Source: Rickettsia hoogstraalii
Lineage (GTDB): Bacteria > Pseudomonadota > Alphaproteobacteria > Rickettsiales > Rickettsiaceae
NCBI RefSeq assembly: GCF_000825685.1
Contig: NZ_CCXM01000001.1
Coordinates: 496,001 to 560,000, forward strand
Direction: 5' to 3'
Length of the DNA: 64,000 nt
The translations under genes and the position numbers were made by a program. Positions 1-64,000 of this stretch are shown here, piece after piece; within the stretch, counting starts at the first letter, position 1; every line of letters begins with the position of its first letter. The notes beneath the pieces were generated by a model. The model saw only the letters and a list, made by a program, of their open reading frames with translations. It had not been told where the DNA came from and ran no database searches.

Positions 1-29
1 GCTAATGAACATAAAATTTTTATAACAAA

Positions 30-602
30 ATGTTAGCAATAGGTATTACCGGTAGCTATGCATCGGGGAAAACTTTTATTTTGGATTATTTAGCAGAAAA
101 AGGATATAAAACTTTTTGTGCCGATCGATGCATAAAAGAATTATATCAAGATTTGAGCGTACAAACTCAAATCTTGAAATCACTCCCTGAACTTGAGTCT
201 TTCAATATCGGAAAAATTAGTAATTTAATCTACAATAACGACCTAGCTAGAGAAAAACTACAAAATTTTATTTACCCATTACTAATAGATAAACTCATTT
301 TATTTAAAAAAGAAAATGCTAATGCCAAATTTGGCTTTGCCGAAATACCGTTGCTTTATGAAGCTAAATTTGATAAATATTTTGATTTTGTCGTAACAAT
401 ATACTGCTCTGAAGAAATAAGAATGCAAAGAGCAATAACGAGAACTTCATTTGATATAGAGATTTATAATAAAATCAAAGAAATTCAACTATCACAAGAG
501 AGCAAAATAGCAAAAGCAGATTTTGCTATAAATAGCGGCGTTGATATGTTAGACTTGGAAAAACAAATAGAGAAGCTAATAAAGGATTTGAAAGCAAGGT
601 AA
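30..602 (+). CDS. coaE: Dephospho-CoA kinase
   Basis: This enzyme catalyses the last step of coenzyme A synthesis, ATP-dependent phosphorylation of dephospho-CoA in the cytosol. The N-terminus carries a P-loop, GSYASGKT, at about residues 8-15, within the GITGSYASGKT start typical of CoaE. A later EIPLLYEAKFD segment matches the family's substrate/lid region. At 190 residues the length is normal. The start ATG lies just after an apparent stop from an upstream gene. dnaQ follows after a 270-base repeat-filled gap. The call is firm from motif and length; no regulatory signal was seen. Confidence 0.93.
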   Translation: MLAIGITGSYASGKTFILDYLAEKGYKTFCADRCIKELYQDLSVQTQILKSLPELESFNIGKISNLIYNNDLAREKLQNFIYPLLIDKLILFKKENANAKFGFAEIPLLYEAKFDKYFDFVVTIYCSEEIRMQRAITRTSFDIEIYNKIKEIQLSQESKIAKADFAINSGVDMLDLEKQIEKLIKDLKAR

Positions 603-630
603 TTCTCGCTATTAGCGAGGAAATGTTGTC

Positions 631-848
631 TTGTTGCATGGCACTTATGTCATTCCCGCGTAGGCATTGTTGCGTAGACCCCCAGTCGTCATTGCGAGAA
701 GAATTACGTAGTAATTCGACGAAGCAATCCAGTTAAAAATTCTGATTTATAGAATTTTTTTAATCTTTTTCTGGATTGCCGCGTCGCTTCGCTCCTCGCA
801 ATGACGGTTTTGGTATCCACGCAATAACACCCGCTCGCAATGACGATT
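631..848. repeat. Nested Rickettsia palindromic repeats
   Basis: A module starting GGCATTGTTGCGTAGA (from about 664) and closing with a matching TATCCACGCAATAACACC end carries a CGTCATTGCGAG...CTCGCAATGACG palindrome. It appears to sit inside the broken half of a second element (GTCATTCCCGCGTA on the left). Leftover CTCGCAATGACG follows on the right. It fills the coaE-dnaQ gap. No clean target duplication is visible here. Confidence 0.8.
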
Positions 849-873
849 TTAAAAGACTAATAAAGGATTGGGA

Positions 874-1563
874 ATGTCGAGTTTAAGAGAAATAATTTTA
901 GATACCGAAACTACGGGACTTGACCCACGACAAGGTCACCGAATCGTCGAAATCGGTGCAATTGAGATGGTGAATAAGGTATTAACAGGCAGGAATTTTC
1001 ATTTTTATATTAATCCTGAGCGAGACATGCCGTTTGAGGCTTATAGAATTCATGGCATATCCGGCGAATTTTTAAAAGACAAGCCTCTATTTCATACAAT
1101 AGCCGATGATTTTTTAGAATTTATCTCAGATAGCAAACTTATTATTCATAATGCTCCTTTCGACATTAAGTTTTTAAATCATGAATTATCATTATTAAAG
1201 AGAGCGGAAATCAAACTTTTAGAACTGTCCAATGCTATAGACACTCTAGTTATGGCTAGAAGTATGTTTCCAGGCTCAAAATATAATCTTGACGCATTAT
1301 GTAAAAGATTTAAAGTTGATAATTCAGGTAGGCAGCTTCACGGGGCTTTGAAAGATGCGGCATTACTTGCAGAAGTATATGTGGAACTAACGGGTGGTAG
1401 ACAATCCGCTTTTAAAATGGTTGATAAATCTGCCGGAATAAGTAATTTAGCAACTAATCAAGTAAATAACAAAACAGAGCAAGCTACTATTGTTATTAAA
1501 CCTACAAAAGAAGAGCTGCAAAAACATAAAGAGTTTCTTAGTAGTATTTTAAAAACTGCTTAG
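874..1563 (+). CDS. dnaQ: DNA polymerase III epsilon subunit (proofreading exonuclease)
   Basis: This is the 3'-5' exonuclease that proofreads for the replicative polymerase. DEDD-family motifs are visible: LDTETTGLD near residues 9-17 (catalytic Asp and Glu), [15 protein letters not shown] in the middle, and [15 protein letters not shown] with the DEDDh-type His and the last Asp. The ATG at 874 is preferred over a TTG two codons earlier. The product is 229 residues, normal for alphaproteobacterial DnaQ. The charged C-terminal tail probably binds the polymerase alpha subunit. The gene lies between two palindromic repeats. Confidence 0.93.
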
Positions 1564-1568
1564 TAAAA

Positions 1569-1688
1569 CGTCATTGCGAGGAGCCGTAGGCGACGCGGCA
1601 ATCCAGAAAATAATTAAAAAAATTCTGTAAATCAGAATTTTTTACTGGATTGCTTCGTCAAAACTTACAGTTTTTCCTCGCAATGACG
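1569..1688. repeat. CGTCATTGCGAG palindromic repeat
   Basis: A 120-bp imperfect palindrome opens CGTCATTGCGAGGAG and closes CTCGCAATGACG. Inner arms read CAATCCAG and CTGGATTG around an A/T-rich centre. It is the same family as many copies in this window and fills the dnaQ to SURF1-like gap. Confidence 0.85.
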
Positions 1689-1714
1689 ATTATCAACCTT
1701 CCTTAAACTTACCT

Positions 1715-2437
1715 ATGAAAACAAACTTCCTTGTACTTATAACTTTTATAATACTCATCTCTTTAGGCTTTTGGCAGCTTAGTCGTTTAAAAGAAAAGAA
1801 ATTATTTTTAGCCTCAATGCAAGCTAATCTTACCTCACCAGCAATTAATTTAGCAGAAATTCAAGACAATTTACCTTATCACAAAGTAAAAATTACCGGT
1901 CAATTTTTGCCTAATAAAGACATATATTTATACGGTAGAAGGTCAATGTCGAGTGAAAAAGACGGCTATTATTTAGTTACTCCTTTTAAAACCATAGAAG
2001 ATAAAGTTATTTTAGTAGCACGAGGTTGGTTCAGTAATCGCAATAAAAATATTATCACTCAAGCTACAAACGACCAACAACATGAGATTATTGGTGTTAC
2101 TATGCCGTCTGAAAAAACTCGTAGCTACTTACCTGCTAACGATATAAAAAATAATGTGTGGCTAACTTTAGATTTAAAAGAAGCATCCCAAACCTTAGAA
2201 TTAAATCTAGAGGATTTTTATATTATTGCGGAAGGAAAAGATATTAGCAATCTAGATATTTTATTACCTCTTTCAATAAATCATTTAGCAGCAATCAGAA
2301 ATGACCATTTAGAATATGCCCTAACTTGGTTTGGTCTTGCTATTTCCTTAATCGTAATATATGTGATTTATCGGCGTCGTTATATGGCTGTGGAGATCAT
2401 CCCGCGACTTGATCGCGGGATCCAGAAAAATAACTAA
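1715..2437 (+). CDS. SURF1-family cytochrome oxidase assembly protein
   Basis: SURF1-family proteins help assemble haem-copper cytochrome c oxidase at the inner membrane. The protein has the family's two-helix plan: an N-terminal membrane segment (residues about 4-18, followed by FWQLSRLKEKK), a soluble middle domain, and a C-terminal segment (about 202-220) ending in a basic YRRRY. GFWQL near the start and the ARGWF segment in the middle are family hallmarks. The last 15 or so residues (from AVEIIPRLDRG) are translated from a palindromic repeat overlapping the 3' end, so the native stop has been replaced. The remaining length of about 225 is normal. Confidence 0.85.
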   Translation: MKTNFLVLITFIILISLGFWQLSRLKEKKLFLASMQANLTSPAINLAEIQDNLPYHKVKITGQFLPNKDIYLYGRRSMSSEKDGYYLVTPFKTIEDKVILVARGWFSNRNKNIITQATNDQQHEIIGVTMPSEKTRSYLPANDIKNNVWLTLDLKEASQTLELNLEDFYIIAEGKDISNLDILLPLSINHLAAIRNDHLEYALTWFGLAISLIVIYVIYRRRYMAVEIIPRLDRGIQKNN

Positions 2438-2473
2438 AAAGACTGGACCCCGTGGTTCAAGCCACGGGGTGAC
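2396..2473. repeat. Rickettsia palindromic repeat overlapping a gene end
   Basis: Opens ATCATCCCGCGACTTGATCG with a self-complementary CCCGCGACTTGATCGCGGG hairpin. It closes with a second hairpin, CCCCGTGGTTCAAGCCACGGGG, and GTGACAG. It supplies the last codons and the stop of the SURF1-like gene. A related copy lies at about 16.4 kb. Confidence 0.8.
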
Positions 2474-2489
2474 AGTAATCGATACATAA

Positions 2490-5093
2490 ATGAGCAATCT
2501 ACAACAGCAAGCATCCGATCCTAATTATTCCGTTTGGGTATCGGCATCTGCCGGTACAGGTAAAACCAAAATCCTAACCGATCGATTTTTACGTTTGTTA
2601 ATAACAGGCGTAGAACCTTCAAATATTTTATGCCTTACTTTTACTAATGCTGCTTCTATAGAGATGCAAGCAAGAATTAATAGTAAACTTAAACATCTTT
2701 CTCTTTGTGATGCAGAAAAATTAGAAAATGAACTCTTCTTAATGAGCGGCAATAAGCCGCTACCGCAAGAAATAGAAAACGCAAAAACTTTATACGATAA
2801 AATACTAAATAGCAATGAGCCTTTAAATATTTATACAATTCACGCGTTTTGTCAAAAAATCCTTAACACTTTTCCTTTAGAAGCAGGTATCACACCGGAA
2901 TTTAAGATTCTTGAAGAAACTAAATTACAAGATATCTTCCTAAACATCAGAAATGAAATTTACTTAAGCGATGAGCATAATGACTTAATTAAAATTTTGC
3001 TTAACCGCTTTCATGAAATAACTCTGCAAGATATTTTTACTGAAATAATCGAGCAGAAAATTAAATTCAAAAAATTATTTACACATAAAACTATTCCGGA
3101 AGAAATAAATAATAAAAGATTCGCCTTAGGGGAATTAAATAATATATATGATAAGGTAAAAAACTTATTTGCAGAATATGATTTGGAAATAGAGCCGAAA
3201 GAAGTTTTTTTTACTAAAGACGGGAAAAAGCGTAAAAGCTTTTTATCGAAAGAATTAATAAGAAAATATCCTAAATTATTGCTAGAACTAGAAAAAATCA
3301 CTTCTGAAATTTATCGCTTGGATGAACTGCGTCGCATAGAGGAGCTAGAATATCATACGAATTTACTTACTAAACTTGCTTATATTATTTTAAAAAAATA
3401 CGATTCATATAAAGAAGAAAATAATTTACTCGATTATGATGATCTAATTTACTACACCGAGAAATTACTGAATAATAAAACTACGCACGAATGGTTGTTG
3501 CATAAGCTTGAAAACGAGATAAACCATATTCTTGTTGATGAAGCACAGGACACAAGTCCTGTGCAGTGGAATATTATCACTATTTTAATAACGGAATTTA
3601 ATGCGGCAGATAAGCCAAGCAATAGTACCTTTATCGTTGGTGATGATAAACAATCTATCTTCAGTTTTCAAGGGGCTGATCTTCATAATTTCAGCTTAGT
3701 AAACGAGCAACTAAAAGCAAACCTTACAAATGCTAATAAAAAATTCAAAAATATCACACTTGAATGTTCTTATAGATCATGTGTGGAGATTTTACAATTT
3801 ACTCATAATGTTTTGAAAAATATAAAATCCAATTACCCGAGTTTATTCCTTTCGGATAATCCATTAATATCCTCATTTCCTACACATCAAGGTTCTGTAA
3901 CAGTTTGGCCGTTAGTAACAAGTGAAAAACAAGAAGAACTTTTTTGGGCATTGCCTGAAGATTATGAAAATTCTAAATCTGCTGCCGATTTACTTATAGA
4001 AAAAATTGTAAATTTTATACAAGAACAAATAAAAAATGAAGAAATTTTACCATCTACCGTAAGCAGAATATCTGAAAAAGATTTCATGATATTAGTAAGA
4101 AAGAGGGATGAATTTAGCAATAATCTTATAAAAGAACTTAGTAAAGCTAAACTTAAAGTTGAGGCAAGCGATAGAGTTAATCTTAAGGAAAATCTAACGA
4201 TAATGGATTTAATGTCCGTAGCTAAATTTGTGTTATTACCTGATGATGATTTAAACCTTGCAGGGTTGCTAAAATCACCGATTATCGGAATAAGTGAGCG
4301 GCAATTATACGAACTTCTTGTAAATAAAAACGATAATAGCTTATGGGATATACTATCTTCACATGAGGATATATATAATAAATTAACTTCTCTAATTGAA
4401 ATTTATAAAATATCGACTATTGAGAATTTCTTTGATTTAGTGGTGAATAATCTAAATTTACGAGAGATTTACGATGATGATAGTGATGATATGATAAATG
4501 AGCTATTAACGTTAAGCAAAAACTATGCAAATGATATAGATAATTCACTGCAAGGATTCGTTGCTTGGTTTGAGAATAACGATATCTATATCAAACGTGA
4601 TATGGAACATTCAGATAAAATAAGAGTAATGACCGTCCACGGCTCTAAAGGACTTGAAGCTCCTATTGTTATATTATGCGATTCTACTACTTTGCCGATA
4701 AGTAGCAATAAATTTATTTGGGATGATAAAGGTGAAGTAGACCTCTTGCATAACGAAGCTAATAAAGAGGAATTTGAAGGAAACACGGCACGCAGCACCG
4801 CAGCGTACACTTTAGTTCGCGCAGATGCGAGTACCGGATTGACGTACAAATTACCTTTAGAAGCGAGTTATGAAAGAGGTCGAATGTTCTTCTCTGCTAA
4901 TGCTGCGGACACACCCGCATTTTTACAAGATCTGAAAGAAGCTGAAAAATTAAAAGACTTACAGGAATATATAAGACTACTCTATGTTGCAATGACAAGA
5001 GCTAAAGACCGGCTAATTATATGCGGTTTTAGTAATAAAGCAACCGCTCCTGAAAATTGTTGGTATGAAATAGTCAAGCAAACTTTTGATTAA
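2490..5093 (+). CDS. addA: UvrD/RecB-type helicase, AddA-like, without nuclease domain
   Basis: This is a superfamily 1 DNA helicase of the double-strand-break repair type. Motifs in order: ASAGTGKTK (Walker A, about 20-28), [19 protein letters not shown] (Walker B, about 346), [32 protein letters not shown] (about 711) and [12 protein letters not shown] (about 829). At 867 residues it is shorter than a typical AddA. It stops just after the last helicase motif, so the C-terminal RecB-like nuclease domain is absent. Residues about 758-795 (from [12 protein letters not shown] to LPLEASYE) are a translated palindromic element. The insertion keeps frame and sits between the last two helicase motifs. 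Confidence 0.85.
4763..4875 (+). repeat. In-frame Rickettsia palindromic element (RPE-1-like) in addA
   Basis: Closely similar in DNA and peptide to the free copy at 25249-25386: both read GAGGAATTTGAAGG near the start and GTACAAATTACC near the end. The translation includes [23 protein letters not shown]. It has no in-frame stop and is tolerated inside addA. I assign it to the RPE-1 type from memory of its peptide; the number is less certain than the family. Confidence 0.85.
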
Positions 5094-5104
5094 CAGCTGC
5101 TTTA

Positions 5105-5278
5105 TTAAGTCATTATTCGGCTTTCCAACTCTCCTAAACGTTGCTCGATTCTCTCTATATCTTCTTTTGTGACAGGATTTTTTAATAAAAATGCAATTTC
5201 ATCTTTTAGCATGTTTATCTCTTTTTCAGTAGAATCTAATACTATATCGTAAATGCTTTTTTTGCCTTGATTTGACAC
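5105..5278 (-). CDS. Small hypothetical protein, 57 residues, GTG start
   Basis: A short reading frame begins with GTG immediately after an in-frame TGA. It has a good ribosome-binding site, GGGAG, a few bases upstream. The product starts MSNQGKKSIYDIVLD and continues as a highly charged, predicted helical peptide with LKDEIAFLLKNP and EDIERIEQRLGELE. I do not recognise it. Its composition and good start suggest a real gene or the conserved end of one, possibly an antitoxin-like or coiled-coil protein. It lies between addA and the IS110-type element, on the opposite strand. Confidence 0.45.
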   Translation of the reverse strand: MSNQGKKSIYDIVLDSTEKEINMLKDEIAFLLKNPVTKEDIERIEQRLGELESRIMT

Positions 5279-5313
5279 TCAAATGCTCCCAAACTTAAAT
5301 TGCTCAAGTTTCA

Positions 5314-5341
5314 ACCACCGAAGATTTTAACTTCGGGTGGT
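5314..5341. other. Hairpin ACCACC/GGTGGT left of the IS element
   Basis: ACCACCGAAG and CTTCGGGTGGT pair with one bulge around a 7-base loop. It resembles in outline the ACCACCAA/TTGGTGGT hairpin that closes the RNA locus at 43.4-43.6 kb. It may be the separated 3' end of the related RNA on this element's right side; that is conjecture. Confidence 0.35.
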
Positions 5342-5421
5342 CTATGTATTTAATTATAATTAATGAACCGTGTCGCGGTGTGTTACTCCTTACTTCATTT
5401 GGTTCCGAACAATCAATAGAG

Positions 5422-5470
5422 TAAGGGGTTATTCACGATCAACCATTAATATCAAGTGAATAACCCCTTA
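5422..5470. promoter_or_regulatory. Perfect 15-bp hairpin upstream of the IS110 transposase
   Basis: TAAGGGGTTATTCAC (5422-5436) and GTGAATAACCCCTTA (5456-5470) are exact inverted repeats with a 19-base loop, about 28 bases before the transposase ATG. In the IS110 family the non-coding region next to the transposase encodes the guide (bridge) RNA, so this could be a stem of such an RNA. It could also control translation. Neither is shown. Confidence 0.5.
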
Positions 5471-5498
5471 GCTCGTACATAGGACAGGAGAGAAAAAC

Positions 5499-6457
5499 AT
5501 GACAAAGCATATTTTTATAGGTATCGATGTATCTGAAGATACTTTAGACGTTTGGTTACACCCATTGAATAAATATAAAGTTTTTGATAATGATCAAAAA
5601 GGAATTAAGGAGCTAGTTGAATATATAGCGGATTATAATATAGCTAAAATTGTAATTGAAGTACTGGTGGACTTGAATATAAAGCAGCAAAAACCTTACA
5701 AAAAACAGGCTATTTGGTGTCAGTAGTTAATCCTTATTTTACATCAGCATTTAGAACTATGAGAGGTAAGTTTACAAAAACTGATACTATTGATGCACAA
5801 ATGTTAGCATTATTTGTAGAAAAAATTAACCCTGAGTCTAGAAAAGTAGCGAATGAGATAGAAAAAGAATTAAAAGAACTTACATCTAGACGTAACCAAT
5901 TAATTACTATGATAGTATCTGAACGCAATCGCTTACGTAGAGTTACTAATCAAAAAATAATTAATAGTATAAATAATGTTATTGATTTACTTAATAGCCA
6001 AAAGGAAGAAGTAGAAAAGCTTATATTACATCTTATTTTAAATCTAGAAAGTTACAAAGAAATATATAATTTACTTATTACTATCCCAGGTATTGGCTCT
6101 ATTATAGCAATAACCTTAATTACAGAATTACCAGAGCTTGGTAATTTAAATTGTAAACAAATTGCTTCTTTAGTAGGGGTAGCACCTCACTGTAAGGAAA
6201 GTGGGAAAACACGATTTAAAGCAAAAACTAAAAGTGGTAGAAAAACAGTACGGGCAGCATTATATATGGCAGCTGTTACGTCTGTAAGATGTAATTCCGC
6301 CGTTAAACCTTTTTATAAAAGACTTGTGGAAAAAGGAAAAGCCAAAAAATTAGCTCTTACTGCTGTAATGCGAAAGATAATAATTATTATCAATAATATT
6401 GTTAAAAACAAACGGCCTTGGCAGGAACAATATAAACAAATTATCTTGACTTCTTAA
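5499..6457 (+). pseudogene. IS110-family transposase, frameshifted
   Basis: The start reads HIFIGIDVSEDTLDVW, the RuvC-like DEDD start of IS110 transposases. The middle has the typical KTDTIDAQMLALF. The C-terminal Tnp part has LLITIPGIGSIIAITLI, LVGVAPHCKESG and GRKTVRAALYMAA, followed by the expected catalytic-serine region. The frame breaks near 5660-5665. In one frame translation runs into VLVDLNIKQQ and stops at 5726. In the other it continues GGLEYKAAKTLQKTGYLVSVVNP, so one base has been lost in the codons after IVIE. The intact protein would be about 319 residues. A good ribosome-binding site, GGACAGGAGAG, precedes the ATG. Confidence 0.9.
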
Positions 6458-6459
6458 AC

Positions 6460-6626
6460 ACAATCACCGGGGAAGTAAGAAAACCATCAACGATAGCCAT
6501 AATAGCCTTTAAGCTCTGTACATAGCTATTATCTCCCCGACCGTGATGAAGTCGAATTTATACGGCTGATAATACCGCTTAGGAGTGAGGCTTTGAAATC
6601 CCAGAATAACGTTACCGCTATTCTTG
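6460..6626 (-). ncRNA. Candidate structured RNA beside the IS110 transposase
   Basis: Read on the minus strand, this region resembles the RNA locus at 43388-43600. The core at 6498-6555 matches 43466-43520 at roughly 50 of 58 positions, including CGGTCGGGGAGAT and CAGAGCTTAA. A stem around the conserved loop is ATAATAGC/GCTATTAT here and ATTAGGT/ACCTAGT there, so the sequence differs while pairing is kept. Both loci have a sigma70-like promoter about 25 bases before the similar 5' part. It may be the IS guide RNA or a resident RNA gene next to which the IS landed. Ends are approximate. Confidence 0.5.
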
Positions 6627-6632
6627 CAAGAG

Positions 6633-6660
6633 ATTCTACTCAATTTTTTTTAAATGTCAA
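6633..6660 (-). promoter_or_regulatory. Sigma70-like promoter for the minus-strand RNA
   Basis: On the minus strand: TTGACA, a 16-base spacer, then TAGAAT. It points into the structured RNA region. The -10 box lies about 25 bases from the segment that aligns with the recA-upstream locus, which has TTGACT-16-TAAAAT at nearly the same distance. Confidence 0.6.
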
Positions 6661-6694
6661 TTAGACCTTGTGTTTAAGAGCAGATAACGTAAGC

Positions 6695-6841
6695 TTAATT
6701 ACTCCGAACTAGTATTAAAAACTGCACTAAATGTATATAAATATCCAGTGTTTCAATTTCTTCTTTAGTAAATTTATAAGGAGATTTTACATAAATAAGT
6801 TTTTTGGCGTCTTGCTTCTTTATTTGATCAGGCGGTAAATA
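6695..6841 (-). other. In-frame continuation beyond a stop codon (remnant)
   Basis: Directly after the TAA of the next minus-strand gene, the same frame stays open for another 48 codons. It reads like protein: PPDQIKKQDAKKLIYVK, then FTKEEIETLDIYIHLVQFL, ending at the edge of the IS-associated region. The upstream gene probably once extended through this segment and was cut short by a nonsense change. An alternative is a separate fragment without a start. Confidence 0.5.
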
Positions 6842-7282
6842 TTATAATCTATGTTCTTCTTGATCCTGAGACTCTTTATTAGCATGCAGCACCTCATACA
6901 AAGCTGTTATATCTTTTTTTGTTTCATCTAAAAAAGATGCAGCTACTTCTTCTAACTTTTCTTTAAATAAACTACTGAGCTCCTGATCACTTTCTAGCTC
7001 TTTCTGCGAAATTACTCTTATATCATCTAATTTAAAATAAGATTTTATATTTTCTAAAAAAGAATTAGCATAATTCTCAGTTCTAGGGCTTTTAAGATTT
7101 TTATTTAAATGATTATGAAGAAATTTTTTATCTAGATAAAATTGAATAATACTTAAATTTTTTTCTTTTAAGGTTTTTTTATACCTTGTTATTTTAGAAA
7201 TAACGACTACAACAAGAAAAATAAAAATACTTATTAACAGAGGATATAAGATATTTAACTGATCAAACATTATAAATTTCAT
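6842..7282 (-). CDS. Hypothetical single-span membrane protein, 146 residues
   Basis: I do not recognise this protein. A hydrophobic segment (about residues 11-29, rich in Ile, Leu, Val and Phe) near the N-terminus is followed by a basic stretch, ITRYKKTLKEK. The rest is charged and largely helical, giving an anchored protein with a cytoplasmic tail. The start could be the first ATG or the fifth codon (also ATG). The frame continues after the TAA for 48 sense codons, so the C-terminus may be shortened. The next gene upstream on the same strand, also unknown, may be related in function. Confidence 0.6.
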   Translation of the reverse strand: MKFIMFDQLNILYPLLISIFIFLVVVVISKITRYKKTLKEKNLSIIQFYLDKKFLHNHLNKNLKSPRTENYANSFLENIKSYFKLDDIRVISQKELESDQELSSLFKEKLEEVAASFLDETKKDITALYEVLHANKESQDQEEHRL

Positions 7283-7456
7283 AGAATTTAGTTTACACTA
7301 CATAATAGTAGTAACATTTATTTAAATTTCAACTTAAATATTTTTTATTTCAATTTAACTCCTATATCTTAAATTTAAATCATTTATATTTAAATATTGT
7401 CATAAGACAATTAATAAAATTTTTATTGAAACCGCTACTTCAGATAGCATAATAAT

Positions 7457-8011
7457 TTATGCATTATAGTAATAATCATGCCCTAATAAATCAGATTTAG
7501 GAATATTGCACTTATATTCATATGAACCTAAATAAGCTTGTAATTCATGAACATTTTGTTCTATTTCTTCATAATTATATTTATCTGAGTTTTGAAATTT
7601 TTCAACTAATTTACCTTTATTAACAACTTTTTTATAAGCATCTTCTTTAAAAAACCCGTCTTTTTGTTCTTCACTATGAAAATAATTCTTAAATTCACTA
7701 TGTTTTTTCGGTAAATTAGAGATAAATTCTGCAAATTTTTCTATTAGAGTAAATACCAAACGTATATTTTCTTTATATTGGTTAACTCTTGAAATTTCAT
7801 GCTCTATTGTATCTTTTTGTTCAATTTCAATAACATTATTAGATAAAATAACTAAATCTTTTTTATTAACCTCTTGCTTTTCAGATTCCTTTAGTTTTAT
7901 ATTCACTATTTCCTCTTCTAATTCCTTTTCTGTAAATAATCTTTTAAATGCAGCAAGCCATGGACCAAAAGCTGTACTTTCTAACTTTTTAAAATATTCT
8001 TTTAACTTCAT
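7457..8011 (-). CDS. Hypothetical charged protein, 184 residues
   Basis: No family is recognised. The protein starts MKLKEYFKKLESTAFGPWLAAF and is dominated by Lys and Glu. It has long predicted helices and no signal peptide or membrane span. The C-terminal part is less regular and ends in Tyr-rich residues. The start ATG is supported by AAGGAAATT shortly upstream. It lies 170 bases upstream of the small membrane protein on the same strand; this spacing leaves room for separate transcription. Compositional bias fits a Rickettsia-specific gene. Confidence 0.6.
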   Translation of the reverse strand: MKLKEYFKKLESTAFGPWLAAFKRLFTEKELEEEIVNIKLKESEKQEVNKKDLVILSNNVIEIEQKDTIEHEISRVNQYKENIRLVFTLIEKFAEFISNLPKKHSEFKNYFHSEEQKDGFFKEDAYKKVVNKGKLVEKFQNSDKYNYEEIEQNVHELQAYLGSYEYKCNIPKSDLLGHDYYYNA

Positions 8012-8159
8012 AACTAATTTCCTTGTTTATATTTTCTTAGTTTAATTTATAGTACTAGTTGGAAGTAATCAAGTTATAGAGCTAAGAAAAATTAATACTT
8101 TTGTAAAAATTACATATAGCGTAGCAATTGAAAAACAGTTTTAAAATGCTTAAAATAAT

Positions 8160-8188
8160 TTGACTATTTTAGAAAATTTTAATAAAAT
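8160..8188 (+). promoter_or_regulatory. Sigma70-like promoter upstream of fabD
   Basis: TTGACT, a 17-base spacer and TAAAAT, ending about 31 bases before the fabD ATG. Spacing is ideal for the housekeeping sigma factor. Confidence 0.6.
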
Positions 8189-8219
8189 CTATTAATAAAC
8201 TCAATCGATAATACCAAAT

Positions 8220-9164
8220 ATGAAAACAGCTTTTATCTTCCCCGGTCAAGGGTCGCAATTGATCGGCATGGGAAAAGATTTTTATGATAATTTTAAAACC
8301 GCCAAAGAAACTTTTCAAATCGTTGATGAAGCACTAAATCGAAAACTTACCGACATAATTTTTAACGGCACTTCCGAGGAACTAACTCTAACTACCAACG
8401 CACAGCCGGCATTAATGGCAGTATCTATGGCAATAATAAATATTATTAAAGCTGAAACCGGTAAAAATTTGGATAGTCTTTGCGATTATGCTGCCGGTCA
8501 TTCGCTAGGTGAATATAGTGCTTTATGTAGCACTGAAAGTATTAGTCTTGAGACAGCAGCAAAACTACTTCATATACGTAGTACATCTATGCAAGAAGCA
8601 TGTCCCGAAGGCGAGGGAAGCATGGCAGCTTGTATCAATATTCCACTTCAAAAACTTGAAGAAATATTGGAAGATATCAACAAAATAAATTTATGCCAAA
8701 TTGCCAATGATAACATCGAAGGGCAAATAGTTATTAGCGGCAAGACCACAGCTATAGATCATGTTATTAGCATAATTAAAGATTTGGGCTATAAAGCGAT
8801 AAAACTGAAAGTCAGCGCTCCATTTCATTGTAGCTTAATGAAGCCGGCAAAAGAAAAAATGCGAGTAGCTCTTGATAAAGCTGTAATTAATAAACCTCTG
8901 ATACCGATAATCCAAAATTATACCGCAAAACCTACTCTAAATCCTACAGAAATCAAACAAAATTTAATTCTTCAGATATGCGGACGAGTTAGATGGCGTG
9001 AAACTCTAGAACTATTTAATACCTTAGATATAACTCATATAGTAGAAATAGGTGCCGGAAGCGTATTAACAAATATGCTCCGAAAAATTAATTATCCATA
9101 TAAATTAAGTAATATTAGTAATTTAGAAGAACTACAGAATTTTTTAGATAACGTTAACAAATAA
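8220..9164 (+). CDS. fabD: Malonyl-CoA:ACP transacylase
   Basis: This enzyme transfers malonyl from CoA to acyl carrier protein, the entry step of type II fatty acid synthesis. It starts with FPGQGSQLIGMG, typical for FabD. The active-site serine is in GHSLGEYSAL (about residue 95). The catalytic His is probably in APFHCSLMKPA, and IVEIGAGSVLTNML is the usual C-terminal motif. At 314 residues the length is normal. It is isolated from the other fab genes in this window (fabG-acpP-fabF at 44.7-47.2 kb, fabH at 58 kb), with its own promoter. Confidence 0.95.
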   Translation: MKTAFIFPGQGSQLIGMGKDFYDNFKTAKETFQIVDEALNRKLTDIIFNGTSEELTLTTNAQPALMAVSMAIINIIKAETGKNLDSLCDYAAGHSLGEYSALCSTESISLETAAKLLHIRSTSMQEACPEGEGSMAACINIPLQKLEEILEDINKINLCQIANDNIEGQIVISGKTTAIDHVISIIKDLGYKAIKLKVSAPFHCSLMKPAKEKMRVALDKAVINKPLIPIIQNYTAKPTLNPTEIKQNLILQICGRVRWRETLELFNTLDITHIVEIGAGSVLTNMLRKINYPYKLSNISNLEELQNFLDNVNK

Positions 9165-9218
9165 CGCCTCTAATAACTTCTGACTTATAAAGTTTTTAAA
9201 TTAACTTAATATTATTAT

Positions 9219-10539
9219 ATGAAAATTAGTTTTAGTTTTTTTTAAGCAATTGCTAGAATTGTTAACTAGTGATTGGCGAAGCTATTTAGATAAGGTAATA
9301 GAAGATTTTAAAAATTTAGCTTTAACAAATACTAATGATACATTTTTAAAAGAAGAATGTTATAGAAAAATTGCTCTTATTAAAGGATACATTAAAGAAG
9401 GTGAGTATTCATGGTATGTTGTTCCTTTTGATAAAAAAGATAATGCAAGTTTACTACTTACCAATATTCATATGCTAGAGCTTGATTATCTAAATCAAAA
9501 TACGGTAAAAGCAGTAAAAAATATGCTGCGAAATAATTTCAAAGATATATATAATCCGGAAATTTATATTATCGCTAATTATGAAGAACCTATAATTAAA
9601 AACTATACAATAATAGATAAAATAGCCAAAGGGAAAGTTATTACCTTTGAAGATTTAAATATTAATTATGAAGAACACACAAATGAAGAGTTAAAATATA
9701 TAGATGATATAGTAAATGATATTAGAAAACTAGACAGCGAGTTAGTAGCAGATATATCAAATATCATCAAATTTATTTATCAATTTTATTTTGTAGATTC
9801 TGCTATTACTCAGTATACGATCATTTTTATGGCTGCACATTTTGAAGAACTACAAAATTTTCATCAAAATTTAGATCACCTCAATTTTATAGTACCATTG
9901 GAGCATTATAATTTAGATTACCGGCCTAAAAATTATAATAATTTTGTCGATATTGAAGCAATAACTTGGAATAGATTTTTAGTTAAATATCAGAAATTAT
10001 TTAATAATCTTAGCGAAGAACATTCAGAAATACTATTTAGCATTTGTAGCGATAATGATGATTTTGTAAAATTGTTAATTTCAGACTCTTGTCATCTGAG
10101 TTTAAACAAACGAAGCAAAATTATAGAGTACTTAATAGATAAATATAAAGAGGATGCTGAATCTATTTATCCCACAGCTGTACAACTTTTTAATATTTGT
10201 GACGATAAAGATGGTTTGGTAAAGTTTCTAACTGCAAGCTCTTACAATCTTAGCCTACAAAAACGAGTCGAAATTATAGAGTACCTAATAGGTAAATATA
10301 AAAATGATACCAAATCTATTTATTATATAACCGAGCAACTTTTTAATATTTGTGAGGATAACACAACTATTGAAACTACAAAAATAGAGGCTAAGCATTT
10401 TTATAAATATATTAAACATTTCCGTAGTTGGGATGGTTTACCTAGTTATTGGGATATTAAGTTTAAGGGACTGCCCGGTTATGATACGGAAGCTTTAATT
10501 ATTGGCAATTCCGTAAAGCCGGAAAATGATTATATTTAG
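9219..10539 (+). pseudogene. Repeat-containing hypothetical protein, start frameshifted in a T8 run
   Basis: A frame of about 430 codons opens without a good start; the first possible codon is TTG at 9250. Just upstream, ATG at 9219 reads MKISFSFF and then stops inside a run of eight T (9236-9243). Removing one T joins it to KQLLELLTSDWRSYL and the whole downstream frame. The protein is unknown. Its C-terminal third holds tandem repeats of about 50 residues, each with LFNIC-like, SLNKR/SLQKR, IIEYLI and KYK segments. The homopolymer could be slippage-controlled, a mutation or a sequencing error, so the gene may still be expressed. Confidence 0.6.
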
Positions 10540-10605
10540 TTAGAAAAATTATAAAATAACTCTAGAAATTTTGCTTATTAGATGATATAAAGTAAAGCCA
10601 TAACC

Positions 10606-10697
10606 GGAGAGATGGCCGAGTGGCCGAAGGCGGCGGTTTGCTAAACCGTTATATGGGTCATACCGTATCGAGGGTTCGAATCCCTCTCTCTCCGCCA
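10606..10697 (+). tRNA. tRNA-Ser (GCT anticodon)
   Basis: The acceptor stem GGAGAGA pairs with TCTCTCC, followed by G and an encoded CCA. The D arm, the anticodon loop TTGCTAA (anticodon GCT), the long variable arm of a class II tRNA and the GAGGGTTCGAATCCCTC T arm are all visible. It reads AGC and AGU serine codons. A toxin-antitoxin pair and gene remnants lie immediately downstream. Confidence 0.96.
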
Positions 10698-10700
10698 GCT

Positions 10701-10946
10701 CTATGCTCTTTTATTTTCTTTATAATGCTTAGTATATTTATCTAGTAACATCCTAATCATTTTTTGATAAGGAACATGTGCAGTTGCTGCTTCTGATTTA
10801 AAGAACTCTACGCTCTCTTTACTTAAAGAAATGGTTACTTTTACAGAATCATCTTTTAATAACAGTTCTCTAGGATGTGGTAAGAAATCTTTTACTATTT
10901 TTACTTCCCCTATTTCCCCATCAGTGTATTTTATTCTCTTGCTCAT
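10701..10946 (-). CDS. brnA: BrnA-like antitoxin
   Basis: This is the antitoxin partner of the overlapping BrnT-like toxin. The ATG giving MSKRIKYTDGEIG (81 residues) is preferred; an upstream in-frame ATG would extend it deep into the toxin gene. The C-terminal half (VKVTISLSKESVEFFK...YQKMIRMLLDKY) looks like the ribbon-helix-helix fold of BrnA, which binds the toxin and the operon promoter. The start overlaps the toxin end by about 26 bases, as in classic brnTA operons. Downstream, only three bases separate it from the tRNA-Ser gene. Confidence 0.8.
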   Translation of the reverse strand: MSKRIKYTDGEIGEVKIVKDFLPHPRELLLKDDSVKVTISLSKESVEFFKSEAATAHVPYQKMIRMLLDKYTKHYKENKRA

Positions 10947-11205
10947 AAATTCTCTTACCTTTACGCCAGTATCCTGCTCCAAAAATTTTTATATGATTAC
11001 CTCGAAACATAAAACGGACTGTTAAAATATTACCGTCAACTTGACCTAAACAAAAATATCTTTTTTCTGTAATACTATGGTCTATATCCTCAAGAATTAT
11101 CCTTTTTATATCTAGAAAAGCTTTTTGAGCTTCATAAAAGCTTACGTTATGCTTCCCAATATTAATGTTATTTTTTTCTTCGTCCCATTCAAAAGAAGAA
11201 TGCAT
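10921..11205 (-). CDS. brnT: BrnT-like ribonuclease toxin
   Basis: BrnT toxins are small RelE-fold ribonucleases that halt translation. The protein starts MHSSFEWDEEKNNINIGKHN, close to the family pattern FEWDxxKxxxNxxKHxVSFxEA. It continues with DIDHSITEKRYFCLGQVDG and a C-terminal RKGKRIYEQ. At 94 residues the length is typical. It is followed by the overlapping antitoxin, and such operons are usually repressed by the complex. The pair appears intact, unlike the other toxin-antitoxin remains in this window. Confidence 0.85.
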   Translation of the reverse strand: MHSSFEWDEEKNNINIGKHNVSFYEAQKAFLDIKRIILEDIDHSITEKRYFCLGQVDGNILTVRFMFRGNHIKIFGAGYWRKGKRIYEQENKIH

Positions 11206-11360
11206 TTTTAGCCTTTAATCGATTAATTTAATAATACTTAGTTCTATAATAAATGTCCATATATTTATATGGGTAATAAACCATATTTTAAAATTAATAG
11301 TTTTCAAAGTAGACATAACAAAACTTAAGCGTAGCCTAAACTAAGGCTAATCTAAACTCG

Positions 11361-11492
11361 TTAAAGGTTCGCATAACGTACCATGCTCCCGCCAGCGTCT
11401 GGACAATTAGCCAATTCTTGTAGTTTACCTTCCGGGAAAGCCAAGGAGTAATCAAGGTTTCCGCCTTTCAAATTTAGGTTCGCAAATACAAA
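11361..11492 (-). pseudogene. Short coding-like remnant
   Basis: A minus-strand open frame of 43 codons without a start gives KGGNLDYSLAFPEGKLQEL and CPDAGGSMVRYANL. FANL near its beginning and YANL at its end look like two ends of a repeat unit, and the DNA repeats GGTTCGCA at both ends. I do not recognise it. The rest of 11206-11598 shows nothing else I can support. Confidence 0.3.
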
Positions 11493-11598
11493 TTATCGCC
11501 TTATTTCCTTTATTTAACAAGGAAATTAGATTTACATGCAAAATGTCTTTTCATACCTTACCTTTTTAAATTTTATTAAAAACTTTAACTATTTAAGA

Positions 11599-11989
11599 TT
11601 ATATAATATCATCTTCTTCACCCATTAATCTAATTAAATCTGGATAGGCTTGCTCATATTGAGCTATAAGCTCAAGTGTTTCTGTTTTATCATGAGATGA
11701 TAATTTAACTTTGTCATTTTCTACTAACTCTCTTAATTCTTTTATTTCTTGTATGGTAGCATAATGAACACTAACCCCTTCGCCATCTTTTGCTGCATAC
11801 CATTGATTTTGTGCATCCCACAAAAGGGCATTTCTTATATTGGACAGCCTGACTAAGATTTGTTGGTTCTAAATCTAGTTTCACAAAGAAATCTCTTGAG
11901 TACGAAAATTCTTGAGTTTCTACATTAGGTGCGTATGTTAATCCAAAAAATTTATCGTTGATGATGAGAATTACGTACCCAATGAAGTA
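11599..11989 (-). pseudogene. Frameshifted remnant of an unknown gene
   Basis: The downstream part (to about 11865) reads NIRNALLWDAQNQWYAAKD, then acidic sequence ending LMGEEDDII. Another minus-strand frame covers the upstream part with YVILIINDKFFGLTYAPN and FFVKLDLEPTNLSQAVQYKKC. The two overlap and differ by one frame. This suggests one gene of about 125 codons broken by an indel near 11830-11860, lacking its start. The family is not recognised. Confidence 0.45.
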
Positions 11990-12211
11990 TTAGCCTCTCA
12001 TAAACTCATAAATAACTTTTCTAATTTATTGAAGCATTTTAAACTAACTCCTCTTATAGATCCTACTGATTTTAATCCTAACTATTTTATGGTATGGAGT
12101 TGGGCAAAAAATTTAGGGAATATTACTAAATATTTTGGTCAAAAGCTAAAGCGTGTTTGTAATAATATAGAAGAATATAGAAGAAGCAGAAAATTATTGG
12201 GAGAGTTATGA
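11942..12211 (+). pseudogene. 5'-truncated coding remnant
   Basis: An open frame without a good start reads FIVDDENYVPNEVLASHKL, then LIDPTDFNPNYFMVWSWAKN and ends RRSRKLLGEL. It is clearly protein-like, rich in aromatics in the middle and basic at the end. I cannot name it. It overlaps, on the opposite strand, the remnant to its left. Its stop overlaps the ATG of a further 41-codon frame (ATGA), so these may be the tail of a former operon. Confidence 0.4.
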
Positions 12212-12333
12212 ACCGGAGGCATTCTTCTAATTTTTCTACATTTCATGAGTTTATAAGTACAATAACACACTGTAACGATGCATTATTAGGCTGTAGAGAT
12301 ATTAGATCGGATATATATTACAATGAACTATAG
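12208..12333 (+). CDS. Short hypothetical ORF, 41 residues
   Basis: ATG overlaps the stop of the preceding frame in ATGA, the arrangement of coupled genes. The peptide starts MNRRHSSNFSTFHEFISTIT and ends SDIYYNEL. It is unrecognised and probably the start or a fragment of a lost gene. Confidence 0.3.
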   Translation: MNRRHSSNFSTFHEFISTITHCNDALLGCRDIRSDIYYNEL

Positions 12334-12428
12334 TCAATTCAGATGAATATAGCCTTCCTCTTTAACGTGCATAGTAAAATATACGAATAGCGAATTATTA
12401 AATAATTCGCTGGCGATTAAATGCACAT

Positions 12429-13607
12429 TTAAACTGCTTCAACGCACATAGCCATACCCATACCGCCTCCGATACATAAGGTAACTAAGCCTTTTTTGGC
12501 TTTAGCTCTTCGCAAGCTGTGTATTAAAGTAATAAGAACACGTCCGCCGCTTGCCCCGATCGGATGCCCGATTGCTATTGCACCGCCATTTATGTTAACC
12601 TTATCCATATCCCATTTCATTTCACGGTTTACATAAATACTTTGAGCAGCAAACGCCTCATTAACCTCGATAACTTCCAAATCATTAACGCTCCAACCTG
12701 CTTTACTTAAAGCCTTTTGGGAGGCAGGAACGGGGGCAGTACCCATAATACTTGGATCAACACCGGCTGAAGCATAAGAAACAATACGAGCTAGCGGCAT
12801 CAAATTATGCTTTTTCAAAGCTTCTTCGGAAACTACCATAAGACATGCCGCACCGTCATTAATTGAGGAAGCATTACCGGCAGTAACTACACCATTTTTA
12901 TCAAAAGCAGGACGTAATTTACTTAAGATTTCAAGGCTGGTATCAGGTCTTACCGTTTCATCATGTTCAAACAAACTAGTAGTTTTTTTAATCGTTACTT
13001 CAATAGGTAAGATTTCATCTTTAAAAATTCCTGCTAGTTGTGCTTTAGCTGCTTTTTTATGAGAGCTTAAGGCAAATTCGTCCTGCTCTTGTCTGCTAAT
13101 ATTAAACTGTTTCGAGATATTTTCGGCAGTAATTCCCATAAATACTCCTGAAAATACATCAGTTAGTCCGTCATACTGCATTAGATCAACCATTTTAATA
13201 TCGCCGAATTTAGCTCCTGCTCTGATATAGCTACCGTGCATACCGAGCGACATATTCTCCTGCCCACCTGCTATAATTATTTCATTATCACCAGTCATAA
13301 TCGAATTTGCTGCAAGTGCTACGCTTTTAAGACCTGAGCCACATACTTTATTAATCGTATAACCCGGCACTTCTTTAGGTATCCCCGCATGAATCAGAGT
13401 TTGCCTCGCCGGATTCTGTCCGCTACCGCCTGTTATTACTTGTCCAAGTATTACCTCATTTACCAAAGCAGGATCGATTTTGCTATTTTGCAATATATCC
13501 TTTATTAAATGAGCAGCAAGCATAGGTGCAGCTGTTGTACTAAGGCTACCCATAAACGAGCCGAAAGCCGTCCTTTTCGCATGAGTTATATAAACCGGTT
13601 TTGTCAT
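12429..13607 (-). CDS. phaA: Acetyl-CoA C-acetyltransferase (thiolase)
   Basis: This biosynthetic-type thiolase condenses two acetyl-CoA to acetoacetyl-CoA. The catalytic residues sit where expected: Cys89 in NKVCGSG, His348 in GHPIGASG and Cys378 in LCIGGGMG. At 392 residues the length is exactly that of PhaA/AtoB-type thiolases. It overlaps by four bases (ATGA) the end of a PHA synthase pseudogene, so it was probably the first enzyme of a polyhydroxyalkanoate pathway. With the synthase broken, its present role is unclear; acetoacetyl-CoA could feed other reactions. Confidence 0.93.
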   Translation of the reverse strand: MTKPVYITHAKRTAFGSFMGSLSTTAAPMLAAHLIKDILQNSKIDPALVNEVILGQVITGGSGQNPARQTLIHAGIPKEVPGYTINKVCGSGLKSVALAANSIMTGDNEIIIAGGQENMSLGMHGSYIRAGAKFGDIKMVDLMQYDGLTDVFSGVFMGITAENISKQFNISRQEQDEFALSSHKKAAKAQLAGIFKDEILPIEVTIKKTTSLFEHDETVRPDTSLEILSKLRPAFDKNGVVTAGNASSINDGAACLMVVSEEALKKHNLMPLARIVSYASAGVDPSIMGTAPVPASQKALSKAGWSVNDLEVIEVNEAFAAQSIYVNREMKWDMDKVNINGGAIAIGHPIGASGGRVLITLIHSLRRAKAKKGLVTLCIGGGMGMAMCVEAV

Positions 13608-14632
13608 AATGTGTACTCCTTAAATAATTTATCTAATTTATCATTTATCAAATAGCTAATATGTCCGCCTTTTACTTCTATAAGTTTAGAGTTTTTTAAT
13701 AATTTTTGCAAAGATAAAATGGAAGATTTAGGCACTATTTGATCATCTTCCGCTGCTACTATATATACAGGGCAATCAATTAAACTCGGATCAATAATAA
13801 AATTATCGATTTTCCATTTAAAATTTATAAATATATTTTCATCTAATATATTTTGCATAATTTGATTATAAACCCCTTTAGACATATTATTACCCGACAT
13901 AAGCCAATGTTCTATTCTAAACGCTAATTCTTGCTCCTTATAGGAAGTTATAGAGAAAAATTTTTTTAATTTAGCATTAAAATAATCAGGGAATAAAAGA
14001 AAAAATAAAATCTGTATATGAATTTTAGGAATTATCGGTAAATTTTCTATGCCACTATCTAGTTTTAAATATCGATGCAACATTCTTATATAGAAAAAAT
14101 GAGAAAAATCCCACGGGCAGGTAAGTAAAGTCAGAGTTTTTATAAATTTAGGTATAAGTATTTTTGCAGCTATCGCAAGGTTACCGCCGATACAATGACC
14201 TATTAAATTAATGTCCTTAATTTTCAAACTATCTATTACTTCAATTATTTTATGCACATAGTCATCTAGTAAATATTTAGGTTCCTCAATCTCTAGCCAA
14301 TCTATTAAATAAACTTCACCATAGCTTCTCAAATTTTCAATAAAATTTTTGTCACGAGCTAAAAAAATATTTCCGGTGAGTTGAAGATAGAAGGAATGAT
14401 TAGGAAGGTATGCGTGTCATCCCGATTTCTTTCTACGTCATTCCCTCCTCTCTCCTTGTCATTCCCGCGAAAGCGGGAATGACAAGGAGGACTCCGAGTA
14501 ATACAAAACCCTATAATGCTCAGTTTGCATTACTATTTTACCAGATTCTAAATATTTATTACCTAAATTATGCGTCCTTATATAATTATTATAGAGATCA
14601 AAATATTCTTGATATTTATCGTTACTTTGCAT
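13604..14632 (-). pseudogene. phaC: Polyhydroxyalkanoate synthase PhaC, disrupted
   Basis: The C-terminal 250 residues are PhaC-like: LARDKNFIENLRSYGEVYLIDW, the lipase-box-like INLIGHCIGGNLA with the nucleophile Cys, YIVAAEDDQIVP with the Asp, and GGHISYL with the His. The N-terminal piece starts with ATG at 14632 (MQSNDKYQEYF) and runs to RVLYYSE. A 36-bp palindrome at 14453-14488 has entered there and brings a stop. Downstream, FLIIPSIFNSPEIFF is in a different frame from LARDK; one T is missing from a T7 run. No intact reading frame remains. Confidence 0.85.
14453..14488. repeat. Palindromic repeat inserted in phaC
   Basis: A perfect inverted repeat of 16-bp arms, TCCTTGTCATTCCCGC and GCGGGAATGACAAGGA, around GAAA. 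It is the GTCATTCCCGCG type of Rickettsia repeat and interrupts the phaC frame. Confidence 0.85.
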
Positions 14633-14662
14633 TGTAAATATATTATTTTATGTTAATAATCC

Positions 14663-14691
14663 TTGACAAAAGACTAAATACATTATATAAG
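14663..14691 (+). promoter_or_regulatory. Sigma70-like promoter upstream of tlcE
   Basis: TTGACA, a 17-base spacer and TATAAG, about 115 bases before the tlcE ATG. This implies a leader of about 110 bases. Confidence 0.6.
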
Positions 14692-14807
14692 CTTCAGCAC
14701 CTTCAGAGTGTAATAAACAGTATACCATCTCTAAGATGTTATCTGTAAATATATTTTCGTAAAATCTTGAAGTGCTTAAGTTTTTTTTTTGTCCTTAGGG
14801 ATTTATA

Positions 14808-16307
14808 ATGCTAAGTACCTCATCACGATCGTTTAAAAGCAAATTCAGAGCGGCATTTTGGCCTGTACATAATTACGAACTCGGAAAGTTTATTCCGATA
14901 AGTGCCTTAATGTTTTGTATCTTATTTAATCAAAATATTTTACGAATCTTAAAAGATAGTATTCTAATCTCTGAAATCAGTGCAGAGATAGCAGGTTTTG
15001 CTAAAGTTTATTGTGTTACGCCTGCTGCAGCTTTATTCGTGATTATTTATGCTAAAATGATTAATCATCTTACTTTTGAGAAGATCTTTTATTATTTAAG
15101 TGCATTTTTCATCAGCTTTTTTGTTTTATTTGCTTTTGTAATCTATCCTAATATTCATATTTTTCACGTACATCCCGATAATCTAGCTGACTGGATGGAA
15201 CGCTATACTCATTTTAAGTGGTATATCTCATTAGTAGGTAATTGGGGTTATATAGTATATTATGGCCTTGCCGAGCTTTGGCCTAATATTTTTTACGTAT
15301 TATTATTTTGGCAGTTTGCTAATGAACTTACTACTACCGAAGAAGCAAAAAGATTTTATACTCTCTTTTCACTATTTGGCAACTCTTCTTTAATATTAGT
15401 CGGCTTTTTAATGATGAATCTATCATCAGAAGATACTATTATTAAGAAGTTTATGAGTATTTCGGATAGTAAAATCACTTTAGTTCAAGTATCCACGACA
15501 ATTGTAGCAATTGTTGCTATTGTTTGTTGTGTGTTAGTTAGGTTTATTAGCAAGAACGTTTTTACTAACCCGTTATTTTATGCTAAAGCAAAAAGCGGTA
15601 GATCAACTTCAGAACGGATGGGACTGATTAAAAGCTTTAAATATATTGCGAAATCAAAATATTTATGGCTACTTTTAATTTGTTCGGCAGCTTTCGGATT
15701 TGCTATTAACTTAGTCGAAGCCGTATGGAAAGCAAAAATTAAGGAATTATATCCGACTGTAAATACCTATGCTGAATTTAACAGTCTGTATATACTGTGG
15801 ACGGGCGTTGCAATAATGGTTATGACCATCATCGGTAATAACGTTATGCGTATGCACAACTGGTTTGTAGCAGCAGTTATTTCACCGGTTATAATAATGG
15901 TGACCGGCCTTTTGTTCTTTGTACTTATCGTATTTGATCAACAAATTTTATCATTATTTGATGGAGCAATTTTAATGTCACCGCTTGCTCTTGCCGTTTC
16001 GATCGGCGGTATTCAAAATATTTTAGCTAAAGGTACTAAATATTCTATATGGGATACTTCTAGAGAAATGTTATATATACCGCTTGATGATGAACTTAAA
16101 ACCAAAGGCAAAGCAGCGGTTGACGTAATAAGTGCGAAAGTCGGCAAATCCTCTAGCGGTCTTGTACAATCTATTATCTTTACCTTAGTTCCGACTGCTA
16201 CTTTTACCTCAATCTCACCGATTCTAATGGTGGTATTTACTTTTGTATGCTTAGCGTGGATTTATGCAGTAAGGAAAATATATTTTGAATATCAAAAAAT
16301 AGCATAA
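14808..16307 (+). CDS. tlcE: Tlc-family nucleotide translocase (Tlc5-type)
   Basis: An inner-membrane transporter of the ATP/ADP translocase family, used by rickettsiae to take nucleotides from the host cytosol. It has about 12 hydrophobic spans over 499 residues. It carries the family landmarks FPISALMFCILFNQNILRILKDS-like sequence near the N-terminus, LFWQFANELTTTEEAKRFY, INLVEAVWKAKIKELYP and YIPLDDELKTKGKAAVDVI. The overall sequence matches my memory of Tlc5, reported to carry GTP/GDP rather than exchange ATP for ADP. The paralogue assignment is less sure than the family. A promoter lies upstream. tlyC lies downstream, as in other rickettsiae. Confidence 0.92.
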   Translation: MLSTSSRSFKSKFRAAFWPVHNYELGKFIPISALMFCILFNQNILRILKDSILISEISAEIAGFAKVYCVTPAAALFVIIYAKMINHLTFEKIFYYLSAFFISFFVLFAFVIYPNIHIFHVHPDNLADWMERYTHFKWYISLVGNWGYIVYYGLAELWPNIFYVLLFWQFANELTTTEEAKRFYTLFSLFGNSSLILVGFLMMNLSSEDTIIKKFMSISDSKITLVQVSTTIVAIVAIVCCVLVRFISKNVFTNPLFYAKAKSGRSTSERMGLIKSFKYIAKSKYLWLLLICSAAFGFAINLVEAVWKAKIKELYPTVNTYAEFNSLYILWTGVAIMVMTIIGNNVMRMHNWFVAAVISPVIIMVTGLLFFVLIVFDQQILSLFDGAILMSPLALAVSIGGIQNILAKGTKYSIWDTSREMLYIPLDDELKTKGKAAVDVISAKVGKSSSGLVQSIIFTLVPTATFTSISPILMVVFTFVCLAWIYAVRKIYFEYQKIA

Positions 16308-16344
16308 TGATATCGACATTGCTCACGTGGTTCAGTTTTCTTGT

Positions 16345-16612
16345 CATTGCGAACGACTGTAGGCGTTGTTTCATGGATCGGTTTTTCTTCTGTCATCCCG
16401 CGACTTGATCGCGGGATCCAGGAAAAATAGACAAATAATATACGCTACAAGTTGTTTTTCTGGATACCGTGGTCAAGCCACGGTATGGCACCGAGCGTAT
16501 TTTTTCGATCCATGCAACAAGGCTGCGACTATAAGGAGCGTGGCAATCTCAGGAATCTTATATTACTTACTTTATGAGATTGCCGCGTCGCTTCGCTCCT
16601 CGCAATGACGTC
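16345..16612. repeat. Nested palindromic repeats with a target duplication
   Basis: The outer element runs from TCATTGCGAACGACT to CTCGCAATGACG. Into it a module of about 162 bp has inserted (16362-16523). Its ends read GGCGTTGTTTCATGGATCG and CGATCCATGCAACAAGGC, and its core is a CCCGCGACTTGATCGCGGG palindrome. The flanks ACGACTGTA (left) and GCGACTATA (right) look like a 9-bp target duplication with two differences. Apparent reading frames here are artefacts. Confidence 0.8.
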
Positions 16613-16642
16613 CCCAATATCTACACAACAATGTTTTTTTAG

Positions 16643-16945
16643 CTAGAGACCTTGTAACTTATCTCTCCTTAAAGCTTTAATATCCATTTTAATGTTATCT
16701 AGCAAAACGTCAAGTTCATTCAAGCTATTTTGAATATCACTTTCAGGAGAAGCGGACTTAAATGAAGTTAGAACAACTTTTTCACTCTTTATAAAATTAT
16801 GAGACTGATCATTAAGTTTAATAGTAACAACTTCGCCGGCTAGAGAGTTTGCATATCCACTCTCATTAATTGGCTTTGGATGCGTAATTTTGAGGTTTTT
16901 TGAAGTGTTAGTTTCCTTATTCTTACTACGGAATGAAAAAATTCC
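16643..16945 (-). pseudogene. Start-less coding frame, about 100 codons
   Basis: A minus-strand frame stays open from just inside a 16-bp inverted repeat to a TAG. It reads IFSFRSKNKETNTSKNLKI, SGYANSLAGEVVTIKLNDQ and LNELDVLLDNIKMDIKALRR, clearly protein-like. There is no ATG, GTG or TTG near the beginning; an ATG in the repeat meets a stop three codons later. The gene seems to have lost its 5' end where the inverted repeat lies. The family is unknown. Confidence 0.45.
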
Positions 16946-16996
16946 CTATAATGGCATTTGATTTATATTTTATTTAAAAAATGCCATTATAGGGAA
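16942..16996. repeat. Perfect 16-bp inverted repeat
   Basis: TTCCCTATAATGGCAT and ATGCCATTATAGGGAA are exact inverted repeats separated by 23 A/T-rich bases. It lies after the Nudix gene end and at the broken start of the frame to the left. There is no U-run directly after the stem, so it is not a canonical terminator. It may be a small transposable end pair. Confidence 0.6.
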
Positions 16997-17007
16997 ATAA
17001 CTTATAT

Positions 17008-17562
17008 TTAACAAGCAGGATGGTTAATTTTTATAAACTTTTCTATCATTCTAGTAACGGAACGTTCTAGCTCAATATCTAATTTTGAATAATCAGAAAA
17101 GCTAAACCATTTAAGTTCATTCGATTCGTTATTTTTTATAAAATTATCATTATTTACTGTTTTTAGTAAAAATCGTACATCATAGTGATAATGAGCAGGC
17201 TCCTTATGAGTTTGCGGAATATAATGGGTATCTATATCAAAAATCTCCTTATTTATCGTTTTAATCTCATTAATTCCGGATTCTTCTATAGCTTCTTTAA
17301 CCGCTACATTTAATATATTACTATCTCCGTCACAATGACCTCCTGGTTGAAGCCATTTATCAAGCTTTTTATGGTGCATCAATAAAAATTTAGTTTTATC
17401 ATTATTAAGTAAAAAAGCTGAAGCAGTGAAATGCCCTATTTGTAAATCTCGGCTAAAAGGGTTGTCATATTCATTTAAAAATTCAAGCATTTTTGTTTTT
17501 GTAACAATTTCTTCAGGATATGTGCTACTGTAATTTTGTAGTTTAATATGTAATTCATTCAT
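17008..17562 (-). CDS. Nudix hydrolase
   Basis: This is a diphosphate-cleaving hydrolase of the MutT/Nudix fold, with unknown substrate. The Nudix box is at about residues 93-116: GGHCDGDSNILNVAVKEA, then IEESGI. The REUxEE core is present as KEAIEE. The first conserved Glu of the box is Ser here, a common variation in this GGHCDGD subfamily. The preceding LDKWLQPGGH is typical. At 184 residues the length is normal. The gene is monocistronic, between an inverted repeat and a divergent small membrane protein gene. Confidence 0.85.
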   Translation of the reverse strand: MNELHIKLQNYSSTYPEEIVTKTKMLEFLNEYDNPFSRDLQIGHFTASAFLLNNDKTKFLLMHHKKLDKWLQPGGHCDGDSNILNVAVKEAIEESGINEIKTINKEIFDIDTHYIPQTHKEPAHYHYDVRFLLKTVNNDNFIKNNESNELKWFSFSDYSKLDIELERSVTRMIEKFIKINHPAC

Positions 17563-17744
17563 AACGATAATTTTTTATGTATAGAGCTTCGATATTTAAC
17601 TCAAATTTCTCTGCTAAGTCAAATAAAAATAATGTTATAAAATTACATTTTACCATGTTTCGTGGTAATTATCATTGACAATCAATTAATACTTAGTTAT
17701 TATTATGCTTCTAAAATTTAATATTAATTAATAGATTTATATTT

Positions 17745-17996
17745 ATGCTTAAAGAAATAATCAATGAAATAGTAAACGATAATACAAACCCTTGGTACGG
17801 TAAGCTTGCAGTAGTAGGAGCATGTGCTGTTGGAATTTATGTAGTAGTAATTGATCCACCTTTAAAAATTGCTATGGCATGTGCTGCCGGCATAATGGGA
17901 ACATTAGCTACAATTAAAGTAGGAGAAGCCTGTTATAATTATTATATGGAAACAAAATACCTAAGAAGAAGGATTAATTGGAGAAGTAGAATATAA
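17745..17996 (+). CDS. Small hypothetical membrane protein, 83 residues
   Basis: Unknown. The middle holds two adjacent hydrophobic stretches (LAVVGACAVGIYVVVI and IAMACAAGIMGTLATI) joined by DPPLK, predicting a membrane hairpin. The C-terminus is basic (KYLRRRINWRSR), which by the positive-inside rule would be cytoplasmic. The ATG start has no strong ribosome-binding site. It reads on its own, opposite to the Nudix gene. Confidence 0.55.
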   Translation: MLKEIINEIVNDNTNPWYGKLAVVGACAVGIYVVVIDPPLKIAMACAAGIMGTLATIKVGEACYNYYMETKYLRRRINWRSRI

Positions 17997-18061
17997 TATT
18001 GAAATATATTAACAAAATATTTTTAACGAATTTAGAGGACAAACCGACTCTAAATTCATGT

Positions 18062-18961
18062 TCATTTACTATTCAAGCCGTTTTTTAGTCTAATTTTGAC
18101 TTGTTTTAAAGAACGAGGAGTTGCGTCCGTAACTTCAATTTCAATATTTTCTGAAATATCTATTCTAGTACCGATAGCCGGAACACTACCTACTCTAGTC
18201 AATACTAAACCACCTATCGTATCAAACTCATCATCATCATTTTTTAGCTTTTCTCCTATTATTTCTTCAAGCACTTCTACTTCAACACGTGCATTTGAAA
18301 TAATTGTTGAGTTATTAATAACCTTGAAATTATCGCTATCTAATTGCTGATCATGCTCATCATCAATTCGTCCTACTATTTCTTCTATAAGATCTTCAAT
18401 GGTAACTAAACCGTCAGTACCGCCATACTCATCAACAACTATTGCAATATGTGTTCTCTCACGACGCATTTTTGCTAGCAAATCTAATAATTTCATAGAA
18501 GGAGCTGCAATTATATGCTTACGTATAAGCTTTTTTAGACGACCATTTTGCTTTGTAGCCAATGCTTTAAATAAATCCTTGATATGAATGAACCCTACTA
18601 CATTGTCTAAAGTACCGTCATATATAAGAGTTCGTGTATGTGGGACTTCTAACTTAATAGACTCACTTAATTCTTCTAGATTCGTAGTTAATTTTATTGC
18701 CGCAATATCGGAACGCGGTACCATTATATCTTCAATAGTTTTATCTTCTAGCTCCAATAAATTAGCTAAAATATTACGCTCGTCTAAAGTCATTTTTTGG
18801 CTATTAATTTTAAGGCGTTTTATGACACCAAAAAAATTATCAGGCGTTTTTGTTTTTCTAAAAAAATTTTTTATCAGAGATAATAATTTTCGTACAGTAA
18901 AAATTAACTTATTATTTTGATTTTTTTTACTAGAATCTTCTTTTTTTGAAGATTTTAACAT
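18062..18961 (-). CDS. tlyC: TlyC/CorC-family protein with CBS domains
   Basis: In Rickettsia this protein is called hemolysin C (TlyC) and has been proposed to help lyse host membranes. By domains it belongs to the CorC/HlyC group linked to ion homeostasis. A pair of CBS domains covers about residues 75-200 ([44 protein letters not shown]). A C-terminal transporter-associated domain follows ([18 protein letters not shown]). No membrane span (DUF21) is present, as in CorC. At 299 residues the length fits. It follows ybeY by 16 bases in one operon, a common pairing in bacteria. Confidence 0.93.
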
Positions 18962-18977
18962 AAATTTTTTTATTTAG

Positions 18978-19481
18978 TTAATAAGGGGAAGAAATACCGA
19001 AATATGATAATATTTCAATTTCTAGATTTTCCATAATATTTGCTTCTGTGTCATTTTGATGATCAAACCCAATTAAGTGTAAAATACTATGTATTAAAAT
19101 ATGAATAAAATGATTCTCAAAATTTTTTTGCTGCTCGCACGATTCATTATATATTACCTCATAACAAAATGCTATATCACCTAAATGCATATAATCAGAG
19201 TCGCCTAAAAATTCAAGTTTAGAATATAAATCCTGCCAATTTAATTCGTTGCTTGGAAAAGAAAGAACGTTAGTAGCTTTTTCTATATTACGAAATTGTT
19301 TGTTTAAGGTCAATATTTCTGCAGTATTTGTTAGTAAAATTGATAATTCAAATTGTTTTATTTTACTAAAATTATCAAACCGCAATAAAATATTTTGAGT
19401 TATTTTTTTGATTAAACTCTTATTTATCTGCTTATGCTCACGCCATTTGTTGTAATTTTTTATGATTTCTACGTTTATCAT
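18978..19481 (-). CDS. ybeY: Endoribonuclease YbeY (rRNA maturation)
   Basis: YbeY is a zinc-dependent RNase involved in 16S rRNA 3' maturation and ribosome quality control. The metal-binding motif HxxxHxxxxxH is present as [11 protein letters not shown], preceded by HILI and followed by [11 protein letters not shown] central [10 protein letters not shown] with [11 protein letters not shown] is also characteristic. At 167 residues the length is normal. It is the first gene of a two-gene operon with tlyC, 16 bases apart. A palindromic repeat lies just upstream, so the promoter must lie within or before that repeat. Confidence 0.93.
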
Positions 19482-19499
19482 TTCTTAATCCTATCACAT

Positions 19500-19692
19500 C
19501 AATGTCATTCCCACGTAGGCGGGAAGGTATTGTTGCGTGGATAGGTTTTTCGTCATTGCGAGAAGAATTACGCAGTAATTCGACGAAGCAATCCAGTAAA
19601 AAATTCTGTAAATCAGAATTTTTTTAATTATTTTGCTGGATTGCAGCAAAGCTTCGCTCCTCGCAATGACGGTTCTAGTATCCATACAACAA
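19500..19692. repeat. Palindromic repeat truncating a mazF-like gene
   Basis: A module with ends GGTATTGTTGCGTGGAT and ATCCATACAACAACACC carries a CGTCATTGCGAG...CTCGCAATGACG palindrome. Left of it is a half GTCATTCCCACGTAGGCGGG element. It lies where a MazF-like frame breaks off. No matching target duplication is seen. Confidence 0.8.
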
Positions 19693-19709
19693 CACCAAAG
19701 AAAGACTGA

Positions 19710-19894
19710 TTAATCTATCCACCATACTTCACCTCTTTTCATAAAAATCACTTTCTATTAATCCTTCTACCCACTCATTGGCTTTTTCTTCAGCTTTTGT
19801 ATCTTTAGCCATAGTTTTGTAAGCAACTTCAAGCTCTTCATTAATCACAGGATTTACAAGCTGTTTAATAAATTTACTAATTTTTATACTCCAT
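19710..19894 (-). pseudogene. Decayed MazEF-like toxin-antitoxin module
   Basis: An antitoxin-like frame reads ISKFIKQLVNPVINEELEVA, then KAEEKANEWVEGLIESDFYE. Its likely ATG (19894, MEYK) is out of frame by one A. Overlapping its stop, a second ATG reads MKRGEVWWID, the characteristic start of MazF/PemK toxins. It then stops at a TAA close to the palindromic repeat. The antitoxin start is frameshifted and only ten toxin codons remain, so the module is dead. Confidence 0.65.
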
Positions 19895-19914
19895 TATTAC
19901 AAGTTTTTTCAGCG

Positions 19915-20808
19915 TTAAGCCACTGTATGACGCTGTTGGTAATTCTCTTTTAATTTTTGAAAATCCTCATCGGCATAGTATGAAGAACGGGTTAACGGAC
20001 TTGCCGAAACCATCAAGAATCCTTTTGTTTTTGCTACTCGCTCTAGATATTTAAACTCTTCGGGAGTAACATATTTTGCGACCTCAGCATGATTTTTGGT
20101 AGGTTGCAGATACTGCCCAATAGTTAGAAAATCAACCTTTGCTTCTCTTAAATCATCCATAACCTGTATTACTTCACTTATTTCTTCTCCAAGCCCTACC
20201 ATCATACCGGATTTTGTAAAAATTTCAGGAGATAATTTTTTGATATTGTGAAGTAAGCTTAAAGAATTATAATATCTAGCTCCAGGTCTAATCGTTTTGT
20301 ATAAAGACGGTACTGTTTCGACATTATGGTTAAAGACATCAGGCTTTGAATTAGCTATTATTTCAGCTGCTCCTTCTTTTCTTAAAAAATCAGGAGTTAG
20401 AATCTCAATAGTAGTATTTGGCGATGATTTTCTAATTTCGCTAATACATTGTGCAAAATGCGTAGCTCCGCCATCATCAAGATCATCACGATCGACGGAA
20501 GTAATTACTACATGCTTAAGATTTAACTTTTGTACCGCTTCCGCTAACCTTTGCGGCTCATGCGGGTCAAGTAAATCCGGTCTACCGGTTTTGACATTAC
20601 AAAACCTACAAGCTCTAGTACAAACCGAACCTAAAATCATCACGGTTGCATGTTTTTTTGACCAGCACTCACCGATATTAGGACAAGCAGCTTCCTCGCA
20701 CACAGTATTTAATTTCAGATTCTTTATTAAATCTTTTGTATTATAATATTCCGCAGAATTAGGAGCTTTTACTTTTATCCAATTAGGTCGTTTATTTAAA
20801 TTAGTCAT
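19915..20808 (-). CDS. lipA: Lipoyl synthase
   Basis: This radical SAM enzyme inserts two sulfurs into octanoyl-lipoyl domains of 2-oxoacid dehydrogenases. The auxiliary cluster motif [12 protein letters not shown] and the radical SAM motif [10 protein letters not shown] are both present. The C-terminal RSSYY serine ligand motif is also visible. At 297 residues the length is normal. The start overlaps the end of glyA by eight bases, so the two are co-transcribed. It depends on S-adenosylmethionine, which this cell probably imports because metK at the end of this window is broken. Confidence 0.96.
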
Positions 20809-22063
20809 AAAACGGAAATAATTTAATTAGTTTTGTTACTTCATTTAGCACTTTCTGTTCAGCTTTACTATTATCTTCATTATTTTTTAAGCCGTCTAAA
20901 ATATCTGCTACCATATGACCGACTAATACAAAATCCTTTTCTTTAAATCCTCTAGTAGTGCATGCGGGAGTACCAAGGCGAATACCTGAAGTGATAAAAG
21001 GTGAAGTTTCATCAAACGGGGTAGCATTCTTATTACATGTAATCCCTGCTCTATCCAAAGAATTAGCAGCAAGCTTTCCGGTAATCCCGTCTTTACGCAA
21101 ATCCACTAAAACAATATGATTATCTGTTCCGCCTGTTAATATATCATATCCTCTTTCTTGCAAGCTACTTGCTAAAGCTTTAGCGTTACTTATTACCTGC
21201 TTAATATAGCTTTTATATTCAGGCTGCAAATTTTCTAAAAAAGCTACGGCTTTTGCAGCGATTATATGCATTAACGGACCGCCTTGTAGTCCTGGAAATA
21301 ATGCAGAATTTATCTTTTTGCCTATCTCTTCGTCGTTAGATAAAATTAAACCGCCTCGCGGTCCTCTAAGTGTTTTGTGAGTGGTAGAGGTAACAATATG
21401 AGCGTAAGAAATAGGGCTTTGATGCTCACCTGTGGCAACGAGCCCTGCAATATGAGCAATATCTGCCATAAAGTAAGCCTGGGCTTTATCCGCTATTTCT
21501 CTAAATCTTGCAAAATCAATATTACGAGGATAAGCAGAAAAACCGGCTATAAGTAATTTTGGTTTATGCAAATCCGCTAAGCGTTCAATCTCATCATAAT
21601 CGATTAAATAAGTCTCTTTATTTACGCTATAAGAAACGGCGTTAAACCATTTACCGGACATATTCGGGGCTGCACCGTGCGTTAGATGCCCGCCGCTATC
21701 TAAGGACATGCCAAGAATTGTATCACCCGGCTGTAATAAAGCGAGATACACGGCTTGGTTTGCTTGTGAGCCTGAATGAGGTTGCACGTTTGCATATTTG
21801 CAGTTAAAGAGTTTTTTTACTCGCTTTATAGCTAAATTCTCAGCTTTATCTACTTCCTCACAACCGTTATAAAAACGTTTGCCGGAATATCCTTCGGCAT
21901 ATTTATTGGTAAGAATCGATCCTTGAGCTTCAAGCACTGCGGGACTTACGAAATTCTCTGATGCAATAAGCTCGATTACACTATTTTGACGTGCCTTTTC
22001 ATGCTTTATTATTTCATTAATTTCTTTATCCGTTTCATGTAAATTATTATTAAAAATATTCAT
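20801..22063 (-). CDS. glyA: Serine hydroxymethyltransferase
   Basis: This PLP enzyme interconverts serine and glycine with tetrahydrofolate, supplying one-carbon units. The PLP lysine lies in [15 protein letters not shown]. Other landmarks are [18 protein letters not shown], the [18 protein letters not shown] region, and [15 protein letters not shown] near the C-terminus. At 420 residues the length is normal. It is the first gene of a two-gene operon with lipA. A palindromic repeat separates it from the divergently or separately transcribed esterase gene upstream. Confidence 0.97.
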
Positions 22064-22100
22064 TCATCCTCATATGTTTTTGGTTTTGTAGGTATCTAAT

Positions 22101-22192
22101 CGTCATTGCGAGCAGCCGTAGGCTGCGTGGCAATCTCGTCAAATATCCTGAGATTGCTTCGTCAAAACTTACAGTTTTTCCTCGCAATGACG
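22101..22192. repeat. CGTCATTGCGAG palindromic repeat
   Basis: A 92-bp element opens CGTCATTGCGAGCAGCCGTAGG and closes CTCGCAATGACG, with inner GGCAATCTC and GAGATTGC arms. It lies between glyA and the esterase gene. Confidence 0.85.
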
Positions 22193-22202
22193 GGAAACCA
22201 AT

Positions 22203-22844
22203 TCATGCAACAACGCTATTTATAAAATTAATCGCAATCTCAAGCCCCCGTCCATCTATTGAGTGAGCGAGAGAAGTTAATTTATGCCCGCTATGCTCTA
22301 TATGGAGCTTAGATAAATAGTTTGAAGCATTATACATCTCACTAACACCAACCACCTCATCTAATTCCCCATGAATTAAACATATAGGGGTAAGCTTATT
22401 ATTAACTTTCATAGGTGGAATTAATGCACCCGAAAAACCTATAGTACAAAAAAACGGTTCTCGCTGAATCAGAGTTAAATATAAACCAATCATAGTACCT
22501 TGAGAAAAACCGATAATGATAGTATCTTTGTTGGTTAGATTTAGCTCTTCTTGCTTTTGCTTTATTATATCTTCAAGTTTAGAAATATTATTCGCAATTA
22601 GCTTTGCTATAATATGCGGACTGCGGTCTTGCAAGCTAAACCATTGTCTACCGTAAGGCATCATATCATAAGCCTCGATACCATGCGGGGAAATAAAATG
22701 ACAATTGGGTAAATCATTTTTGATATAAGGCACAAGTCCTATTAAATCATGTCCATCTGAGCCGACACCGTGCAGTAATACTACTAGCTTCTTCGGCGGC
22801 TGCTCTTTACTTTCTACTTCTGGGTATTCTAAATATTTGTTCAT
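22203..22844 (-). CDS. Alpha/beta-hydrolase, carboxylesterase/phospholipase family
   Basis: A soluble serine hydrolase of the YpfH / acyl-protein thioesterase type. The nucleophile elbow is GFSQGT (about residue 118), the start has [17 protein letters not shown], and [12 protein letters not shown] holds the Asp. The His is likely in [13 protein letters not shown]. At 213 residues the length is normal. The substrate is not shown by the sequence; lysophospholipids or acyl esters are possible. It stands alone between two palindromic repeats. Confidence 0.85.
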
Positions 22845-22872
22845 GTTTTTTACAAAATTGTTATGTTTTATA

Positions 22873-22991
22873 TGTCATTCCCGCGAAAGCGGGAATCCAG
22901 TCATTAAAAAATTTAAACACTCTAAATTTTAAAACTAAAAGCTCGATTTATCTCGCTTTACGCTGGATTCCCGCTTTCGCGGGAATAACAT
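22873..22991. repeat. GTCATTCCCGCG palindromic repeat
   Basis: A 119-bp palindrome with ends GTCATTCCCGCGAAAGCGGG and CCCGCTTTCGCGGGAATAAC. Inner arms read AATCCAG and CTGGATT, with TAAAAGCTCG at the centre. Its right side touches the end of grxD. Confidence 0.85.
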
Positions 22992-23013
22992 CAAAGAGTC
23001 TCAGTATGACATC

Positions 23014-23328
23014 TCAACTCTTCAACATCTTCTCAAGCTCGCCATTATTGTATAGCTCCGTTGCAATATCACAACCGCCGACTAATTCCCCTTTAATGTA
23101 TAATTGTGGGAATGTTGGCCAATCGCTAAATTTTTTTAAATCTTCACGAAATTCCAGATTAACAAATACATTAATATCACGAAACTCTACACCTAATTTA
23201 TTCAAAATAGCTACTACTTTAGCAGAAAAGCCGCACATTGGAGCTTCCTTAGTACCTTTCATGAACAGCACTACTTTATTATTTTTTATTTTATTTTCTA
23301 TAAATTCAAAATTTTTATTTTCCATCAT
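23014..23328 (-). CDS. grxD: Monothiol glutaredoxin (Grx4 type)
   Basis: Grx4-type glutaredoxins bind and deliver [2Fe-2S] clusters. The monothiol active site CGFS lies in APMCGFSAKVV (about residue 32), after KNNKVVLFMKGT. WPTFPQLYIKGELVGGCDIA is the glutathione-binding part. At 104 residues the length is normal. The next gene, nth, diverges from it and encodes a [4Fe-4S] enzyme, though the pairing may be chance. No strong promoter was read. Confidence 0.96.
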   Translation of the reverse strand: MMENKNFEFIENKIKNNKVVLFMKGTKEAPMCGFSAKVVAILNKLGVEFRDINVFVNLEFREDLKKFSDWPTFPQLYIKGELVGGCDIATELYNNGELEKMLKS

Positions 23329-23380
23329 TCAAAACCTGATATAAATATTATTCTCTAAAATATACTCTTCATAATACATC

Positions 23381-24019
23381 ATGCAAGCACAAATAGTTAA
23401 TAAAATTTTTGAGATTTTTAGCAAGAATAATCCAAATCCGAAAACCGAATTAATATATAAGAATGATTTCACCTTATTAGTAGCGGTAATATTATCTGCT
23501 CAAGCCACTGATATATCGGTAAATTTAGCGACTGAATCTTTATTTGAAACTTATGATACACCGGAAAAAATTTTAGAACTCGGCGAAGACGGGCTTAAAA
23601 AATATATAAAATCTATCGGACTATTTAACAGCAAAGCAAAAAATATTATCGCATTATGTAAAATATTGATAAGCAATTATCAAGCTTCAGTACCAAACGA
23701 TTTTAAGGAATTAGTTAAACTACCGGGCGTTGGCAGAAAAACTGCCAATGTTGTACTAAACTGCTTATTCGGTATGCCGACAATGGCAGTTGATACGCAT
23801 GTTTTTAGAGTAGCCAAAAGGATTGGACTTGCTAAAGGTAATAGTCCTGAAATAGTAGAAAAAGAGCTACTGCAAATTATTAATGAGAAATGGTTAACTC
23901 ATGCCCATCACTGGCTAATTCTGCACGGTAGATATATTTGCAAAGCTAGAAAACCCGATTGCGATATTTGCCCTATTAAAGAGTATTGTGAGTACTATAT
24001 TAATACATTTTCAGGTTGA
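23381..24019 (+). CDS. nth: Endonuclease III
   Basis: This bifunctional glycosylase/AP lyase removes oxidised pyrimidines. The helix-hairpin-helix reads [17 protein letters not shown] with the catalytic Lys, followed by [14 protein letters not shown] with the catalytic Asp. A C-x6-C-x2-C-x5-C cluster site is visible in the C-terminus ([17 protein letters not shown]). At 212 residues the length is normal. It diverges from grxD and is followed after 50 bases by a small lipoprotein gene on the same strand. Confidence 0.97.
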
Positions 24020-24072
24020 CAATTTCTTGCTTACTTCATAATATCTAAGCTCAATTTGATAAAGGTAAATTT

Positions 24073-24249
24073 ATGCGTTCAGCACTTATAACTTCTATAT
24101 TAGTAGCTGTAGCTTTCTTAACAAGTGCTTGTAATACAATGCAAGGTGCAGATCAAGATATGCAGGCAGCTGGTAAAAAACTTGAGGACTCGGCAGAAAG
24201 AAATAAGCCTAAAAAAAGCTGCGGCTGTCCTTACAGTTCAACTAACTAA
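24073..24249 (+). CDS. Entericidin-like small lipoprotein, 58 residues
   Basis: A short N-terminal helix (LITSILVAVAFLTSAC) ends in a lipobox, so the mature protein is a lipoprotein anchored through Cys20. The remainder, NTMQGADQDMQAAGKKLEDS, closely follows the entericidin A/B pattern. Three extra cysteines near the end (KKSCGCPY plus the lipobox Cys) are unusual. In enteric bacteria entericidins form an antidote/toxin pair; here a single copy is seen, and its role is unclear. AAGG stands before the ATG, and an intrinsic terminator follows. Confidence 0.8.
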   Translation: MRSALITSILVAVAFLTSACNTMQGADQDMQAAGKKLEDSAERNKPKKSCGCPYSSTN

Positions 24250-24268
24250 ATTACTGTTTTTATAATAG

Positions 24269-24297
24269 GTCGTCTGCTATATCACAGACGACTTTTT
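24269..24297 (+). terminator. Rho-independent terminator
   Basis: GTCGTCTG and CAGACGAC form an 8-bp stem with an 8-base loop, followed by TTTTT. It closes the nth/lipoprotein transcript and abuts the end of the convergent Rpn-like pseudogene. Confidence 0.85.
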
Positions 24298-25171
24298 ACT
24301 TTCCTGCCTTACCGATTTCTACTTTTAGCTTCTCTATTTCCTCTGTAGTTAGCCCTGTAGAATCTGCTATTATATTTATATCTATATTTTTAAGTAACAA
24401 GTTTTTTGCTATTTCAATATTTCTTTTTTCTATACCTCTTTCTTCAGTCCTTTTAAAAGCACTCATTTCGATTCTAAGCCATTCTCTACGATTCTCATAT
24501 TCTTCTCTTTCTGCATCACTTAAATTTATTACTTCAAGTATTGTTAATGCTTTTCTTAGCTCCTTATTATCTAGCTCTTTCGGTAAATTATCTTTATTTA
24601 ATAAATCATTACGTGTTAAAAATGCTAGCCATATATCTAAAGCGTTTTTAACTTTTTTAACGACATCCGATAACTCTTCTTTAGGGTTCTTAGCAAATTT
24701 ATTAAGCTCTATAGTATGTAACTCTATATCTTTAAAATATACTAAACCGTTTTTTATTTCCTTTAACTGAAAAGCGTTATGATATTCATTTGTATCTGTA
24801 ATACAGGTAAAATTAAGTATATGTATTCCTATTGTTTTATTTAGCTCCGAGTAATCCGCTCCCTCTTTCAGTTGTTCCGTATACATTTTTGTCCAATAAT
24901 ACAAATCTCTTTTATCGTAATCCGCTTCATCCGTCACTTGTATTTCAATATTAAATATTTTACCGCTTTCACTCTTGGCTTTAATATCAAGGATAGACAG
25001 CTTATCTGTCCAAAAATTCTTCGGGTTATATGGATTAAGCAGCGTTACTTCTGCAACCTGATCTTCTTTGCTTACTTATTGAATTAATAAGCGAGATCAA
25101 CAAATCCTTATTCTCTTCTACTCCAAAGATTTTTTAAAGGCTAAATCGACTCTTGGATTAACTTTATACAT
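24296..25171 (-). pseudogene. Rpn/PDDEXK-type nuclease-transposase family, frameshifted
   Basis: The intact C-terminal part (from IFNIEIQVTDEADYDKRDLY, through YWTKMYTEQL, to a charged helical tail) belongs to the Rpn (recombination-promoting nuclease, PD-(D/E)XK) family. The catalytic EIQ sits in IEIQ. Upstream sequence still reads KEDQVAEVTLLNPYNPKNF and, in other frames, ENKDLLISLINSI and VNPRVDLAFKK from ATG at 25171. An A6 run at about 25130 has lost one A relative to FKKIFGVEE, and a second indel lies near 25080. The gene is a pseudogene; these genes are usually numerous and unstable in Rickettsia. Confidence 0.75.
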
Positions 25172-25248
25172 ATTATACTACTAAATTTTATCTTTTCTCT
25201 TTATTTTACCATATTCTAAGGTAAATTCTACTATAAATTTATATTAGG

Positions 25249-25386
25249 CTTCTTCGGAAACTCGCTTATAGGGAGGAATTTGAAGGAGACACGGAACGCA
25301 GAACCGCAGCGTATATAGACATACGTGAGGATTCGAGTACCGGATCGACGTACAAATTACCCCTAGAAGTAGAGTTTCCGAAGAAG
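25249..25386. repeat. Complete Rickettsia palindromic element (RPE-1-like)
   Basis: Perfect 15-bp terminal inverted repeats, CTTCTTCGGAAACTC and GAGTTTCCGAAGAAG. The interior is closely similar to the in-frame copy in addA (GAGGAATTTGAAGGAGACAC, GTACAAATTACC). The element ends five bases before the stop codon of rsmI. It seems to have inserted after the gene rather than within it. Confidence 0.9.
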
Positions 25387-25390
25387 TCTA

Positions 25391-26227
25391 TTAAGTTTTT
25401 TGCTTGTTCACCAATCTATATATCTCTTTTTTACTATAAACATCTTTGAATTTGTCATAAGCAAGTTCGGTAGTGGTTTTGCTACTTAAGTTTTTACTTA
25501 AGCAAAGTTCTATAAATTTTTCTAAATTTGTTTGTTGGTTTTGTTCTTGTATATTTCCTGAAATCAGTAATACTATCTCACCTTTTAAAATATTATTTTG
25601 ATAGAACTCTATTATTTCATCTATATCCCCTGTTTTTATTTCCTGATACAGTTTAGTTAACTCACGAGCTACACATATTTCTCGGTTTCCTAGTATTTCC
25701 TTAGCTACCGATAAGGTGTTTATCAAACGAGGAGCGGTTTCAAAAAAAATCAATGTAGCCTTAAGATTTACTAGCTCAGAAAAAATCTTTTTCTTACTTT
25801 CTATAGTTTTAGGTAAAAACCCGTGAAATAAAAATCGATCAGTAGGAAGAGCTGATAAAGTTAGAGCAGTAACCGGTACAGATACCCCTGGTACTACGTC
25901 TATATGACAATTAAGAATACGCAAATCTCTAACTAACTTATAGCCGGGATCGGAAATTAAAGGAGTCCCTGCATCAGAAATTAAGCTTATTATATTGCCT
26001 GATTTTATTAAACTTATAATATTTTCTCTATCTTTCTCCTCACTATGATCATTATAAATTTGTAATTTTGTATGAATGTCATGTTTTGCTAGCAATTTTT
26101 GTGATATTCTAGTATCCTCGCATAAGATAATATCCGAATTTTTTAAAGTCGATATAGCACGAAGCGTTATATCTTCAAAATTACCGATTGGTGTTGAAAC
26201 AATATATAATCCTGACTTCAAAATCAT
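25391..26227 (-). CDS. rsmI: 16S rRNA 2'-O-methyltransferase RsmI
   Basis: RsmI 2'-O-methylates C1402 of 16S rRNA using SAM. It starts with [19 protein letters not shown] and has the family motifs LCEDTRIS and [17 protein letters not shown]. Around the middle it has [21 protein letters not shown] and FHGFLPK. At 278 residues the length is normal. It diverges from the LpoA-like gene, an arrangement found in many proteobacteria. An RPE lies five bases after the stop. Confidence 0.95.
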
Positions 26228-26251
26228 AATTTTTAAATTTTAAGTAATATT

Positions 26252-27370
26252 ATGGCTAGTATAAAACATAAACTACGAATCGTTCTATCATTTTTTTGCT
26301 TGATATATTTAACGTCCTGTCAAACTCCTAAAGAAGAACCTATAAGTTTTCCAAAAAAAGAACAAAAAGAAATTGAGATTGCAATTTTAATGCCAAATCA
26401 GGGTCCTGATAGTATTGTCGGGAAACAATATAAAGATTTAATTAAAATGGGACTTAACGACGGGATTAAATCTTACATACATGTTACTTCTTACGACGGT
26501 TCAGACGAAAAAAACGTTTTAGCCGCTATGGATAAAATAGTAGCACGTAAAACTAAGATTATTTTAGGTCCTCTATATTCTAACTTTACCTCTCTAATAG
26601 CCGAAAAAGCAAAAGCTAATGATATTATTATTATAACTATGTCAAATAACCCGGCTCTTGCAGAAGATAAATTATTTGTATTCGGTCATGCACCTTTAAA
26701 ACAACTGATACGCATCATCAATTATTACGCAAGTAACGACCATAAAGATTTTATGGCATTGTTACCTAAAGGGAAGCATTCCCAAACTATTAGCCAAGTA
26801 ATGCAAAATATATTAATTCAGAAAAACGCAACATTATCACGCACCGAATTCTATGAGGATAATCCTGAATCTATAGCAAAAGCCGCAAGAAATATTTCAG
26901 ACAATACCGATATTATAAATGAGCGTAGCGATACAACAAAACCGGTTATTTATCTATCAGATGATCCAAAAAATTTAAACCTACTTGCCGATAACATTCG
27001 TAAATATAATTTAGATAAAAAAGCTATTTTAATCGGTGATAATCGTATTGATATCGATTACCCTAAAAATATCGATATTAGCTTTACCGGTTCTTTAAAT
27101 TTACTCAATAGCAACGTTCCAGATAGGGCAAAAGACTTAGGTATTAACCATATGGGCTTCATGCATCTTCTTTCTTATGATTTAGGACGTATGACTGCAA
27201 ACTACATAGGCAATGAATTTGCATCTGAAAGGTTTTTAAATAGAATGAACAGTAGACAACCTTATATAGGTTTATCCGGTAATATTCATTTCATCGATGG
27301 AGTAGCACAGAGACGGTATGACATTATCAGGAAAGAGAATGGTGTATATTCTACTGTTTCAGGGAATTAA
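26252..27370 (+). CDS. LpoA-like penicillin-binding protein activator lipoprotein
   Basis: This outer-membrane lipoprotein has a periplasmic-binding-protein type I fold. In E. coli LpoA stimulates PBP1A. The signal peptide ends in a lipobox, IYLTSC (Cys about residue 23). Then come EIEIAILMPNQGPDSIVGKQYKDL and KIILGPLYSNFTSLIAEKA, typical of LpoA/YraM. At 372 residues it carries only the C-terminal-type domain, without the TPR domain of enteric LpoA. It diverges from rsmI, matching the conserved rsmI/lpoA neighbourhood. Confidence 0.8.
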   Translation: MASIKHKLRIVLSFFCLIYLTSCQTPKEEPISFPKKEQKEIEIAILMPNQGPDSIVGKQYKDLIKMGLNDGIKSYIHVTSYDGSDEKNVLAAMDKIVARKTKIILGPLYSNFTSLIAEKAKANDIIIITMSNNPALAEDKLFVFGHAPLKQLIRIINYYASNDHKDFMALLPKGKHSQTISQVMQNILIQKNATLSRTEFYEDNPESIAKAARNISDNTDIINERSDTTKPVIYLSDDPKNLNLLADNIRKYNLDKKAILIGDNRIDIDYPKNIDISFTGSLNLLNSNVPDRAKDLGINHMGFMHLLSYDLGRMTANYIGNEFASERFLNRMNSRQPYIGLSGNIHFIDGVAQRRYDIIRKENGVYSTVSGN

Positions 27371-27394
27371 AAATTTATTGCGTGAATAGCAAAT

Positions 27395-27478
27395 CGTCAT
27401 TGCGAGGAGCGAAGCGACGCGGCAATCTCGTCAAATGTCCTGAGATTGCCACGCTCCCTACGGTCGCTCGCAATGACG
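27395..27478. repeat. CGTCATTGCGAG palindromic repeat
   Basis: An 84-bp short form of the repeat, from CGTCATTGCGAGGAGCGAAG to CTCGCAATGACG, with GGCAATCTC and GAGATTGCC inner arms. It lies between the LpoA-like gene and tatA. Confidence 0.85.
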
Positions 27479-27513
27479 ACTCGGGTATCCGCAGGGGAGT
27501 TACCTCGAGTTAA

Positions 27514-27675
27514 TTATTTATTTTTATCGTTATCACTACCATCATCTTTCATGCCGTCTTTAAAAGCTTTAAGACCTTTGGCTAAATCGGACATAACTTG
27601 AGGTAATTTACCGGCACCGAATAATACAAAAATAATTAATAAAACTATTAATAAATGGCTAAAGCTCATTCCCAT
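27514..27675 (-). CDS. tatA: Twin-arginine translocase subunit TatA
   Basis: TatA forms the pore for export of folded proteins across the inner membrane. The 53-residue product has an N-terminal hydrophobic helix ([20 protein letters not shown]), with the FGxxKLP hinge, then an amphipathic helix [17 protein letters not shown] and an acidic/basic tail. This is exactly the TatA plan. No tatB or tatC lies adjacent. A second ATG two codons downstream is an alternative start. Confidence 0.92.
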
Positions 27676-27752
27676 GATATTTTTGCTGTATAAGTTAAAA
27701 TTTTATTATATAAGATATTATAGCTCTAATCTAGGATAAAATAATTAAAGAA

Positions 27753-28355
27753 ATGTTTACTAAAAAACAATTTTCAGAATTTTTTGCTACTTTTTTTTAT
27801 ATCGGGAAGATTAAATACTGTCCCGGCACTTTTGGCTCACTTGCTGCTTTCCCTCTAACTTACTTTTTAATATATTTTATTGTTAATAACAAAATAATCA
27901 TTCCTTTCTCAAGTCTTACTCTCGGTGAAGCTCAACTTGTCAGTATATTTATTATAAGCTTTAGCCTATGTTTGATGCTCTTAATACTCGGCACTTATTT
28001 TACTAAAATATATTTAAATTATACAAATTCAGAAGACCCCAAAGAAGTGGTAATTGATGAAGTAGTAGGGCAAATGCTAACTATCGTTTTAGTATTTTTT
28101 TCTGCTTTATTTGCTAACGAATCGCATTTAATTAAATATTTTAGTCCGCTAACAATAAATATTATATTACTTTTCATATTACCTTTTTGTCTATTCCGAT
28201 TTTTTGATATAGTAAAGCCCTGGCCTATTAATTGGTTTGACAAAAATATTAAGGGCAGTATCGGCGTTATGCTTGATGATTTGTTAGCCGCAATATTTGC
28301 TGCAGTAACTCAATACGCAATTATATTTGTGTTAATAGATAATGTGAGTAAGTGA
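27753..28355 (+). CDS. pgpA: Phosphatidylglycerophosphatase A
   Basis: PgpA dephosphorylates phosphatidylglycerophosphate to phosphatidylglycerol in the inner membrane. Characteristic motifs are KYCPGTFGSLAAFPL near the start, PKEVVIDEVVGQ with conserved acidic residues, and FRFFDIVKPWPINWFDKNIKGSIGVMLDDLLA. Several hydrophobic spans lie between. At 200 residues the length is slightly above normal. It is divergent from tatA, and a palindromic element separates it from rplU. Confidence 0.94.
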   Translation: MFTKKQFSEFFATFFYIGKIKYCPGTFGSLAAFPLTYFLIYFIVNNKIIIPFSSLTLGEAQLVSIFIISFSLCLMLLILGTYFTKIYLNYTNSEDPKEVVIDEVVGQMLTIVLVFFSALFANESHLIKYFSPLTINIILLFILPFCLFRFFDIVKPWPINWFDKNIKGSIGVMLDDLLAAIFAAVTQYAIIFVLIDNVSK

Positions 28356-28361
28356 AAAGGT

Positions 28362-28490
28362 AGTATACGAAGATCAACTTGAAAAAGAGCAAGGAATCTA
28401 CAAGACGAGGAGCGGCAGCAGTTACTTAATACGTGAGCACCCTCGTCCTTGTAAGATGACGTAGCCAATTTTTCAAGTTCATCGAGTATA
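28362..28490. repeat. Palindromic element, type B (GACGTAGCCAATTTTTC)
   Basis: Opens AGTATACGAAGATCAACTTG and closes CAAGTTCATCGAGTATA, with AACTTGAAAAA and TTTTTCAAGTT as long inner arms. ACGTGAG lies in the middle. The same element recurs near 51.4, 54.9, 57.3 and 57.5 kb. It is an RPE family; I cannot give its number. Confidence 0.8.
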
Positions 28491-28504
28491 ACATAATATT
28501 ATCA

Positions 28505-28533
28505 TTGACTAATCTTCAATATAATAATATGAT
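28505..28533 (+). promoter_or_regulatory. Sigma70-like promoter upstream of rplU
   Basis: TTGACT, a 17-base spacer and TATGAT, about 38 bases before the rplU ATG. Confidence 0.6.
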
Positions 28534-28571
28534 ACGACAAATATTTATAAATTTTTAAAGAGATAGTTTTC

Positions 28572-28889
28572 ATGTTCGCAGTTATAAAAGCAGGTGGAAA
28601 ACAATATAAAGTAGACAGAAATAGTATTATTAAAGTCGAAAAAATTGATGGAGAACTTGGCTCTAAAATTCAGTTTGATCAAATTTTAATGATTGGCGAA
28701 TACTCAAAGCCTTCTTTTATTGGTACTCCAATAGTTAAAGGGGCTGTCGTTACGGCTGAAATTACTAACCAACTTAAAGATAATAAAATTATAGTCTTTA
28801 AGAAAAAGCGTAGAAAAAATTATCGTCGTAAAGCCGGTCATCGTCAAGAACTGACGGAATTAAAAATATTAGATATTACCAAACAATAA
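28572..28889 (+). CDS. rplU: 50S ribosomal protein L21
   Basis: A component of the large ribosomal subunit that binds 23S rRNA. It starts MFAVIKAGGKQYKVDRNSIIKVEK, the classic L21 N-terminus. It then has VVTAEITNQLKDNKIIVFKKKRRKNYRRKAGHRQ with the rRNA-binding basic patch. At 105 residues the length is normal. It is followed by rpmA after 24 bases, the universal rplU-rpmA operon, with a promoter upstream. Confidence 0.98.
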   Translation: MFAVIKAGGKQYKVDRNSIIKVEKIDGELGSKIQFDQILMIGEYSKPSFIGTPIVKGAVVTAEITNQLKDNKIIVFKKKRRKNYRRKAGHRQELTELKILDITKQ

Positions 28890-28913
28890 TAATAACTTAA
28901 AAGGAATTATAAA

Positions 28914-29174
28914 ATGGCAACCAAAAAAGCCGGTGGTAGTTCTAGGAACGGAAGAGACTCGGCCGGTCGAAGGCTGGGAGTTAAAAAAGCCGACGGACAA
29001 TATGTAATACCCGGTAATATTATAGTCAGACAACGCGGCACAAAAATTCATCCTGGAACGAATGTAGGGCTTGGCAAAGATCATACAATATTCGCTTTGA
29101 TAGAAGGTAGAGTAGAATTTTTAACTAAGCGAAATCATAAAATCGTTAATGTTAAAGAAATTGCAAGTGCTTAA
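28914..29174 (+). CDS. rpmA: 50S ribosomal protein L27
   Basis: L27 reaches the peptidyl transferase centre with its N-terminus. The sequence starts [20 protein letters not shown] and includes [23 protein letters not shown], as in other L27 proteins. At 86 residues the length is normal. AAGGAATTATAAA precedes the ATG. The gene follows rplU in the same operon. A palindromic repeat lies downstream. Confidence 0.98.
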
Positions 29175-29223
29175 GTATTGCGGTTTGATCTACTAAGTGT
29201 TACGTGGAACGAAAAATGCTTTT

Positions 29224-29432
29224 TATGGCATTGTTGTATGGATTGGAAAACCTATTCGATGTCATTCCCGCATAGGCGGGAATCCAGCATAAAGCGAGAT
29301 AAATCGAGCTTTTAATTTTAAAAATTCGCTATATTTACACTTTTTTTCTGGATTCCTGCGATCAACGGAATGACATCGGTATCTATGCGTAGATGACATC
29401 GAGTGAGTTTTTCAAACCACGCAACAATATCA
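29224..29432. repeat. Palindromic module with GGCATTGTTG end
   Basis: Left end GGCATTGTTGTATGGATTGG, right end ACCACGCAACAATATC, core GTCATTCCCGCATAGGCGGG with AATCCAGC and TAAAAGC-like arms. It is the shared-end module carrying the GTCATTCCCGCG core. It lies between rpmA and lysC. Confidence 0.75.
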
Positions 29433-29498
29433 GTAATCTAGATAACAACAAGCAGAAAATTAATTATATAATATTATATTAGGCTTCCTATATAATCT

Positions 29499-30707
29499 AT
29501 GGCCTTAATAATTCAAAAGTTTGGTGGTACTTCCGTTGCAAATATTGATAGAATAAAAAAAATCGTTCCTATCATAAAAGCCGAAATAGCTAAAAATAAC
29601 CAAGTAATTGTAGTAGTTTCGGCTATGGCAGGTGTTACTAATCAACTTATCACATTGTGTAATGAAGTATCAAGCCTTAACAACATTTCTCAATTTGCAG
29701 AATATGATGTAGCACTTTCTAGCGGCGAAATAGTCACTGCTTCATTACTAGCACTCGCTCTTCAAGAAGAAGACATAAAGGCACAATCATTTCTAGCTTG
29801 GCAATTACCGATTCTCACCGATAATAATCATAGCAAAGCTTTAGTAGAATCAATTACTACAGATTTACTAGAAAAATATTTACAGTTAAATACCGTACCT
29901 ATAATAGCCGGTTTTCAAGGAACTAACAAATCCAATAGGTTAACCACTTTGGGCAGAGGAGGATCCGATACTACTGCCGCCTTAATCGCTGCAGCTATGA
30001 AAGCCGAGAGATGTGATATTTATACCGATGTAGAGGGAATATTTACTGCTGATCCAAGAATTATTCCAAATGCCAAGAAGATAAAAGAAATAGATTTTTT
30101 AGAAATGTTAGAACTAGCATCAAGCGGAGCAAAAGTACTACACCCTAGAGCCGTAGAGCTAGTAATGCGGTATAAAATAGATATGCGTGTTCTTTCAACA
30201 TTTTCACCGAATACAGAAGGTACGTTAATTACTTCAAAGGATAAAAATATGGAGAATGGAATTATTAACAGCATTACTTCTAATAAAAATTTATTAAAAA
30301 TATCTGTAAAGAGCATTTCTTTAAGTTTTTTGCAAGTTGCAAATATAATTACACAAAATAATAATCATATTGAATTTATGCAAGAGATAAAAAATAATGA
30401 AGAATATAGTTTTATTATTACAAATTTAACCGATAAAAATAATTTACAGGTTTTACTTACTAATTTAAAAAATGATAAGCAGATACAAGATTTTACTTTT
30501 GATGCCGAAATTGCTACAATCTCTCTTATTGGTTATGGGATTAAAAATGATTGTAAAGTACTTGAAATGATATTATCAAAGTTAACGAAAGATAATATAA
30601 ATGTTAACATGATACAATTATCAGAAGTTAAAATTACCTTATTAATAAATGATCAAGATGCAGAAAAAACAATTTTTAATTTATATAATCTTTTTAAAAT
30701 ATCTTAG
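29499..30707 (+). CDS. lysC: Aspartokinase
   Basis: This enzyme phosphorylates aspartate, feeding diaminopimelate (cell wall) and related synthesis. It starts [20 protein letters not shown]. It then has [14 protein letters not shown] kinase-fold sequence and [19 protein letters not shown], and [17 protein letters not shown] is also characteristic. C-terminal ACT domains (regulatory, lysine/threonine-binding in relatives) follow, with [19 protein letters not shown] and [10 protein letters not shown]. At 402 residues the length is normal. The gene appears monocistronic. In rickettsiae the product serves diaminopimelate synthesis for peptidoglycan. Confidence 0.95.
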
Positions 30708-31063
30708 ATTCTACATCTGAAATTTAATTTATATCTTAAGTTATTTTATATTAAAATTATAAGATTTTGAAAAGGCATGGTTTCTATTTCAGAAAATTTT
30801 ATAATTTGTGACAAAAAAAGTTAAAATAGATTAATTTAAATTTCATATATTAAGACCTAAATACTTAATTAAATAGCTTAAATTTATTATTTTCATTATA
30901 ATTATCTTCTATTTACTATTTATTAGTTATATATTAATAAATAGTCTTAGAGACTATCTATAAAGACATTTAATAATAGCCTCTTAAAAATCATAAATTC
31001 TTATCATTTAAAAAAATTATTTTAACTCTCAATTTTTAGGAGTAAATTTTACAGGAAAAAATA
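30708..31063. other. Gene-free AT-rich spacer
   Basis: About 355 A/T-rich bases without a coding frame I can support. It holds a small hairpin TAGTCT-TAG-AGACTA (30942-30956) and, just before the next ATG, AGGA as a ribosome-binding site. I see no strong promoter or RNA here. Confidence 0.5.
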
Positions 31064-31633
31064 ATGAGCGAAGATATAAGGTCAAAAGAAAAAACTAAAT
31101 TCCCTGATAGTAAGTATAGAGTACCTCTAGGAGCATCAAAAGAAGAATTAGAAAAAATTAGAAAGGAGTTTAAAGAAGATTTAGACAAAGCTAGAGAGCA
31201 TTTAATAAAATTTGTAAAAGAGGTATTAACAGAAGACAATATAACCCCGTATAAGTTAAGTGAAAAAACAAATACCCATGAAACAGCGTGGAAAAATTTT
31301 CTAGATGGTCGTACAAAAATGCCTGATATGGGAGCAATTGTTGCTCTTGCTGATTACAAAAATGTTCCATTAGATAAAGTGATAGGTAGAGATATCAGTA
31401 AAGAACGAATAGTAGAAATAGCACAAACTGTAGAAATGCCAGCGTTCATGACTAAATTTCCTAAATCAGATCTTGAAGCTGTTCATATACTGCGAGATAA
31501 AATGAGCGAATTTAAGCATAAACCATCTCTAGGAGTAATTAATGAAACTCCGGCAGCTCAAAAAACTCAAGGAAACAAATCTTTTACTGAACAAGTTAAA
31601 AACTCTAATAAACCGAAAGGAAGGTCTATCTAA
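31064..31633 (+). CDS. Helix-turn-helix (XRE-like) regulator, 189 residues
   Basis: The middle of the protein (about residues 60-110) resembles a lambda-repressor-like helix-turn-helix: ITPYKLSEKTNTHETAWKNF, then LDGRTKMPDMGAIVALADY and LDKVIGRD. The N-terminal part is a highly charged helix (KEELEKIRKEFKEDLDKAREH) that may dimerise. The C-terminus is Lys/Asn/Gln-rich and looks disordered. AGGAAAAAAT precedes the ATG. The next gene starts nine bases after its stop, so the two are probably co-transcribed. The family is not known to me. Confidence 0.6.
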   Translation: MSEDIRSKEKTKFPDSKYRVPLGASKEELEKIRKEFKEDLDKAREHLIKFVKEVLTEDNITPYKLSEKTNTHETAWKNFLDGRTKMPDMGAIVALADYKNVPLDKVIGRDISKERIVEIAQTVEMPAFMTKFPKSDLEAVHILRDKMSEFKHKPSLGVINETPAAQKTQGNKSFTEQVKNSNKPKGRSI

Positions 31634-31641
31634 ATAAAAAT

Positions 31642-32706
31642 ATGTTTTTCAATATTGATCCTAATATAAAACCTAAAACCTTACTTGATATTCTAAAATG
31701 GAAAATAACTTCAAAACGACCAAAATGGCCTACAACACTGCCGCTTACTTCCACTGATATTCCACCACAAAAAATAACTGATAATGAGACTATAAGGATA
31801 TCCTATATAGGACATGTAACCTTTTTAATTCAAATAGACGGTTTGAATATCTTAACTGACCCGGTATGGTCGGAGCGGGTTAGTCCTTTTACTTTTGCAG
31901 GACCAAAGAGAGTAGTAAAGCCTGGTATTAATATTATCGATTTACCTAAAATAGATATTATAGTAATAAGTCATAATCATTATGATCACTTAGATATCAG
32001 AACAATTAAAGATTTATGGCTACGAGATAAGCCTAAGATTATTACACCGCTAACCAATGACGTAATAATCAAAAAACATATTCCTAATGCAGAAATTATT
32101 ACCTTAGGATGGGGAGAATCATATAAAGAACAAGAAATACAGCTAAATTCAGAAAGCTTCAGACAAGATGAATTTAAGAGCAAGCCTGAGGAGCGTACAG
32201 AAGTACGTGAGCAAAGGCTTGGCTCGAAAAATTCGCTTGTATCAAGTTTTCTGAATGACGCTGTAGAATTTTATTTAGAACCGGCACAGCATTGGTCGGC
32301 TAGAGGAATATTTGATAAAAATAAAGCATTATGGGGAACTTTTATCATTAAAACTAAGATAGGAGATATTTGTTTTATAGGTGATTCGGGTTATAACGAT
32401 ACTCTTTTTAAAGAGATCGGGAAAAAACATAATATTTTAATAAGCCTTATTCCGATAGGGGCTTATGAACCAAGATGGTTTATGAAACCGGTACATATGA
32501 ATCCTGAAGAAGCCGTATTTACTCATTTGGACTTAAATTCTAAATACTCTATAGCTAGTCATTTTGATGTCTTTCAATTAGCTGATGAAGCCTTTAATGC
32601 GGCTCCTTTGGAACTCCGACAAGCTATGAAAAAGCATAATATTGATGAAAATAAGTTTATTATCCCTGAAATAGGTAAATTTTTCCTATTTGATGAAGCG
32701 ATTTAG
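31642..32706 (+). CDS. Metallo-beta-lactamase-fold hydrolase with palindromic element insertion
   Basis: This hydrolase is of the UlaG/NAPE-PLD-like group. The metal site is ISHNHYDHLD (HxHxDH, about residues 113-122), preceded by DGLNILTDPVWSERVSPFTF. FIGDSGYNDTLFKEIG and IASHFDVFQLADEA hold later ligands. Residues about 170-208 (FRQDEFKSKPEER to VSSFLNDAV) are the translation of a palindromic element, inserted in frame between the HxHxDH part and LEPAQHWSARGIF. Without it the protein would be about 315 residues, normal for this group. The substrate is not evident. It probably shares a transcript with the upstream regulator-like gene. Confidence 0.85.
   Translation: MFFNIDPNIKPKTLLDILKWKITSKRPKWPTTLPLTSTDIPPQKITDNETIRISYIGHVTFLIQIDGLNILTDPVWSERVSPFTFAGPKRVVKPGINIIDLPKIDIIVISHNHYDHLDIRTIKDLWLRDKPKIITPLTNDVIIKKHIPNAEIITLGWGESYKEQEIQLNSESFRQDEFKSKPEERTEVREQRLGSKNSLVSSFLNDAVEFYLEPAQHWSARGIFDKNKALWGTFIIKTKIGDICFIGDSGYNDTLFKEIGKKHNILISLIPIGAYEPRWFMKPVHMNPEEAVFTHLDLNSKYSIASHFDVFQLADEAFNAAPLELRQAMKKHNIDENKFIIPEIGKFFLFDEAI
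32146..32269 (+). repeat. In-frame palindromic element, type C
   Basis: It shares CAGACAAGATGAATTTAA, GCAAGCCTG and TACGTGAG with the free copy at 52171-52303. It also shares ATCAAG near the 3' end. It translates through the metallo-hydrolase gene without a stop. Inner arms are AATTCAGAAAGC- and TTTCTGAATGACG-like. It is an RPE family different from the one in addA. Confidence 0.8.
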
Positions 32707-32732
32707 AATCTATAAAACCATAATACCGAAAT

Positions 32733-32852
32733 CGTCATTGCGAGGAGCGAAGCGACGCGGCAATCCAGAAAAAGATTAAAAAAATTCTGTAAATTAGAAT
32801 TTTTTACTGGATTACTTCGTCGAATTACTACGTAATTCTTCTCGCAATGACG
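32733..32852. repeat. CGTCATTGCGAG palindromic repeat
   Basis: A 120-bp element from CGTCATTGCGAGGAGCGAAG to TTCTCGCAATGACG, with GGCAATCCAG and CTGGATTAC inner arms. It fills the gap between the metallo-hydrolase and the convergent MFS gene. An apparent small reading frame across it is an artefact. Confidence 0.85.
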
Positions 32853-32887
32853 AAAAAACCGTTCCATGCAACGAAGCCTTAATTTTA

Positions 32888-34135
32888 TCACTCTTCAGTA
32901 TCCTTACTAAACAACATCGTCATAGAATAAGCAAGTATGGCAAATATACAAAGATATAAAATCGGGAATAGGTTAAAATCAAATGATTTTATTACCTTTG
33001 CACAAATATAATTAGCAGTACCGGACATTAACATTGAACCGATATTATGTCCTAAACTTATAACACGGTAACGTTCCTTAACTACAAAAGACTTAATAAC
33101 TATACTATGAGCAAGAGCATTAAAAGGTGCAACTGATGCAGCTAACATTAAACTAGCTGCAATCCCTAAATTAGTCATTTGATATTTTACTGCTATCACA
33201 AAAAATACACTTGCTGTAATAGTACATATAAATGCGATTTTTAATACCGAATTAACTCCTAAACGGTCGGCAATAAAGCCGGCAATCGGCATGCAAACAG
33301 CAAAACATATTACTATTAAGACTGAAAAAGAACTCATAATAATACCGACTGAAGGTAATACGATCGGTAAATATTGTTTCATAAAGATGATCGCAATTTG
33401 ATATGTTGCTCCAAAACCTCCGGCTAAAAATATTAACCGTGCAATATTTTTCCATTGCTTTTTAATTATAGAGCTAAGTTTTTCAATAGAATCTTGGCTA
33501 TGGTGTGCTTTTTTAAACTCCGGTGTTTCATCAAATTTCCGGCGATAATAAAGAGTTATTAATGCAAGCGGTAAACTTAGTAAAAACGGAATACGCCAAC
33601 CCCACTCCGGAAAAATATGAGAATTGAAGAAATTAGTTGCACCAATCCCGCATAATAACCCCATTACTCCTGTACATCTAGTTATTGCCGAGGCAGTAAA
33701 TCGGTATTTTGCTCCTAAATGTTCAATAACATAAATCGCTGCACCGTCATATTCCCCTCCAATAAAAATACCTTGCATAAAGCGACATAACACTAAAATT
33801 ATCGTACTCCAAACTCCTATCGAAGAATAATCAGGCAATAAACCTATTATTAAGGTAGGTATTACAATACCGATAATCGTAAAACTTAAGGCTTTTTTTC
33901 GACCGTATATATCCCCTATACGTCCAAAAATATAAGCCCCCACAGGTTTTGATAAATATGCTGCTGCATAAACGGCAAAAACATTTACAAGCTTTGTTAA
34001 CGGATCAGTACCGGCTGAAAAGAATTTATCGGCGATAATTGCCGCTGAAAAACCATATAAACTATAGTCGTAATATTCAATGATAGTGCCTAAAAAAGCA
34101 CCGAGAACTTTATTGCTTGATTTTGTTTGTTTCAT
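32888..34135 (-). CDS. MFS transporter, ProP-like
   Basis: A 12-span major facilitator of the metabolite/H+ symporter group, often annotated proP in Rickettsia, where several paralogues occur. The preferred start is the ATG giving MKQTKSSNKVLGAFLGTIIE. The in-frame extension upstream is translated from a palindromic repeat. Motifs include IEYYDYSLYGFSAAIIADKFF, the RIGDIYGRKKAL loop, RFMQGIFIGGEYDGAAIYVIEH and GFIADRLG. The product is 415 residues. The substrate is unknown (osmolytes or dicarboxylates in relatives). Confidence 0.85.
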   Translation of the reverse strand: MKQTKSSNKVLGAFLGTIIEYYDYSLYGFSAAIIADKFFSAGTDPLTKLVNVFAVYAAAYLSKPVGAYIFGRIGDIYGRKKALSFTIIGIVIPTLIIGLLPDYSSIGVWSTIILVLCRFMQGIFIGGEYDGAAIYVIEHLGAKYRFTASAITRCTGVMGLLCGIGATNFFNSHIFPEWGWRIPFLLSLPLALITLYYRRKFDETPEFKKAHHSQDSIEKLSSIIKKQWKNIARLIFLAGGFGATYQIAIIFMKQYLPIVLPSVGIIMSSFSVLIVICFAVCMPIAGFIADRLGVNSVLKIAFICTITASVFFVIAVKYQMTNLGIAASLMLAASVAPFNALAHSIVIKSFVVKERYRVISLGHNIGSMLMSGTANYICAKVIKSFDFNLFPILYLCIFAILAYSMTMLFSKDTEE

Positions 34136-34172
34136 TTTTTTAGGATGTGTATTTTTTGAAAGCAGTTCTATT

Positions 34173-34292
34173 ATGTCATTCCCGCGTAGGTGGGAATCCA
34201 TTAATAAGAAGCATAAATACAGCAAGTTTTTAAAACTAAAAGCTCAATTTATCCGCTTTACCCTGGATTCCCACCTACGCGGGAATGACATA
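34173..34292. repeat. GTCATTCCCGCG palindromic repeat
   Basis: A 120-bp palindrome, ATGTCATTCCCGCGTAGGTG at one end and ACCTACGCGGGAATGACAT at the other, with TGGATTCC inner arm and TAAAAGCTC centre. It lies just before the MFS gene and provides the spurious upstream extension of its frame. Confidence 0.85.
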
Positions 34293-34299
34293 GGTATAC

Positions 34300-34464
34300 A
34301 TGACCGCTTTGGCCGTTACTTAAAATCCTTCAAAGACCTTTATGTAAAGGTGGACTTCATATATCTAAACTGAATTAGTATTAGACAGGGACGATGTCCT
34401 AAAAGTTAGTGGTAGTCCTAGGTTAATATTAAGCTCACGAACCAAGCAGCCAAGAGCTAATATA
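34300..34464 (-). ncRNA. Candidate 6S RNA downstream of zapA
   Basis: The 165 bases directly after the zapA stop contain no coding frame. In many proteobacteria the 6S RNA gene (ssrS) lies exactly there. The minus strand reads GGTTCGTGAGC, then CCTAGGACTACC, hairpins GGAC-ATC-GTCC and CCTTTACATAAAGG, and a later GAAGTCCACC that can pair back with GGACT. I could not align it to a 6S consensus, so this is a positional and structural guess. Confidence 0.4.
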
Positions 34465-34782
34465 TCACTTTCCCATTTTACGTGCAAGGTTTTCTAGGTA
34501 ACCTGCTATAGTAGTTAAGGTTTCTGCGAATTTTTCTTCATCAGGATGATTTTTTTGAAAGCCGTTTTTATTAAGTTTTTCTGTTAGACTAGCTATTTCA
34601 GCTTGAGCATTAAGAGATGCCATAACTAATAATAGCTCAAAAGAGGCTGTGGGACTACCAAGTTTAATTTCCGCTATTTTATCATTCAATTTATTCGCTA
34701 AAGATAGTAATTCTTCCTCATCTCCATTATTACAATATAATTGAAAGCTCTTGTTATTTAATGTTACCGTAACAATTGACAT
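34465..34782 (-). CDS. zapA: Cell division protein ZapA
   Basis: ZapA bundles FtsZ filaments. The sequence starts MSIVTVTLNNKSFQLYCNNGDEEELLSLANKLNDKI, the family N-terminus. A C-terminal coiled-coil follows (LLLVMASLNAQAEIASLTEKLN). At 105 residues the length is normal. It lies two bases after the small coiled-coil gene, on the same strand, in one transcript with the RodZ-like frame. A possible 6S RNA follows. Confidence 0.9.
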   Translation of the reverse strand: MSIVTVTLNNKSFQLYCNNGDEEELLSLANKLNDKIAEIKLGSPTASFELLLVMASLNAQAEIASLTEKLNKNGFQKNHPDEEKFAETLTTIAGYLENLARKMGK

Positions 34783-34784
34783 AA

Positions 34785-34988
34785 TTATTTTTGCTGTTTT
34801 TTTATTTCTTCAAGTTCATTAATATAAATGTTAATTTGATCTAGCATTTTTATATAATTATCTTTTAATTCTTTATTTTCGTTTTGTAATTTTTTAACTT
34901 CATTTTGATTATTCGTTTGTACCTGCAATAACTCGTCAAGTTTATGCTCAACTTCTTCCATTAATCTCTTTAATATTTCACTATCCAT
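34785..34988 (-). CDS. Small coiled-coil protein, 67 residues, next to zapA
   Basis: Almost entirely one coiled-coil: LKRLMEEVEHKLDELLQVQ, then NEVKKLQNENKELKDNYIKML and INELEEIKKQQ. Such small coiled-coil proteins are often encoded next to zapA (ZapB-like or DUF4164-type), so a role in cell division is plausible. It ends two bases before the zapA ATG, implying coupled translation. No known motif is visible. Confidence 0.6.
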   Translation of the reverse strand: MDSEILKRLMEEVEHKLDELLQVQTNNQNEVKKLQNENKELKDNYIKMLDQINIYINELEEIKKQQK

Positions 34989-35001
34989 TTTTGCCCAAGC
35001 A

Positions 35002-35365
35002 TTAATTAGTTGCGTTAATTATGAATGAATGACTTACAATAATAATCGATAACATTATAATAGATATAAAGTACTAATTGTTTTTTACGTTTATAATTTA
35101 TCAATGCCGTAGCTCTTTTATTACTTAATAATTTTTCGGTTTCGTTCTGTTTAGTAGCTTCTATCTGCTCTGCATTTCGATCTTTTACGTTAAGATAATC
35201 TAAGTATAATTTTAAGTAACCTTTTACGTATACTTCTTCCGGTAAAACATCAAAATCACCCTCTTCTAAAGCTACTAAATATTTTTTTCTAATTTTTAAA
35301 TCACTAGATACCTGATTTAAAGTTTTACCCGAATCTAACCTAATTTGCTTAAGCATTGACGACAT
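35002..35365 (-). pseudogene. RodZ-like helix-turn-helix protein, frameshifted
   Basis: The N-terminal 75 residues are the HTH_25 domain of RodZ: LKQIRLDSGKTLNQVSSDLK, YLVALEEGDFDVLPEEVYVK and GYLKLYLDYLNV. In RodZ this domain contacts MreB, followed by a membrane span. Here the encoded frame ends with polar YYNVIDYYCKSFIHN. Dropping one T near 35075 gives instead ISIIMLSIIIVSHSFIINATN, a hydrophobic span, ending at 35002. A frameshift seems to have removed the membrane anchor, so the product is probably non-functional or altered. Confidence 0.6.
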
Positions 35366-35368
35366 AAT

Positions 35369-38300
35369 TTACTCAAGTTTTTGTAAGAATATTTCAAATT
35401 TCTTATTTGCTAAAATAATTATATTTAAGTCTATAGTTTCTTGAGATTTAATTTCTTTAATAAAATCAAGAAAATTTCTAACTAAGTTATTATTATCAAT
35501 CCATAAATCTAAATCAATAGTTGTTTTAGATTTATTAATTATTTTTATTAATAATCTACGTTGTTTGTCATATAAATCATCTTTTAGCGATTGAATACCG
35601 AGGCGACGCCAAAATGAATCGTTCAATTGCTTATCACAAGCTTTACGTAACCAATCAAGACTAAACATATCGCTTATAGCAAAATAAGCTTTTGCTATCT
35701 CTTTATTATTTCCTGAAGTCTGTTTTGTTACATATATAATGTCAAATACTGAAATTAAATTGTCAAATGTAGCGATAGTAGCAGCAAATGATTCCTCTAC
35801 CCCGCTAGTTGTATAATAATTTAATTTTTCTTCAAATCTTATTTTAGTTTCCCCGACTAATAAAGTACCTACCGTTTTTCTTAAGTTTTGTGCAGGAACT
35901 CTAAACTCTTCTATAGTTTCACTAATATTAATAGGATGTTTTAAATTTTTAATAAACCACGAAATACCCCGACGCATTAATTTCGTTATTTCGGTAAACA
36001 TATCAATTTTTACATTGTAATCAATATTAGTAGGTAGCTTACTTATAGTTTCCCATATATCATCAAGATCAAAAATTTCACAAATAATGGTATATGACCT
36101 TATTATATCACAAAGAGGAGCCCCAATCTCACGCTTTACAATACTAATAAGCGGCCCTCCAAGTTGATTAATTATTTTATTTATGGTAACGGTTTTAATA
36201 ATCTCATGTTTAAGAGGATGAGATAAAATTTCATTATGAAACTTTTTTTGCATCATTTCAGGAAAATAATCTATAAGATATGCATCAAAATATTTTTCAT
36301 GAGAAAAAGTAGAATTAAGTAACTCGTGGTAAGCTGATCTTTTACTATATGATAGCAACACGCAAAGCTCAGGACGAGTTAGTACTTCACCGCTGATAGC
36401 TCTTCTATTCAATTCTTCCGCACTAGGCAAGAATTCATTTTCCCGTTCTAATACTTTTTCTTCTTCTAAAATATCTATAAATTGACTAAGTATATTAACG
36501 GTTAAAGTAGGAGATAGTTGCATAATTGTTATTGCTTCGGTTTGCTTATAATTATCAAGCAATACTAACTCTTCAACTTGCTTTGTCATATCATTTAGGA
36601 GTTTATTACGTTCTTCTAAAGTAATTTTTCCTGAGGTTACCGCACTACTTAAAGCAATCTTGATATTTACCTCATGATCGGAACAATCAACACCTGCTGA
36701 ATTATCAATAAAGTCGGCATTTATGCGTCCGCCTTTTTTAGCATATTCAACTCTACCTCTCTGTGATACCCCGACATTACCGCCTTCTGCTATAACTTTT
36801 GCTCTAATTTCTTCACCGTTACATCTAAGGTTATCATTTGTTTTATCACCGATTTCTAAATTATTTTCCGTTTTAGCTTTGATATAAGTGCCTATTCCGC
36901 CATTCCACAATAAATCAACATCTGCTTTTAAAATAGCTTTAATTAATTCTTCCGGTGATAATTCATTATCATTTATATCAAGTAATTTTTTAATTTCCGG
37001 TGATAATTTTATTAATTTACTACTACGTTCAAATACTTTGCCTCCTTTAGAAATAAGCTTAGAATCATAATCGGACCAATTAGAACCCTTTAAATTAAAT
37101 AAACGCAAACGCTCATTAAAACTTGATACAGGATCAGGGGTAGGATCAATAAATATATGTTTATGATTAAAGGCAGCAACTAACTTAATAGCCTCTGATC
37201 TTAGCATACCGTTACCGAACACGTCTCCCGACATATCTCCTATACCTACGACGGTAATAGGATCTATTTGGACATCTAACCCTAAAGTTTTAAAGTGATT
37301 AGTTACGGAAATCCAAGCTCCTTTAGAGGTAATAGCCATTTTTTTATGATCGTAACCTGCAGAGCCACCAGAAGCAAAAGCATCATCAAGCCAGTAATTA
37401 TATTCTCTTGCCACACTATTAGCGTAATCCGAAAATGAAGCTGTACCTTTATCGGCAGCAACCACTAAATAAGGATCTTCTTTATCATAAATAATAACGT
37501 CTTTCGGATGTACTACTTTACCGTCAACGATATTATCGGTTATGTCTAATAAACCTCTCAGGAAATTCTTATAGCATTCTACCACTTTTTCCATATATTC
37601 ATCACGAGTAAGCCCTTCCTCAGTAAAATGAACATAAAAGCCGCCTTTAGAGCCGACAGGGACAATAACGGAATTCTTCGTCATCTGGGCTTTCATAAGT
37701 CCAAGGACCTCAAGCCTATAATCTTCTGCTCTATCCGACCATCTAAGTCCTCCGCGTGATACGGGACCGCCTCTTAAATGAACAGCTTCAAAATCCTTAG
37801 AGTAAACAAATGCTTCGGCAAACGGAACAGGTTTAGGTAAACCCGGTACTTTTGAAGAATCAAACTTAAATGAAAAAACATGTTTATGCGGTTGATAGTA
37901 ATTTGTTCTAGTAATAGCATTAATTATACCAAGCATACTACGTAGTACTTTATCTTCACTACTCATCTCAACGGTTACTAAGTAATTATTCAGTTTATCT
38001 TGAATTACATCACAATTATTATCAGGAGGTTTAGGATTAAATTTTATATCAAACAGATTTACCAACATTTTTGTATATTCGGGATGTTTAAGTAGTGTTA
38101 GTTGCACATAACCTTTACCGTAACTAAATCCCGTTTGATGTAAATATCTTGTTAAAGCTTTGACGAGTTTAACTTGCTTCCAATTAAAACCAGCCAGCAC
38201 TATCAATTTACTTAAAGAATCATTAGCAAGCATCCCAAGTGCCATTTGATCTAAAGCTTCTTCAACATTTATTTTTAATTCGGTAATATTACCCTTTACC

Positions 38301-40117
38301 GGTATGATAGAAGTTAAGATAAAATTATATATCCAGCTTTCTTTAATTTCCAGAGCCTCCTTAATTGCAAAAGTTTGTTCATCAATTGCTTTAAAACCTA
38401 AATTTTCGATTGGCGGCAATATGTTAGAAAGGGCAAGTTTTACTTTTGGACTATATATTTTTAAGTAAAATTCCGTTTCATTTACAGAAACTAGATTAAA
38501 CATACATTCTTGTGACTTGCTTGCTTCCGTTAAATATTCAATATCTACTAAAGCTATTTCCGGAGAAAATTTTTGTCTATAATCTGCTGGAAAAACATTA
38601 TCAAAAAGCTTTAAATTAATACCTGCTTGATATTCACCGAATTTTTTAGAAAGCTTAAAATAAAAATCTTCACTCCAACGTGTAGAGATACGATCTAAAT
38701 CTTGCTGTATTATTTCTGCTTCAAAATTTATTTTATGTTCCCCTTGTGCTTCAAGCGTTACAAAAAGATAAGAAAAATTACCGGCTACTTCGGTTATATA
38801 GTTGGATAAAATTTTACTACCGAATTTTTCCGCTAAATAACAATCTATCATATTATGTATTTCAGACGTTAAACGTTCTCGTGGCAGAAAAATTATGATA
38901 TTAAGAAAAGAACTCGACCAATCATATTGAATAAATAATTTAAGCTTCTTACTCATCATACTTGAGAGCATATGTAAACACATACAATATAAATCGCCTT
39001 GATCAATTTGTATTAAAGCTTCTCTCGGTAACGACTCCATTAAAATTCTTAACTTATCAGCATTATAACCTGATAATGCAAAACCGGCTTTCTCAATTAC
39101 AAAATTAAATTTTTGTCGTAGGATTGGAATATCACTTATTGAATGGTAATACATATTTGAATTATATATGCCGAAAATTATACTTCCCGAAATATATTCA
39201 CCCGAAGAGTTAAATTTTTTCACTAAGATATAGTCGATTAAATTATCTGAATGGATAAGCGACGCACTATTTATTTTACCGAGTATTATTAATTGATTTT
39301 GATATAAAGGATTAGCAGAACATTTTATAATATCATCAATCTCGTCTTTTACTTCTTGCCATATTTTTGCTGCTCCTATTTCATTGCTTAATTTTAAAGA
39401 TTTTACCTCAAAATCAAGAGTCCCTAATAAAACCAAATTATCGTTTTGTAACCAATTTAAGAATTCTTTAGCCTCTTCAAACTTTAATTTATCATTATCA
39501 ATTATATTTTTAGATAAACCTTGTAATTTTGTGAGTAATTGCGGTAAATGGCTATAGCTTTGCTCTAACTCTTCTAATCTTTCATTTATAGCTTCAGTTA
39601 AAAATATAGTAGTTTTATCGTCAAAATTTCCTAAAATGGTTAAATGTAGTATCGATTCTGATTTTTTATCCGAGACAGAATTTTCTAATATTTTTTCTAA
39701 TTCTCCTTTACTATTTCGGACGCAGTTTATTACCGGATGGAGTAAAAACTTAGTTTGCAAATTCATGTTTTTAAGCAGACATATAATAAAATCAACAATA
39801 TGCGGTTTATTATCAAGTAATATCAAGACATTTATTGCCGGATCATTTTCTATAACCGTCTTTGTTATTGCTATTTTTCTTACTCTTTCTACCCTTTGCT
39901 TAAAAAACTTAAAGGCTTCATCTGCAAAATTTTGAAATAATTTTTCTCTATTCTCAAAATCATAATCTATCGGAATATAATTTAAAAACTTTTGAACAAA
40001 ATCTATATATATGGAACTTGACTCACGTTCCTTGCTAAGTTCTAGAATTTTAGTTTTATAATTCGGAATTTGACAATTTAAACGGCTAAAGTTTAAAGAA
40101 GTTGTTTTTGATGCCAT
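35369..40117 (-). CDS. NAD-specific glutamate dehydrogenase, large type
   Basis: This very large (about 180 kDa) NAD-dependent enzyme deaminates glutamate to 2-oxoglutarate, feeding the TCA cycle; host glutamate is a main rickettsial carbon source. The catalytic region includes KDFEAVHLRGGPVSRGGLRW, SVIVPVGSKGGFYV, ASGGSAGYDHKKM and VVGIGDMSGDVFGNGML. AEGGNVGVSQRGRVEYA also lies there. At 1582 residues the length fits the family of about 1600. The N-terminal regulatory part is long and less conserved. It lies four bases from the start of the RodZ-like frame, forming one transcript with zapA. mnmE diverges from it. Confidence 0.95.
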   Translation of the reverse strand: MASKTTSLNFSRLNCQIPNYKTKILELSKERESSSIYIDFVQKFLNYIPIDYDFENREKLFQNFADEAFKFFKQRVERVRKIAITKTVIENDPAINVLILLDNKPHIVDFIICLLKNMNLQTKFLLHPVINCVRNSKGELEKILENSVSDKKSESILHLTILGNFDDKTTIFLTEAINERLEELEQSYSHLPQLLTKLQGLSKNIIDNDKLKFEEAKEFLNWLQNDNLVLLGTLDFEVKSLKLSNEIGAAKIWQEVKDEIDDIIKCSANPLYQNQLIILGKINSASLIHSDNLIDYILVKKFNSSGEYISGSIIFGIYNSNMYYHSISDIPILRQKFNFVIEKAGFALSGYNADKLRILMESLPREALIQIDQGDLYCMCLHMLSSMMSKKLKLFIQYDWSSSFLNIIIFLPRERLTSEIHNMIDCYLAEKFGSKILSNYITEVAGNFSYLFVTLEAQGEHKINFEAEIIQQDLDRISTRWSEDFYFKLSKKFGEYQAGINLKLFDNVFPADYRQKFSPEIALVDIEYLTEASKSQECMFNLVSVNETEFYLKIYSPKVKLALSNILPPIENLGFKAIDEQTFAIKEALEIKESWIYNFILTSIIPVKGNITELKINVEEALDQMALGMLANDSLSKLIVLAGFNWKQVKLVKALTRYLHQTGFSYGKGYVQLTLLKHPEYTKMLVNLFDIKFNPKPPDNNCDVIQDKLNNYLVTVEMSSEDKVLRSMLGIINAITRTNYYQPHKHVFSFKFDSSKVPGLPKPVPFAEAFVYSKDFEAVHLRGGPVSRGGLRWSDRAEDYRLEVLGLMKAQMTKNSVIVPVGSKGGFYVHFTEEGLTRDEYMEKVVECYKNFLRGLLDITDNIVDGKVVHPKDVIIYDKEDPYLVVAADKGTASFSDYANSVAREYNYWLDDAFASGGSAGYDHKKMAITSKGAWISVTNHFKTLGLDVQIDPITVVGIGDMSGDVFGNGMLRSEAIKLVAAFNHKHIFIDPTPDPVSSFNERLRLFNLKGSNWSDYDSKLISKGGKVFERSSKLIKLSPEIKKLLDINDNELSPEELIKAILKADVDLLWNGGIGTYIKAKTENNLEIGDKTNDNLRCNGEEIRAKVIAEGGNVGVSQRGRVEYAKKGGRINADFIDNSAGVDCSDHEVNIKIALSSAVTSGKITLEERNKLLNDMTKQVEELVLLDNYKQTEAITIMQLSPTLTVNILSQFIDILEEEKVLERENEFLPSAEELNRRAISGEVLTRPELCVLLSYSKRSAYHELLNSTFSHEKYFDAYLIDYFPEMMQKKFHNEILSHPLKHEIIKTVTINKIINQLGGPLISIVKREIGAPLCDIIRSYTIICEIFDLDDIWETISKLPTNIDYNVKIDMFTEITKLMRRGISWFIKNLKHPINISETIEEFRVPAQNLRKTVGTLLVGETKIRFEEKLNYYTTSGVEESFAATIATFDNLISVFDIIYVTKQTSGNNKEIAKAYFAISDMFSLDWLRKACDKQLNDSFWRRLGIQSLKDDLYDKQRRLLIKIINKSKTTIDLDLWIDNNNLVRNFLDFIKEIKSQETIDLNIIILANKKFEIFLQKLE

Positions 40118-40188
40118 GATTTTCTCTAGAATAATAATAAAGTTATTATATTATATAAAATAACTTAAGCAAGAGGCATAGAAAATAA

Positions 40189-41526
40189 GTGGAAACTATA
40201 TTTGCACAAAGCTCTGCATTCGGTAAAGCAGGGGTAGCGGTTTTTAGGATTTCTGGTCCTAAAAGTCTGGAAGTTTTGCAGCTGCTTACCGGTAAAAAAG
40301 ACTTTAAGCCGAGATTAATGTATTATCAACAAATTATTGCCCCTGAAACCAAGGAGCTAATTGATAATGCTATGGTTGTTTATTTTAAGCTACCTAATAG
40401 TTTTACCGGCGAGGATGTAGTCGAGATTCATACGCACGGCAGTAAAGCTATCTCTATAATGCTTATTAATGCATTGTTAAATATAGCTGATATTCGTTTG
40501 GCAGAAGCAGGAGAATTTACCAAAAGAGCTTTTTTAAATAATAAATTCGATTTAACAGCCGCAGAGGGAATAGCCGATCTAATTAATGCCGAAACCATTA
40601 TGCAGCATAGGCAAGCAATTAGACAAGCAAGTGGCAGACTTGAAGAATTATATAATAACTGGCGTAGTCAGCTTTTAAAAATTATCTCTCTGCTTGAAGC
40701 TTATATAGATTTCCCTGATGAAGATATACCGGATAGCGTTCTTAATGACGTTAACAACACTCATAAAAACCTTGTAAACGAAATATCTAATTATCTTAAT
40801 GATAATAGACGAGGAGAATTACTAAATAGCGGTCTTAAGCTTGCAATTATCGGTCCGCCGAATGCAGGTAAGTCTAGCTTATTAAATTTTTTAATGCAGA
40901 GAGATATAGCAATTGTCTCAAATATTGCAGGAACTACTAGAGATATAATTGAAGGTCATTTAGACATTGGCGGCTATCCTATTATTTTACAGGATACGGC
41001 AGGTATAAGAGAAGAAAGTAGTGACATTATAGAACAAGAAGGTATAAAAAGAGCTATTAATTCGGCTAAAACAGCGGATATTAAAATTATTATGTTTGAT
41101 GCCGAAAAATTAGATTCCTCTATAAATGAAGATATTACAGGTTTAATTGATGAAAATACTATCGTAATAATTAATAAAATCGATTTAATTGAACCTAATA
41201 AAATATTTGATATAGAGGATAAATATAAATGCTTAAGAGTTTCGGTAAAAAATAATATTGCTCTTTCAAGTATATTAAAAAATATCGAAAATATTGCTGA
41301 AAATATGGCGGGCTTTACCGAAACGCCTTACATAACAAATCAACGTCATCGTCATTATTTAAAACAAGCTCTCTCACATTTAACGGCTTTTAGCTTAGAT
41401 AATGATTTAGTTCTAGCAACTGAAGATATTAGAATGACGGCACGTTGCATCGGTGCTATTACGGGCATTATTAACGTAGAAGAAATACTAGGCGAGATCT
41501 TTAAAAATTTCTGCATAGGTAAGTAA
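40189..41526 (+). CDS. mnmE: tRNA modification GTPase MnmE (GTG start)
   Basis: MnmE, with MnmG, forms the cmnm5 modification of wobble uridines. The N-terminal domain starts [24 protein letters not shown]. The G domain has [14 protein letters not shown] (about 223), GTTRD, DTAGI and NKID. The C-terminus ends in CIGK, the conserved MnmE active-site Cys motif. The GTG start is favoured because the family begins DTIxAxST and no ATG precedes. At 445 residues the length is normal. The gene is divergent from the NAD-GDH gene. Confidence 0.96.
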
Positions 41527-41566
41527 TGTCTATTTCATTCCAGCTTAGCATTGCTTGCATGAAAAT

Positions 41567-41687
41567 CGTCATTGCGAGGAAAATTACGAAGTAATTGACG
41601 AAGCAATCCAGTTAAAAATGCTAATCTTTAGCATTTTTCTAATTTTTTTCTGGATTGCCACGCTCCTTTTAGTCGCTCGCAATGACG
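41567..41687. repeat. CGTCATTGCGAG palindromic repeat
   Basis: A 121-bp element from CGTCATTGCGAGGAAAATTA to GCTCGCAATGACG, with GCAATCCAG and CTGGATTGCC inner arms. It lies after mnmE. Confidence 0.85.
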
Positions 41688-41751
41688 AGATTTGTATCCC
41701 CAACCCATCTCAAATCCTTTCTTTCATATATTAATTTATTTTAACTTTATC

Positions 41752-41780
41752 TTGACAAAAACATTAACATACTCTAAAAA
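41752..41780 (+). promoter_or_regulatory. Sigma70-like promoter upstream of the unknown 499-residue gene
   Basis: TTGACA, a 17-base spacer and TAAAAA, about 44 bases before the ATG. AAAGGAGTAAT serves as ribosome-binding site. Confidence 0.6.
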
Positions 41781-41824
41781 CCACGTTTTATGGTTTTATT
41801 AATTAAATTAAAGGAGTAATAATT

Positions 41825-43324
41825 ATGGCACCTGTATTAAATATAAATTTTAAATGCGTTATGCCTATATTTGGAAATGAAATGGTAAGTAGTTTGCCCG
41901 GTAATGTAACATATATAATTCATAAACTCGGTAATACTATACTTTCATCGGTATATAAGACGAATACTGAAGGGAAGTTCGAGGAAGGTTACTTAGTGAA
42001 CAATACAGATTGTAACTGGGGAAATATTGCAGAATCTTTTTCAAAAAATCCTGATAATTTTGCAGTATTACACAAGCAATGCATAACAAAAAGTGGCTTA
42101 GACATTCCAATAAATAACATTTTTACCGATGCAGAAAATAACCCACATATACTTTTACAGCAAGCTATAACACCTCATCAAAACGGTACAGCTAACATTT
42201 TTGATCAGGCTTATAAAGTAACACTTGATTATATGTTCTCTCAAGGCAATATTACCGAAACTAACGGAGCTGATTTCTTAGGTTTAAATGAATGTACTAA
42301 GGAAGAAGCTATGAGCGTTTTACAAAAGTACAGTACCTATAAGAAACAACTAACATCTATCGAAACGCTTACTAATACTCTTCAGGATACTCTAAACCAT
42401 TTAGGCATATCTCAGGATAATGCTCAAGAAGCAGGGGTAAAAATTTTTAATGTATTGAATATACCCGTCAAATTCACTACTGATAATCTTAAGATTATTC
42501 TAGAGGCTTTCAAAATAACTTTGGACGATATATCTCCTACAGAAGTAGGTAAAAATATTTTAGATCTACTAAGTAAACCTTTCACTGAGGCAACCACTTC
42601 CACTACAGAAAGAACTAACGATGATACAAATGACGGTGGATATAGCGGTGCTTATATAGCTGGAGTAGCATTAGGAACATTAGCTCTAGGCACTATCTTA
42701 GGATATGGCATTAAATATGTATGGGATAGGCATAAGGGAAAAAATATAAAAGATAAAAATTTAGAGTTAGAGGGTGAAAACATAAAGTTAGAGGGTGAAA
42801 ACATAAAGTTACAAAAGGATAATATAAATCTTAGCGCACTAATTGAATTTCAAGCTATATTAGATGAAATTATAGAAATTGGAAATTTAACAGATATACT
42901 TGCAATACTAAGCAAAACTAATCAAGATACGATAAATTTACATGGTCAAGATTATGATATTTCTCTATTAAAATCAAAAATACAAGGTCTAGATAAAGCA
43001 ATTATAAAGTTAAATTCTGTCTCTAACATATGTACTAATATAAATTCTTTAGGTAACACATTACATAAAATATGTGACCTTCTTAATGGAAAGGATACTT
43101 TTATTGCTATTAAATCCTTTGCAAATTTAATAAAAGAATCGAGGGAAACGGATATTAAATCCGAAGAATACAAAAACTGTCTTGAGAAAATATTCGAGAC
43201 GCTACTTGGAATTGATAAAACCTCAAGCGGAGAATATACTTATATTCCAGAAGAAGAGTTACAAAATCATGAAATGCCATTATTAGCCGATGTATTATCT
43301 AGCTCTTCAGGTATAGAAATATAG
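41825..43324 (+). CDS. Hypothetical membrane protein with short Glu/Lys repeat, 499 residues
   Basis: No known family. The N-terminal 265 residues contain no recognisable enzyme motif. A single hydrophobic span (about 276-291, GAYIAGVALGTLALGTILGYG) is followed by a basic YVWDRHKGKNIKDKN. A short tandem repeat follows, ENIKLEG-ENIKLQK. The C-terminal half is helical and ends ADVLSSSSGIEI. It has strong transcription and translation signals. A large N-terminal domain, one span and a coiled-coil could mean a surface- or periplasm-exposed protein, but no signal peptide is visible at the N-terminus. It may be Rickettsia-specific. Confidence 0.6.
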   Translation: MAPVLNINFKCVMPIFGNEMVSSLPGNVTYIIHKLGNTILSSVYKTNTEGKFEEGYLVNNTDCNWGNIAESFSKNPDNFAVLHKQCITKSGLDIPINNIFTDAENNPHILLQQAITPHQNGTANIFDQAYKVTLDYMFSQGNITETNGADFLGLNECTKEEAMSVLQKYSTYKKQLTSIETLTNTLQDTLNHLGISQDNAQEAGVKIFNVLNIPVKFTTDNLKIILEAFKITLDDISPTEVGKNILDLLSKPFTEATTSTTERTNDDTNDGGYSGAYIAGVALGTLALGTILGYGIKYVWDRHKGKNIKDKNLELEGENIKLEGENIKLQKDNINLSALIEFQAILDEIIEIGNLTDILAILSKTNQDTINLHGQDYDISLLKSKIQGLDKAIIKLNSVSNICTNINSLGNTLHKICDLLNGKDTFIAIKSFANLIKESRETDIKSEEYKNCLEKIFETLLGIDKTSSGEYTYIPEEELQNHEMPLLADVLSSSSGIEI

Positions 43325-43353
43325 AACGTCGTTAGTATCATAACAAACCATCA

Positions 43354-43381
43354 TTGACTTTTTGAAAGTTATATATAAAAT
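43354..43381 (+). promoter_or_regulatory. Sigma70-like promoter for the RNA locus upstream of recA
   Basis: TTGACT, a 16-base spacer and TAAAAT. It faces a non-coding region that folds well. The arrangement copies the TTGACA-16-TAGAAT at 6633-6660 with the same distance to the similar sequence. Confidence 0.65.
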
Positions 43382-43387
43382 GATACT

Positions 43388-43600
43388 TGGATTAGCAAAG
43401 TGCTATTTCGGGGTGTCGAAACCTCTGCCAAAAGTGAGAACATTTCTTACAAAACCGATGTAATCCTCGACTTCACGGTCGGGGAGATATTAGGTATGTC
43501 CAGAGCTTAAGGGTTACTATAAGCTTAAAACCTAGTGTGCTGACTTTTGGCAGTTTTCGACCTCCCCGACCACCAAAAATTATGCTCATTGGTGGTTAAA
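43388..43600 (+). ncRNA. Candidate structured RNA, paralogue of the IS110-flanking RNA
   Basis: No frame is open here. A long outer stem joins GGGGTGTCGAAACCTCTGCC (from 43410) to GGCAGTTTTCGACCTCCCC (to 43567), about 24 pairs with small bulges. Inside are a hairpin TCCTCGAC/GTCGGGGA and a stem ATTAGGT/ACCTAGT around the loop ATGTCCAGAGCTTAA. A perfect 10-bp alternative pairing, GGTCGGGGAG (43477) with CTCCCCGACC (43562), competes with both. A hairpin CCACCAA/TTGGTGG (43570-43595) closes it. Homology to 6460-6626 and a promoter support a real RNA of unknown class. 6S or riboswitch identity is not shown. Confidence 0.55.
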
Positions 43601-43699
43601 AAACTTAAAATATTTCAAATTAAGCCTAGGCTGTGTAAAGGAAAATCATTTTTTTCTCAAGCTTATATTTTAATTGATAAGTTTATAATATAGAAATTT

Positions 43700-44731
43700 A
43701 TGTCAAATACAGATAAGGAAAAAGCCATTGCCGCAGCACTCGCACAAATCGAAAAAAGCTACGGTAAAGGTTCGGTAATGAAACTAGGGCAGCGTCCGAA
43801 TGTTGATATAGAAGCCGTATCAACCGGCTCACTTGGGCTTGATATAGCTCTTGGGATAGGAGGTGTTCCTAAAGGTAGAATCATTGAAATTTTCGGTCCT
43901 GAAAGCTCAGGTAAAACCACTTTAACTTTACATTTAATTGCAGAAGCACAGAAAAAGGGCGGTACATGTGCCTTTATTGATGCCGAGCATGCCCTTGACC
44001 CTGCTTATGCTAAAAAATTAGGCGTAAATATTGATGAGCTTATTATTTCACAACCAGATACAGGTGAACAAGCTCTAGAAATTGCCGATACGTTAATTCG
44101 TTCCGGCGGTATTGATATGATAATAATAGATAGTGTTGCGGCTTTAGTACCAAAATCAGAGATTGAGGGCGAGATGGGGGATGCCCAAATGGCTTCTCAA
44201 GCAAGATTAATGAGCCAGGCTTTACGTAAACTTACCGCATCAATTAATCGTACCAATTGTATTACTGTTTTCATCAACCAAATCAGAATGAAAATAGGTG
44301 TGATGTTCGGCAGTCCTGAAACTACGACAGGCGGTAATGCCTTAAAATTCTACGCTTCTGTTAGAATCGATATAAGAAGAATCGGCTCCATTAAAGATAA
44401 AGAAGAAGTGATAGGCAGCCAAACTAAAGTAAAAGTAGTTAAAAACAAAGTTTCCCCTCCGTTTAAAACTGCAGATTTTGATATAATGTACGGTTCAGGT
44501 ATTTCAAAAGAAGGCGAGATAATCGACCTTGGAGTTAAGCTTGATATTGTTGAGAAATCCGGCTCTTGGTTTTCCTACAATAACGTACGCATTGGACAAG
44601 GACGTGAAAACGTCAAACAATATTTAAAAGAACATCCACAAATTTCCAATGAAATTGAGAAAATCATACGCGAAAAATCGTCAAAAATTACTAATATAAA
44701 TCTTGATCAAACGGAGGAAGAAAATGATTGA
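43700..44731 (+). CDS. recA: Recombinase RecA
   Basis: RecA promotes strand exchange and repair, forming filaments on single-stranded DNA. The Walker A is GPESSGKTT (about 68-76). MAW-type [20 protein letters not shown] start, [19 protein letters not shown] and [22 protein letters not shown] follow. At 343 residues the length is normal. The start ATG has no good ribosome-binding site nearby; TATAAT stands very close (43683). The stop overlaps the fabG start by eight bases, coupling recombination and lipid genes. I see no LexA-type site. Confidence 0.98.
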
Positions 44732-45449
44732 TTTAACAGGTAAAACTTCCTTAATTACGGGAGCTTCAGGAGGCATAGGCGGAGCTATAGCGAGATTACT
44801 GCACAAACTCGGAAGCCATGTAATTATTAGCGGTAGTAATGAGGAAAAATTAAAATCCCTTGGAAATGTTTTAAAAGATAATTATACGATAGAAATATGC
44901 AACCTTGCAAATAAGGAAGAATGTAGCAATTTAATATCTAAAGCACCAAAGCTAGATATTTTAGTATGTAATGCCGGTATTACTAGTGATACGCTAGCAA
45001 TTAGAATGAAAGATGAAGATTTTGACAAAGTTATTGATATTAATTTGAAAGCAAATTTTATTTTAAATCGTGAAGCAATAAAAAAAATGATGCAAAACAG
45101 GTATGGACGCATTATTAATATATCTTCAATAGTAGGAATTTCAGGTAACCCTGGGCAGGCTAATTATTGTGCTTCTAAAGCAGGTTTAATAGGCATGACC
45201 AAATCGCTCTCTTACGAAGTTGCAACCAGAGGAATTACGGTTAACGCAGTAGCTCCAGGATTTATTAAGTCTGATATGACCGATAAACTAAACGAAAAAC
45301 AAAGAGAAGCCATAGTACAAAAAATTCCGCTAGGTACTTACGGTATACCGGAAGACGTGGCAAACGCAGTCGCATTTTTAGCAAGCGATCAGGCATCATA
45401 TATTACCGGTCAAACTATCCACGTAAACGGGGGAATGTTAATGGTGTAA
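44724..45449 (+). CDS. fabG: 3-oxoacyl-ACP reductase
   Basis: FabG reduces 3-oxoacyl-ACP with NADPH in fatty acid elongation. The start chosen is the ATG giving [22 protein letters not shown]; it has AGGAAGAAA before it and overlaps the recA end. The Rossmann motif [13 protein letters not shown], the catalytic Ser in INISSIVG and YCASKAG with Tyr/Lys are in order. The end VNGGMLMV matches the family. At 241 residues the length is normal. acpP and fabF follow, forming a fatty acid cluster. Confidence 0.97.
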
Positions 45450-45614
45450 AATTTTGTGCTAGCATAAAATAATTTTTTGTGCTAGAAGTTCTTTTAAAGA
45501 TAAAATGCTATGAATATTTTAAATAAATATTCATACAGTTAAAATAAAGTCTAATAGCTGAATAACCGCTATTATACGGCATATAAAATTAAATGATTTA
45601 TGGAGTTCAAAATT

Positions 45615-45860
45615 ATGAGTACAACGGACAAGATCGAACAGAAAGTTATTGAAATGGTTGCTGAAAAGCTAAATAAAGATAAATCGATAATAACTACGGA
45701 TTCAAGATTTATAGAAGATTTGAAAGCCGATAGTCTTGATACCGTAGAGTTAATGATGGCAATAGAAGTTGAATACGGTATTGATATCCCTGATGATGAA
45801 GCCACTAAAATTAAAACCGTATCCGATGTTATAAAATATATCAAAGAACGCCAATCTTAA
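45615..45860 (+). CDS. acpP: Acyl carrier protein
   Basis: The ACP carries growing acyl chains on a phosphopantetheine attached to the Ser in LKADSLDTVELMMAIE. The ATG giving MSTTDKIEQKVIEMV (81 residues) is preferred over one five codons earlier. It is strongly acidic, as usual, and the size is normal. fabG lies 165 bases upstream and fabF 32 bases downstream, the standard acpP-fabF order. Confidence 0.97.
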   Translation: MSTTDKIEQKVIEMVAEKLNKDKSIITTDSRFIEDLKADSLDTVELMMAIEVEYGIDIPDDEATKIKTVSDVIKYIKERQS

Positions 45861-45892
45861 TCTGCATAAAAATCCCTAATAGATAATTAAAA

Positions 45893-47173
45893 ATGTCGAA
45901 CCAAAGAGTAAATAAAAGAGTAGTTATTACCGGACTTGGACTTGTTACTCCTGTTGGGCTTAATGTTAGCTCATCTTGGAAAAATATTGTAAATGGGGTA
46001 AGCGGTATAAAAACTATTACGGAATTTGACACTTCTAAACTTGCGTGTAAAATTGCCGGACTTATAGATAACTCTGAGAAAGATGGATTTAAACTTGAAA
46101 ATTTCACACAAGCAGATGACGTTAATAGACTAAGTAAAATGGATAAATTTATCCATTACGGAGTAGCAGCCGCAACCGAAGCAGTTGAAGATAGCGGCTG
46201 GTTACCCGAAGATGAAGAATCTCGTGATAGAACCGGCTTGATATTAGGTTCAGGAATCGGCGGGCTTAAAATGATCGAAGATACCTCTATCAAGCTTTAT
46301 CAAGAAAATAACGGCAAAGTTAGCCCTTTCTTTATCCCTGCTTCATTAATTAATCTTTTATCCGGTCTTGTTTCTATAAAATACGGTTTTAGCGGTCCAA
46401 ATCAAGCAGCAGTAACGGCTTGCTCTACAGGAGCACATGCTATAGGCGATGCTATGCGTATGATAAAGCACGGCTATGCAGATGTTATGGTAGCAGGCGG
46501 TGCAGAAGCTCCAGTTACACCTGTTGGAGTTGCAGGTTTCGTTGCTGCTAGAGCATTATGTACTAAATATAACGATAATCCTGAAAAAACCTCAAGACCT
46601 TGGGATAAAGACCGCAGCGGTTTTGTTATGGGTGAAGGAGCAGGCGTTGTAGTCTTAGAAGAATATGAGCATGCCTTAAATCGAGGGGCTAAAATTTACG
46701 GTGAAGTTATAGGATACGGCTCTACAGGTGATGCGTACCATATGACAGCACCGCATCCTGAAGGTAGAGGAGCTTATAGAGCGATGAGAGATGCAATGCT
46801 AGATGCAGCTATCACTCCCGATATGATTGATTACATTAATGCACATGGCACTTCTACTAATCTCGGTGATGGAATAGAATTAGCAGCCGTACAAAAATTA
46901 TTTTTAGAAGCGAATCCCCAAATTTTAATGTCTTCTACTAAATCATCAATAGGACATTTGCTTGGTGCGGCAGGAAGCGTTGAGTTTATCTTTTCAGCTC
47001 TTGCAATTCGAGATCAGATTGCACCGCCAACTTTAAATTTAGATAACCCTATGGATGAGGTTAAGATAGATTTAGTAAAATTAAAAGCTAGAGAAACTAA
47101 AATAGACTACGTGCTTTCCAACTCGTTCGGGTTCGGCGGTACTAATGCTAGTTTAGTGATTAGGAAGGTTTGA
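45893..47173 (+). CDS. fabF: 3-oxoacyl-ACP synthase II
   Basis: FabF condenses malonyl-ACP with acyl-ACP. The catalytic triad is in place: Cys about 177 in TACSTGAHA, His in NAHGTSTNLGD and His in SSIGHLLGAAG. The end VLSNSFGFGGTNASLV is standard. At 426 residues the length is slightly above typical, from an N-terminal and a loop extension. It follows acpP by 32 bases in one operon. A repeat remnant follows downstream. Confidence 0.98.
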   Translation: MSNQRVNKRVVITGLGLVTPVGLNVSSSWKNIVNGVSGIKTITEFDTSKLACKIAGLIDNSEKDGFKLENFTQADDVNRLSKMDKFIHYGVAAATEAVEDSGWLPEDEESRDRTGLILGSGIGGLKMIEDTSIKLYQENNGKVSPFFIPASLINLLSGLVSIKYGFSGPNQAAVTACSTGAHAIGDAMRMIKHGYADVMVAGGAEAPVTPVGVAGFVAARALCTKYNDNPEKTSRPWDKDRSGFVMGEGAGVVVLEEYEHALNRGAKIYGEVIGYGSTGDAYHMTAPHPEGRGAYRAMRDAMLDAAITPDMIDYINAHGTSTNLGDGIELAAVQKLFLEANPQILMSSTKSSIGHLLGAAGSVEFIFSALAIRDQIAPPTLNLDNPMDEVKIDLVKLKARETKIDYVLSNSFGFGGTNASLVIRKV

Positions 47174-47272
47174 TCCTACGCGGGAATGACATCGAGCAGG
47201 TTTCTTGAGCCATGCAACAAAGTATTCAGTCGCTCGCAATGACGAAGTTTGCATACGCAACAACATCAACAA
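47174..47272. repeat. Palindromic repeat remnants
   Basis: Half elements only: CTACGCGGGAATGACATCGAG, GAGCCATGCAACAAAGT, CGCTCGCAATGACGAAG and TACGCAACAACATC. These are the right-hand parts of nested repeats whose left halves are missing. They add a spurious upstream extension to the next gene. Confidence 0.7.
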
Positions 47273-47285
47273 TATATTCCCTTTC

Positions 47286-48887
47286 ATGCCCCCAATTTAT
47301 TACATCAAAAATGGTAATCTAAGCTTTGCGGATAAAGTAATCTTATCTGATTTAGAACTTTATTTATACAAAGGTGATAAGATTTGTCTTATAGGACGTA
47401 ACGGCTGCGGAAAATCAAGCCTAATGAAAGTAATCTCAGGGGATTACGAACTAGATAACGGCGAACTATTTCAAGATCCTGCAATTACAACCGGCTATTT
47501 AAGACAAGATATTTCTATAAAGACTAATCTAAGCCTTTACGATTTTGTCTTACAGCAAACAGATAGTACAAAAGAAATAGATAAATACCAAACCGATATA
47601 ATTCTAGAAAAATTACAAATCAACGGAACAGATAACTTATCAACCTATTCAGGCGGTCAGCTTAGAAGAGCAAGCCTTGCTAAAGCTTTAATATTAGAGC
47701 CGGAAATATTACTACTTGATGAACCGACCAATCATCTAGATATTGAAACGATTGAGTGGCTAGAAGAATTTGTTAAATCTTATAACGGTGCTATTATTTG
47801 CGTTAGTCATGATAGAACATTTCTCTCAAATGTTACTAATAAAATTTGGTGGCTTGATAGAGGGATTTTACGTAAATCCGATAAAGGATTTAAATTTTTT
47901 GATAAATGGTTAAATGCCGGTGTTACGGCTAGACGTAAGCGGAATCAAAAGAGACTTGCGGAGTTGAAAGCTTTAAGAGTAATAACAAGAGAACAGACTG
48001 AAAAACTAGCTCGTTCAAAACAGCGAGTTCAAGCAGAGCTTGCTGAAAATATAGCTAAAAGTAAATTCATTATTGAAGCAGATAATATTAGTTTCAGCTA
48101 TAAAAACACTAAAATCATCGATAATTTTAGCTTTCGTGTAAAAAAAGGCGAGAAAATCGGTGTAATAGGTGCAAACTGCTCAGGTAAATCTACTTTTATC
48201 AAATTACTGACAAAACAACTTACACCTGACTTAGGTAAAATTATATATGGCGGTAATTTAGATATTTCATATTTTGATCAGCATAGAGAAAAACTAAACT
48301 TTAATCATACATTACAACAAACTTTATGTCCTACAGGCGGTGATCAAGTATTTTTACCAAATGGTAAAACCATGCATGTTGCCGGTTATTTAAAACAATT
48401 CATGTTTAACCCTAAACTACTTAATGCAAAAACCGCTATTCTATCGGGCGGCGAAGCTAATAGATTATTACTTGCAAAAATTTTAATTAACCCTGGAAAT
48501 CTGTTAATTTTAGATGAACCAACCAATGACCTAGATATGGATAGTCTAGAAATTTTACTAGATATACTTGCAGATTATTCAGGTACTTTAATAGTCGTGA
48601 GCCATGATCGTGACTTCCTAGATAGGTTAGTTACTAGAACTTTAGTCTTTGCTCAAGGTAAAATTCATGATTTAACAGGAGGTTACGAAGATTATAAGCA
48701 GTATTTTACCACGACTCCTATAGTCAAAAAACCTTCAAAACCCCTCTCTTTAATTCTTCAAAAAGAACCTATAAATAAAAAGCTATCTTATAAATACCAG
48801 CGTTTACTTGAAACATTGCCCAACGATATTGAAAAGCTAGAAATATCCATCAAACACTTAGAAAAAGAACTTGAAGATGTTAATTAA
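47286..48887 (+). CDS. ABC-F family ATPase (Uup-like), C-terminus shortened
   Basis: ABC-F proteins act on ribosomes or on DNA precise excision (Uup). The ATG giving MPPIYYIKNGNLSFADKVIL is preferred; the upstream extension is repeat-derived. Two ATPase domains are visible: GRNGCGKSSLMKV with TYSGGQLRRASLAKAL and LLLDEPTNHLD, then GANCSGKSTFIKL with LSGGEANRLLLAKIL and LDEPTNDLDMDSL. The frame stops after EKELEDVN. The next frame continues INDKKKLDDLLNQWLEIQN, so a +1 shift at 48880-48885 has removed about 17 residues of the coiled C-terminus. The ATPase core is intact. Confidence 0.9.
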   Translation: MPPIYYIKNGNLSFADKVILSDLELYLYKGDKICLIGRNGCGKSSLMKVISGDYELDNGELFQDPAITTGYLRQDISIKTNLSLYDFVLQQTDSTKEIDKYQTDIILEKLQINGTDNLSTYSGGQLRRASLAKALILEPEILLLDEPTNHLDIETIEWLEEFVKSYNGAIICVSHDRTFLSNVTNKIWWLDRGILRKSDKGFKFFDKWLNAGVTARRKRNQKRLAELKALRVITREQTEKLARSKQRVQAELAENIAKSKFIIEADNISFSYKNTKIIDNFSFRVKKGEKIGVIGANCSGKSTFIKLLTKQLTPDLGKIIYGGNLDISYFDQHREKLNFNHTLQQTLCPTGGDQVFLPNGKTMHVAGYLKQFMFNPKLLNAKTAILSGGEANRLLLAKILINPGNLLILDEPTNDLDMDSLEILLDILADYSGTLIVVSHDRDFLDRLVTRTLVFAQGKIHDLTGGYEDYKQYFTTTPIVKKPSKPLSLILQKEPINKKLSYKYQRLLETLPNDIEKLEISIKHLEKELEDVN

Positions 48888-49002
48888 TGATAAAAAGAAA
48901 CTAGACGATTTATTAAATCAATGGCTAGAAATACAAAATTAATTTTTGTTAAAATTTTCTTGACTTAATTATTAATTTTTGTTAACGTTATAAAAGGTTA
49001 TT

Positions 49003-50120
49003 GTGAGTAAAATTATGAATAAAGAATATCCACAAAAAGAAAAAACAGCTGATCCTCAAGCACTTAATGATATCAAAGCTATTTTTGCTCAAATTACCGC
49101 TACTAATAATCCTGCAGAGTTAAGTAGATTAGTAAGTGCAGCTCGAAATATTAAATCTGATAGTTCTTTTATTAATGATATAGCAGAAAAAGTAGAGGCT
49201 ATAGCATTTAAAAAGCAAGAACTAGCAGAAAGCCAGCTTAATTCTGATATTACTCAAAAAGAGCTAGAACAGTTAGAAAAACAAAGAGAACGGGAAGAAG
49301 CAATAATACAATATAAAATGGAAGCTGCAAGACAAATTCAGGAACTTAATGCTATTCATGATAGGTTTAAGAGCAAATTAGAAGATTTAAGAGCAAATTA
49401 GAAGAATATAAAAAATTATCTCCTCCTATAGAAACAATGGTTAAAATAAATGAAAAGGGAGAAGAGATAATCGATGAACAGGCGATTAATAAAAATATTT
49501 TAACTAAAGAAGAAATAGAAGAGCGTAGACAAAAACTTGCAGAACTTAAAGAGAAACAAGAAGAAGTAAATATAATACTTAAAAAAACTAATGAAGAAAA
49601 AGAGATTATAGAAAAAGAGATTAATGATTTAACTGAGAAATTAAAAGATAAAAATTTATTACCTGAACAAATTAAAGAATTAGAAGAGAATTTAAAAGTA
49701 AAGAAAGAAAATCTAGCAGTTAAAAACAATGTAGTAAAAGAAGCTAGAAAAGTTCAAAAGCACGTTCAAGAAGGAATAGAAAGTGTTAAGGTATTTCATC
49801 AAGAAAACCAAGAAAAAATAAATAAGCTTGGAGATGCTATAGAGAAATCAAAAAATACTCTAGATCCTAACAAACATCAAGAATTTAAACAGAAGCATTC
49901 TTTACTCAGTAACCAACAGGAAGCAATAGTCAATAATAAAAATTTAAGCAGTGAAGATCAAGATATACGTAAAAATATATGTAGTAAAATTAATACTCAA
50001 CGTGAAGCAAATAGAATAAAAGATTCTTTAAATAACCCAATAGCTACCCCAAAGAATCACCAAGTTGAGCAAGGTAATCAAGTTCAACAAAAAAAACAAA
50101 ATAACGTGTGGATAAGATAA
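49003..50120 (+). pseudogene. Large coiled-coil protein split by a 20-bp tandem duplication
   Basis: Two frames belong to one ancestral gene. The first (GTG at 49003 or ATG at 49015, MNKEYPQKEKTADPQAL) ends at 49401. The second (from about 49388; first ATG 49437, MVKINEKGEE) runs to 50120. Removing one copy of the repeat at 49366-49405 gives continuous FKSKLEEYKKLSPPIETMVKIN. The product would be about 365 residues and nearly all coiled-coil (KEEIEERRQKLAELKEKQEEV). The Gln/Asn-rich C-terminus looks disordered. It has no recognised family. AAAGG precedes the GTG. Two shorter proteins may still be made. Confidence 0.7.
49366..49405 (+). repeat. Perfect 20-bp tandem duplication
   Basis: TTTAAGAGCAAATTAGAAGA occurs twice in direct tandem (49366-49385 and 49386-49405), with no differences. 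Its length is not a multiple of three, so it breaks the coiled-coil frame. The lack of divergence suggests it is recent. Confidence 0.95.
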
Positions 50121-50149
50121 AATTTAACAAATAAAATATAGGAGAAAAT

Positions 50150-50383
50150 ATGAGTAAACAAAGTAATGATATGGATACATTAGCAGCATTACAAAAAATT
50201 AAAGCTAGAACAACAACTTTATCAAACGAGATAAAATCTAAACCTATGACAAATATGGTAACTACCGGAACACCACATTTAACAGTCGATCAGACTTTTA
50301 ATCAAACGCATAATGATTATGAAGCTCAGCAAACAAAACTTGCCGGCAAAGGTGCTAAAAAAGGCGGATGTGAAATAATATAA
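50150..50383 (+). CDS. Small hypothetical protein, 77 residues
   Basis: Unknown. It reads MSKQSNDMDTLAALQKIKAR, then TVDQTFNQTHNDYEAQQ and a Gly/Lys-rich end GKGAKKGGCEII. It has an excellent ribosome-binding site (AGGAGAAAAT) and lies 30 bases after the coiled-coil gene, so the two are probably co-transcribed. An intrinsic terminator follows ten bases after the stop. No membrane span or signal is seen. Confidence 0.6.
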   Translation: MSKQSNDMDTLAALQKIKARTTTLSNEIKSKPMTNMVTTGTPHLTVDQTFNQTHNDYEAQQTKLAGKGAKKGGCEII

Positions 50384-50392
50384 CATTCTAAG

Positions 50393-50419
50393 AGCTGTAA
50401 CTATATAGTTGCAGCTTTT
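50393..50419 (+). terminator. Rho-independent terminator
   Basis: AGCTGTAACTA and TAGTTGCAGCT form an 11-bp stem (one G-T pair) with a two-base loop, followed by TTTT. It ends the coiled-coil/small protein transcript. The convergent pseudogene's stop lies inside it. Confidence 0.8.
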
Positions 50420-51350
50420 GTATCATTTTGAATTAAGCAAGAGAGGCCTATTGCTTGTATTTTTTCTGACAATTTAAAGCTAATATCACCTGGGAATATT
50501 ACATTAATTTGATCAAGTTTTAAATCTTCTAAGGATATTTGCATTGATTTTGTAATACTCGGTGTATTTGTATATTTAATTTCAAGACCTAAACGTTTGC
50601 CATTTTTAAAAATTAAAAGATCTATTTCTGCTCCGTTATGAGATGACCAAAAATAGCATTCCTCAGCCTCAGCTTTATAGTATCTAATAATTTGTTCTAA
50701 AGCAAACCCCTCCCATGATGCACCGATTTTAGGATTAGTATTTAATGCTTCATAACTATGTAACCCTAATAAAGCGTGATATATTCCGCTATCTCTAAAA
50801 AAAATTTTAGGAGTTTTAACCTGTCTTTTCTTAAGATTTTCATACCAAGGCTGCAAAACACGGATCATAAAAGTTCCTTCTAAAATATCTAAATAATGAT
50901 AGACGGAATTGTAAAAACCTAAATTTGGTATATCTCTTTCTAAAAATGTTTTAATATAATTTTGACGCCATATAAGTACTTAACTCTTCATCATCTGCAA
51001 GATATGATAAAGGAAATCCGCCGCGTACCCATAATTTTTGAGTGTCTGACACTTCAGATAAGGCAACCGGTGTCATTTCAATATAGCCTATCCTACCGGC
51101 CAGCGTTTCAGAATCTTGTTTAATTAAGTCTCTTGATGCACTACCTAGTACTAAAAATTTAATATCAGTTGTATCAACAAGAACTCTTAAAATAGGAATC
51201 AGATAAAGCAAGCATCGGTTCATTTAATCTTGCTAAATCTAAGGGATTTTCAAGGTCAAAAATATTGATTTTAGAAATATTATAAGCTTCTGCGACTTTA
51301 TGAGTTTTAAAATGTTTTATTATTGATGAAAGGAATTGTTTTCTAAGCAT
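50401..51350 (-). pseudogene. AAA ATPase with DUF4143, fragmented
   Basis: Three pieces in different frames resemble the AAA/DUF4143 family. The N-terminal piece from ATG at 51350 reads MLRKQFLSSIIKHFKTHKVA and IFDLENPLDLARLNEPML. The middle holds SASRDLIKQDSETLAGRIGY, IEMTPVALSEV and LWVRGGFPLSYL. The end has the nuclease-like C-terminal domain SSHNGAEIDLLIFKNGKRLG. The P-loop (GPRQVGKTT in relatives) that should follow KVA is missing by deletion. At least two frameshifts separate the pieces. These genes are widely decayed in rickettsiae. Confidence 0.75.
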
Positions 51351-51357
51351 TTAAACT

Positions 51358-51513
51358 AGTATACTCCGAAGTAAAATGAAGAATCAGTAGACGAAGGTCA
51401 ATTTCAAAAAGAGTAATCGGTTCACAAGGCGAGGATCGGAGCGTATCTTAATACGTGAGAACCGTAGCTCTTGTAGAACGACGTAGCCAATTTTTGAAAT
51501 TCACCGAGTATAC
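51358..51513. repeat. Palindromic element, type B
   Basis: Opens AGTATACTCCGAAGTAAAATGA and closes CACCGAGTATACC, with CAATTTCAAAAAGAG and CCAATTTTTGAAATTC arms and ACGTGAG in the middle. It is an intact relative of the interrupted copy at 57.5 kb and serves as its unoccupied reference. Confidence 0.85.
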
Positions 51514-51570
51514 CATGAAAATTAGAAGCTTAACTTCTAATTTTCAGTATAAAAAGAAAAATTGATAAAG

Positions 51571-52149
51571 TCAAAAAGCTTTTTCTCGTTCTGCAACTAT
51601 AATCTCATGTATTTTTTTAAGCGTCTGGTCGAAATCATCGTTAGTAATTACATAATCGTACTCATTAGCATGTGACATTTCGTTTTGTGCCGACTGCATA
51701 CGTAATTTTATTGCTTCTTCATTATCGGTCGCTCTATTTCTTAAGCGTTGTTCCAGTATTTCAATACTAGGAGGCAATATAAATATAGCAACAACATTAA
51801 TAGCATTTTTCTTAATGCTCTTTGCTCCTTGCCAATCAATATCAAACAAAACGTCCAAACCTTGATTTAATAACATTTCGACATATTTTTTAGGCGTACC
51901 GTAATAATTATCGTATATTTTAGCATATTCAAGAAATTTATTCTGCTTAACTAATTCTTCAAATTCTAGACCGGTCTTAAAGTAATAGTTTATGCCCTCT
52001 ACTTCTCCTAAACGTGGTTTTCTTGTAGTTGCCGAAATAGATAAACGCAAATTATTATCTATTTTCAATAATGCTTTAGCTAAACTTGACTTACCCGTAC
52101 CTGAAGGGGAAGATAAAATTATAATCAGTCCTTTATTTTTTATTGTCAT
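51571..52149 (-). CDS. gmk: Guanylate kinase
   Basis: This enzyme phosphorylates GMP/dGMP to GDP/dGDP with ATP. The Walker A is SSPSGTGKSSLAKAL (about 12-26), then SISATTRKPRLGEVEGINYYF, GTPKKYVEMLL and DVLFDIDWQGAKSIKK. At 192 residues the length is normal. It stands alone between two palindromic elements. With GTP/GDP uptake possible through Tlc proteins, it balances the guanylate pool. Confidence 0.97.
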   Translation of the reverse strand: MTIKNKGLIIILSSPSGTGKSSLAKALLKIDNNLRLSISATTRKPRLGEVEGINYYFKTGLEFEELVKQNKFLEYAKIYDNYYGTPKKYVEMLLNQGLDVLFDIDWQGAKSIKKNAINVVAIFILPPSIEILEQRLRNRATDNEEAIKLRMQSAQNEMSHANEYDYVITNDDFDQTLKKIHEIIVAEREKAF

Positions 52150-52170
52150 ATTTTATGTTTTATTTCGTAG

Positions 52171-52303
52171 GTACAGCATATTTCAGAAATATTCAGACAA
52201 GATGAATTTAAATGCAAGCCTGCGAAAGCAGTAGATAAACTACGTGAGTACAGCCAAATCATACAAAATTCACTTGCATCAAGCTTTATGAATTATGTTG
52301 TAC
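52171..52303. repeat. Palindromic element, type C, forming a gene end
   Basis: Terminal repeats GTACAGCATA and TATGTTGTAC flank the body with CAGACAAGATGAATTTAA. It shares ACGTGAG and the 3' AAGCTTTATGAATT region with the in-frame copy in the metallo-hydrolase gene. The last codons and stop of the XRE regulator lie inside it. Confidence 0.8.
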
Positions 52304-52522
52304 TTTTCTTTTTATTACCTCATCCATAGTACAATTAAAGTATTTTGCTATTTTTAAGATTGTATCTATTTCAGGATTGAATTCACGATTAGCTTCCACT
52401 CTCATAATTCTACTAACAGTCGTATAAGGGATATTAGTGACTTCGGCAAGATATTTACGATCTATCTTTTCTTGTTTTAATTTTTCTTCTAAAAATTCTT
52501 TCACTTTAGTAGCAAGTGCCAT
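52286..52522 (-). CDS. XRE-family helix-turn-helix regulator, tail from a repeat
   Basis: A 78-residue DNA-binding protein. The chosen ATG (MALATKVKEFLEEKLK) has CAGAGG upstream; an earlier in-frame ATG gives an implausible extension. The helix-turn-helix is IDRKYLAEVTNIPYTTVSRIMR, followed by FNPEIDTILKIAKYFNCTMDEVIKRK, a typical lambda-repressor-like fold. The last residues (VQHNS) come from the palindromic element at its 3' end, so the gene's stop is probably new. The target is unknown; it lies 108 bases after yraN on the same strand. Confidence 0.75.
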   Translation of the reverse strand: MALATKVKEFLEEKLKQEKIDRKYLAEVTNIPYTTVSRIMRVEANREFNPEIDTILKIAKYFNCTMDEVIKRKVQHNS

Positions 52523-52630
52523 ATTAATAACCTCTGAATAAATAAAGGATAGATATATACAAAGTTTGTCGAGTATTACCAGCCTTGTTACAATGTCTTC
52601 CGCATAGCCAGAGCCATACAACAACGAGTA

Positions 52631-52966
52631 TTACCAAACATTTTTTATAATTATAGGTAATTTATAAGACCTTATAATTACCAAATCAAACCTGATATTA
52701 TAATTTCTATATTTAGAATTGCTACTTAAAAACATTTCAGCAGCCCTAGTAATTCTTCTTTGCTGATTGAAAGATACAAATCTATCATCAATTTTAGAGC
52801 TTCTTGCTTTGACTTCAATAAAAACAATTTCTTTATTACGTAACACAATAATATCTATTTCACCGACATAATAACGTTTTCTATGATGCAGTATTTGATA
52901 AAATTTTAATTTATAGATTATTATACAAATATATTCGGCAATAATGCCGAAATAATCCTTTTTCAT
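52631..52966 (-). CDS. YraN family endonuclease-like protein
   Basis: A UPF0102/YraN protein, with a Holliday-junction-resolvase-like PD-(D/E)XK fold of unclear function. The motif YYVGEIDIIVLRNKEIVFIEVKAR holds the D and ExK residues. RRITRAAEMFL and FDLVII follow. At 111 residues the length is normal. It starts at the last base of mreC (one-base overlap), so it is co-transcribed with mreB-mreC. In other bacteria it is often next to rsmI instead. Confidence 0.9.
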   Translation of the reverse strand: MKKDYFGIIAEYICIIIYKLKFYQILHHRKRYYVGEIDIIVLRNKEIVFIEVKARSSKIDDRFVSFNQQRRITRAAEMFLSSNSKYRNYNIRFDLVIIRSYKLPIIIKNVW

Positions 52967-53805
52967 TATTCCTTAGGTAACAATACTTGCACAAATTCCG
53001 TTTTAGATAGATCAGCTGCTACATTTACCATAACATCATGTTCCGTAACTTTAGACACATAACCCACTAAAATACCTGCAGGATAAATATTACCGTGTCC
53101 GGAGGTTACTATCTCCTCATCTTTTTGTACTAAATGATTGTTAGGCAAGTATAAAATTTTACTATTATTATTATTACCTGCTAAAATACCTTGTTCTCTT
53201 GAAGAATTAGCTTTAATAGGTATTCTAGAATTAACATCGCTAATTAACATTACTTTAGCATAACTATTACTCACTTCTATTACTTTTCCTATTAATTTTC
53301 CTGAATTAACAACGATTTGATCAGGTTCAATGCCTTGCTTTTTACCTGCAGAAATCAAAGCAGTTCTAGAAAAGGGATTAAAGGAAACACTAAGTAATTT
53401 AGTAGTAATGTATTCAAATTCTTCTTCTTCAGCAATCGTTAACAAATCTTTTAATGCAATATTTTCAGCTCTTACCGATTCTACTTCACTTTGCAAATGT
53501 TGTAATCTTGCTATTTCAAGTTTAAGTTCTATATTTTTTCGTTCTAAATCTTGAAAATAAACAAATTTTTGTGTTATTGAATTTATATATTCAAATATAT
53601 CTTCATAAACTGCTAAACCGGTTGATACTATACTACCGGTTATCTCAAGTGATATACTAGATATTTTTTTAGGCGTAGTAAAAAATAAATATACAGACAA
53701 TCCAAGCCCAAATATAACAAAAAAACGCTTAAGAGTATTTGATATTATTCTTATTAATTCTAATGAATTTGAAGAATTTTTTACTCTATTTGCAAGTATT
53801 GCCAT
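52966..53805 (-). CDS. mreC: Rod shape protein MreC
   Basis: MreC is a periplasmic scaffold linking MreB and cell-wall enzymes. It has one N-terminal span (about 28-44, FFVIFGLGLSVYLFF), then a coiled-coil (IELKLEIARLQHLQSEVESVRAENIALK). A beta-rich domain with VVNSGKLIGKVIEVSNSYAKV and ISDVNSRIPIK follows. At 279 residues the length is normal. It starts two bases after the mreB stop. The RodZ-like partner at 35 kb appears frameshifted. Confidence 0.95.
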   Translation of the reverse strand: MAILANRVKNSSNSLELIRIISNTLKRFFVIFGLGLSVYLFFTTPKKISSISLEITGSIVSTGLAVYEDIFEYINSITQKFVYFQDLERKNIELKLEIARLQHLQSEVESVRAENIALKDLLTIAEEEEFEYITTKLLSVSFNPFSRTALISAGKKQGIEPDQIVVNSGKLIGKVIEVSNSYAKVMLISDVNSRIPIKANSSREQGILAGNNNNSKILYLPNNHLVQKDEEIVTSGHGNIYPAGILVGYVSKVTEHDVMVNVAADLSKTEFVQVLLPKE

Positions 53806-53807
53806 TT

Positions 53808-54869
<1,062 letters not shown>

Positions 54870-54933
54870 CTAAAAACGCTTCTATGGAACTGTTAATAAA
54901 ATAAACAGTCCCATAGTAAATAAAAATTTAATT

Positions 54934-55055
54934 ATAGACGAAGTTTAATTTGGAAAAGAGCAAGAAGCCTCGGAATTTTTGACCGCAGCGTAGATACTAC
55001 GTGAGGATCAAAAATGAGAAGCGACGCAGCCAATTTTTCAAATTAAACGAGTATA
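54934..55055. repeat. Palindromic element, type B
   Basis: Opens AGACGAAGTTTAATTTGGAAA and closes CAATTTTTCAAATTAAACGA, with TACGTGAGGATC in the middle. It lies between lptG and mreB. Confidence 0.8.
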
Positions 55056-55057
55056 TA

Positions 55058-56146
55058 TTAAATTTCCTTATAATGTAAAATAATAAAGCTACTAATAAAA
55101 AATATTAGCATACTAGGCAATAAAATAGCAGCAATTAAAGACAAATTATTATAAGTAAGTATTTTTAATAATATTTCTGATAACGAATATGCTATAAAAC
55201 CTGAAAATAAACCTAATATCAGTATTTTTTCTTGGGAATTATCACGCTGTTTAAGACTAATAAAACAACTTGCTAAAATTACGGTTGCCATCATCATTAT
55301 AGGCTTAAATAATTGCTTGTAATAATAAATTTGATAATTAATAGCCGGTAAACCTGAATTTAATAATTCATTAATTAATTTAGGTAAAGCCCAAATAGAA
55401 ACCATTTCAGGACGAATAAATTTATTTACTAAACTATTAATTGATAAATTTGTCTGTATAGTTAAATTATTGTAAGCCTTAGTTTCCTCTTTTGTAAAAA
55501 CCTTAACTCTATTTAAATGTAACATTTTATTTTCAATAATACCGTATAATGCATCAATTCTCTTTAAAAAAGAATTATTACTATCAACAAATAAAATTGT
55601 AATATTATTTAATTTTTTCTCGGCAACATTAATAAATTGTGTTTGGATAATTTGATTTTCATCATTTAAAGATTCAAAAAATAATAAACCTGATTTAGAT
55701 ATTATACCCTCACTCAAGGCTTTTTTAGTTAGTTTTGCTTCTAATAACTCATATTTTTGTAAGCCTATAGTACCGATAGGATTCAATATAGTCGTAAAAA
55801 CTATACCTAAAATTAAAGTTACAATACATGGAATAACAAGCACTTGCCAAATATGAATACCACTAGATAACATAGCCGTTAATTCATTATTTTTTGTTAG
55901 ATTTCTAAGAAAAAATAACATAGCGGTAAAACTAATCAACGAAGATACTTGACCTAGTAAATAAGGAATCTTATATAAGATAAGTCTCCAAAAAAAACTA
56001 AAAGGAACATAAATATTTTTGAATTTTTGTAAAAGATCAAAAATATTTGAGATGATTAATAGCCCAATTAAAAGAAATAATATAATAAAGAAACACTTAG
56101 AATATAATTTAGTAAGATACCAAGAAAGTGTTTTTAGATTAATCAT
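55058..56146 (-). CDS. lptG: LPS export permease, LptG type
   Basis: An inner-membrane component of the LptBFG transporter that extracts lipopolysaccharide. Six spans are predicted: three near the N-terminus with YLTKLYSKCFFIILFLL, and three near the C-terminus with ASCFISLKQRDNSQEKI. A periplasmic beta-jellyroll lies between them. The length of 362 residues and the segment NELTAMLSSGIHIWQVLV are typical. LptF and LptG are hard to tell apart; G is preferred by overall look. It stands alone here, with tRNA-CAT upstream. Confidence 0.8.
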   Translation of the reverse strand: MINLKTLSWYLTKLYSKCFFIILFLLIGLLIISNIFDLLQKFKNIYVPFSFFWRLILYKIPYLLGQVSSLISFTAMLFFLRNLTKNNELTAMLSSGIHIWQVLVIPCIVTLILGIVFTTILNPIGTIGLQKYELLEAKLTKKALSEGIISKSGLLFFESLNDENQIIQTQFINVAEKKLNNITILFVDSNNSFLKRIDALYGIIENKMLHLNRVKVFTKEETKAYNNLTIQTNLSINSLVNKFIRPEMVSIWALPKLINELLNSGLPAINYQIYYYKQLFKPIMMMATVILASCFISLKQRDNSQEKILILGLFSGFIAYSLSEILLKILTYNNLSLIAAILLPSMLIFFISSFIILHYKEI

Positions 56147-56187
56147 TATAAATTCAGTGCTAATACGAATTTAAATAAGAATTTGTG

Positions 56188-56264
56188 TGGTGGGGCTGGT
56201 AGGACTTGAACCTACGACCACACCGTTATGAGCGGCGTGCTCTAACCAACTGAGCTACAGCCCC
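56188..56264 (-). tRNA. tRNA-Met or tRNA-Ile2 (CAT anticodon)
   Basis: Minus strand: acceptor GGGGCTG pairing with CAGCCCC, D arm GCTCAGTTGGTTAGAGC, anticodon loop CTCATAA (CAT), T arm GTAGGTTCAAGTCCTAC and an encoded CCA; 77 bases. The first acceptor pair G-C rules out initiator Met. Elongator Met and the lysidine-modified Ile2 both fit. The CGCTCATAACG context leans to Ile2. Confidence 0.93.
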
Positions 56265-56366
56265 TTTTCACTTGAAATTTATATAATTATTATGCCGTTA
56301 AGTCTAGTAAAATTTTTATATTTTTGAAGTATTGTCTAAAAAACAGGGCAATGTGGATCAGTTTTT

Positions 56367-56535
56367 TCGTCATTGCGAGCGACTAAAGGCATTGTTGCAT
56401 GGATTGAAAAACCTATTTTATGTCATTCCTGCGGAAGCAGGAATCCAAAAAAAGTATCAATACAACAAGTTTTTAAAATTAAAAGCTGAGGTTATCTCGC
56501 TTTATGCTGGATTCCTGCTTCCGCAGGAATGACAT
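56367..56535. repeat. Nested palindromic repeat, right half lost
   Basis: CGTCATTGCGAGCGACTAAA is followed directly by a module starting GGCATTGTTGCATGGATTG with core GTCATTCCTGCGGAAGCAGG and its mirror. The right-hand shared end and the rest of the outer element are missing. The entry point GCGACTAAA corresponds to GCGACTATA at 16.5 kb. Confidence 0.75.
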
Positions 56536-56586
56536 AAAGAGTATTTACCGTTTTACACAGGACAGGAATGACATAACAGGTTATAA

Positions 56587-56614
56587 ATAAAAAAAGTCGA
56601 GCTTATCACTCGAC
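56587..56614 (-). terminator. Rho-independent terminator of pal
   Basis: On the minus strand GTCGAG and CTCGAC pair with a 7-base loop, followed by TTTTTTTATT. It closes the pal transcript. Confidence 0.85.
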
Positions 56615-56651
56615 CTTTTAAATTACTAAATAATAAATTTAGTAATTAATT

Positions 56652-57119
56652 TTAGTGATGTACAACTGTTACAGCTCTACGATTATAAGCAAAAGCTTCT
56701 TCAGTATTACCCATCATAGCAGGTCTATCTTTACCATAAGAGATTGTATTTAATCTGCTATGGTCGATTCCTTTATGAGCTAAGAATTTTTTCGCTGCTG
56801 CTGCTCTTCTTTCACCTAAACCTAAGTTATATTCTCTGGTACCTCTTTCATCGCAATGTCCTTCAACAGTAGCTTTTACTTCAGGATGCTTTGATAACCA
56901 GCAAGCTTGTCTCTCTAGTTCTTCTTTAGCCTTTGGTGATAAAGCAGAGCTATCAAAAGCAAACCATACTGCATTTCCTGCATGCTTCTCGAAATCTTTC
57001 ATTAATGAGGTTTCTTCACCTTGGTTCATATTACCGTCAAATTGCGGTGTTCTTTTTGTTGTATTACACCCTGCAAGCACAAATAATGCAAGAAAAGCTA
57101 ATGTAATTTTTGTTTTCAT
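56652..57119 (-). CDS. pal: Peptidoglycan-associated lipoprotein Pal
   Basis: Pal is an outer-membrane lipoprotein of the Tol-Pal system that binds peptidoglycan. The signal peptide ends in FVLAGC (lipobox Cys about 18). The OmpA-like C-terminal domain has WFAFDSSALSPKAKEELERQ, VEGHCDERGTREYNLGLGERRA and ISYGKDRP. NRRAVTVV closes it. At 155 residues the length is normal. AAGGAGTTT precedes the ATG. It is followed by a terminator, so it is the last or only gene of its transcript. Confidence 0.97.
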   Translation of the reverse strand: MKTKITLAFLALFVLAGCNTTKRTPQFDGNMNQGEETSLMKDFEKHAGNAVWFAFDSSALSPKAKEELERQACWLSKHPEVKATVEGHCDERGTREYNLGLGERRAAAAKKFLAHKGIDHSRLNTISYGKDRPAMMGNTEEAFAYNRRAVTVVHH

Positions 57120-57321
57120 AATTAAACTCCTTGAGATTATAATTTATTAATATTGAATTCATTTTAGCTAGTTATAAAACTAAACTAACCAAAAGCTATG
57201 TGAGTTAGTATATATCATTATTTTATTAGTTTAAAGGCTAAAATATTATAAAATGCAATTACTCATGAATAAATGTGGTAAAAATATCATTTTTATAATA
57301 CGAGTAGATATTTTGGATAAA

Positions 57322-57460
57322 TAGATAAATGAAGTTTAATGTAGAAAAGAGGAATCGATTTTGAAGCTTATAACCGGCAGCGTATATATAAATATATAAT
57401 ATGTGAGGATCAAGAAATATTAAACAACGACGACAATTTTTGAAATAAAACGAGTATATA
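57322..57460. repeat. Palindromic element, type B (divergent)
   Basis: ATGAAGTTTAATGTAGAAAAG at one side and CGACAATTTTTGAAATAAAACGAGTATA at the other. ATATGTGAGGATC in the middle replaces TACGTGAG. It abuts directly the next type B element. Confidence 0.7.
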
Positions 57461-57775
57461 CTCCGAAGTAAAATGAAGAATCAGTAGACGAAGATCAATT
57501 TCAAAAAGAGCAAGGAGTTCACAAGGCAAGGAGGTGTTGTTGCGTGGATATTGAAGATCGTCATTGCGAGGAAATTACGAAGTAATTGACGAAGCAATCT
57601 CAGGAGGTTGTTATTATTTCATGAGGTTGCCACGCAGCCGCCTACGGCTGCTCGCAATGACGACTTGGTATCTACGCAACAATGCCAGGCGAGGAGCGGA
57701 GCGTATACTTAAACGTTCAGCACCACAGCTCTTGTAGAACGACGTAGCCAATTTTGAAATTCTACCTGAGTATAT
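57456..57775. repeat. Palindromic element, type B, interrupted by another repeat
   Basis: Its left part (TACTCCGAAGTAAAATGAAG...TTCACAAGGC) and right part (GGCGAGGAGCGGAGCGTATA...CGAGTATA-like end) match the intact copy at 51358-51513. A separate element occupies 57533-57686 in between. The right end lies one base before the fabH stop. Confidence 0.85.
57533..57686. mobile_element. MITE-like palindromic module inserted with 9-bp duplication
   Basis: Ends GGTGTTGTTGCGTGGAT and its mirror in CTACGCAACAATGCC form terminal inverted repeats continuing into CGTCATTGCGAG / CTCGCAATGACG. The flanks AGGCAAGGA (57524-57532) and AGGCGAGGA (57687-57695) are one site duplicated, with one difference. The intact relative at 51.4 kb has a single AGGCGAGGA. 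It codes for nothing and would need a transposase in trans. Confidence 0.8.
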
Positions 57776-58729
57776 TCACCATCTAATTAATGCACTGCCC
57801 CAAGTAAGACCTGCACCAATAACCGAGAATAGTAGAATATCACCCTTTTTTATTTTACCTGATGCTTTGAGAGTACTTAAAGCAAGCGGAATAGAAGCCG
57901 CAGAGCAATTAGCGTGTTTCTCTACGGTCTTTATTATCTTATGTTCCGGTAGGTTTAATGATTCAGCAAGTTTATTTATAATACGGATATTTGCTTGATG
58001 AGGTATAAAATAATCAATATCGCTTACACTGAATTGATTAGCATGCAGTAAATCTTCTATAGATTGTTGCATTTTTTCTATTGCATGACGAAATAATTTT
58101 TGCCCCTGCATAACTATTTTGCCACTAATACCATTCATACTTACACCACCGTTTGTGTATAATATTTCATAATCAGCCCCGCTTGAGAAGATATTACTAT
58201 CTATTAAACCGGAATCATCACTACTACGCTGCAATATTACGCTACCAGCCCCATCACCGAATAAAACGCAAGTAGTCCTATCATTCCAGTCTAATAATGA
58301 TGTCATTTTCTCGGCTCCTATAAGCAAAATAGTTTTATATTTACCTGATGAGATAAGAGAATTCGCTACTTGTAAACCATAAACAAAGCCGGCACATACT
58401 GCTTGTAAATCAAAAGACGGTATATTAGTTAAACCAAGATAACCTTGAAGCTTAGAGGCGACTGAAGGAAAACTATTATCCGGAGTAGTAGTACATGTAA
58501 TAATTAAATCAATATCATTTGCCGACACCCTCGCATCTACTATAGCTTTTTCAGCTGATTTTAAAGCAAGATGGGAAGTATATTCTGTATCACCTGCTAT
58601 ATGACGCTGCGTAATACCTGTTCTTGTTCTAATCCATTCATCGTTAGTATCTACAAATTTTGCAAGCTCGTCATTACTAACTATTTTTGAAGGAAGATAC
58701 CCGCCGCAACCAATAATTTTACAGGTCAT
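57776..58729 (-). CDS. fabH: 3-oxoacyl-ACP synthase III
   Basis: FabH starts fatty acid synthesis by condensing acetyl-CoA with malonyl-ACP. The catalytic residues are Cys112 in LQAVCAGF, His in [10 protein letters not shown] and Asn in [11 protein letters not shown]. The N-terminus has [19 protein letters not shown] and the later part [13 protein letters not shown]. At 317 residues the length is normal. It lies seven bases after rpmF. plsX, usual between them in bacteria, is absent here. Confidence 0.97.
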
Positions 58730-58736
58730 AAAATCT

Positions 58737-58937
58737 TTAGGCTACTTCTTCTTCAGTTTCAATTTTCTTTGTTACTACTTGACGATTATTATAAGTACCG
58801 TCGACTAAAGAAACGTGATGCGGAAGCTTATATTCACCGGTTTGCGAGTCAACTATTACGTTAACTTTTCCAAGTGCTAAGTGCGAACGTCTCATATTAC
58901 GTCTTGATTTTGATGTTTTCTTCTTTGGAACTGCCAT
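58737..58937 (-). CDS. rpmF: 50S ribosomal protein L32
   Basis: A small large-subunit protein. It starts [20 protein letters not shown], the invariant L32 beginning, and has [25 protein letters not shown]. At 66 residues the length is typical of the alphaproteobacterial form without zinc cysteines. GAGAGG precedes the ATG. fabH follows after seven bases in the same transcript. Confidence 0.98.
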
Positions 58938-59032
58938 TATTAGCCTCTCTAAATATAAATTAAAAAGTATTTGTCAAATTAGTGAAGCAGTATATTATAA
59001 TCTTGTAATAAAATCTAGATAAAATTAAACTT

Positions 59033-59506
59033 ATGAAAATTTTTATAACATGTATTCTTAGTATATTAGCCTTTTTTTCCTTAAGCGGCTGCAAAACTAT
59101 CGAAAATAGAGGGCAATCCATCGATGATTCGGCACTTGTAAAATTAGAGTCTAAAAAACTAAATAAAACAGAAGTCGTAGAGTTAATAGGTACGCCTACT
59201 ATGGTACCGGAATATTCCCAAAATACTTGGTATTATGTTGAAAGAGTTATGTCTCAAAGAGCTTGGCTCAATCCAAAAATTGAAAAGCAGAAGATAGTAA
59301 AAATTACGTTTGATGCTAATAATTTTATGCAGGAAGTAGTAGTAATAGATGATTCTCATAGACAAGATATAGAAATAGTCCATGAATATACTAGGACATA
59401 CGGAACGGAACTTAACGGACTACAAAAATTTGTTAAAAATTTAGGTAGATTCAATAAAACTACCGACGGAAATAAAAACAAAAGCAAGAATAAGAAGAAG
59501 AGATAA
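59033..59506 (+). CDS. bamE: Outer membrane assembly lipoprotein BamE (SmpA/OmlA)
   Basis: BamE is a lipoprotein of the beta-barrel assembly complex. The signal peptide ends in LSGC (Cys about 20). The SmpA/OmlA domain shows KLNKTEVVELIGTPTMVPEYSQNTW and YYVERV with ITFDANNFMQEV. The C-terminus is unusually basic (KNKSKNKKKR). At 157 residues it is slightly longer than usual. It diverges from rpmF. A repeat element follows. Confidence 0.9.
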   Translation: MKIFITCILSILAFFSLSGCKTIENRGQSIDDSALVKLESKKLNKTEVVELIGTPTMVPEYSQNTWYYVERVMSQRAWLNPKIEKQKIVKITFDANNFMQEVVVIDDSHRQDIEIVHEYTRTYGTELNGLQKFVKNLGRFNKTTDGNKNKSKNKKKR

Positions 59507-59517
59507 GTACCTTAAAT

Positions 59518-59671
59518 TGTCATTGCGAAAGTGCTTACCTGCGTGGATACCTAACCGTCATTGCGAGGAAATTACGTAAGTAATTGACGAAGCAATCTCA
59601 GGAGTATTATTTCATGAGATTGCCACGCTCCTTTCAGTCGCTCGCAATGACGGCTTCAATACTCACGCAGG
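59518..59671. repeat. Palindromic module with CCTGCGTGGATACC ends
   Basis: Ends ACCTGCGTGGATACC and ACTCACGCAGGCA surround a CGTCATTGCGAGG...CGCTCGCAATGACG palindrome. A stray TCATTGCGAAA lies to the left, so the module probably inserted into an older copy. It lies between bamE and ftsY. Confidence 0.75.
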
Positions 59672-59708
59672 CATAACACCAACACCTATAAAACAAAAAC
59701 TATCTAAT

Positions 59709-60623
59709 ATGATTTCGATATTTAGTAAATTAAAACAAAGTTTATCTAAAACTTCTAATAAAATATCAGAAGGTATCGACAAAATATTTTACAAGAAAAA
59801 ATTAGACGCAGAAACTTTAGAAGAGTTAGAAGAGTTGCTTATTGCAAGTGATATGAGTGTTTCGGTAGTAACTAATATTATTGAAGAATTTAAAAAGGTA
59901 AAATTTGACAAAGAAATAGATAGTGATACAGTAAAAGAAGCCCTAGCTGAATTAATAGAGCAGCAGCTATCAAAATCAGAAATTCCTTTTACACTAAACG
60001 AAAATAAATTAAACGTAATTTTAGTTTGCGGTGTTAATGGAGCAGGTAAAACCACCACTATAGGTAAGCTTGCTGCAATGTACTCAGCACAAAGGAAAAA
60101 AGTAGCAGTTGCGGCCTGTGATACTTTTAGAGCGGCTGCCGTGAATCAGCTAAGCACTTGGGTAGATAGAGCAAATGCACTACTTATTACCGGTGAAGAA
60201 TCGGCTGACCCTGCGAGTGTTGCTTACCGTGCTATGGAAGAATCGATAAAACAAAATATCGATATACTTTTTATTGATACGGCAGGTAGGCTTCATAATA
60301 AGAAAAATTTGATGGATGAACTGTCTAAGATTGTAAAGGTTATAAAAAAAAAACTAGACGAGAATGCTCCTACTCATAGCGTTTTAGTAATTGATGCTAT
60401 TACAGGACAAAATACTTATAACCAAGTAGAACATTTTAATGATGCTACTAATTTGACCGGGCTTATCGTGACTAAATTAGACGGTAGTGCTAAAGCCGGA
60501 GTGCTTGTCGGAGTGGTACAGAAATTTAATCTACCTGTATACTTTATCGGTATAGGCGAGAAGATAGAAGACTTAAAAATATTCAACCGACATGATTTTG
60601 CTAAAAGTCTAGTGGGGTTGTGA
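59709..60623 (+). CDS. ftsY: Signal recognition particle receptor FtsY
   Basis: FtsY docks the SRP-ribosome complex at the inner membrane. The NG domain is complete: LEELLIASDMSVSVVTNIIEE (N domain), GVNGAGKTTTIGKLAAMY (P-loop), DTFRAAAVNQL, FIDTAGRLHNKKNLM and TKLDGSAKAG. GIGEKIEDLKIF closes it. At 304 residues it lacks the long acidic N-terminal A domain of E. coli, common in alphaproteobacteria. It has repeats on both sides and appears monocistronic. Confidence 0.97.
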   Translation: MISIFSKLKQSLSKTSNKISEGIDKIFYKKKLDAETLEELEELLIASDMSVSVVTNIIEEFKKVKFDKEIDSDTVKEALAELIEQQLSKSEIPFTLNENKLNVILVCGVNGAGKTTTIGKLAAMYSAQRKKVAVAACDTFRAAAVNQLSTWVDRANALLITGEESADPASVAYRAMEESIKQNIDILFIDTAGRLHNKKNLMDELSKIVKVIKKKLDENAPTHSVLVIDAITGQNTYNQVEHFNDATNLTGLIVTKLDGSAKAGVLVGVVQKFNLPVYFIGIGEKIEDLKIFNRHDFAKSLVGL

Positions 60624-60650
60624 GGTTTTGCTACATCATTGGGAGTAGAC

Positions 60651-60818
60651 TTTGCCCGCATAGATACCAAATCGTCATTGCGAGCAGCCGTAGGGCTGCA
60701 CGGCAATCCCATGCAAGTAATAATAAACTACTGAGATTGCTTCGTCGAATTACGTTGTAATTCTTCTCGCAATGACGAAAAGACGAACCACGCAGGCAAT
60801 ATCCACTCGCAATGACGA
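60651..60818. repeat. Palindromic repeat copies before polA
   Basis: TAGATACCAAATCGTCATTGCGAGCAGC...TTCTCGCAATGACG, followed by ACCACGCAGGCAATATC and another CTCGCAATGACG. One module with weak shared ends lies beside an older half. Confidence 0.75.
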
Positions 60819-60842
60819 TAGAATTAAAAATAAAATCACGAA

Positions 60843-63461
60843 ATGACTCAAAAAAATACTTTATTGCTCATAGACGGATATGGATTTGTTTTTAGAGCCT
60901 ATTATGCACAACAGCCTTTAACTTCGCCGAAAGGTGAGCCTGTCGGTGCTCTTTACGGCTTTACCTCAATGCTACTAAAATTACTGAGCGACTTTAAGCC
61001 TAAACATGTCGCTGTAGTATTTGACAGCAGCGGGAAAAATTTTCGCCATCAGATTTATCCCGACTATAAAGCTAACCGCCCTCCACCTCCTGAAGATTTA
61101 ATTGTACAATTACCTTTAGTTCGTGATGTCGCTAGTAACTTAAATTTTCCTATTCTAGAGAAAAACGGCTATGAAGCCGATGACATTATTGCAACCTTTG
61201 CCGCTAAAACAGCTGCACTCGGCGAAGATGTAGTTGTCATCTCTTCCGATAAAGATTTATTACAGTTAATGGGTGAAAACATCAAAATATATGATCCGTT
61301 AAAAGGAAAATATATTACGGAAGATGATGTTGTTAAAAAGTTCGGTACTACTTCTGATAAATTACGTGAAGTGATGGCTTTAATCGGCGATAGATCGGAT
61401 AATATTCCAGGTGTGCCGTCTATTGGACCAAAAACGGCAAGTAGTCTTATAACGCAATTTGGTTCTGTAGAAAATATATTTAACTCTTTAGACCAAATCT
61501 CAAGCCTAAAACAACGTGAAACTTTACAAAATTCTAAAGAAGCGGCGTTAATTTCATGGCAATTAATCGGACTTGATTCTAATGTTGATTTAGATTTTCA
61601 GCTGAATAATTTAGAATGGTCACCTCCAAATAGCGATAAATTAACAGGATTTTTACAGGAATACGGTTTTAAATCTTTATATAAAAGAGCAGAAAATTTA
61701 TTTGATATTAAAATTAATGACCATAAAGAGATAGTAGACAATAAAGTAACCGAAGCAAAAGAAATCAGTAACGCTAGCGAGTTAGCGGATTTTGCTAAAA
61801 AAGCTGAGAAAATAGGAATATTCGGGATATATCTACTGCAGCATAAAGGGGATAATGTTGCTCTTATTTTATCATTGCAAAACCAAAGCTATATTATTAA
61901 AATTTCTATCACTTCTCATGATCTATTTTCCTATAATACTAAAAATAATAACGACTGGTTTTCGGAGATAATCTTCAATTTACTAACCGATAAATCTATA
62001 AAAAAAATTACCTATTCTCTAAAGCCTCTACTTAAATTTTATGCAGAACAATCTCATGAAATTACGGCTATAGAGGATTTAGAACTAATGCAATATGCGT
62101 TATCTGCCGGTTTATCACAGAAAAATTTATTTGAAGAAGCTTTGAAAGAGGATAATATAATTACCGAATCGGCAAAAATAGTAGCCGATTTTACTTCACT
62201 TTATAAACAAAATATACTGGAGCTTAAGGATAATAAAGCCTTTAGACTTTACAGCGATATTGATTTACCTATTTGTTTTATTTTAGATAAAATGGAAAAA
62301 ATTGGGATTAAAGTAGATGCAAATTATCTAAATCAGTTATCCGCTGAATTTGGAGCAGAAATAGCTAGACTTGAAGAAGAAATTTTTGCTCTTAGCGGAA
62401 CTAAATTTAATATTGGTTCACCAAAACAACTAGGTGAGATTTTATTTGAAAAAATGCAGTTACCTTTCGGTAAAGCTTCGGCTAAAGCAAGCTCTTACTC
62501 AACAGGTGCTGAAATACTCGAAAAACTTAGTGAACATGGATATAATATTGCAGATTTGTTATTAAGATGGCGGCAACTTACAAAATTAAAGAATACCTAC
62601 ACCGATAGTTTGCCGAAACAAATAGATAATATAACACATAGAGTACATACGACATTTTTACAAACTTCTACCACTACAGGAAGACTTAGCTCACAAGAAC
62701 CTAATTTGCAAAATGTACCTATTCGCTCTAGTGAGGGGAATAAAATCAGACAAGCTTTTATCGCGGAAGAAGGCTATAAATTAATATCTGCCGATTATTC
62801 CCAAATTGAGCTTAGAATATTAAGCCATATCGCAAATATAGATGCACTAAAACAAGCATTTATCAATAAAGACGATATCCATACTCAAACGGCTTGTCAA
62901 ATCTTTAACTTGCAAAAACATGAACTAACTAGCGAACATAGGCGTAAAGCAAAAGCCATAAATTTCGGTATCATTTACGGTATAAGTGCTTTTGGGCTTG
63001 CTAAGCAATTAAACGTTAGTAACAGCGAAGCATCCGAATATATCAAGAAATATTTTGCCGAATATAAAGGAGTACAAGAATATATGGAGCAAACAAAAGC
63101 TTTTGCAAGTAGCAATGGCTATGTCATAAATTTCTTTGGCAGAAAATGTTTTGTACCTCTAATTCATGATAAAAAGCTTAAACAATTTGCAGAACGTGCA
63201 GCTATTAATGCTCCTATTCAAGGAACTAATGCCGATATAATTAAAATTGCTATGATCAATCTAGATCAAGAAATAGAAAAAAATAAGCTTAAAACCAGAT
63301 TAGTACTGCAAATTCATGATGAATTACTATTTGAAGTGCCGGAGGATGAAGTAGAACTCGTAACGCCTATTATCAAAAAAATCATGGAAAACTCTACTAA
63401 TATGGATGTACCGATTATAACCGAAATTAGAGTAGGTAATAACTGGATGGAGATTCATTGA
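60843..63461 (+). CDS. polA: DNA polymerase I, proofreading domain apparently inactive
   Basis: Pol I fills gaps and removes RNA primers. The 5' nuclease domain (1-290) has [36 protein letters not shown] and [18 protein letters not shown]. The 3'-5' exonuclease-like domain (about 310-470) shows [10 protein letters not shown] where active enzymes have FDTET, so its metal ligands are missing. The polymerase domain has [16 protein letters not shown] (motif A), [15 protein letters not shown] (motif B) and [13 protein letters not shown] (motif C). At 872 residues the length is normal. The stop overlaps the first codon of the metK remnant frame. Confidence 0.95.
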
Positions 63462-63475
63462 GCTATATAAAGCTG

Positions 63476-63995
63476 TGTCAAGGCTTAATGCCTGCAACGA
63501 TTTACTACGCTCATCTTTTAATGAGAAGACAAGCATATTTACATAAACAAAATGTCTTGCCTTGGCTTAGACCCGATGCAAAATCACAAGCCACGTTACG
63601 ATATGAAAATAACAAACCTGTTGCCATTTATGCAGTAGTTTTATCAACTCAGCATCATCCGGAAATACAACAAAAAGATCTTATTGAAGCAGTAATGGAA
63701 GAAATCATTAAACCTACCTTACCAAGCAGTTGGCTCAATAAAGACACTAAATACTTAATTAACCCGACAGGTAGGTTTGTTATAGGCGGTCCTGTTGCCG
63801 ATTGCGGTTTAACCGGTAGGAAAATTATCGTGGACAGCTATGGAGGAATGGCAAGACACGGCGGCGGTTGTTTTTCAGGAAAAGACCCAACCAAAATAGA
63901 TAGGTCGGCTGCTTATATGGCCCGCATATATTGCTAAGAATATAGTAGGAGCAGGACTTCCGATCGATGTGAGATACAAATATCCTACGCAATAG
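63476..63995 (+). pseudogene. metK: S-adenosylmethionine synthetase, decayed
   Basis: The sequence matches MetK from [20 protein letters not shown] through [20 protein letters not shown] and [20 protein letters not shown]. It then has [20 protein letters not shown]. The N-terminal third with the ATP and methionine sites is gone: CQGLM joins directly to PATIYY, a deletion between similar LM motifs. Near the end an extra A after GCCCGC shifts the frame; the original ending [19 protein letters not shown] is readable to TAG at 63995. Degraded metK is well known in Rickettsia, which can import SAM from the host. Confidence 0.9.
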
Positions 63996-64000
63996 GCGTT

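What the first reader, a model, noticed from the sequence alone, without database searches (positions are those of the whole stretch)
6460..6660. Second copy of the recA-upstream RNA on the flank of an IS110 transposase
The minus strand right of the transposase aligns with the recA-upstream locus: about 50 of 58 bases in the core, weaker similarity on both sides, and a TTGACA-16-TAGAAT promoter at the matching distance. A stem differs in sequence but keeps pairing (ATAATAGC/GCTATTAT against ATTAGGT/ACCTAGT) around a conserved loop. IS110-family elements carry guide (bridge/seek) RNAs in non-coding ends, yet this RNA would run toward the transposase on the opposite strand. Either it is an unusual IS guide RNA with an orphan near recA, or a resident RNA family that this IS targets.
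Basis: partly seen in the sequence, partly recalled or inferred. Interest (0 to 1): 0.85.

Follow-up and report, generated by a model that had tools for sequence, protein, structure and literature searches.

The report
Leader-RNA gene split by an IS110
A transposon has landed inside one copy of a multicopy, intricately folded RNA that usually sits in front of mobile or accessory genes; the RNA belongs to the host's genes and not to the transposon, and the standard RNA catalogue does not recognise the copies tested.

Summary
The similarity is real: window 6499-6555(-) matches the recA-upstream copy at 48 of 57 bases (E 5e-10). It is not an IS guide RNA. It is the 5' part of a resident structured-RNA gene, interrupted by an IS110 element (5343-6468) that reads antisense to it. 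The RNA's 3' hairpin (5312-5342) and a 57-aa ORF (5105-5278) continue on the other side. Related genomes show uninterrupted sites, and the same IS110 at the same point. A longer relative of this IS encodes a bridge-RNA-like loop that fits the site (TGGTGGTC|GGGG); the window's copy has lost the left guide arm and has a broken transposase. The RNA occurs in 22 of 23 genomes of the genus; models and a core pattern built from it find it in other Rickettsiales and many Alphaproteobacteria. It has a promoter, strong covariation, a candidate pseudoknot and two competing pairings, and usually precedes an ORF (serine recombinases, ICE-type regulators, one Zorya, orphan small genes). Rfam's sRNA-Xcc1 (RF02221) is a distant relative; in that branch one strand also pairs with the next gene's ribosome-binding region. 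Best reading: a mobile leader-RNA module exploited by IS110. That it regulates the next gene is inferred.

The parts
6633..6660 (-). Promoter of the RNA gene (TTGACA, 16 nt, TAGAAT)
   Evidence: Located; counterparts in the other copies
6469..6626 (-). 5' part of the structured RNA, up to CTTACTTCCCC; the 5' end is an estimate from the promoter
   Evidence: Model R2 hit on window 6461-6602; junction by comparison with uninterrupted sites
6499..6555 (-). Core that matches the recA-upstream copy
5343..6468 (+). IS110 element, about 1126 bp, antisense to the RNA; one G at the right junction is ambiguous
   Evidence: Pfam Transposase_20 and DEDD_Tnp_IS110; ends
5499..6457 (+). Transposase gene, broken: open in two pieces in different frames (second piece 5714-6457)
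   Evidence: the twin copy shows the same two pieces
5343..5498 (+). Shortened guide-RNA (bridge) region of the IS; the left target-guide arm seen in G006 is absent
   Evidence: Comparison with G006 copies; fold of 5370-5498 z -2.8
5312..5342 (-). 3' hairpin of the RNA (GACCACC..GGTGGTTG), beyond the IS
5105..5278 (-). Small ORF behind the RNA, 57 aa from GTG, preceded by GGGAG; type A family
   Evidence: relatives
43354..43381 (+). Promoter of the recA-upstream RNA copy (TTGACT, 16 nt, TAAAAT)
43410..43612 (+). Full-length RNA copy upstream of recA (model R2 matches 43410-43575; 3' hairpin follows)
   Evidence: (z -8.1)
43700..44731 (+). recA, which follows this copy only in this genome

Best explanation
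The minus strand at 6469-6660 is the promoter and 5' part of a resident structured-RNA gene whose RNA is the 5' leader of a small ORF, now at 5105-5278. An IS110 element inserted antisense into the RNA gene at its conserved CTCCCC/GACCACC junction and split it. Shown by sequence: the split anatomy, the IS ends, uninterrupted sites, recurrent insertion at that point, and a matching loop in a relative's guide region. Inferred: that this guide chose the site; that the second IS copy in this genome arose by recombination between RNA copies (both copies share the same broken transposase, shortened guide and RNA flanks); and that the RNA controls the gene behind it. The likely mode is a switch: a 10-nt element (GGUCGGGGAG) can pair with an upstream or a downstream partner, and the two pairings exclude each other.
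For: Uninterrupted sites in L044, L046, L048. Junctions: RNA 5' part abuts the IS in 5 of 6 readable right ends, RNA 3' part clearly in 6 of 8 left ends and partly in a seventh. Guide region of the G006 copy folds with z -7.9 and carries TGGTGGTC and CCCC on the two sides of a loop. RNA in 22 of 23 genus genomes. Covariation on 32 copies: 82.6% of cells paired against 70.2% shuffled, 221 double-changed cells against 78, 0 of 500; variable P1 strand 106 of 114 cells, 0 of 20000 shuffles (19 of 21 copies). Long-range partner 288 of 300 cells, 0 of 5000 shuffles. ORF with ribosome site within 170 nt behind the RNA at 70 of at most 86 sites outside the genus, against 11 in the opposite direction.
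Against: No transcript data for this genome. Some copies have no ORF directly behind them, among them the recA copy: only 47 of 113 rows have an ORF of 50 aa or more starting within 60 nt (rows include partial and overlapping copies). One of the full IS copies in G006 sits in another sequence. No strand of the RNA was found to pair with the ribosome-binding region in this branch (37 of 300 shuffles as high). Both competing pairings are largely made of conserved letters, so double changes in them are few. The guide match was seen by eye and not tested against chance.
Confidence: 0.75

Rival explanations
1. The RNA is a guide (bridge or seek) RNA of the IS, at its right end and running toward the transposase; the recA copy is an orphan guide.
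For: IS110-type elements carry guide RNAs in non-coding ends (PMC11208160, passages), and the RNA abuts the transposase gene here.
Against: The RNA lies outside the IS ends and is found uninterrupted. 22 of 23 genus genomes have the RNA, only 7 of 23 have an IS match. The IS has a guide-like region upstream of its transposase.
Confidence: 0.03
2. The RNA is an independent trans-acting sRNA, and the genes behind it are neighbours by chance or by hitch-hiking.
For: sRNA-Xcc1 was cloned and seen on Northern blots as an 88-nt RNA (PMC2996969, passages). Two near-identical R. conorii RNAs, one called a riboswitch and one a trans-acting sRNA, are reported (PMC5105140, passages). Copies without an ORF exist.
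Against: Directional excess of ORFs with a ribosome site behind the RNA, 70 against 11, and near-constant spacing to the start codon within sub-branches.
Confidence: 0.2
3. The copies are a passive dispersed repeat (MITE-like or palindromic element) without function.
For: Multicopy, dispersed, some copies partial or broken by other repeats.
Against: Compensatory changes across many genera, a conserved promoter and a fixed place before start codons are not expected of a passive repeat.
Confidence: 0.06

Closest known systems
sRNA-Xcc1 (Rfam RF02221)
   Same: Shared core fold: closing helix GGUCGGGGAG/CUCCCCGACC, hairpin with the AUGUCCA-type loop. Model R1 hits 3 of 6 RF02221 loci given to it. 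Also upstream of accessory genes: symE in Xanthomonas integron cassettes (PMC12444791, passages).
   Different: Window-type copies score under the family's cut-off (27.6 bits against 53; none of 18 loci reached it). They have a 5' domain that the 87-position model lacks, and no pairing to the ribosome-binding region.
IS110 bridge RNA / seekRNA
   Same: The IS here carries a guide-like region upstream of its transposase, as IS110 elements do (PMC11208160, passages).
   Different: That region is part of the IS; the RNA of the finding is outside the IS and is its target.
C4 antisense RNA of P1-type phages (RF01695; recalled)
   Same: From memory: an RNA at the start of an antirepressor transcript that pairs with the ribosome-binding region of a gene behind it. 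The RF02221 branch looks alike in this respect.
   Different: No match to RF01695 in the window. The pairing was not found in the window's own branch.
R. conorii Rc_sR3 and Rc_sR33
   Same: Two RNAs of 234 and 294 nt, 90% identical, one in the leader of a short hypothetical ORF, no Rfam match reported (PMC5105140, passages).
   Different: Identity with this RNA not established: genomes here are unnamed, and no handle that I compared has hits at the published positions.
REP elements as IS621 targets
   Same: An IS110-type element that lands in a multicopy sequence of its host (PMC11208160, passages; PMC1525189, listing).
   Different: Here the target is a structured-RNA gene with promoter and ORF.

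Membership tests
sRNA-Xcc1, RF02221 | Score at or above the curated cut-off of 53 bits | tested here: not met
   27.6 bits for the recA copy; no match for the window's IS-site copy even at E 10; none of 18 loci from the pattern scan at the cut-off
sRNA-Xcc1, RF02221 | Common descent shown by shared hits of independent models | tested here: met
   R1 hits 3 of the 6 RF02221 loci given to it, at 37.4, 29.7 and 19.5 bits; those three are themselves under the RF02221 cut-off
sRNA-Xcc1, RF02221 | Strand complementary to the ribosome-binding region of the next gene (found here for that branch, not part of Rfam's definition) | tested here: not met
   Rickettsiales branch 37 of 300 shuffles as high; alphaproteobacterial branch 65 of 200 with Watson-Crick pairs, though 0 of 200 with G-U allowed (6.93 against 6.52); RF02221 branch 0 of 200
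IS110 bridge RNA / seekRNA | Encoded inside the IS | tested here: not met
   RNA outside 5343-6468 and present without the IS
IS110 group (the element at 5343-6468) | DEDD and Transposase_20 domains, guide-like non-coding region upstream of the transposase | tested here: met
   Pfam, second piece of the transposase; guide-like fold in the G006 relative; shortened in the window
C4 antisense RNA | Match to RF01695 | tested here: not met
   No match in the window at the gathering score
Riboswitch | Ligand-dependent change of structure and expression | not testable with these tools
   Only the anatomy (competing pairings, candidate pseudoknot) was seen
Type III toxin-antitoxin | Tandem RNA repeats before a ToxN-like gene | tested here: inconclusive
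   No toxin family in Pfam or NCBIfam for 8 representative ORF products; repeats not searched with a dedicated tool

The most novel reading that the evidence does not exclude
A long leader RNA with its own promoter, a pseudoknot and two mutually exclusive pairings is a general expression switch carried by horizontally moving genes (recombinases, antirepressors, symE, ICE regulators, Zorya, restriction) in Pseudomonadota and a few other phyla. sRNA-Xcc1 is one branch, in which the switch is an anti-ribosome-site strand. IS110 uses the RNA's conserved DNA as a multicopy landing site.
Probability: 0.45. Interest if true: 0.85.

Novelty: new variant of a known kind. Interest (0 to 1): 0.68.

Why it matters
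If right, an RNA filed as an 88-nt trans-acting sRNA is the 3' half of a larger and more widespread leader element that rides with mobile and defence genes. That gives a testable rule for how newly arrived genes are held silent or switched on. It also adds a structured-RNA gene to the multicopy sequences that IS110-type guides select as targets.

Tried and rejected
A peptide inside the RNA (ATG TCC AGA GCT TAA behind GGGGAG) was considered. It is not kept outside Rickettsia, where the motif often reads ATACAACAGG or ATAAAACAGG, so I take it as a loop motif. The 6S RNA at 34297-34455 is separate. Type III toxin-antitoxin was considered and not supported. Pairing of the RNA's P2 3' strand with the ribosome-binding region or with the next 400 nt was tested; it was found only in the RF02221 branch. 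An AlphaFold model of the type B/C protein has mean pLDDT 67; the structure library was never searched because the machine was busy. Mapping to published R. conorii sRNAs was not possible. Literature searched: sRNA-Xcc1, Rickettsia sRNAs, ncRNA and leader wording, IS110 targets. No listed title or passage that I saw describes this long form; the library holds open-licence PMC papers only, and most listed papers were not opened.

Rows dropped before counts; 19 of 21 copies (L059 and L061 lack the 5' strand); 6 of the 10 RF02221 loci fetched. onward: L177, nearly identical to L176, left out of the alignment; 18 of 80 loci; 86 of 96 sites with a recognisable 5' P1 strand, minus any within 200 nt of a locus end; before that five loci were set aside as chance hits (L191, L246, L251 seen; L207 and L236 judged by organism only, their sequence was in the cut part) and four as Rickettsiales repeats (L196, L204, L233, L256). 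Searches show the first 25 of 51 and 48 families; 32 chosen copies; six of 25 RF02221 loci left out (L332, L340, L341, L349, L351, L353, cut by contig ends); 17 of the other 19 had a callable start; 35 of 41 loci. One search lists only part of its matches. Four IS remnants (G007, G009, G010, own 207226) were not examined at their flanks.

Full report
Where this is. The window is 64 kb of a 1.48 Mb genome (G000:C1:496001-560000). No name is given. I infer the genus Rickettsia: relatives of the small proteins described below are nearly all named Rickettsia where named (exceptions: one 'Pseudomonadota bacterium', one 'Janthinobacterium lividum' MAG), and several lie on contigs with the same length as contigs of same-genus handles.

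Window 6499-6555 minus aligns with 43467-43520 plus at 48 of 57 bases, E 5e-10 in a 64 kb search. Both have a TTGAC-16-TARAAT promoter. The differing stem keeps its pairing. A covariance model made without this copy finds it at 49.8 bits, E 5.9e-10.

The IS interrupts the RNA. A second copy of the IS in the same genome is identical over window 5291-6524. That run overshoots the real ends because both flanks are RNA sequence too. In L044 (G010), L046 (G009) and L048 (G007) the RNA is uninterrupted; L046, for example, reads ..TTTTCTTACTCCCCCAACCACCAAGAG..CTTCGGTGGTTG. The window reads ..TTTTCTTACTTCCCC, then the IS, then GACCACCCGAAG..CTTCGGTGGTTG. The IS is therefore 5343-6468, with one ambiguous G. 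Beyond it the minus strand continues with the RNA's 3' hairpin (5312-5342), a GGGAG and a 57-aa ORF (5105-5278).

The same point is hit repeatedly. One search read the junctions of 8 IS copies or remnants in four genomes. A right end was found in 6; RNA 5' sequence abuts it in 5, in one of them (own 735 kb copy) only a truncated RNA. A left end was found in all 8; RNA 3' sequence abuts it clearly in 6 and partly in a seventh (G001). The exception on both sides is the copy at G006:533731. In this genome the IS is present at 2 places in full; 7 of 23 genus genomes have an IS match at all.

The guide fits, seen by eye. In bridge RNAs the left target guide pairs with the bottom strand left of the site and the right target guide with the top strand right of it (PMC11208160, passages). 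In the G006 copies the region upstream of the transposase is longer than in the window. It folds with z -7.9 into three hairpins, the middle one being GTAAGGAGGTAAC[GATGGTGGTCAG]..[CGTGCCCCG]GTGTGTTACTCCTTAC; the predicted fold pairs some of the bracketed bases with each other. Read with the transposase, the target is TGGTGGTC|GGGGAG. One bracket holds TGGTGGTC, the other CCCC. I ran no chance test on this. The window's copy and its twin lack the left arm and have a broken transposase, and one search found no long transposase frame in the three G006 copies either. Recombination between RNA copies is therefore my preferred origin of the twin; this is inference.

What the RNA is. With the recA-upstream copy as DNA query it is found in 22 of 23 genus genomes. 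Within 10 kb upstream of recA on the same strand it lies in 14 of 23, but abuts recA only here (my comparison). Of 113 BLAST rows, 47 have an ORF of 50 aa or more starting from 10 nt before to 60 nt after the RNA's end; rows include partial copies and overlapping loci. The products are of a ~60-aa kind (type A, and similar shorter ones) and a ~130-170-aa kind (types B and C, alignable in their second half). Eight representatives have no convincing Pfam or NCBIfam match. 62 database relatives of types B and C were found. Together with relatives from other Rickettsiales they match the N-terminal part of serine recombinases by profile comparison, 93.8%, E 1.8e-7. In L161 and L178 such a small gene directly precedes a serine recombinase gene.

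Distribution. Model R1 (16 Rickettsia copies) hits 70 of 261 Rickettsiales genomes at E 1e-3 or better. Model R2 hits 23 of 398 Pseudomonadota genomes, this one included, at E 1e-6 under stricter filters. Rfam at its gathering scores reports no match for the RNA in the window nor in 18 of those 80 loci.

Structure. On 32 copies, 82.6% of cells pair against 70.2% in shuffles; 221 cells are changed on both sides against 78; the covariation score is 0.401 against 0.184; 0 of 500 shuffles reach these values. The variable part of helix P1 is 98.4% paired with double changes at five of six pairs, and 106 of 114 cells pair in 19 Rickettsia-type copies, 0 of 20000 shuffles as high. P2 differs in almost every copy, and a complementary run of 6-11 nt is found in each of 30 (mean 7.7; shuffled mean 6.2, highest of 300 shuffles 6.9). 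A loop-to-downstream pairing suggests a pseudoknot: six of six pairs show double changes, but only 61.7% of its cells pair, in an alignment that is not in register there. The element GGUCGGGGAG can pair upstream (91.2% of cells) or downstream (98.1%; 288 of 300 cells, 0 of 5000 shuffles as high). The two exclude each other, and the downstream partner overlaps P1. The upstream figure (263 of 300) is inflated, since the partner was picked as the best one. The recA copy alone folds with z -8.1.

What lies behind it outside the genus. At 70 of at most 86 sites an ORF of 45 aa or more with a ribosome-site-like motif starts within 170 nt downstream, against 11 in the opposite direction (simple ORF rule, no gene annotation). 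Among these 70 products Pfam gives RovC_DNA-bd 15, Resolvase 3, Recombinase 3, HTH_3 3, BamE 2, N_methyl 2 and single matches that include ParA/MipZ-type, TraM, DUF2726 and ResIII (first 25 of 51 families). PADLOC gives one ZorA (E 3.5e-132) and one type IIG restriction enzyme; its 10 weak Cas11e labels (best E 9e-5) I do not trust. Many products have no match.

Relation to sRNA-Xcc1. RF02221 gives the recA copy 27.6 bits, E 0.008, against a cut-off of 53. R1 independently hits 3 of 6 RF02221 loci given to it; these three are under the RF02221 cut-off as well. RF02221 hits 49 of 398 Pseudomonadota genomes at E 1e-5, 39 over the cut-off. In 19 usable loci strands that can form P2 or P1 lie upstream of the modelled part (runs of 5-10 nt in the 17 loci, without a shuffled control). 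The next genes look to me like Bro-N, KilA-N and Rha antirepressors and SymE; I did not scan them. There the RNA's 3' strand is also complementary to the ribosome-binding region: mean run 6.29 against 4.77, 0 of 200 shuffles as high, n 17, and only in the first 60 nt downstream (0 of 100, n 19). In the alphaproteobacterial set this is absent with Watson-Crick pairs (65 of 200, n 58; 81 of 100). With G-U pairs allowed it gave 0 of 200 for a small difference (6.93 against 6.52), which I cannot explain. In the Rickettsiales set it is absent (37 of 300, n 35; 6 of 100).

How it likely works. In the sRNA-Xcc1 branch the anatomy fits a translational switch, in which the P2 3' strand covers either the P2 5' strand or the ribosome-binding site. 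In the window's branch the two-way 10-nt element suggests a switch too, but its output is unknown. Here the IS separates the promoter and most of the RNA from the ORF, so this copy should be out of action; that is inference.

Noticed in passing
window 34297-34455 (-): 6S RNA (RF00013, 55.7 bits), unrelated to this RNA.
   Followed up: partly
window 6452-6462 and 6669-6679: An 11-bp inverted repeat (TCTTAAACACA / TGTGTTTAAGA) brackets the RNA's 5' part; one arm lies in the IS end, the other upstream of the RNA promoter (read).
   Followed up: no
G000:C1:733570-733700 (L028 3570-3700): Another RNA copy starts at the very end of a gene that ends ..LPPEVKFN (279-aa ORF, hemF-like by my reading) and is broken off by a palindromic repeat.
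   Followed up: partly
G000:C1:1442076-1442253 (+): A further RNA copy in this genome, found by R1 and R2 only.
   Followed up: no
G006:C1:533731-534874: A full IS copy that is not in an RNA gene; its flanks share AACGCCCT and GAC with the RNA target.
   Followed up: partly
L155 (G027): RNA directly in front of a ZorA/ZorB-like pair; ZorA match E 3.5e-132 comes from one of the 70 products.
   Followed up: partly
L152, L153: SIR2-like and TIR-like genes lie on the other side of the RNA in these distant Rickettsiales loci (my reading; not scanned).
   Followed up: no
L164 (G066): The 141-aa gene behind the RNA occurs twice in tandem, nearly identical.
   Followed up: no
alphaproteobacterial loci, e.g. 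L187, L188, L195, L247, L248, L260: One recurrent gene (..MRVPVELDPDVDD..) about 60-68 nt behind the RNA, a likely source of the 15 RovC_DNA-bd matches.
   Followed up: partly
window 41825-43324 (+): A DUF5460 gene precedes the recA-upstream RNA; similar coding ends precede the RNA in several other genomes (my reading).
   Followed up: no
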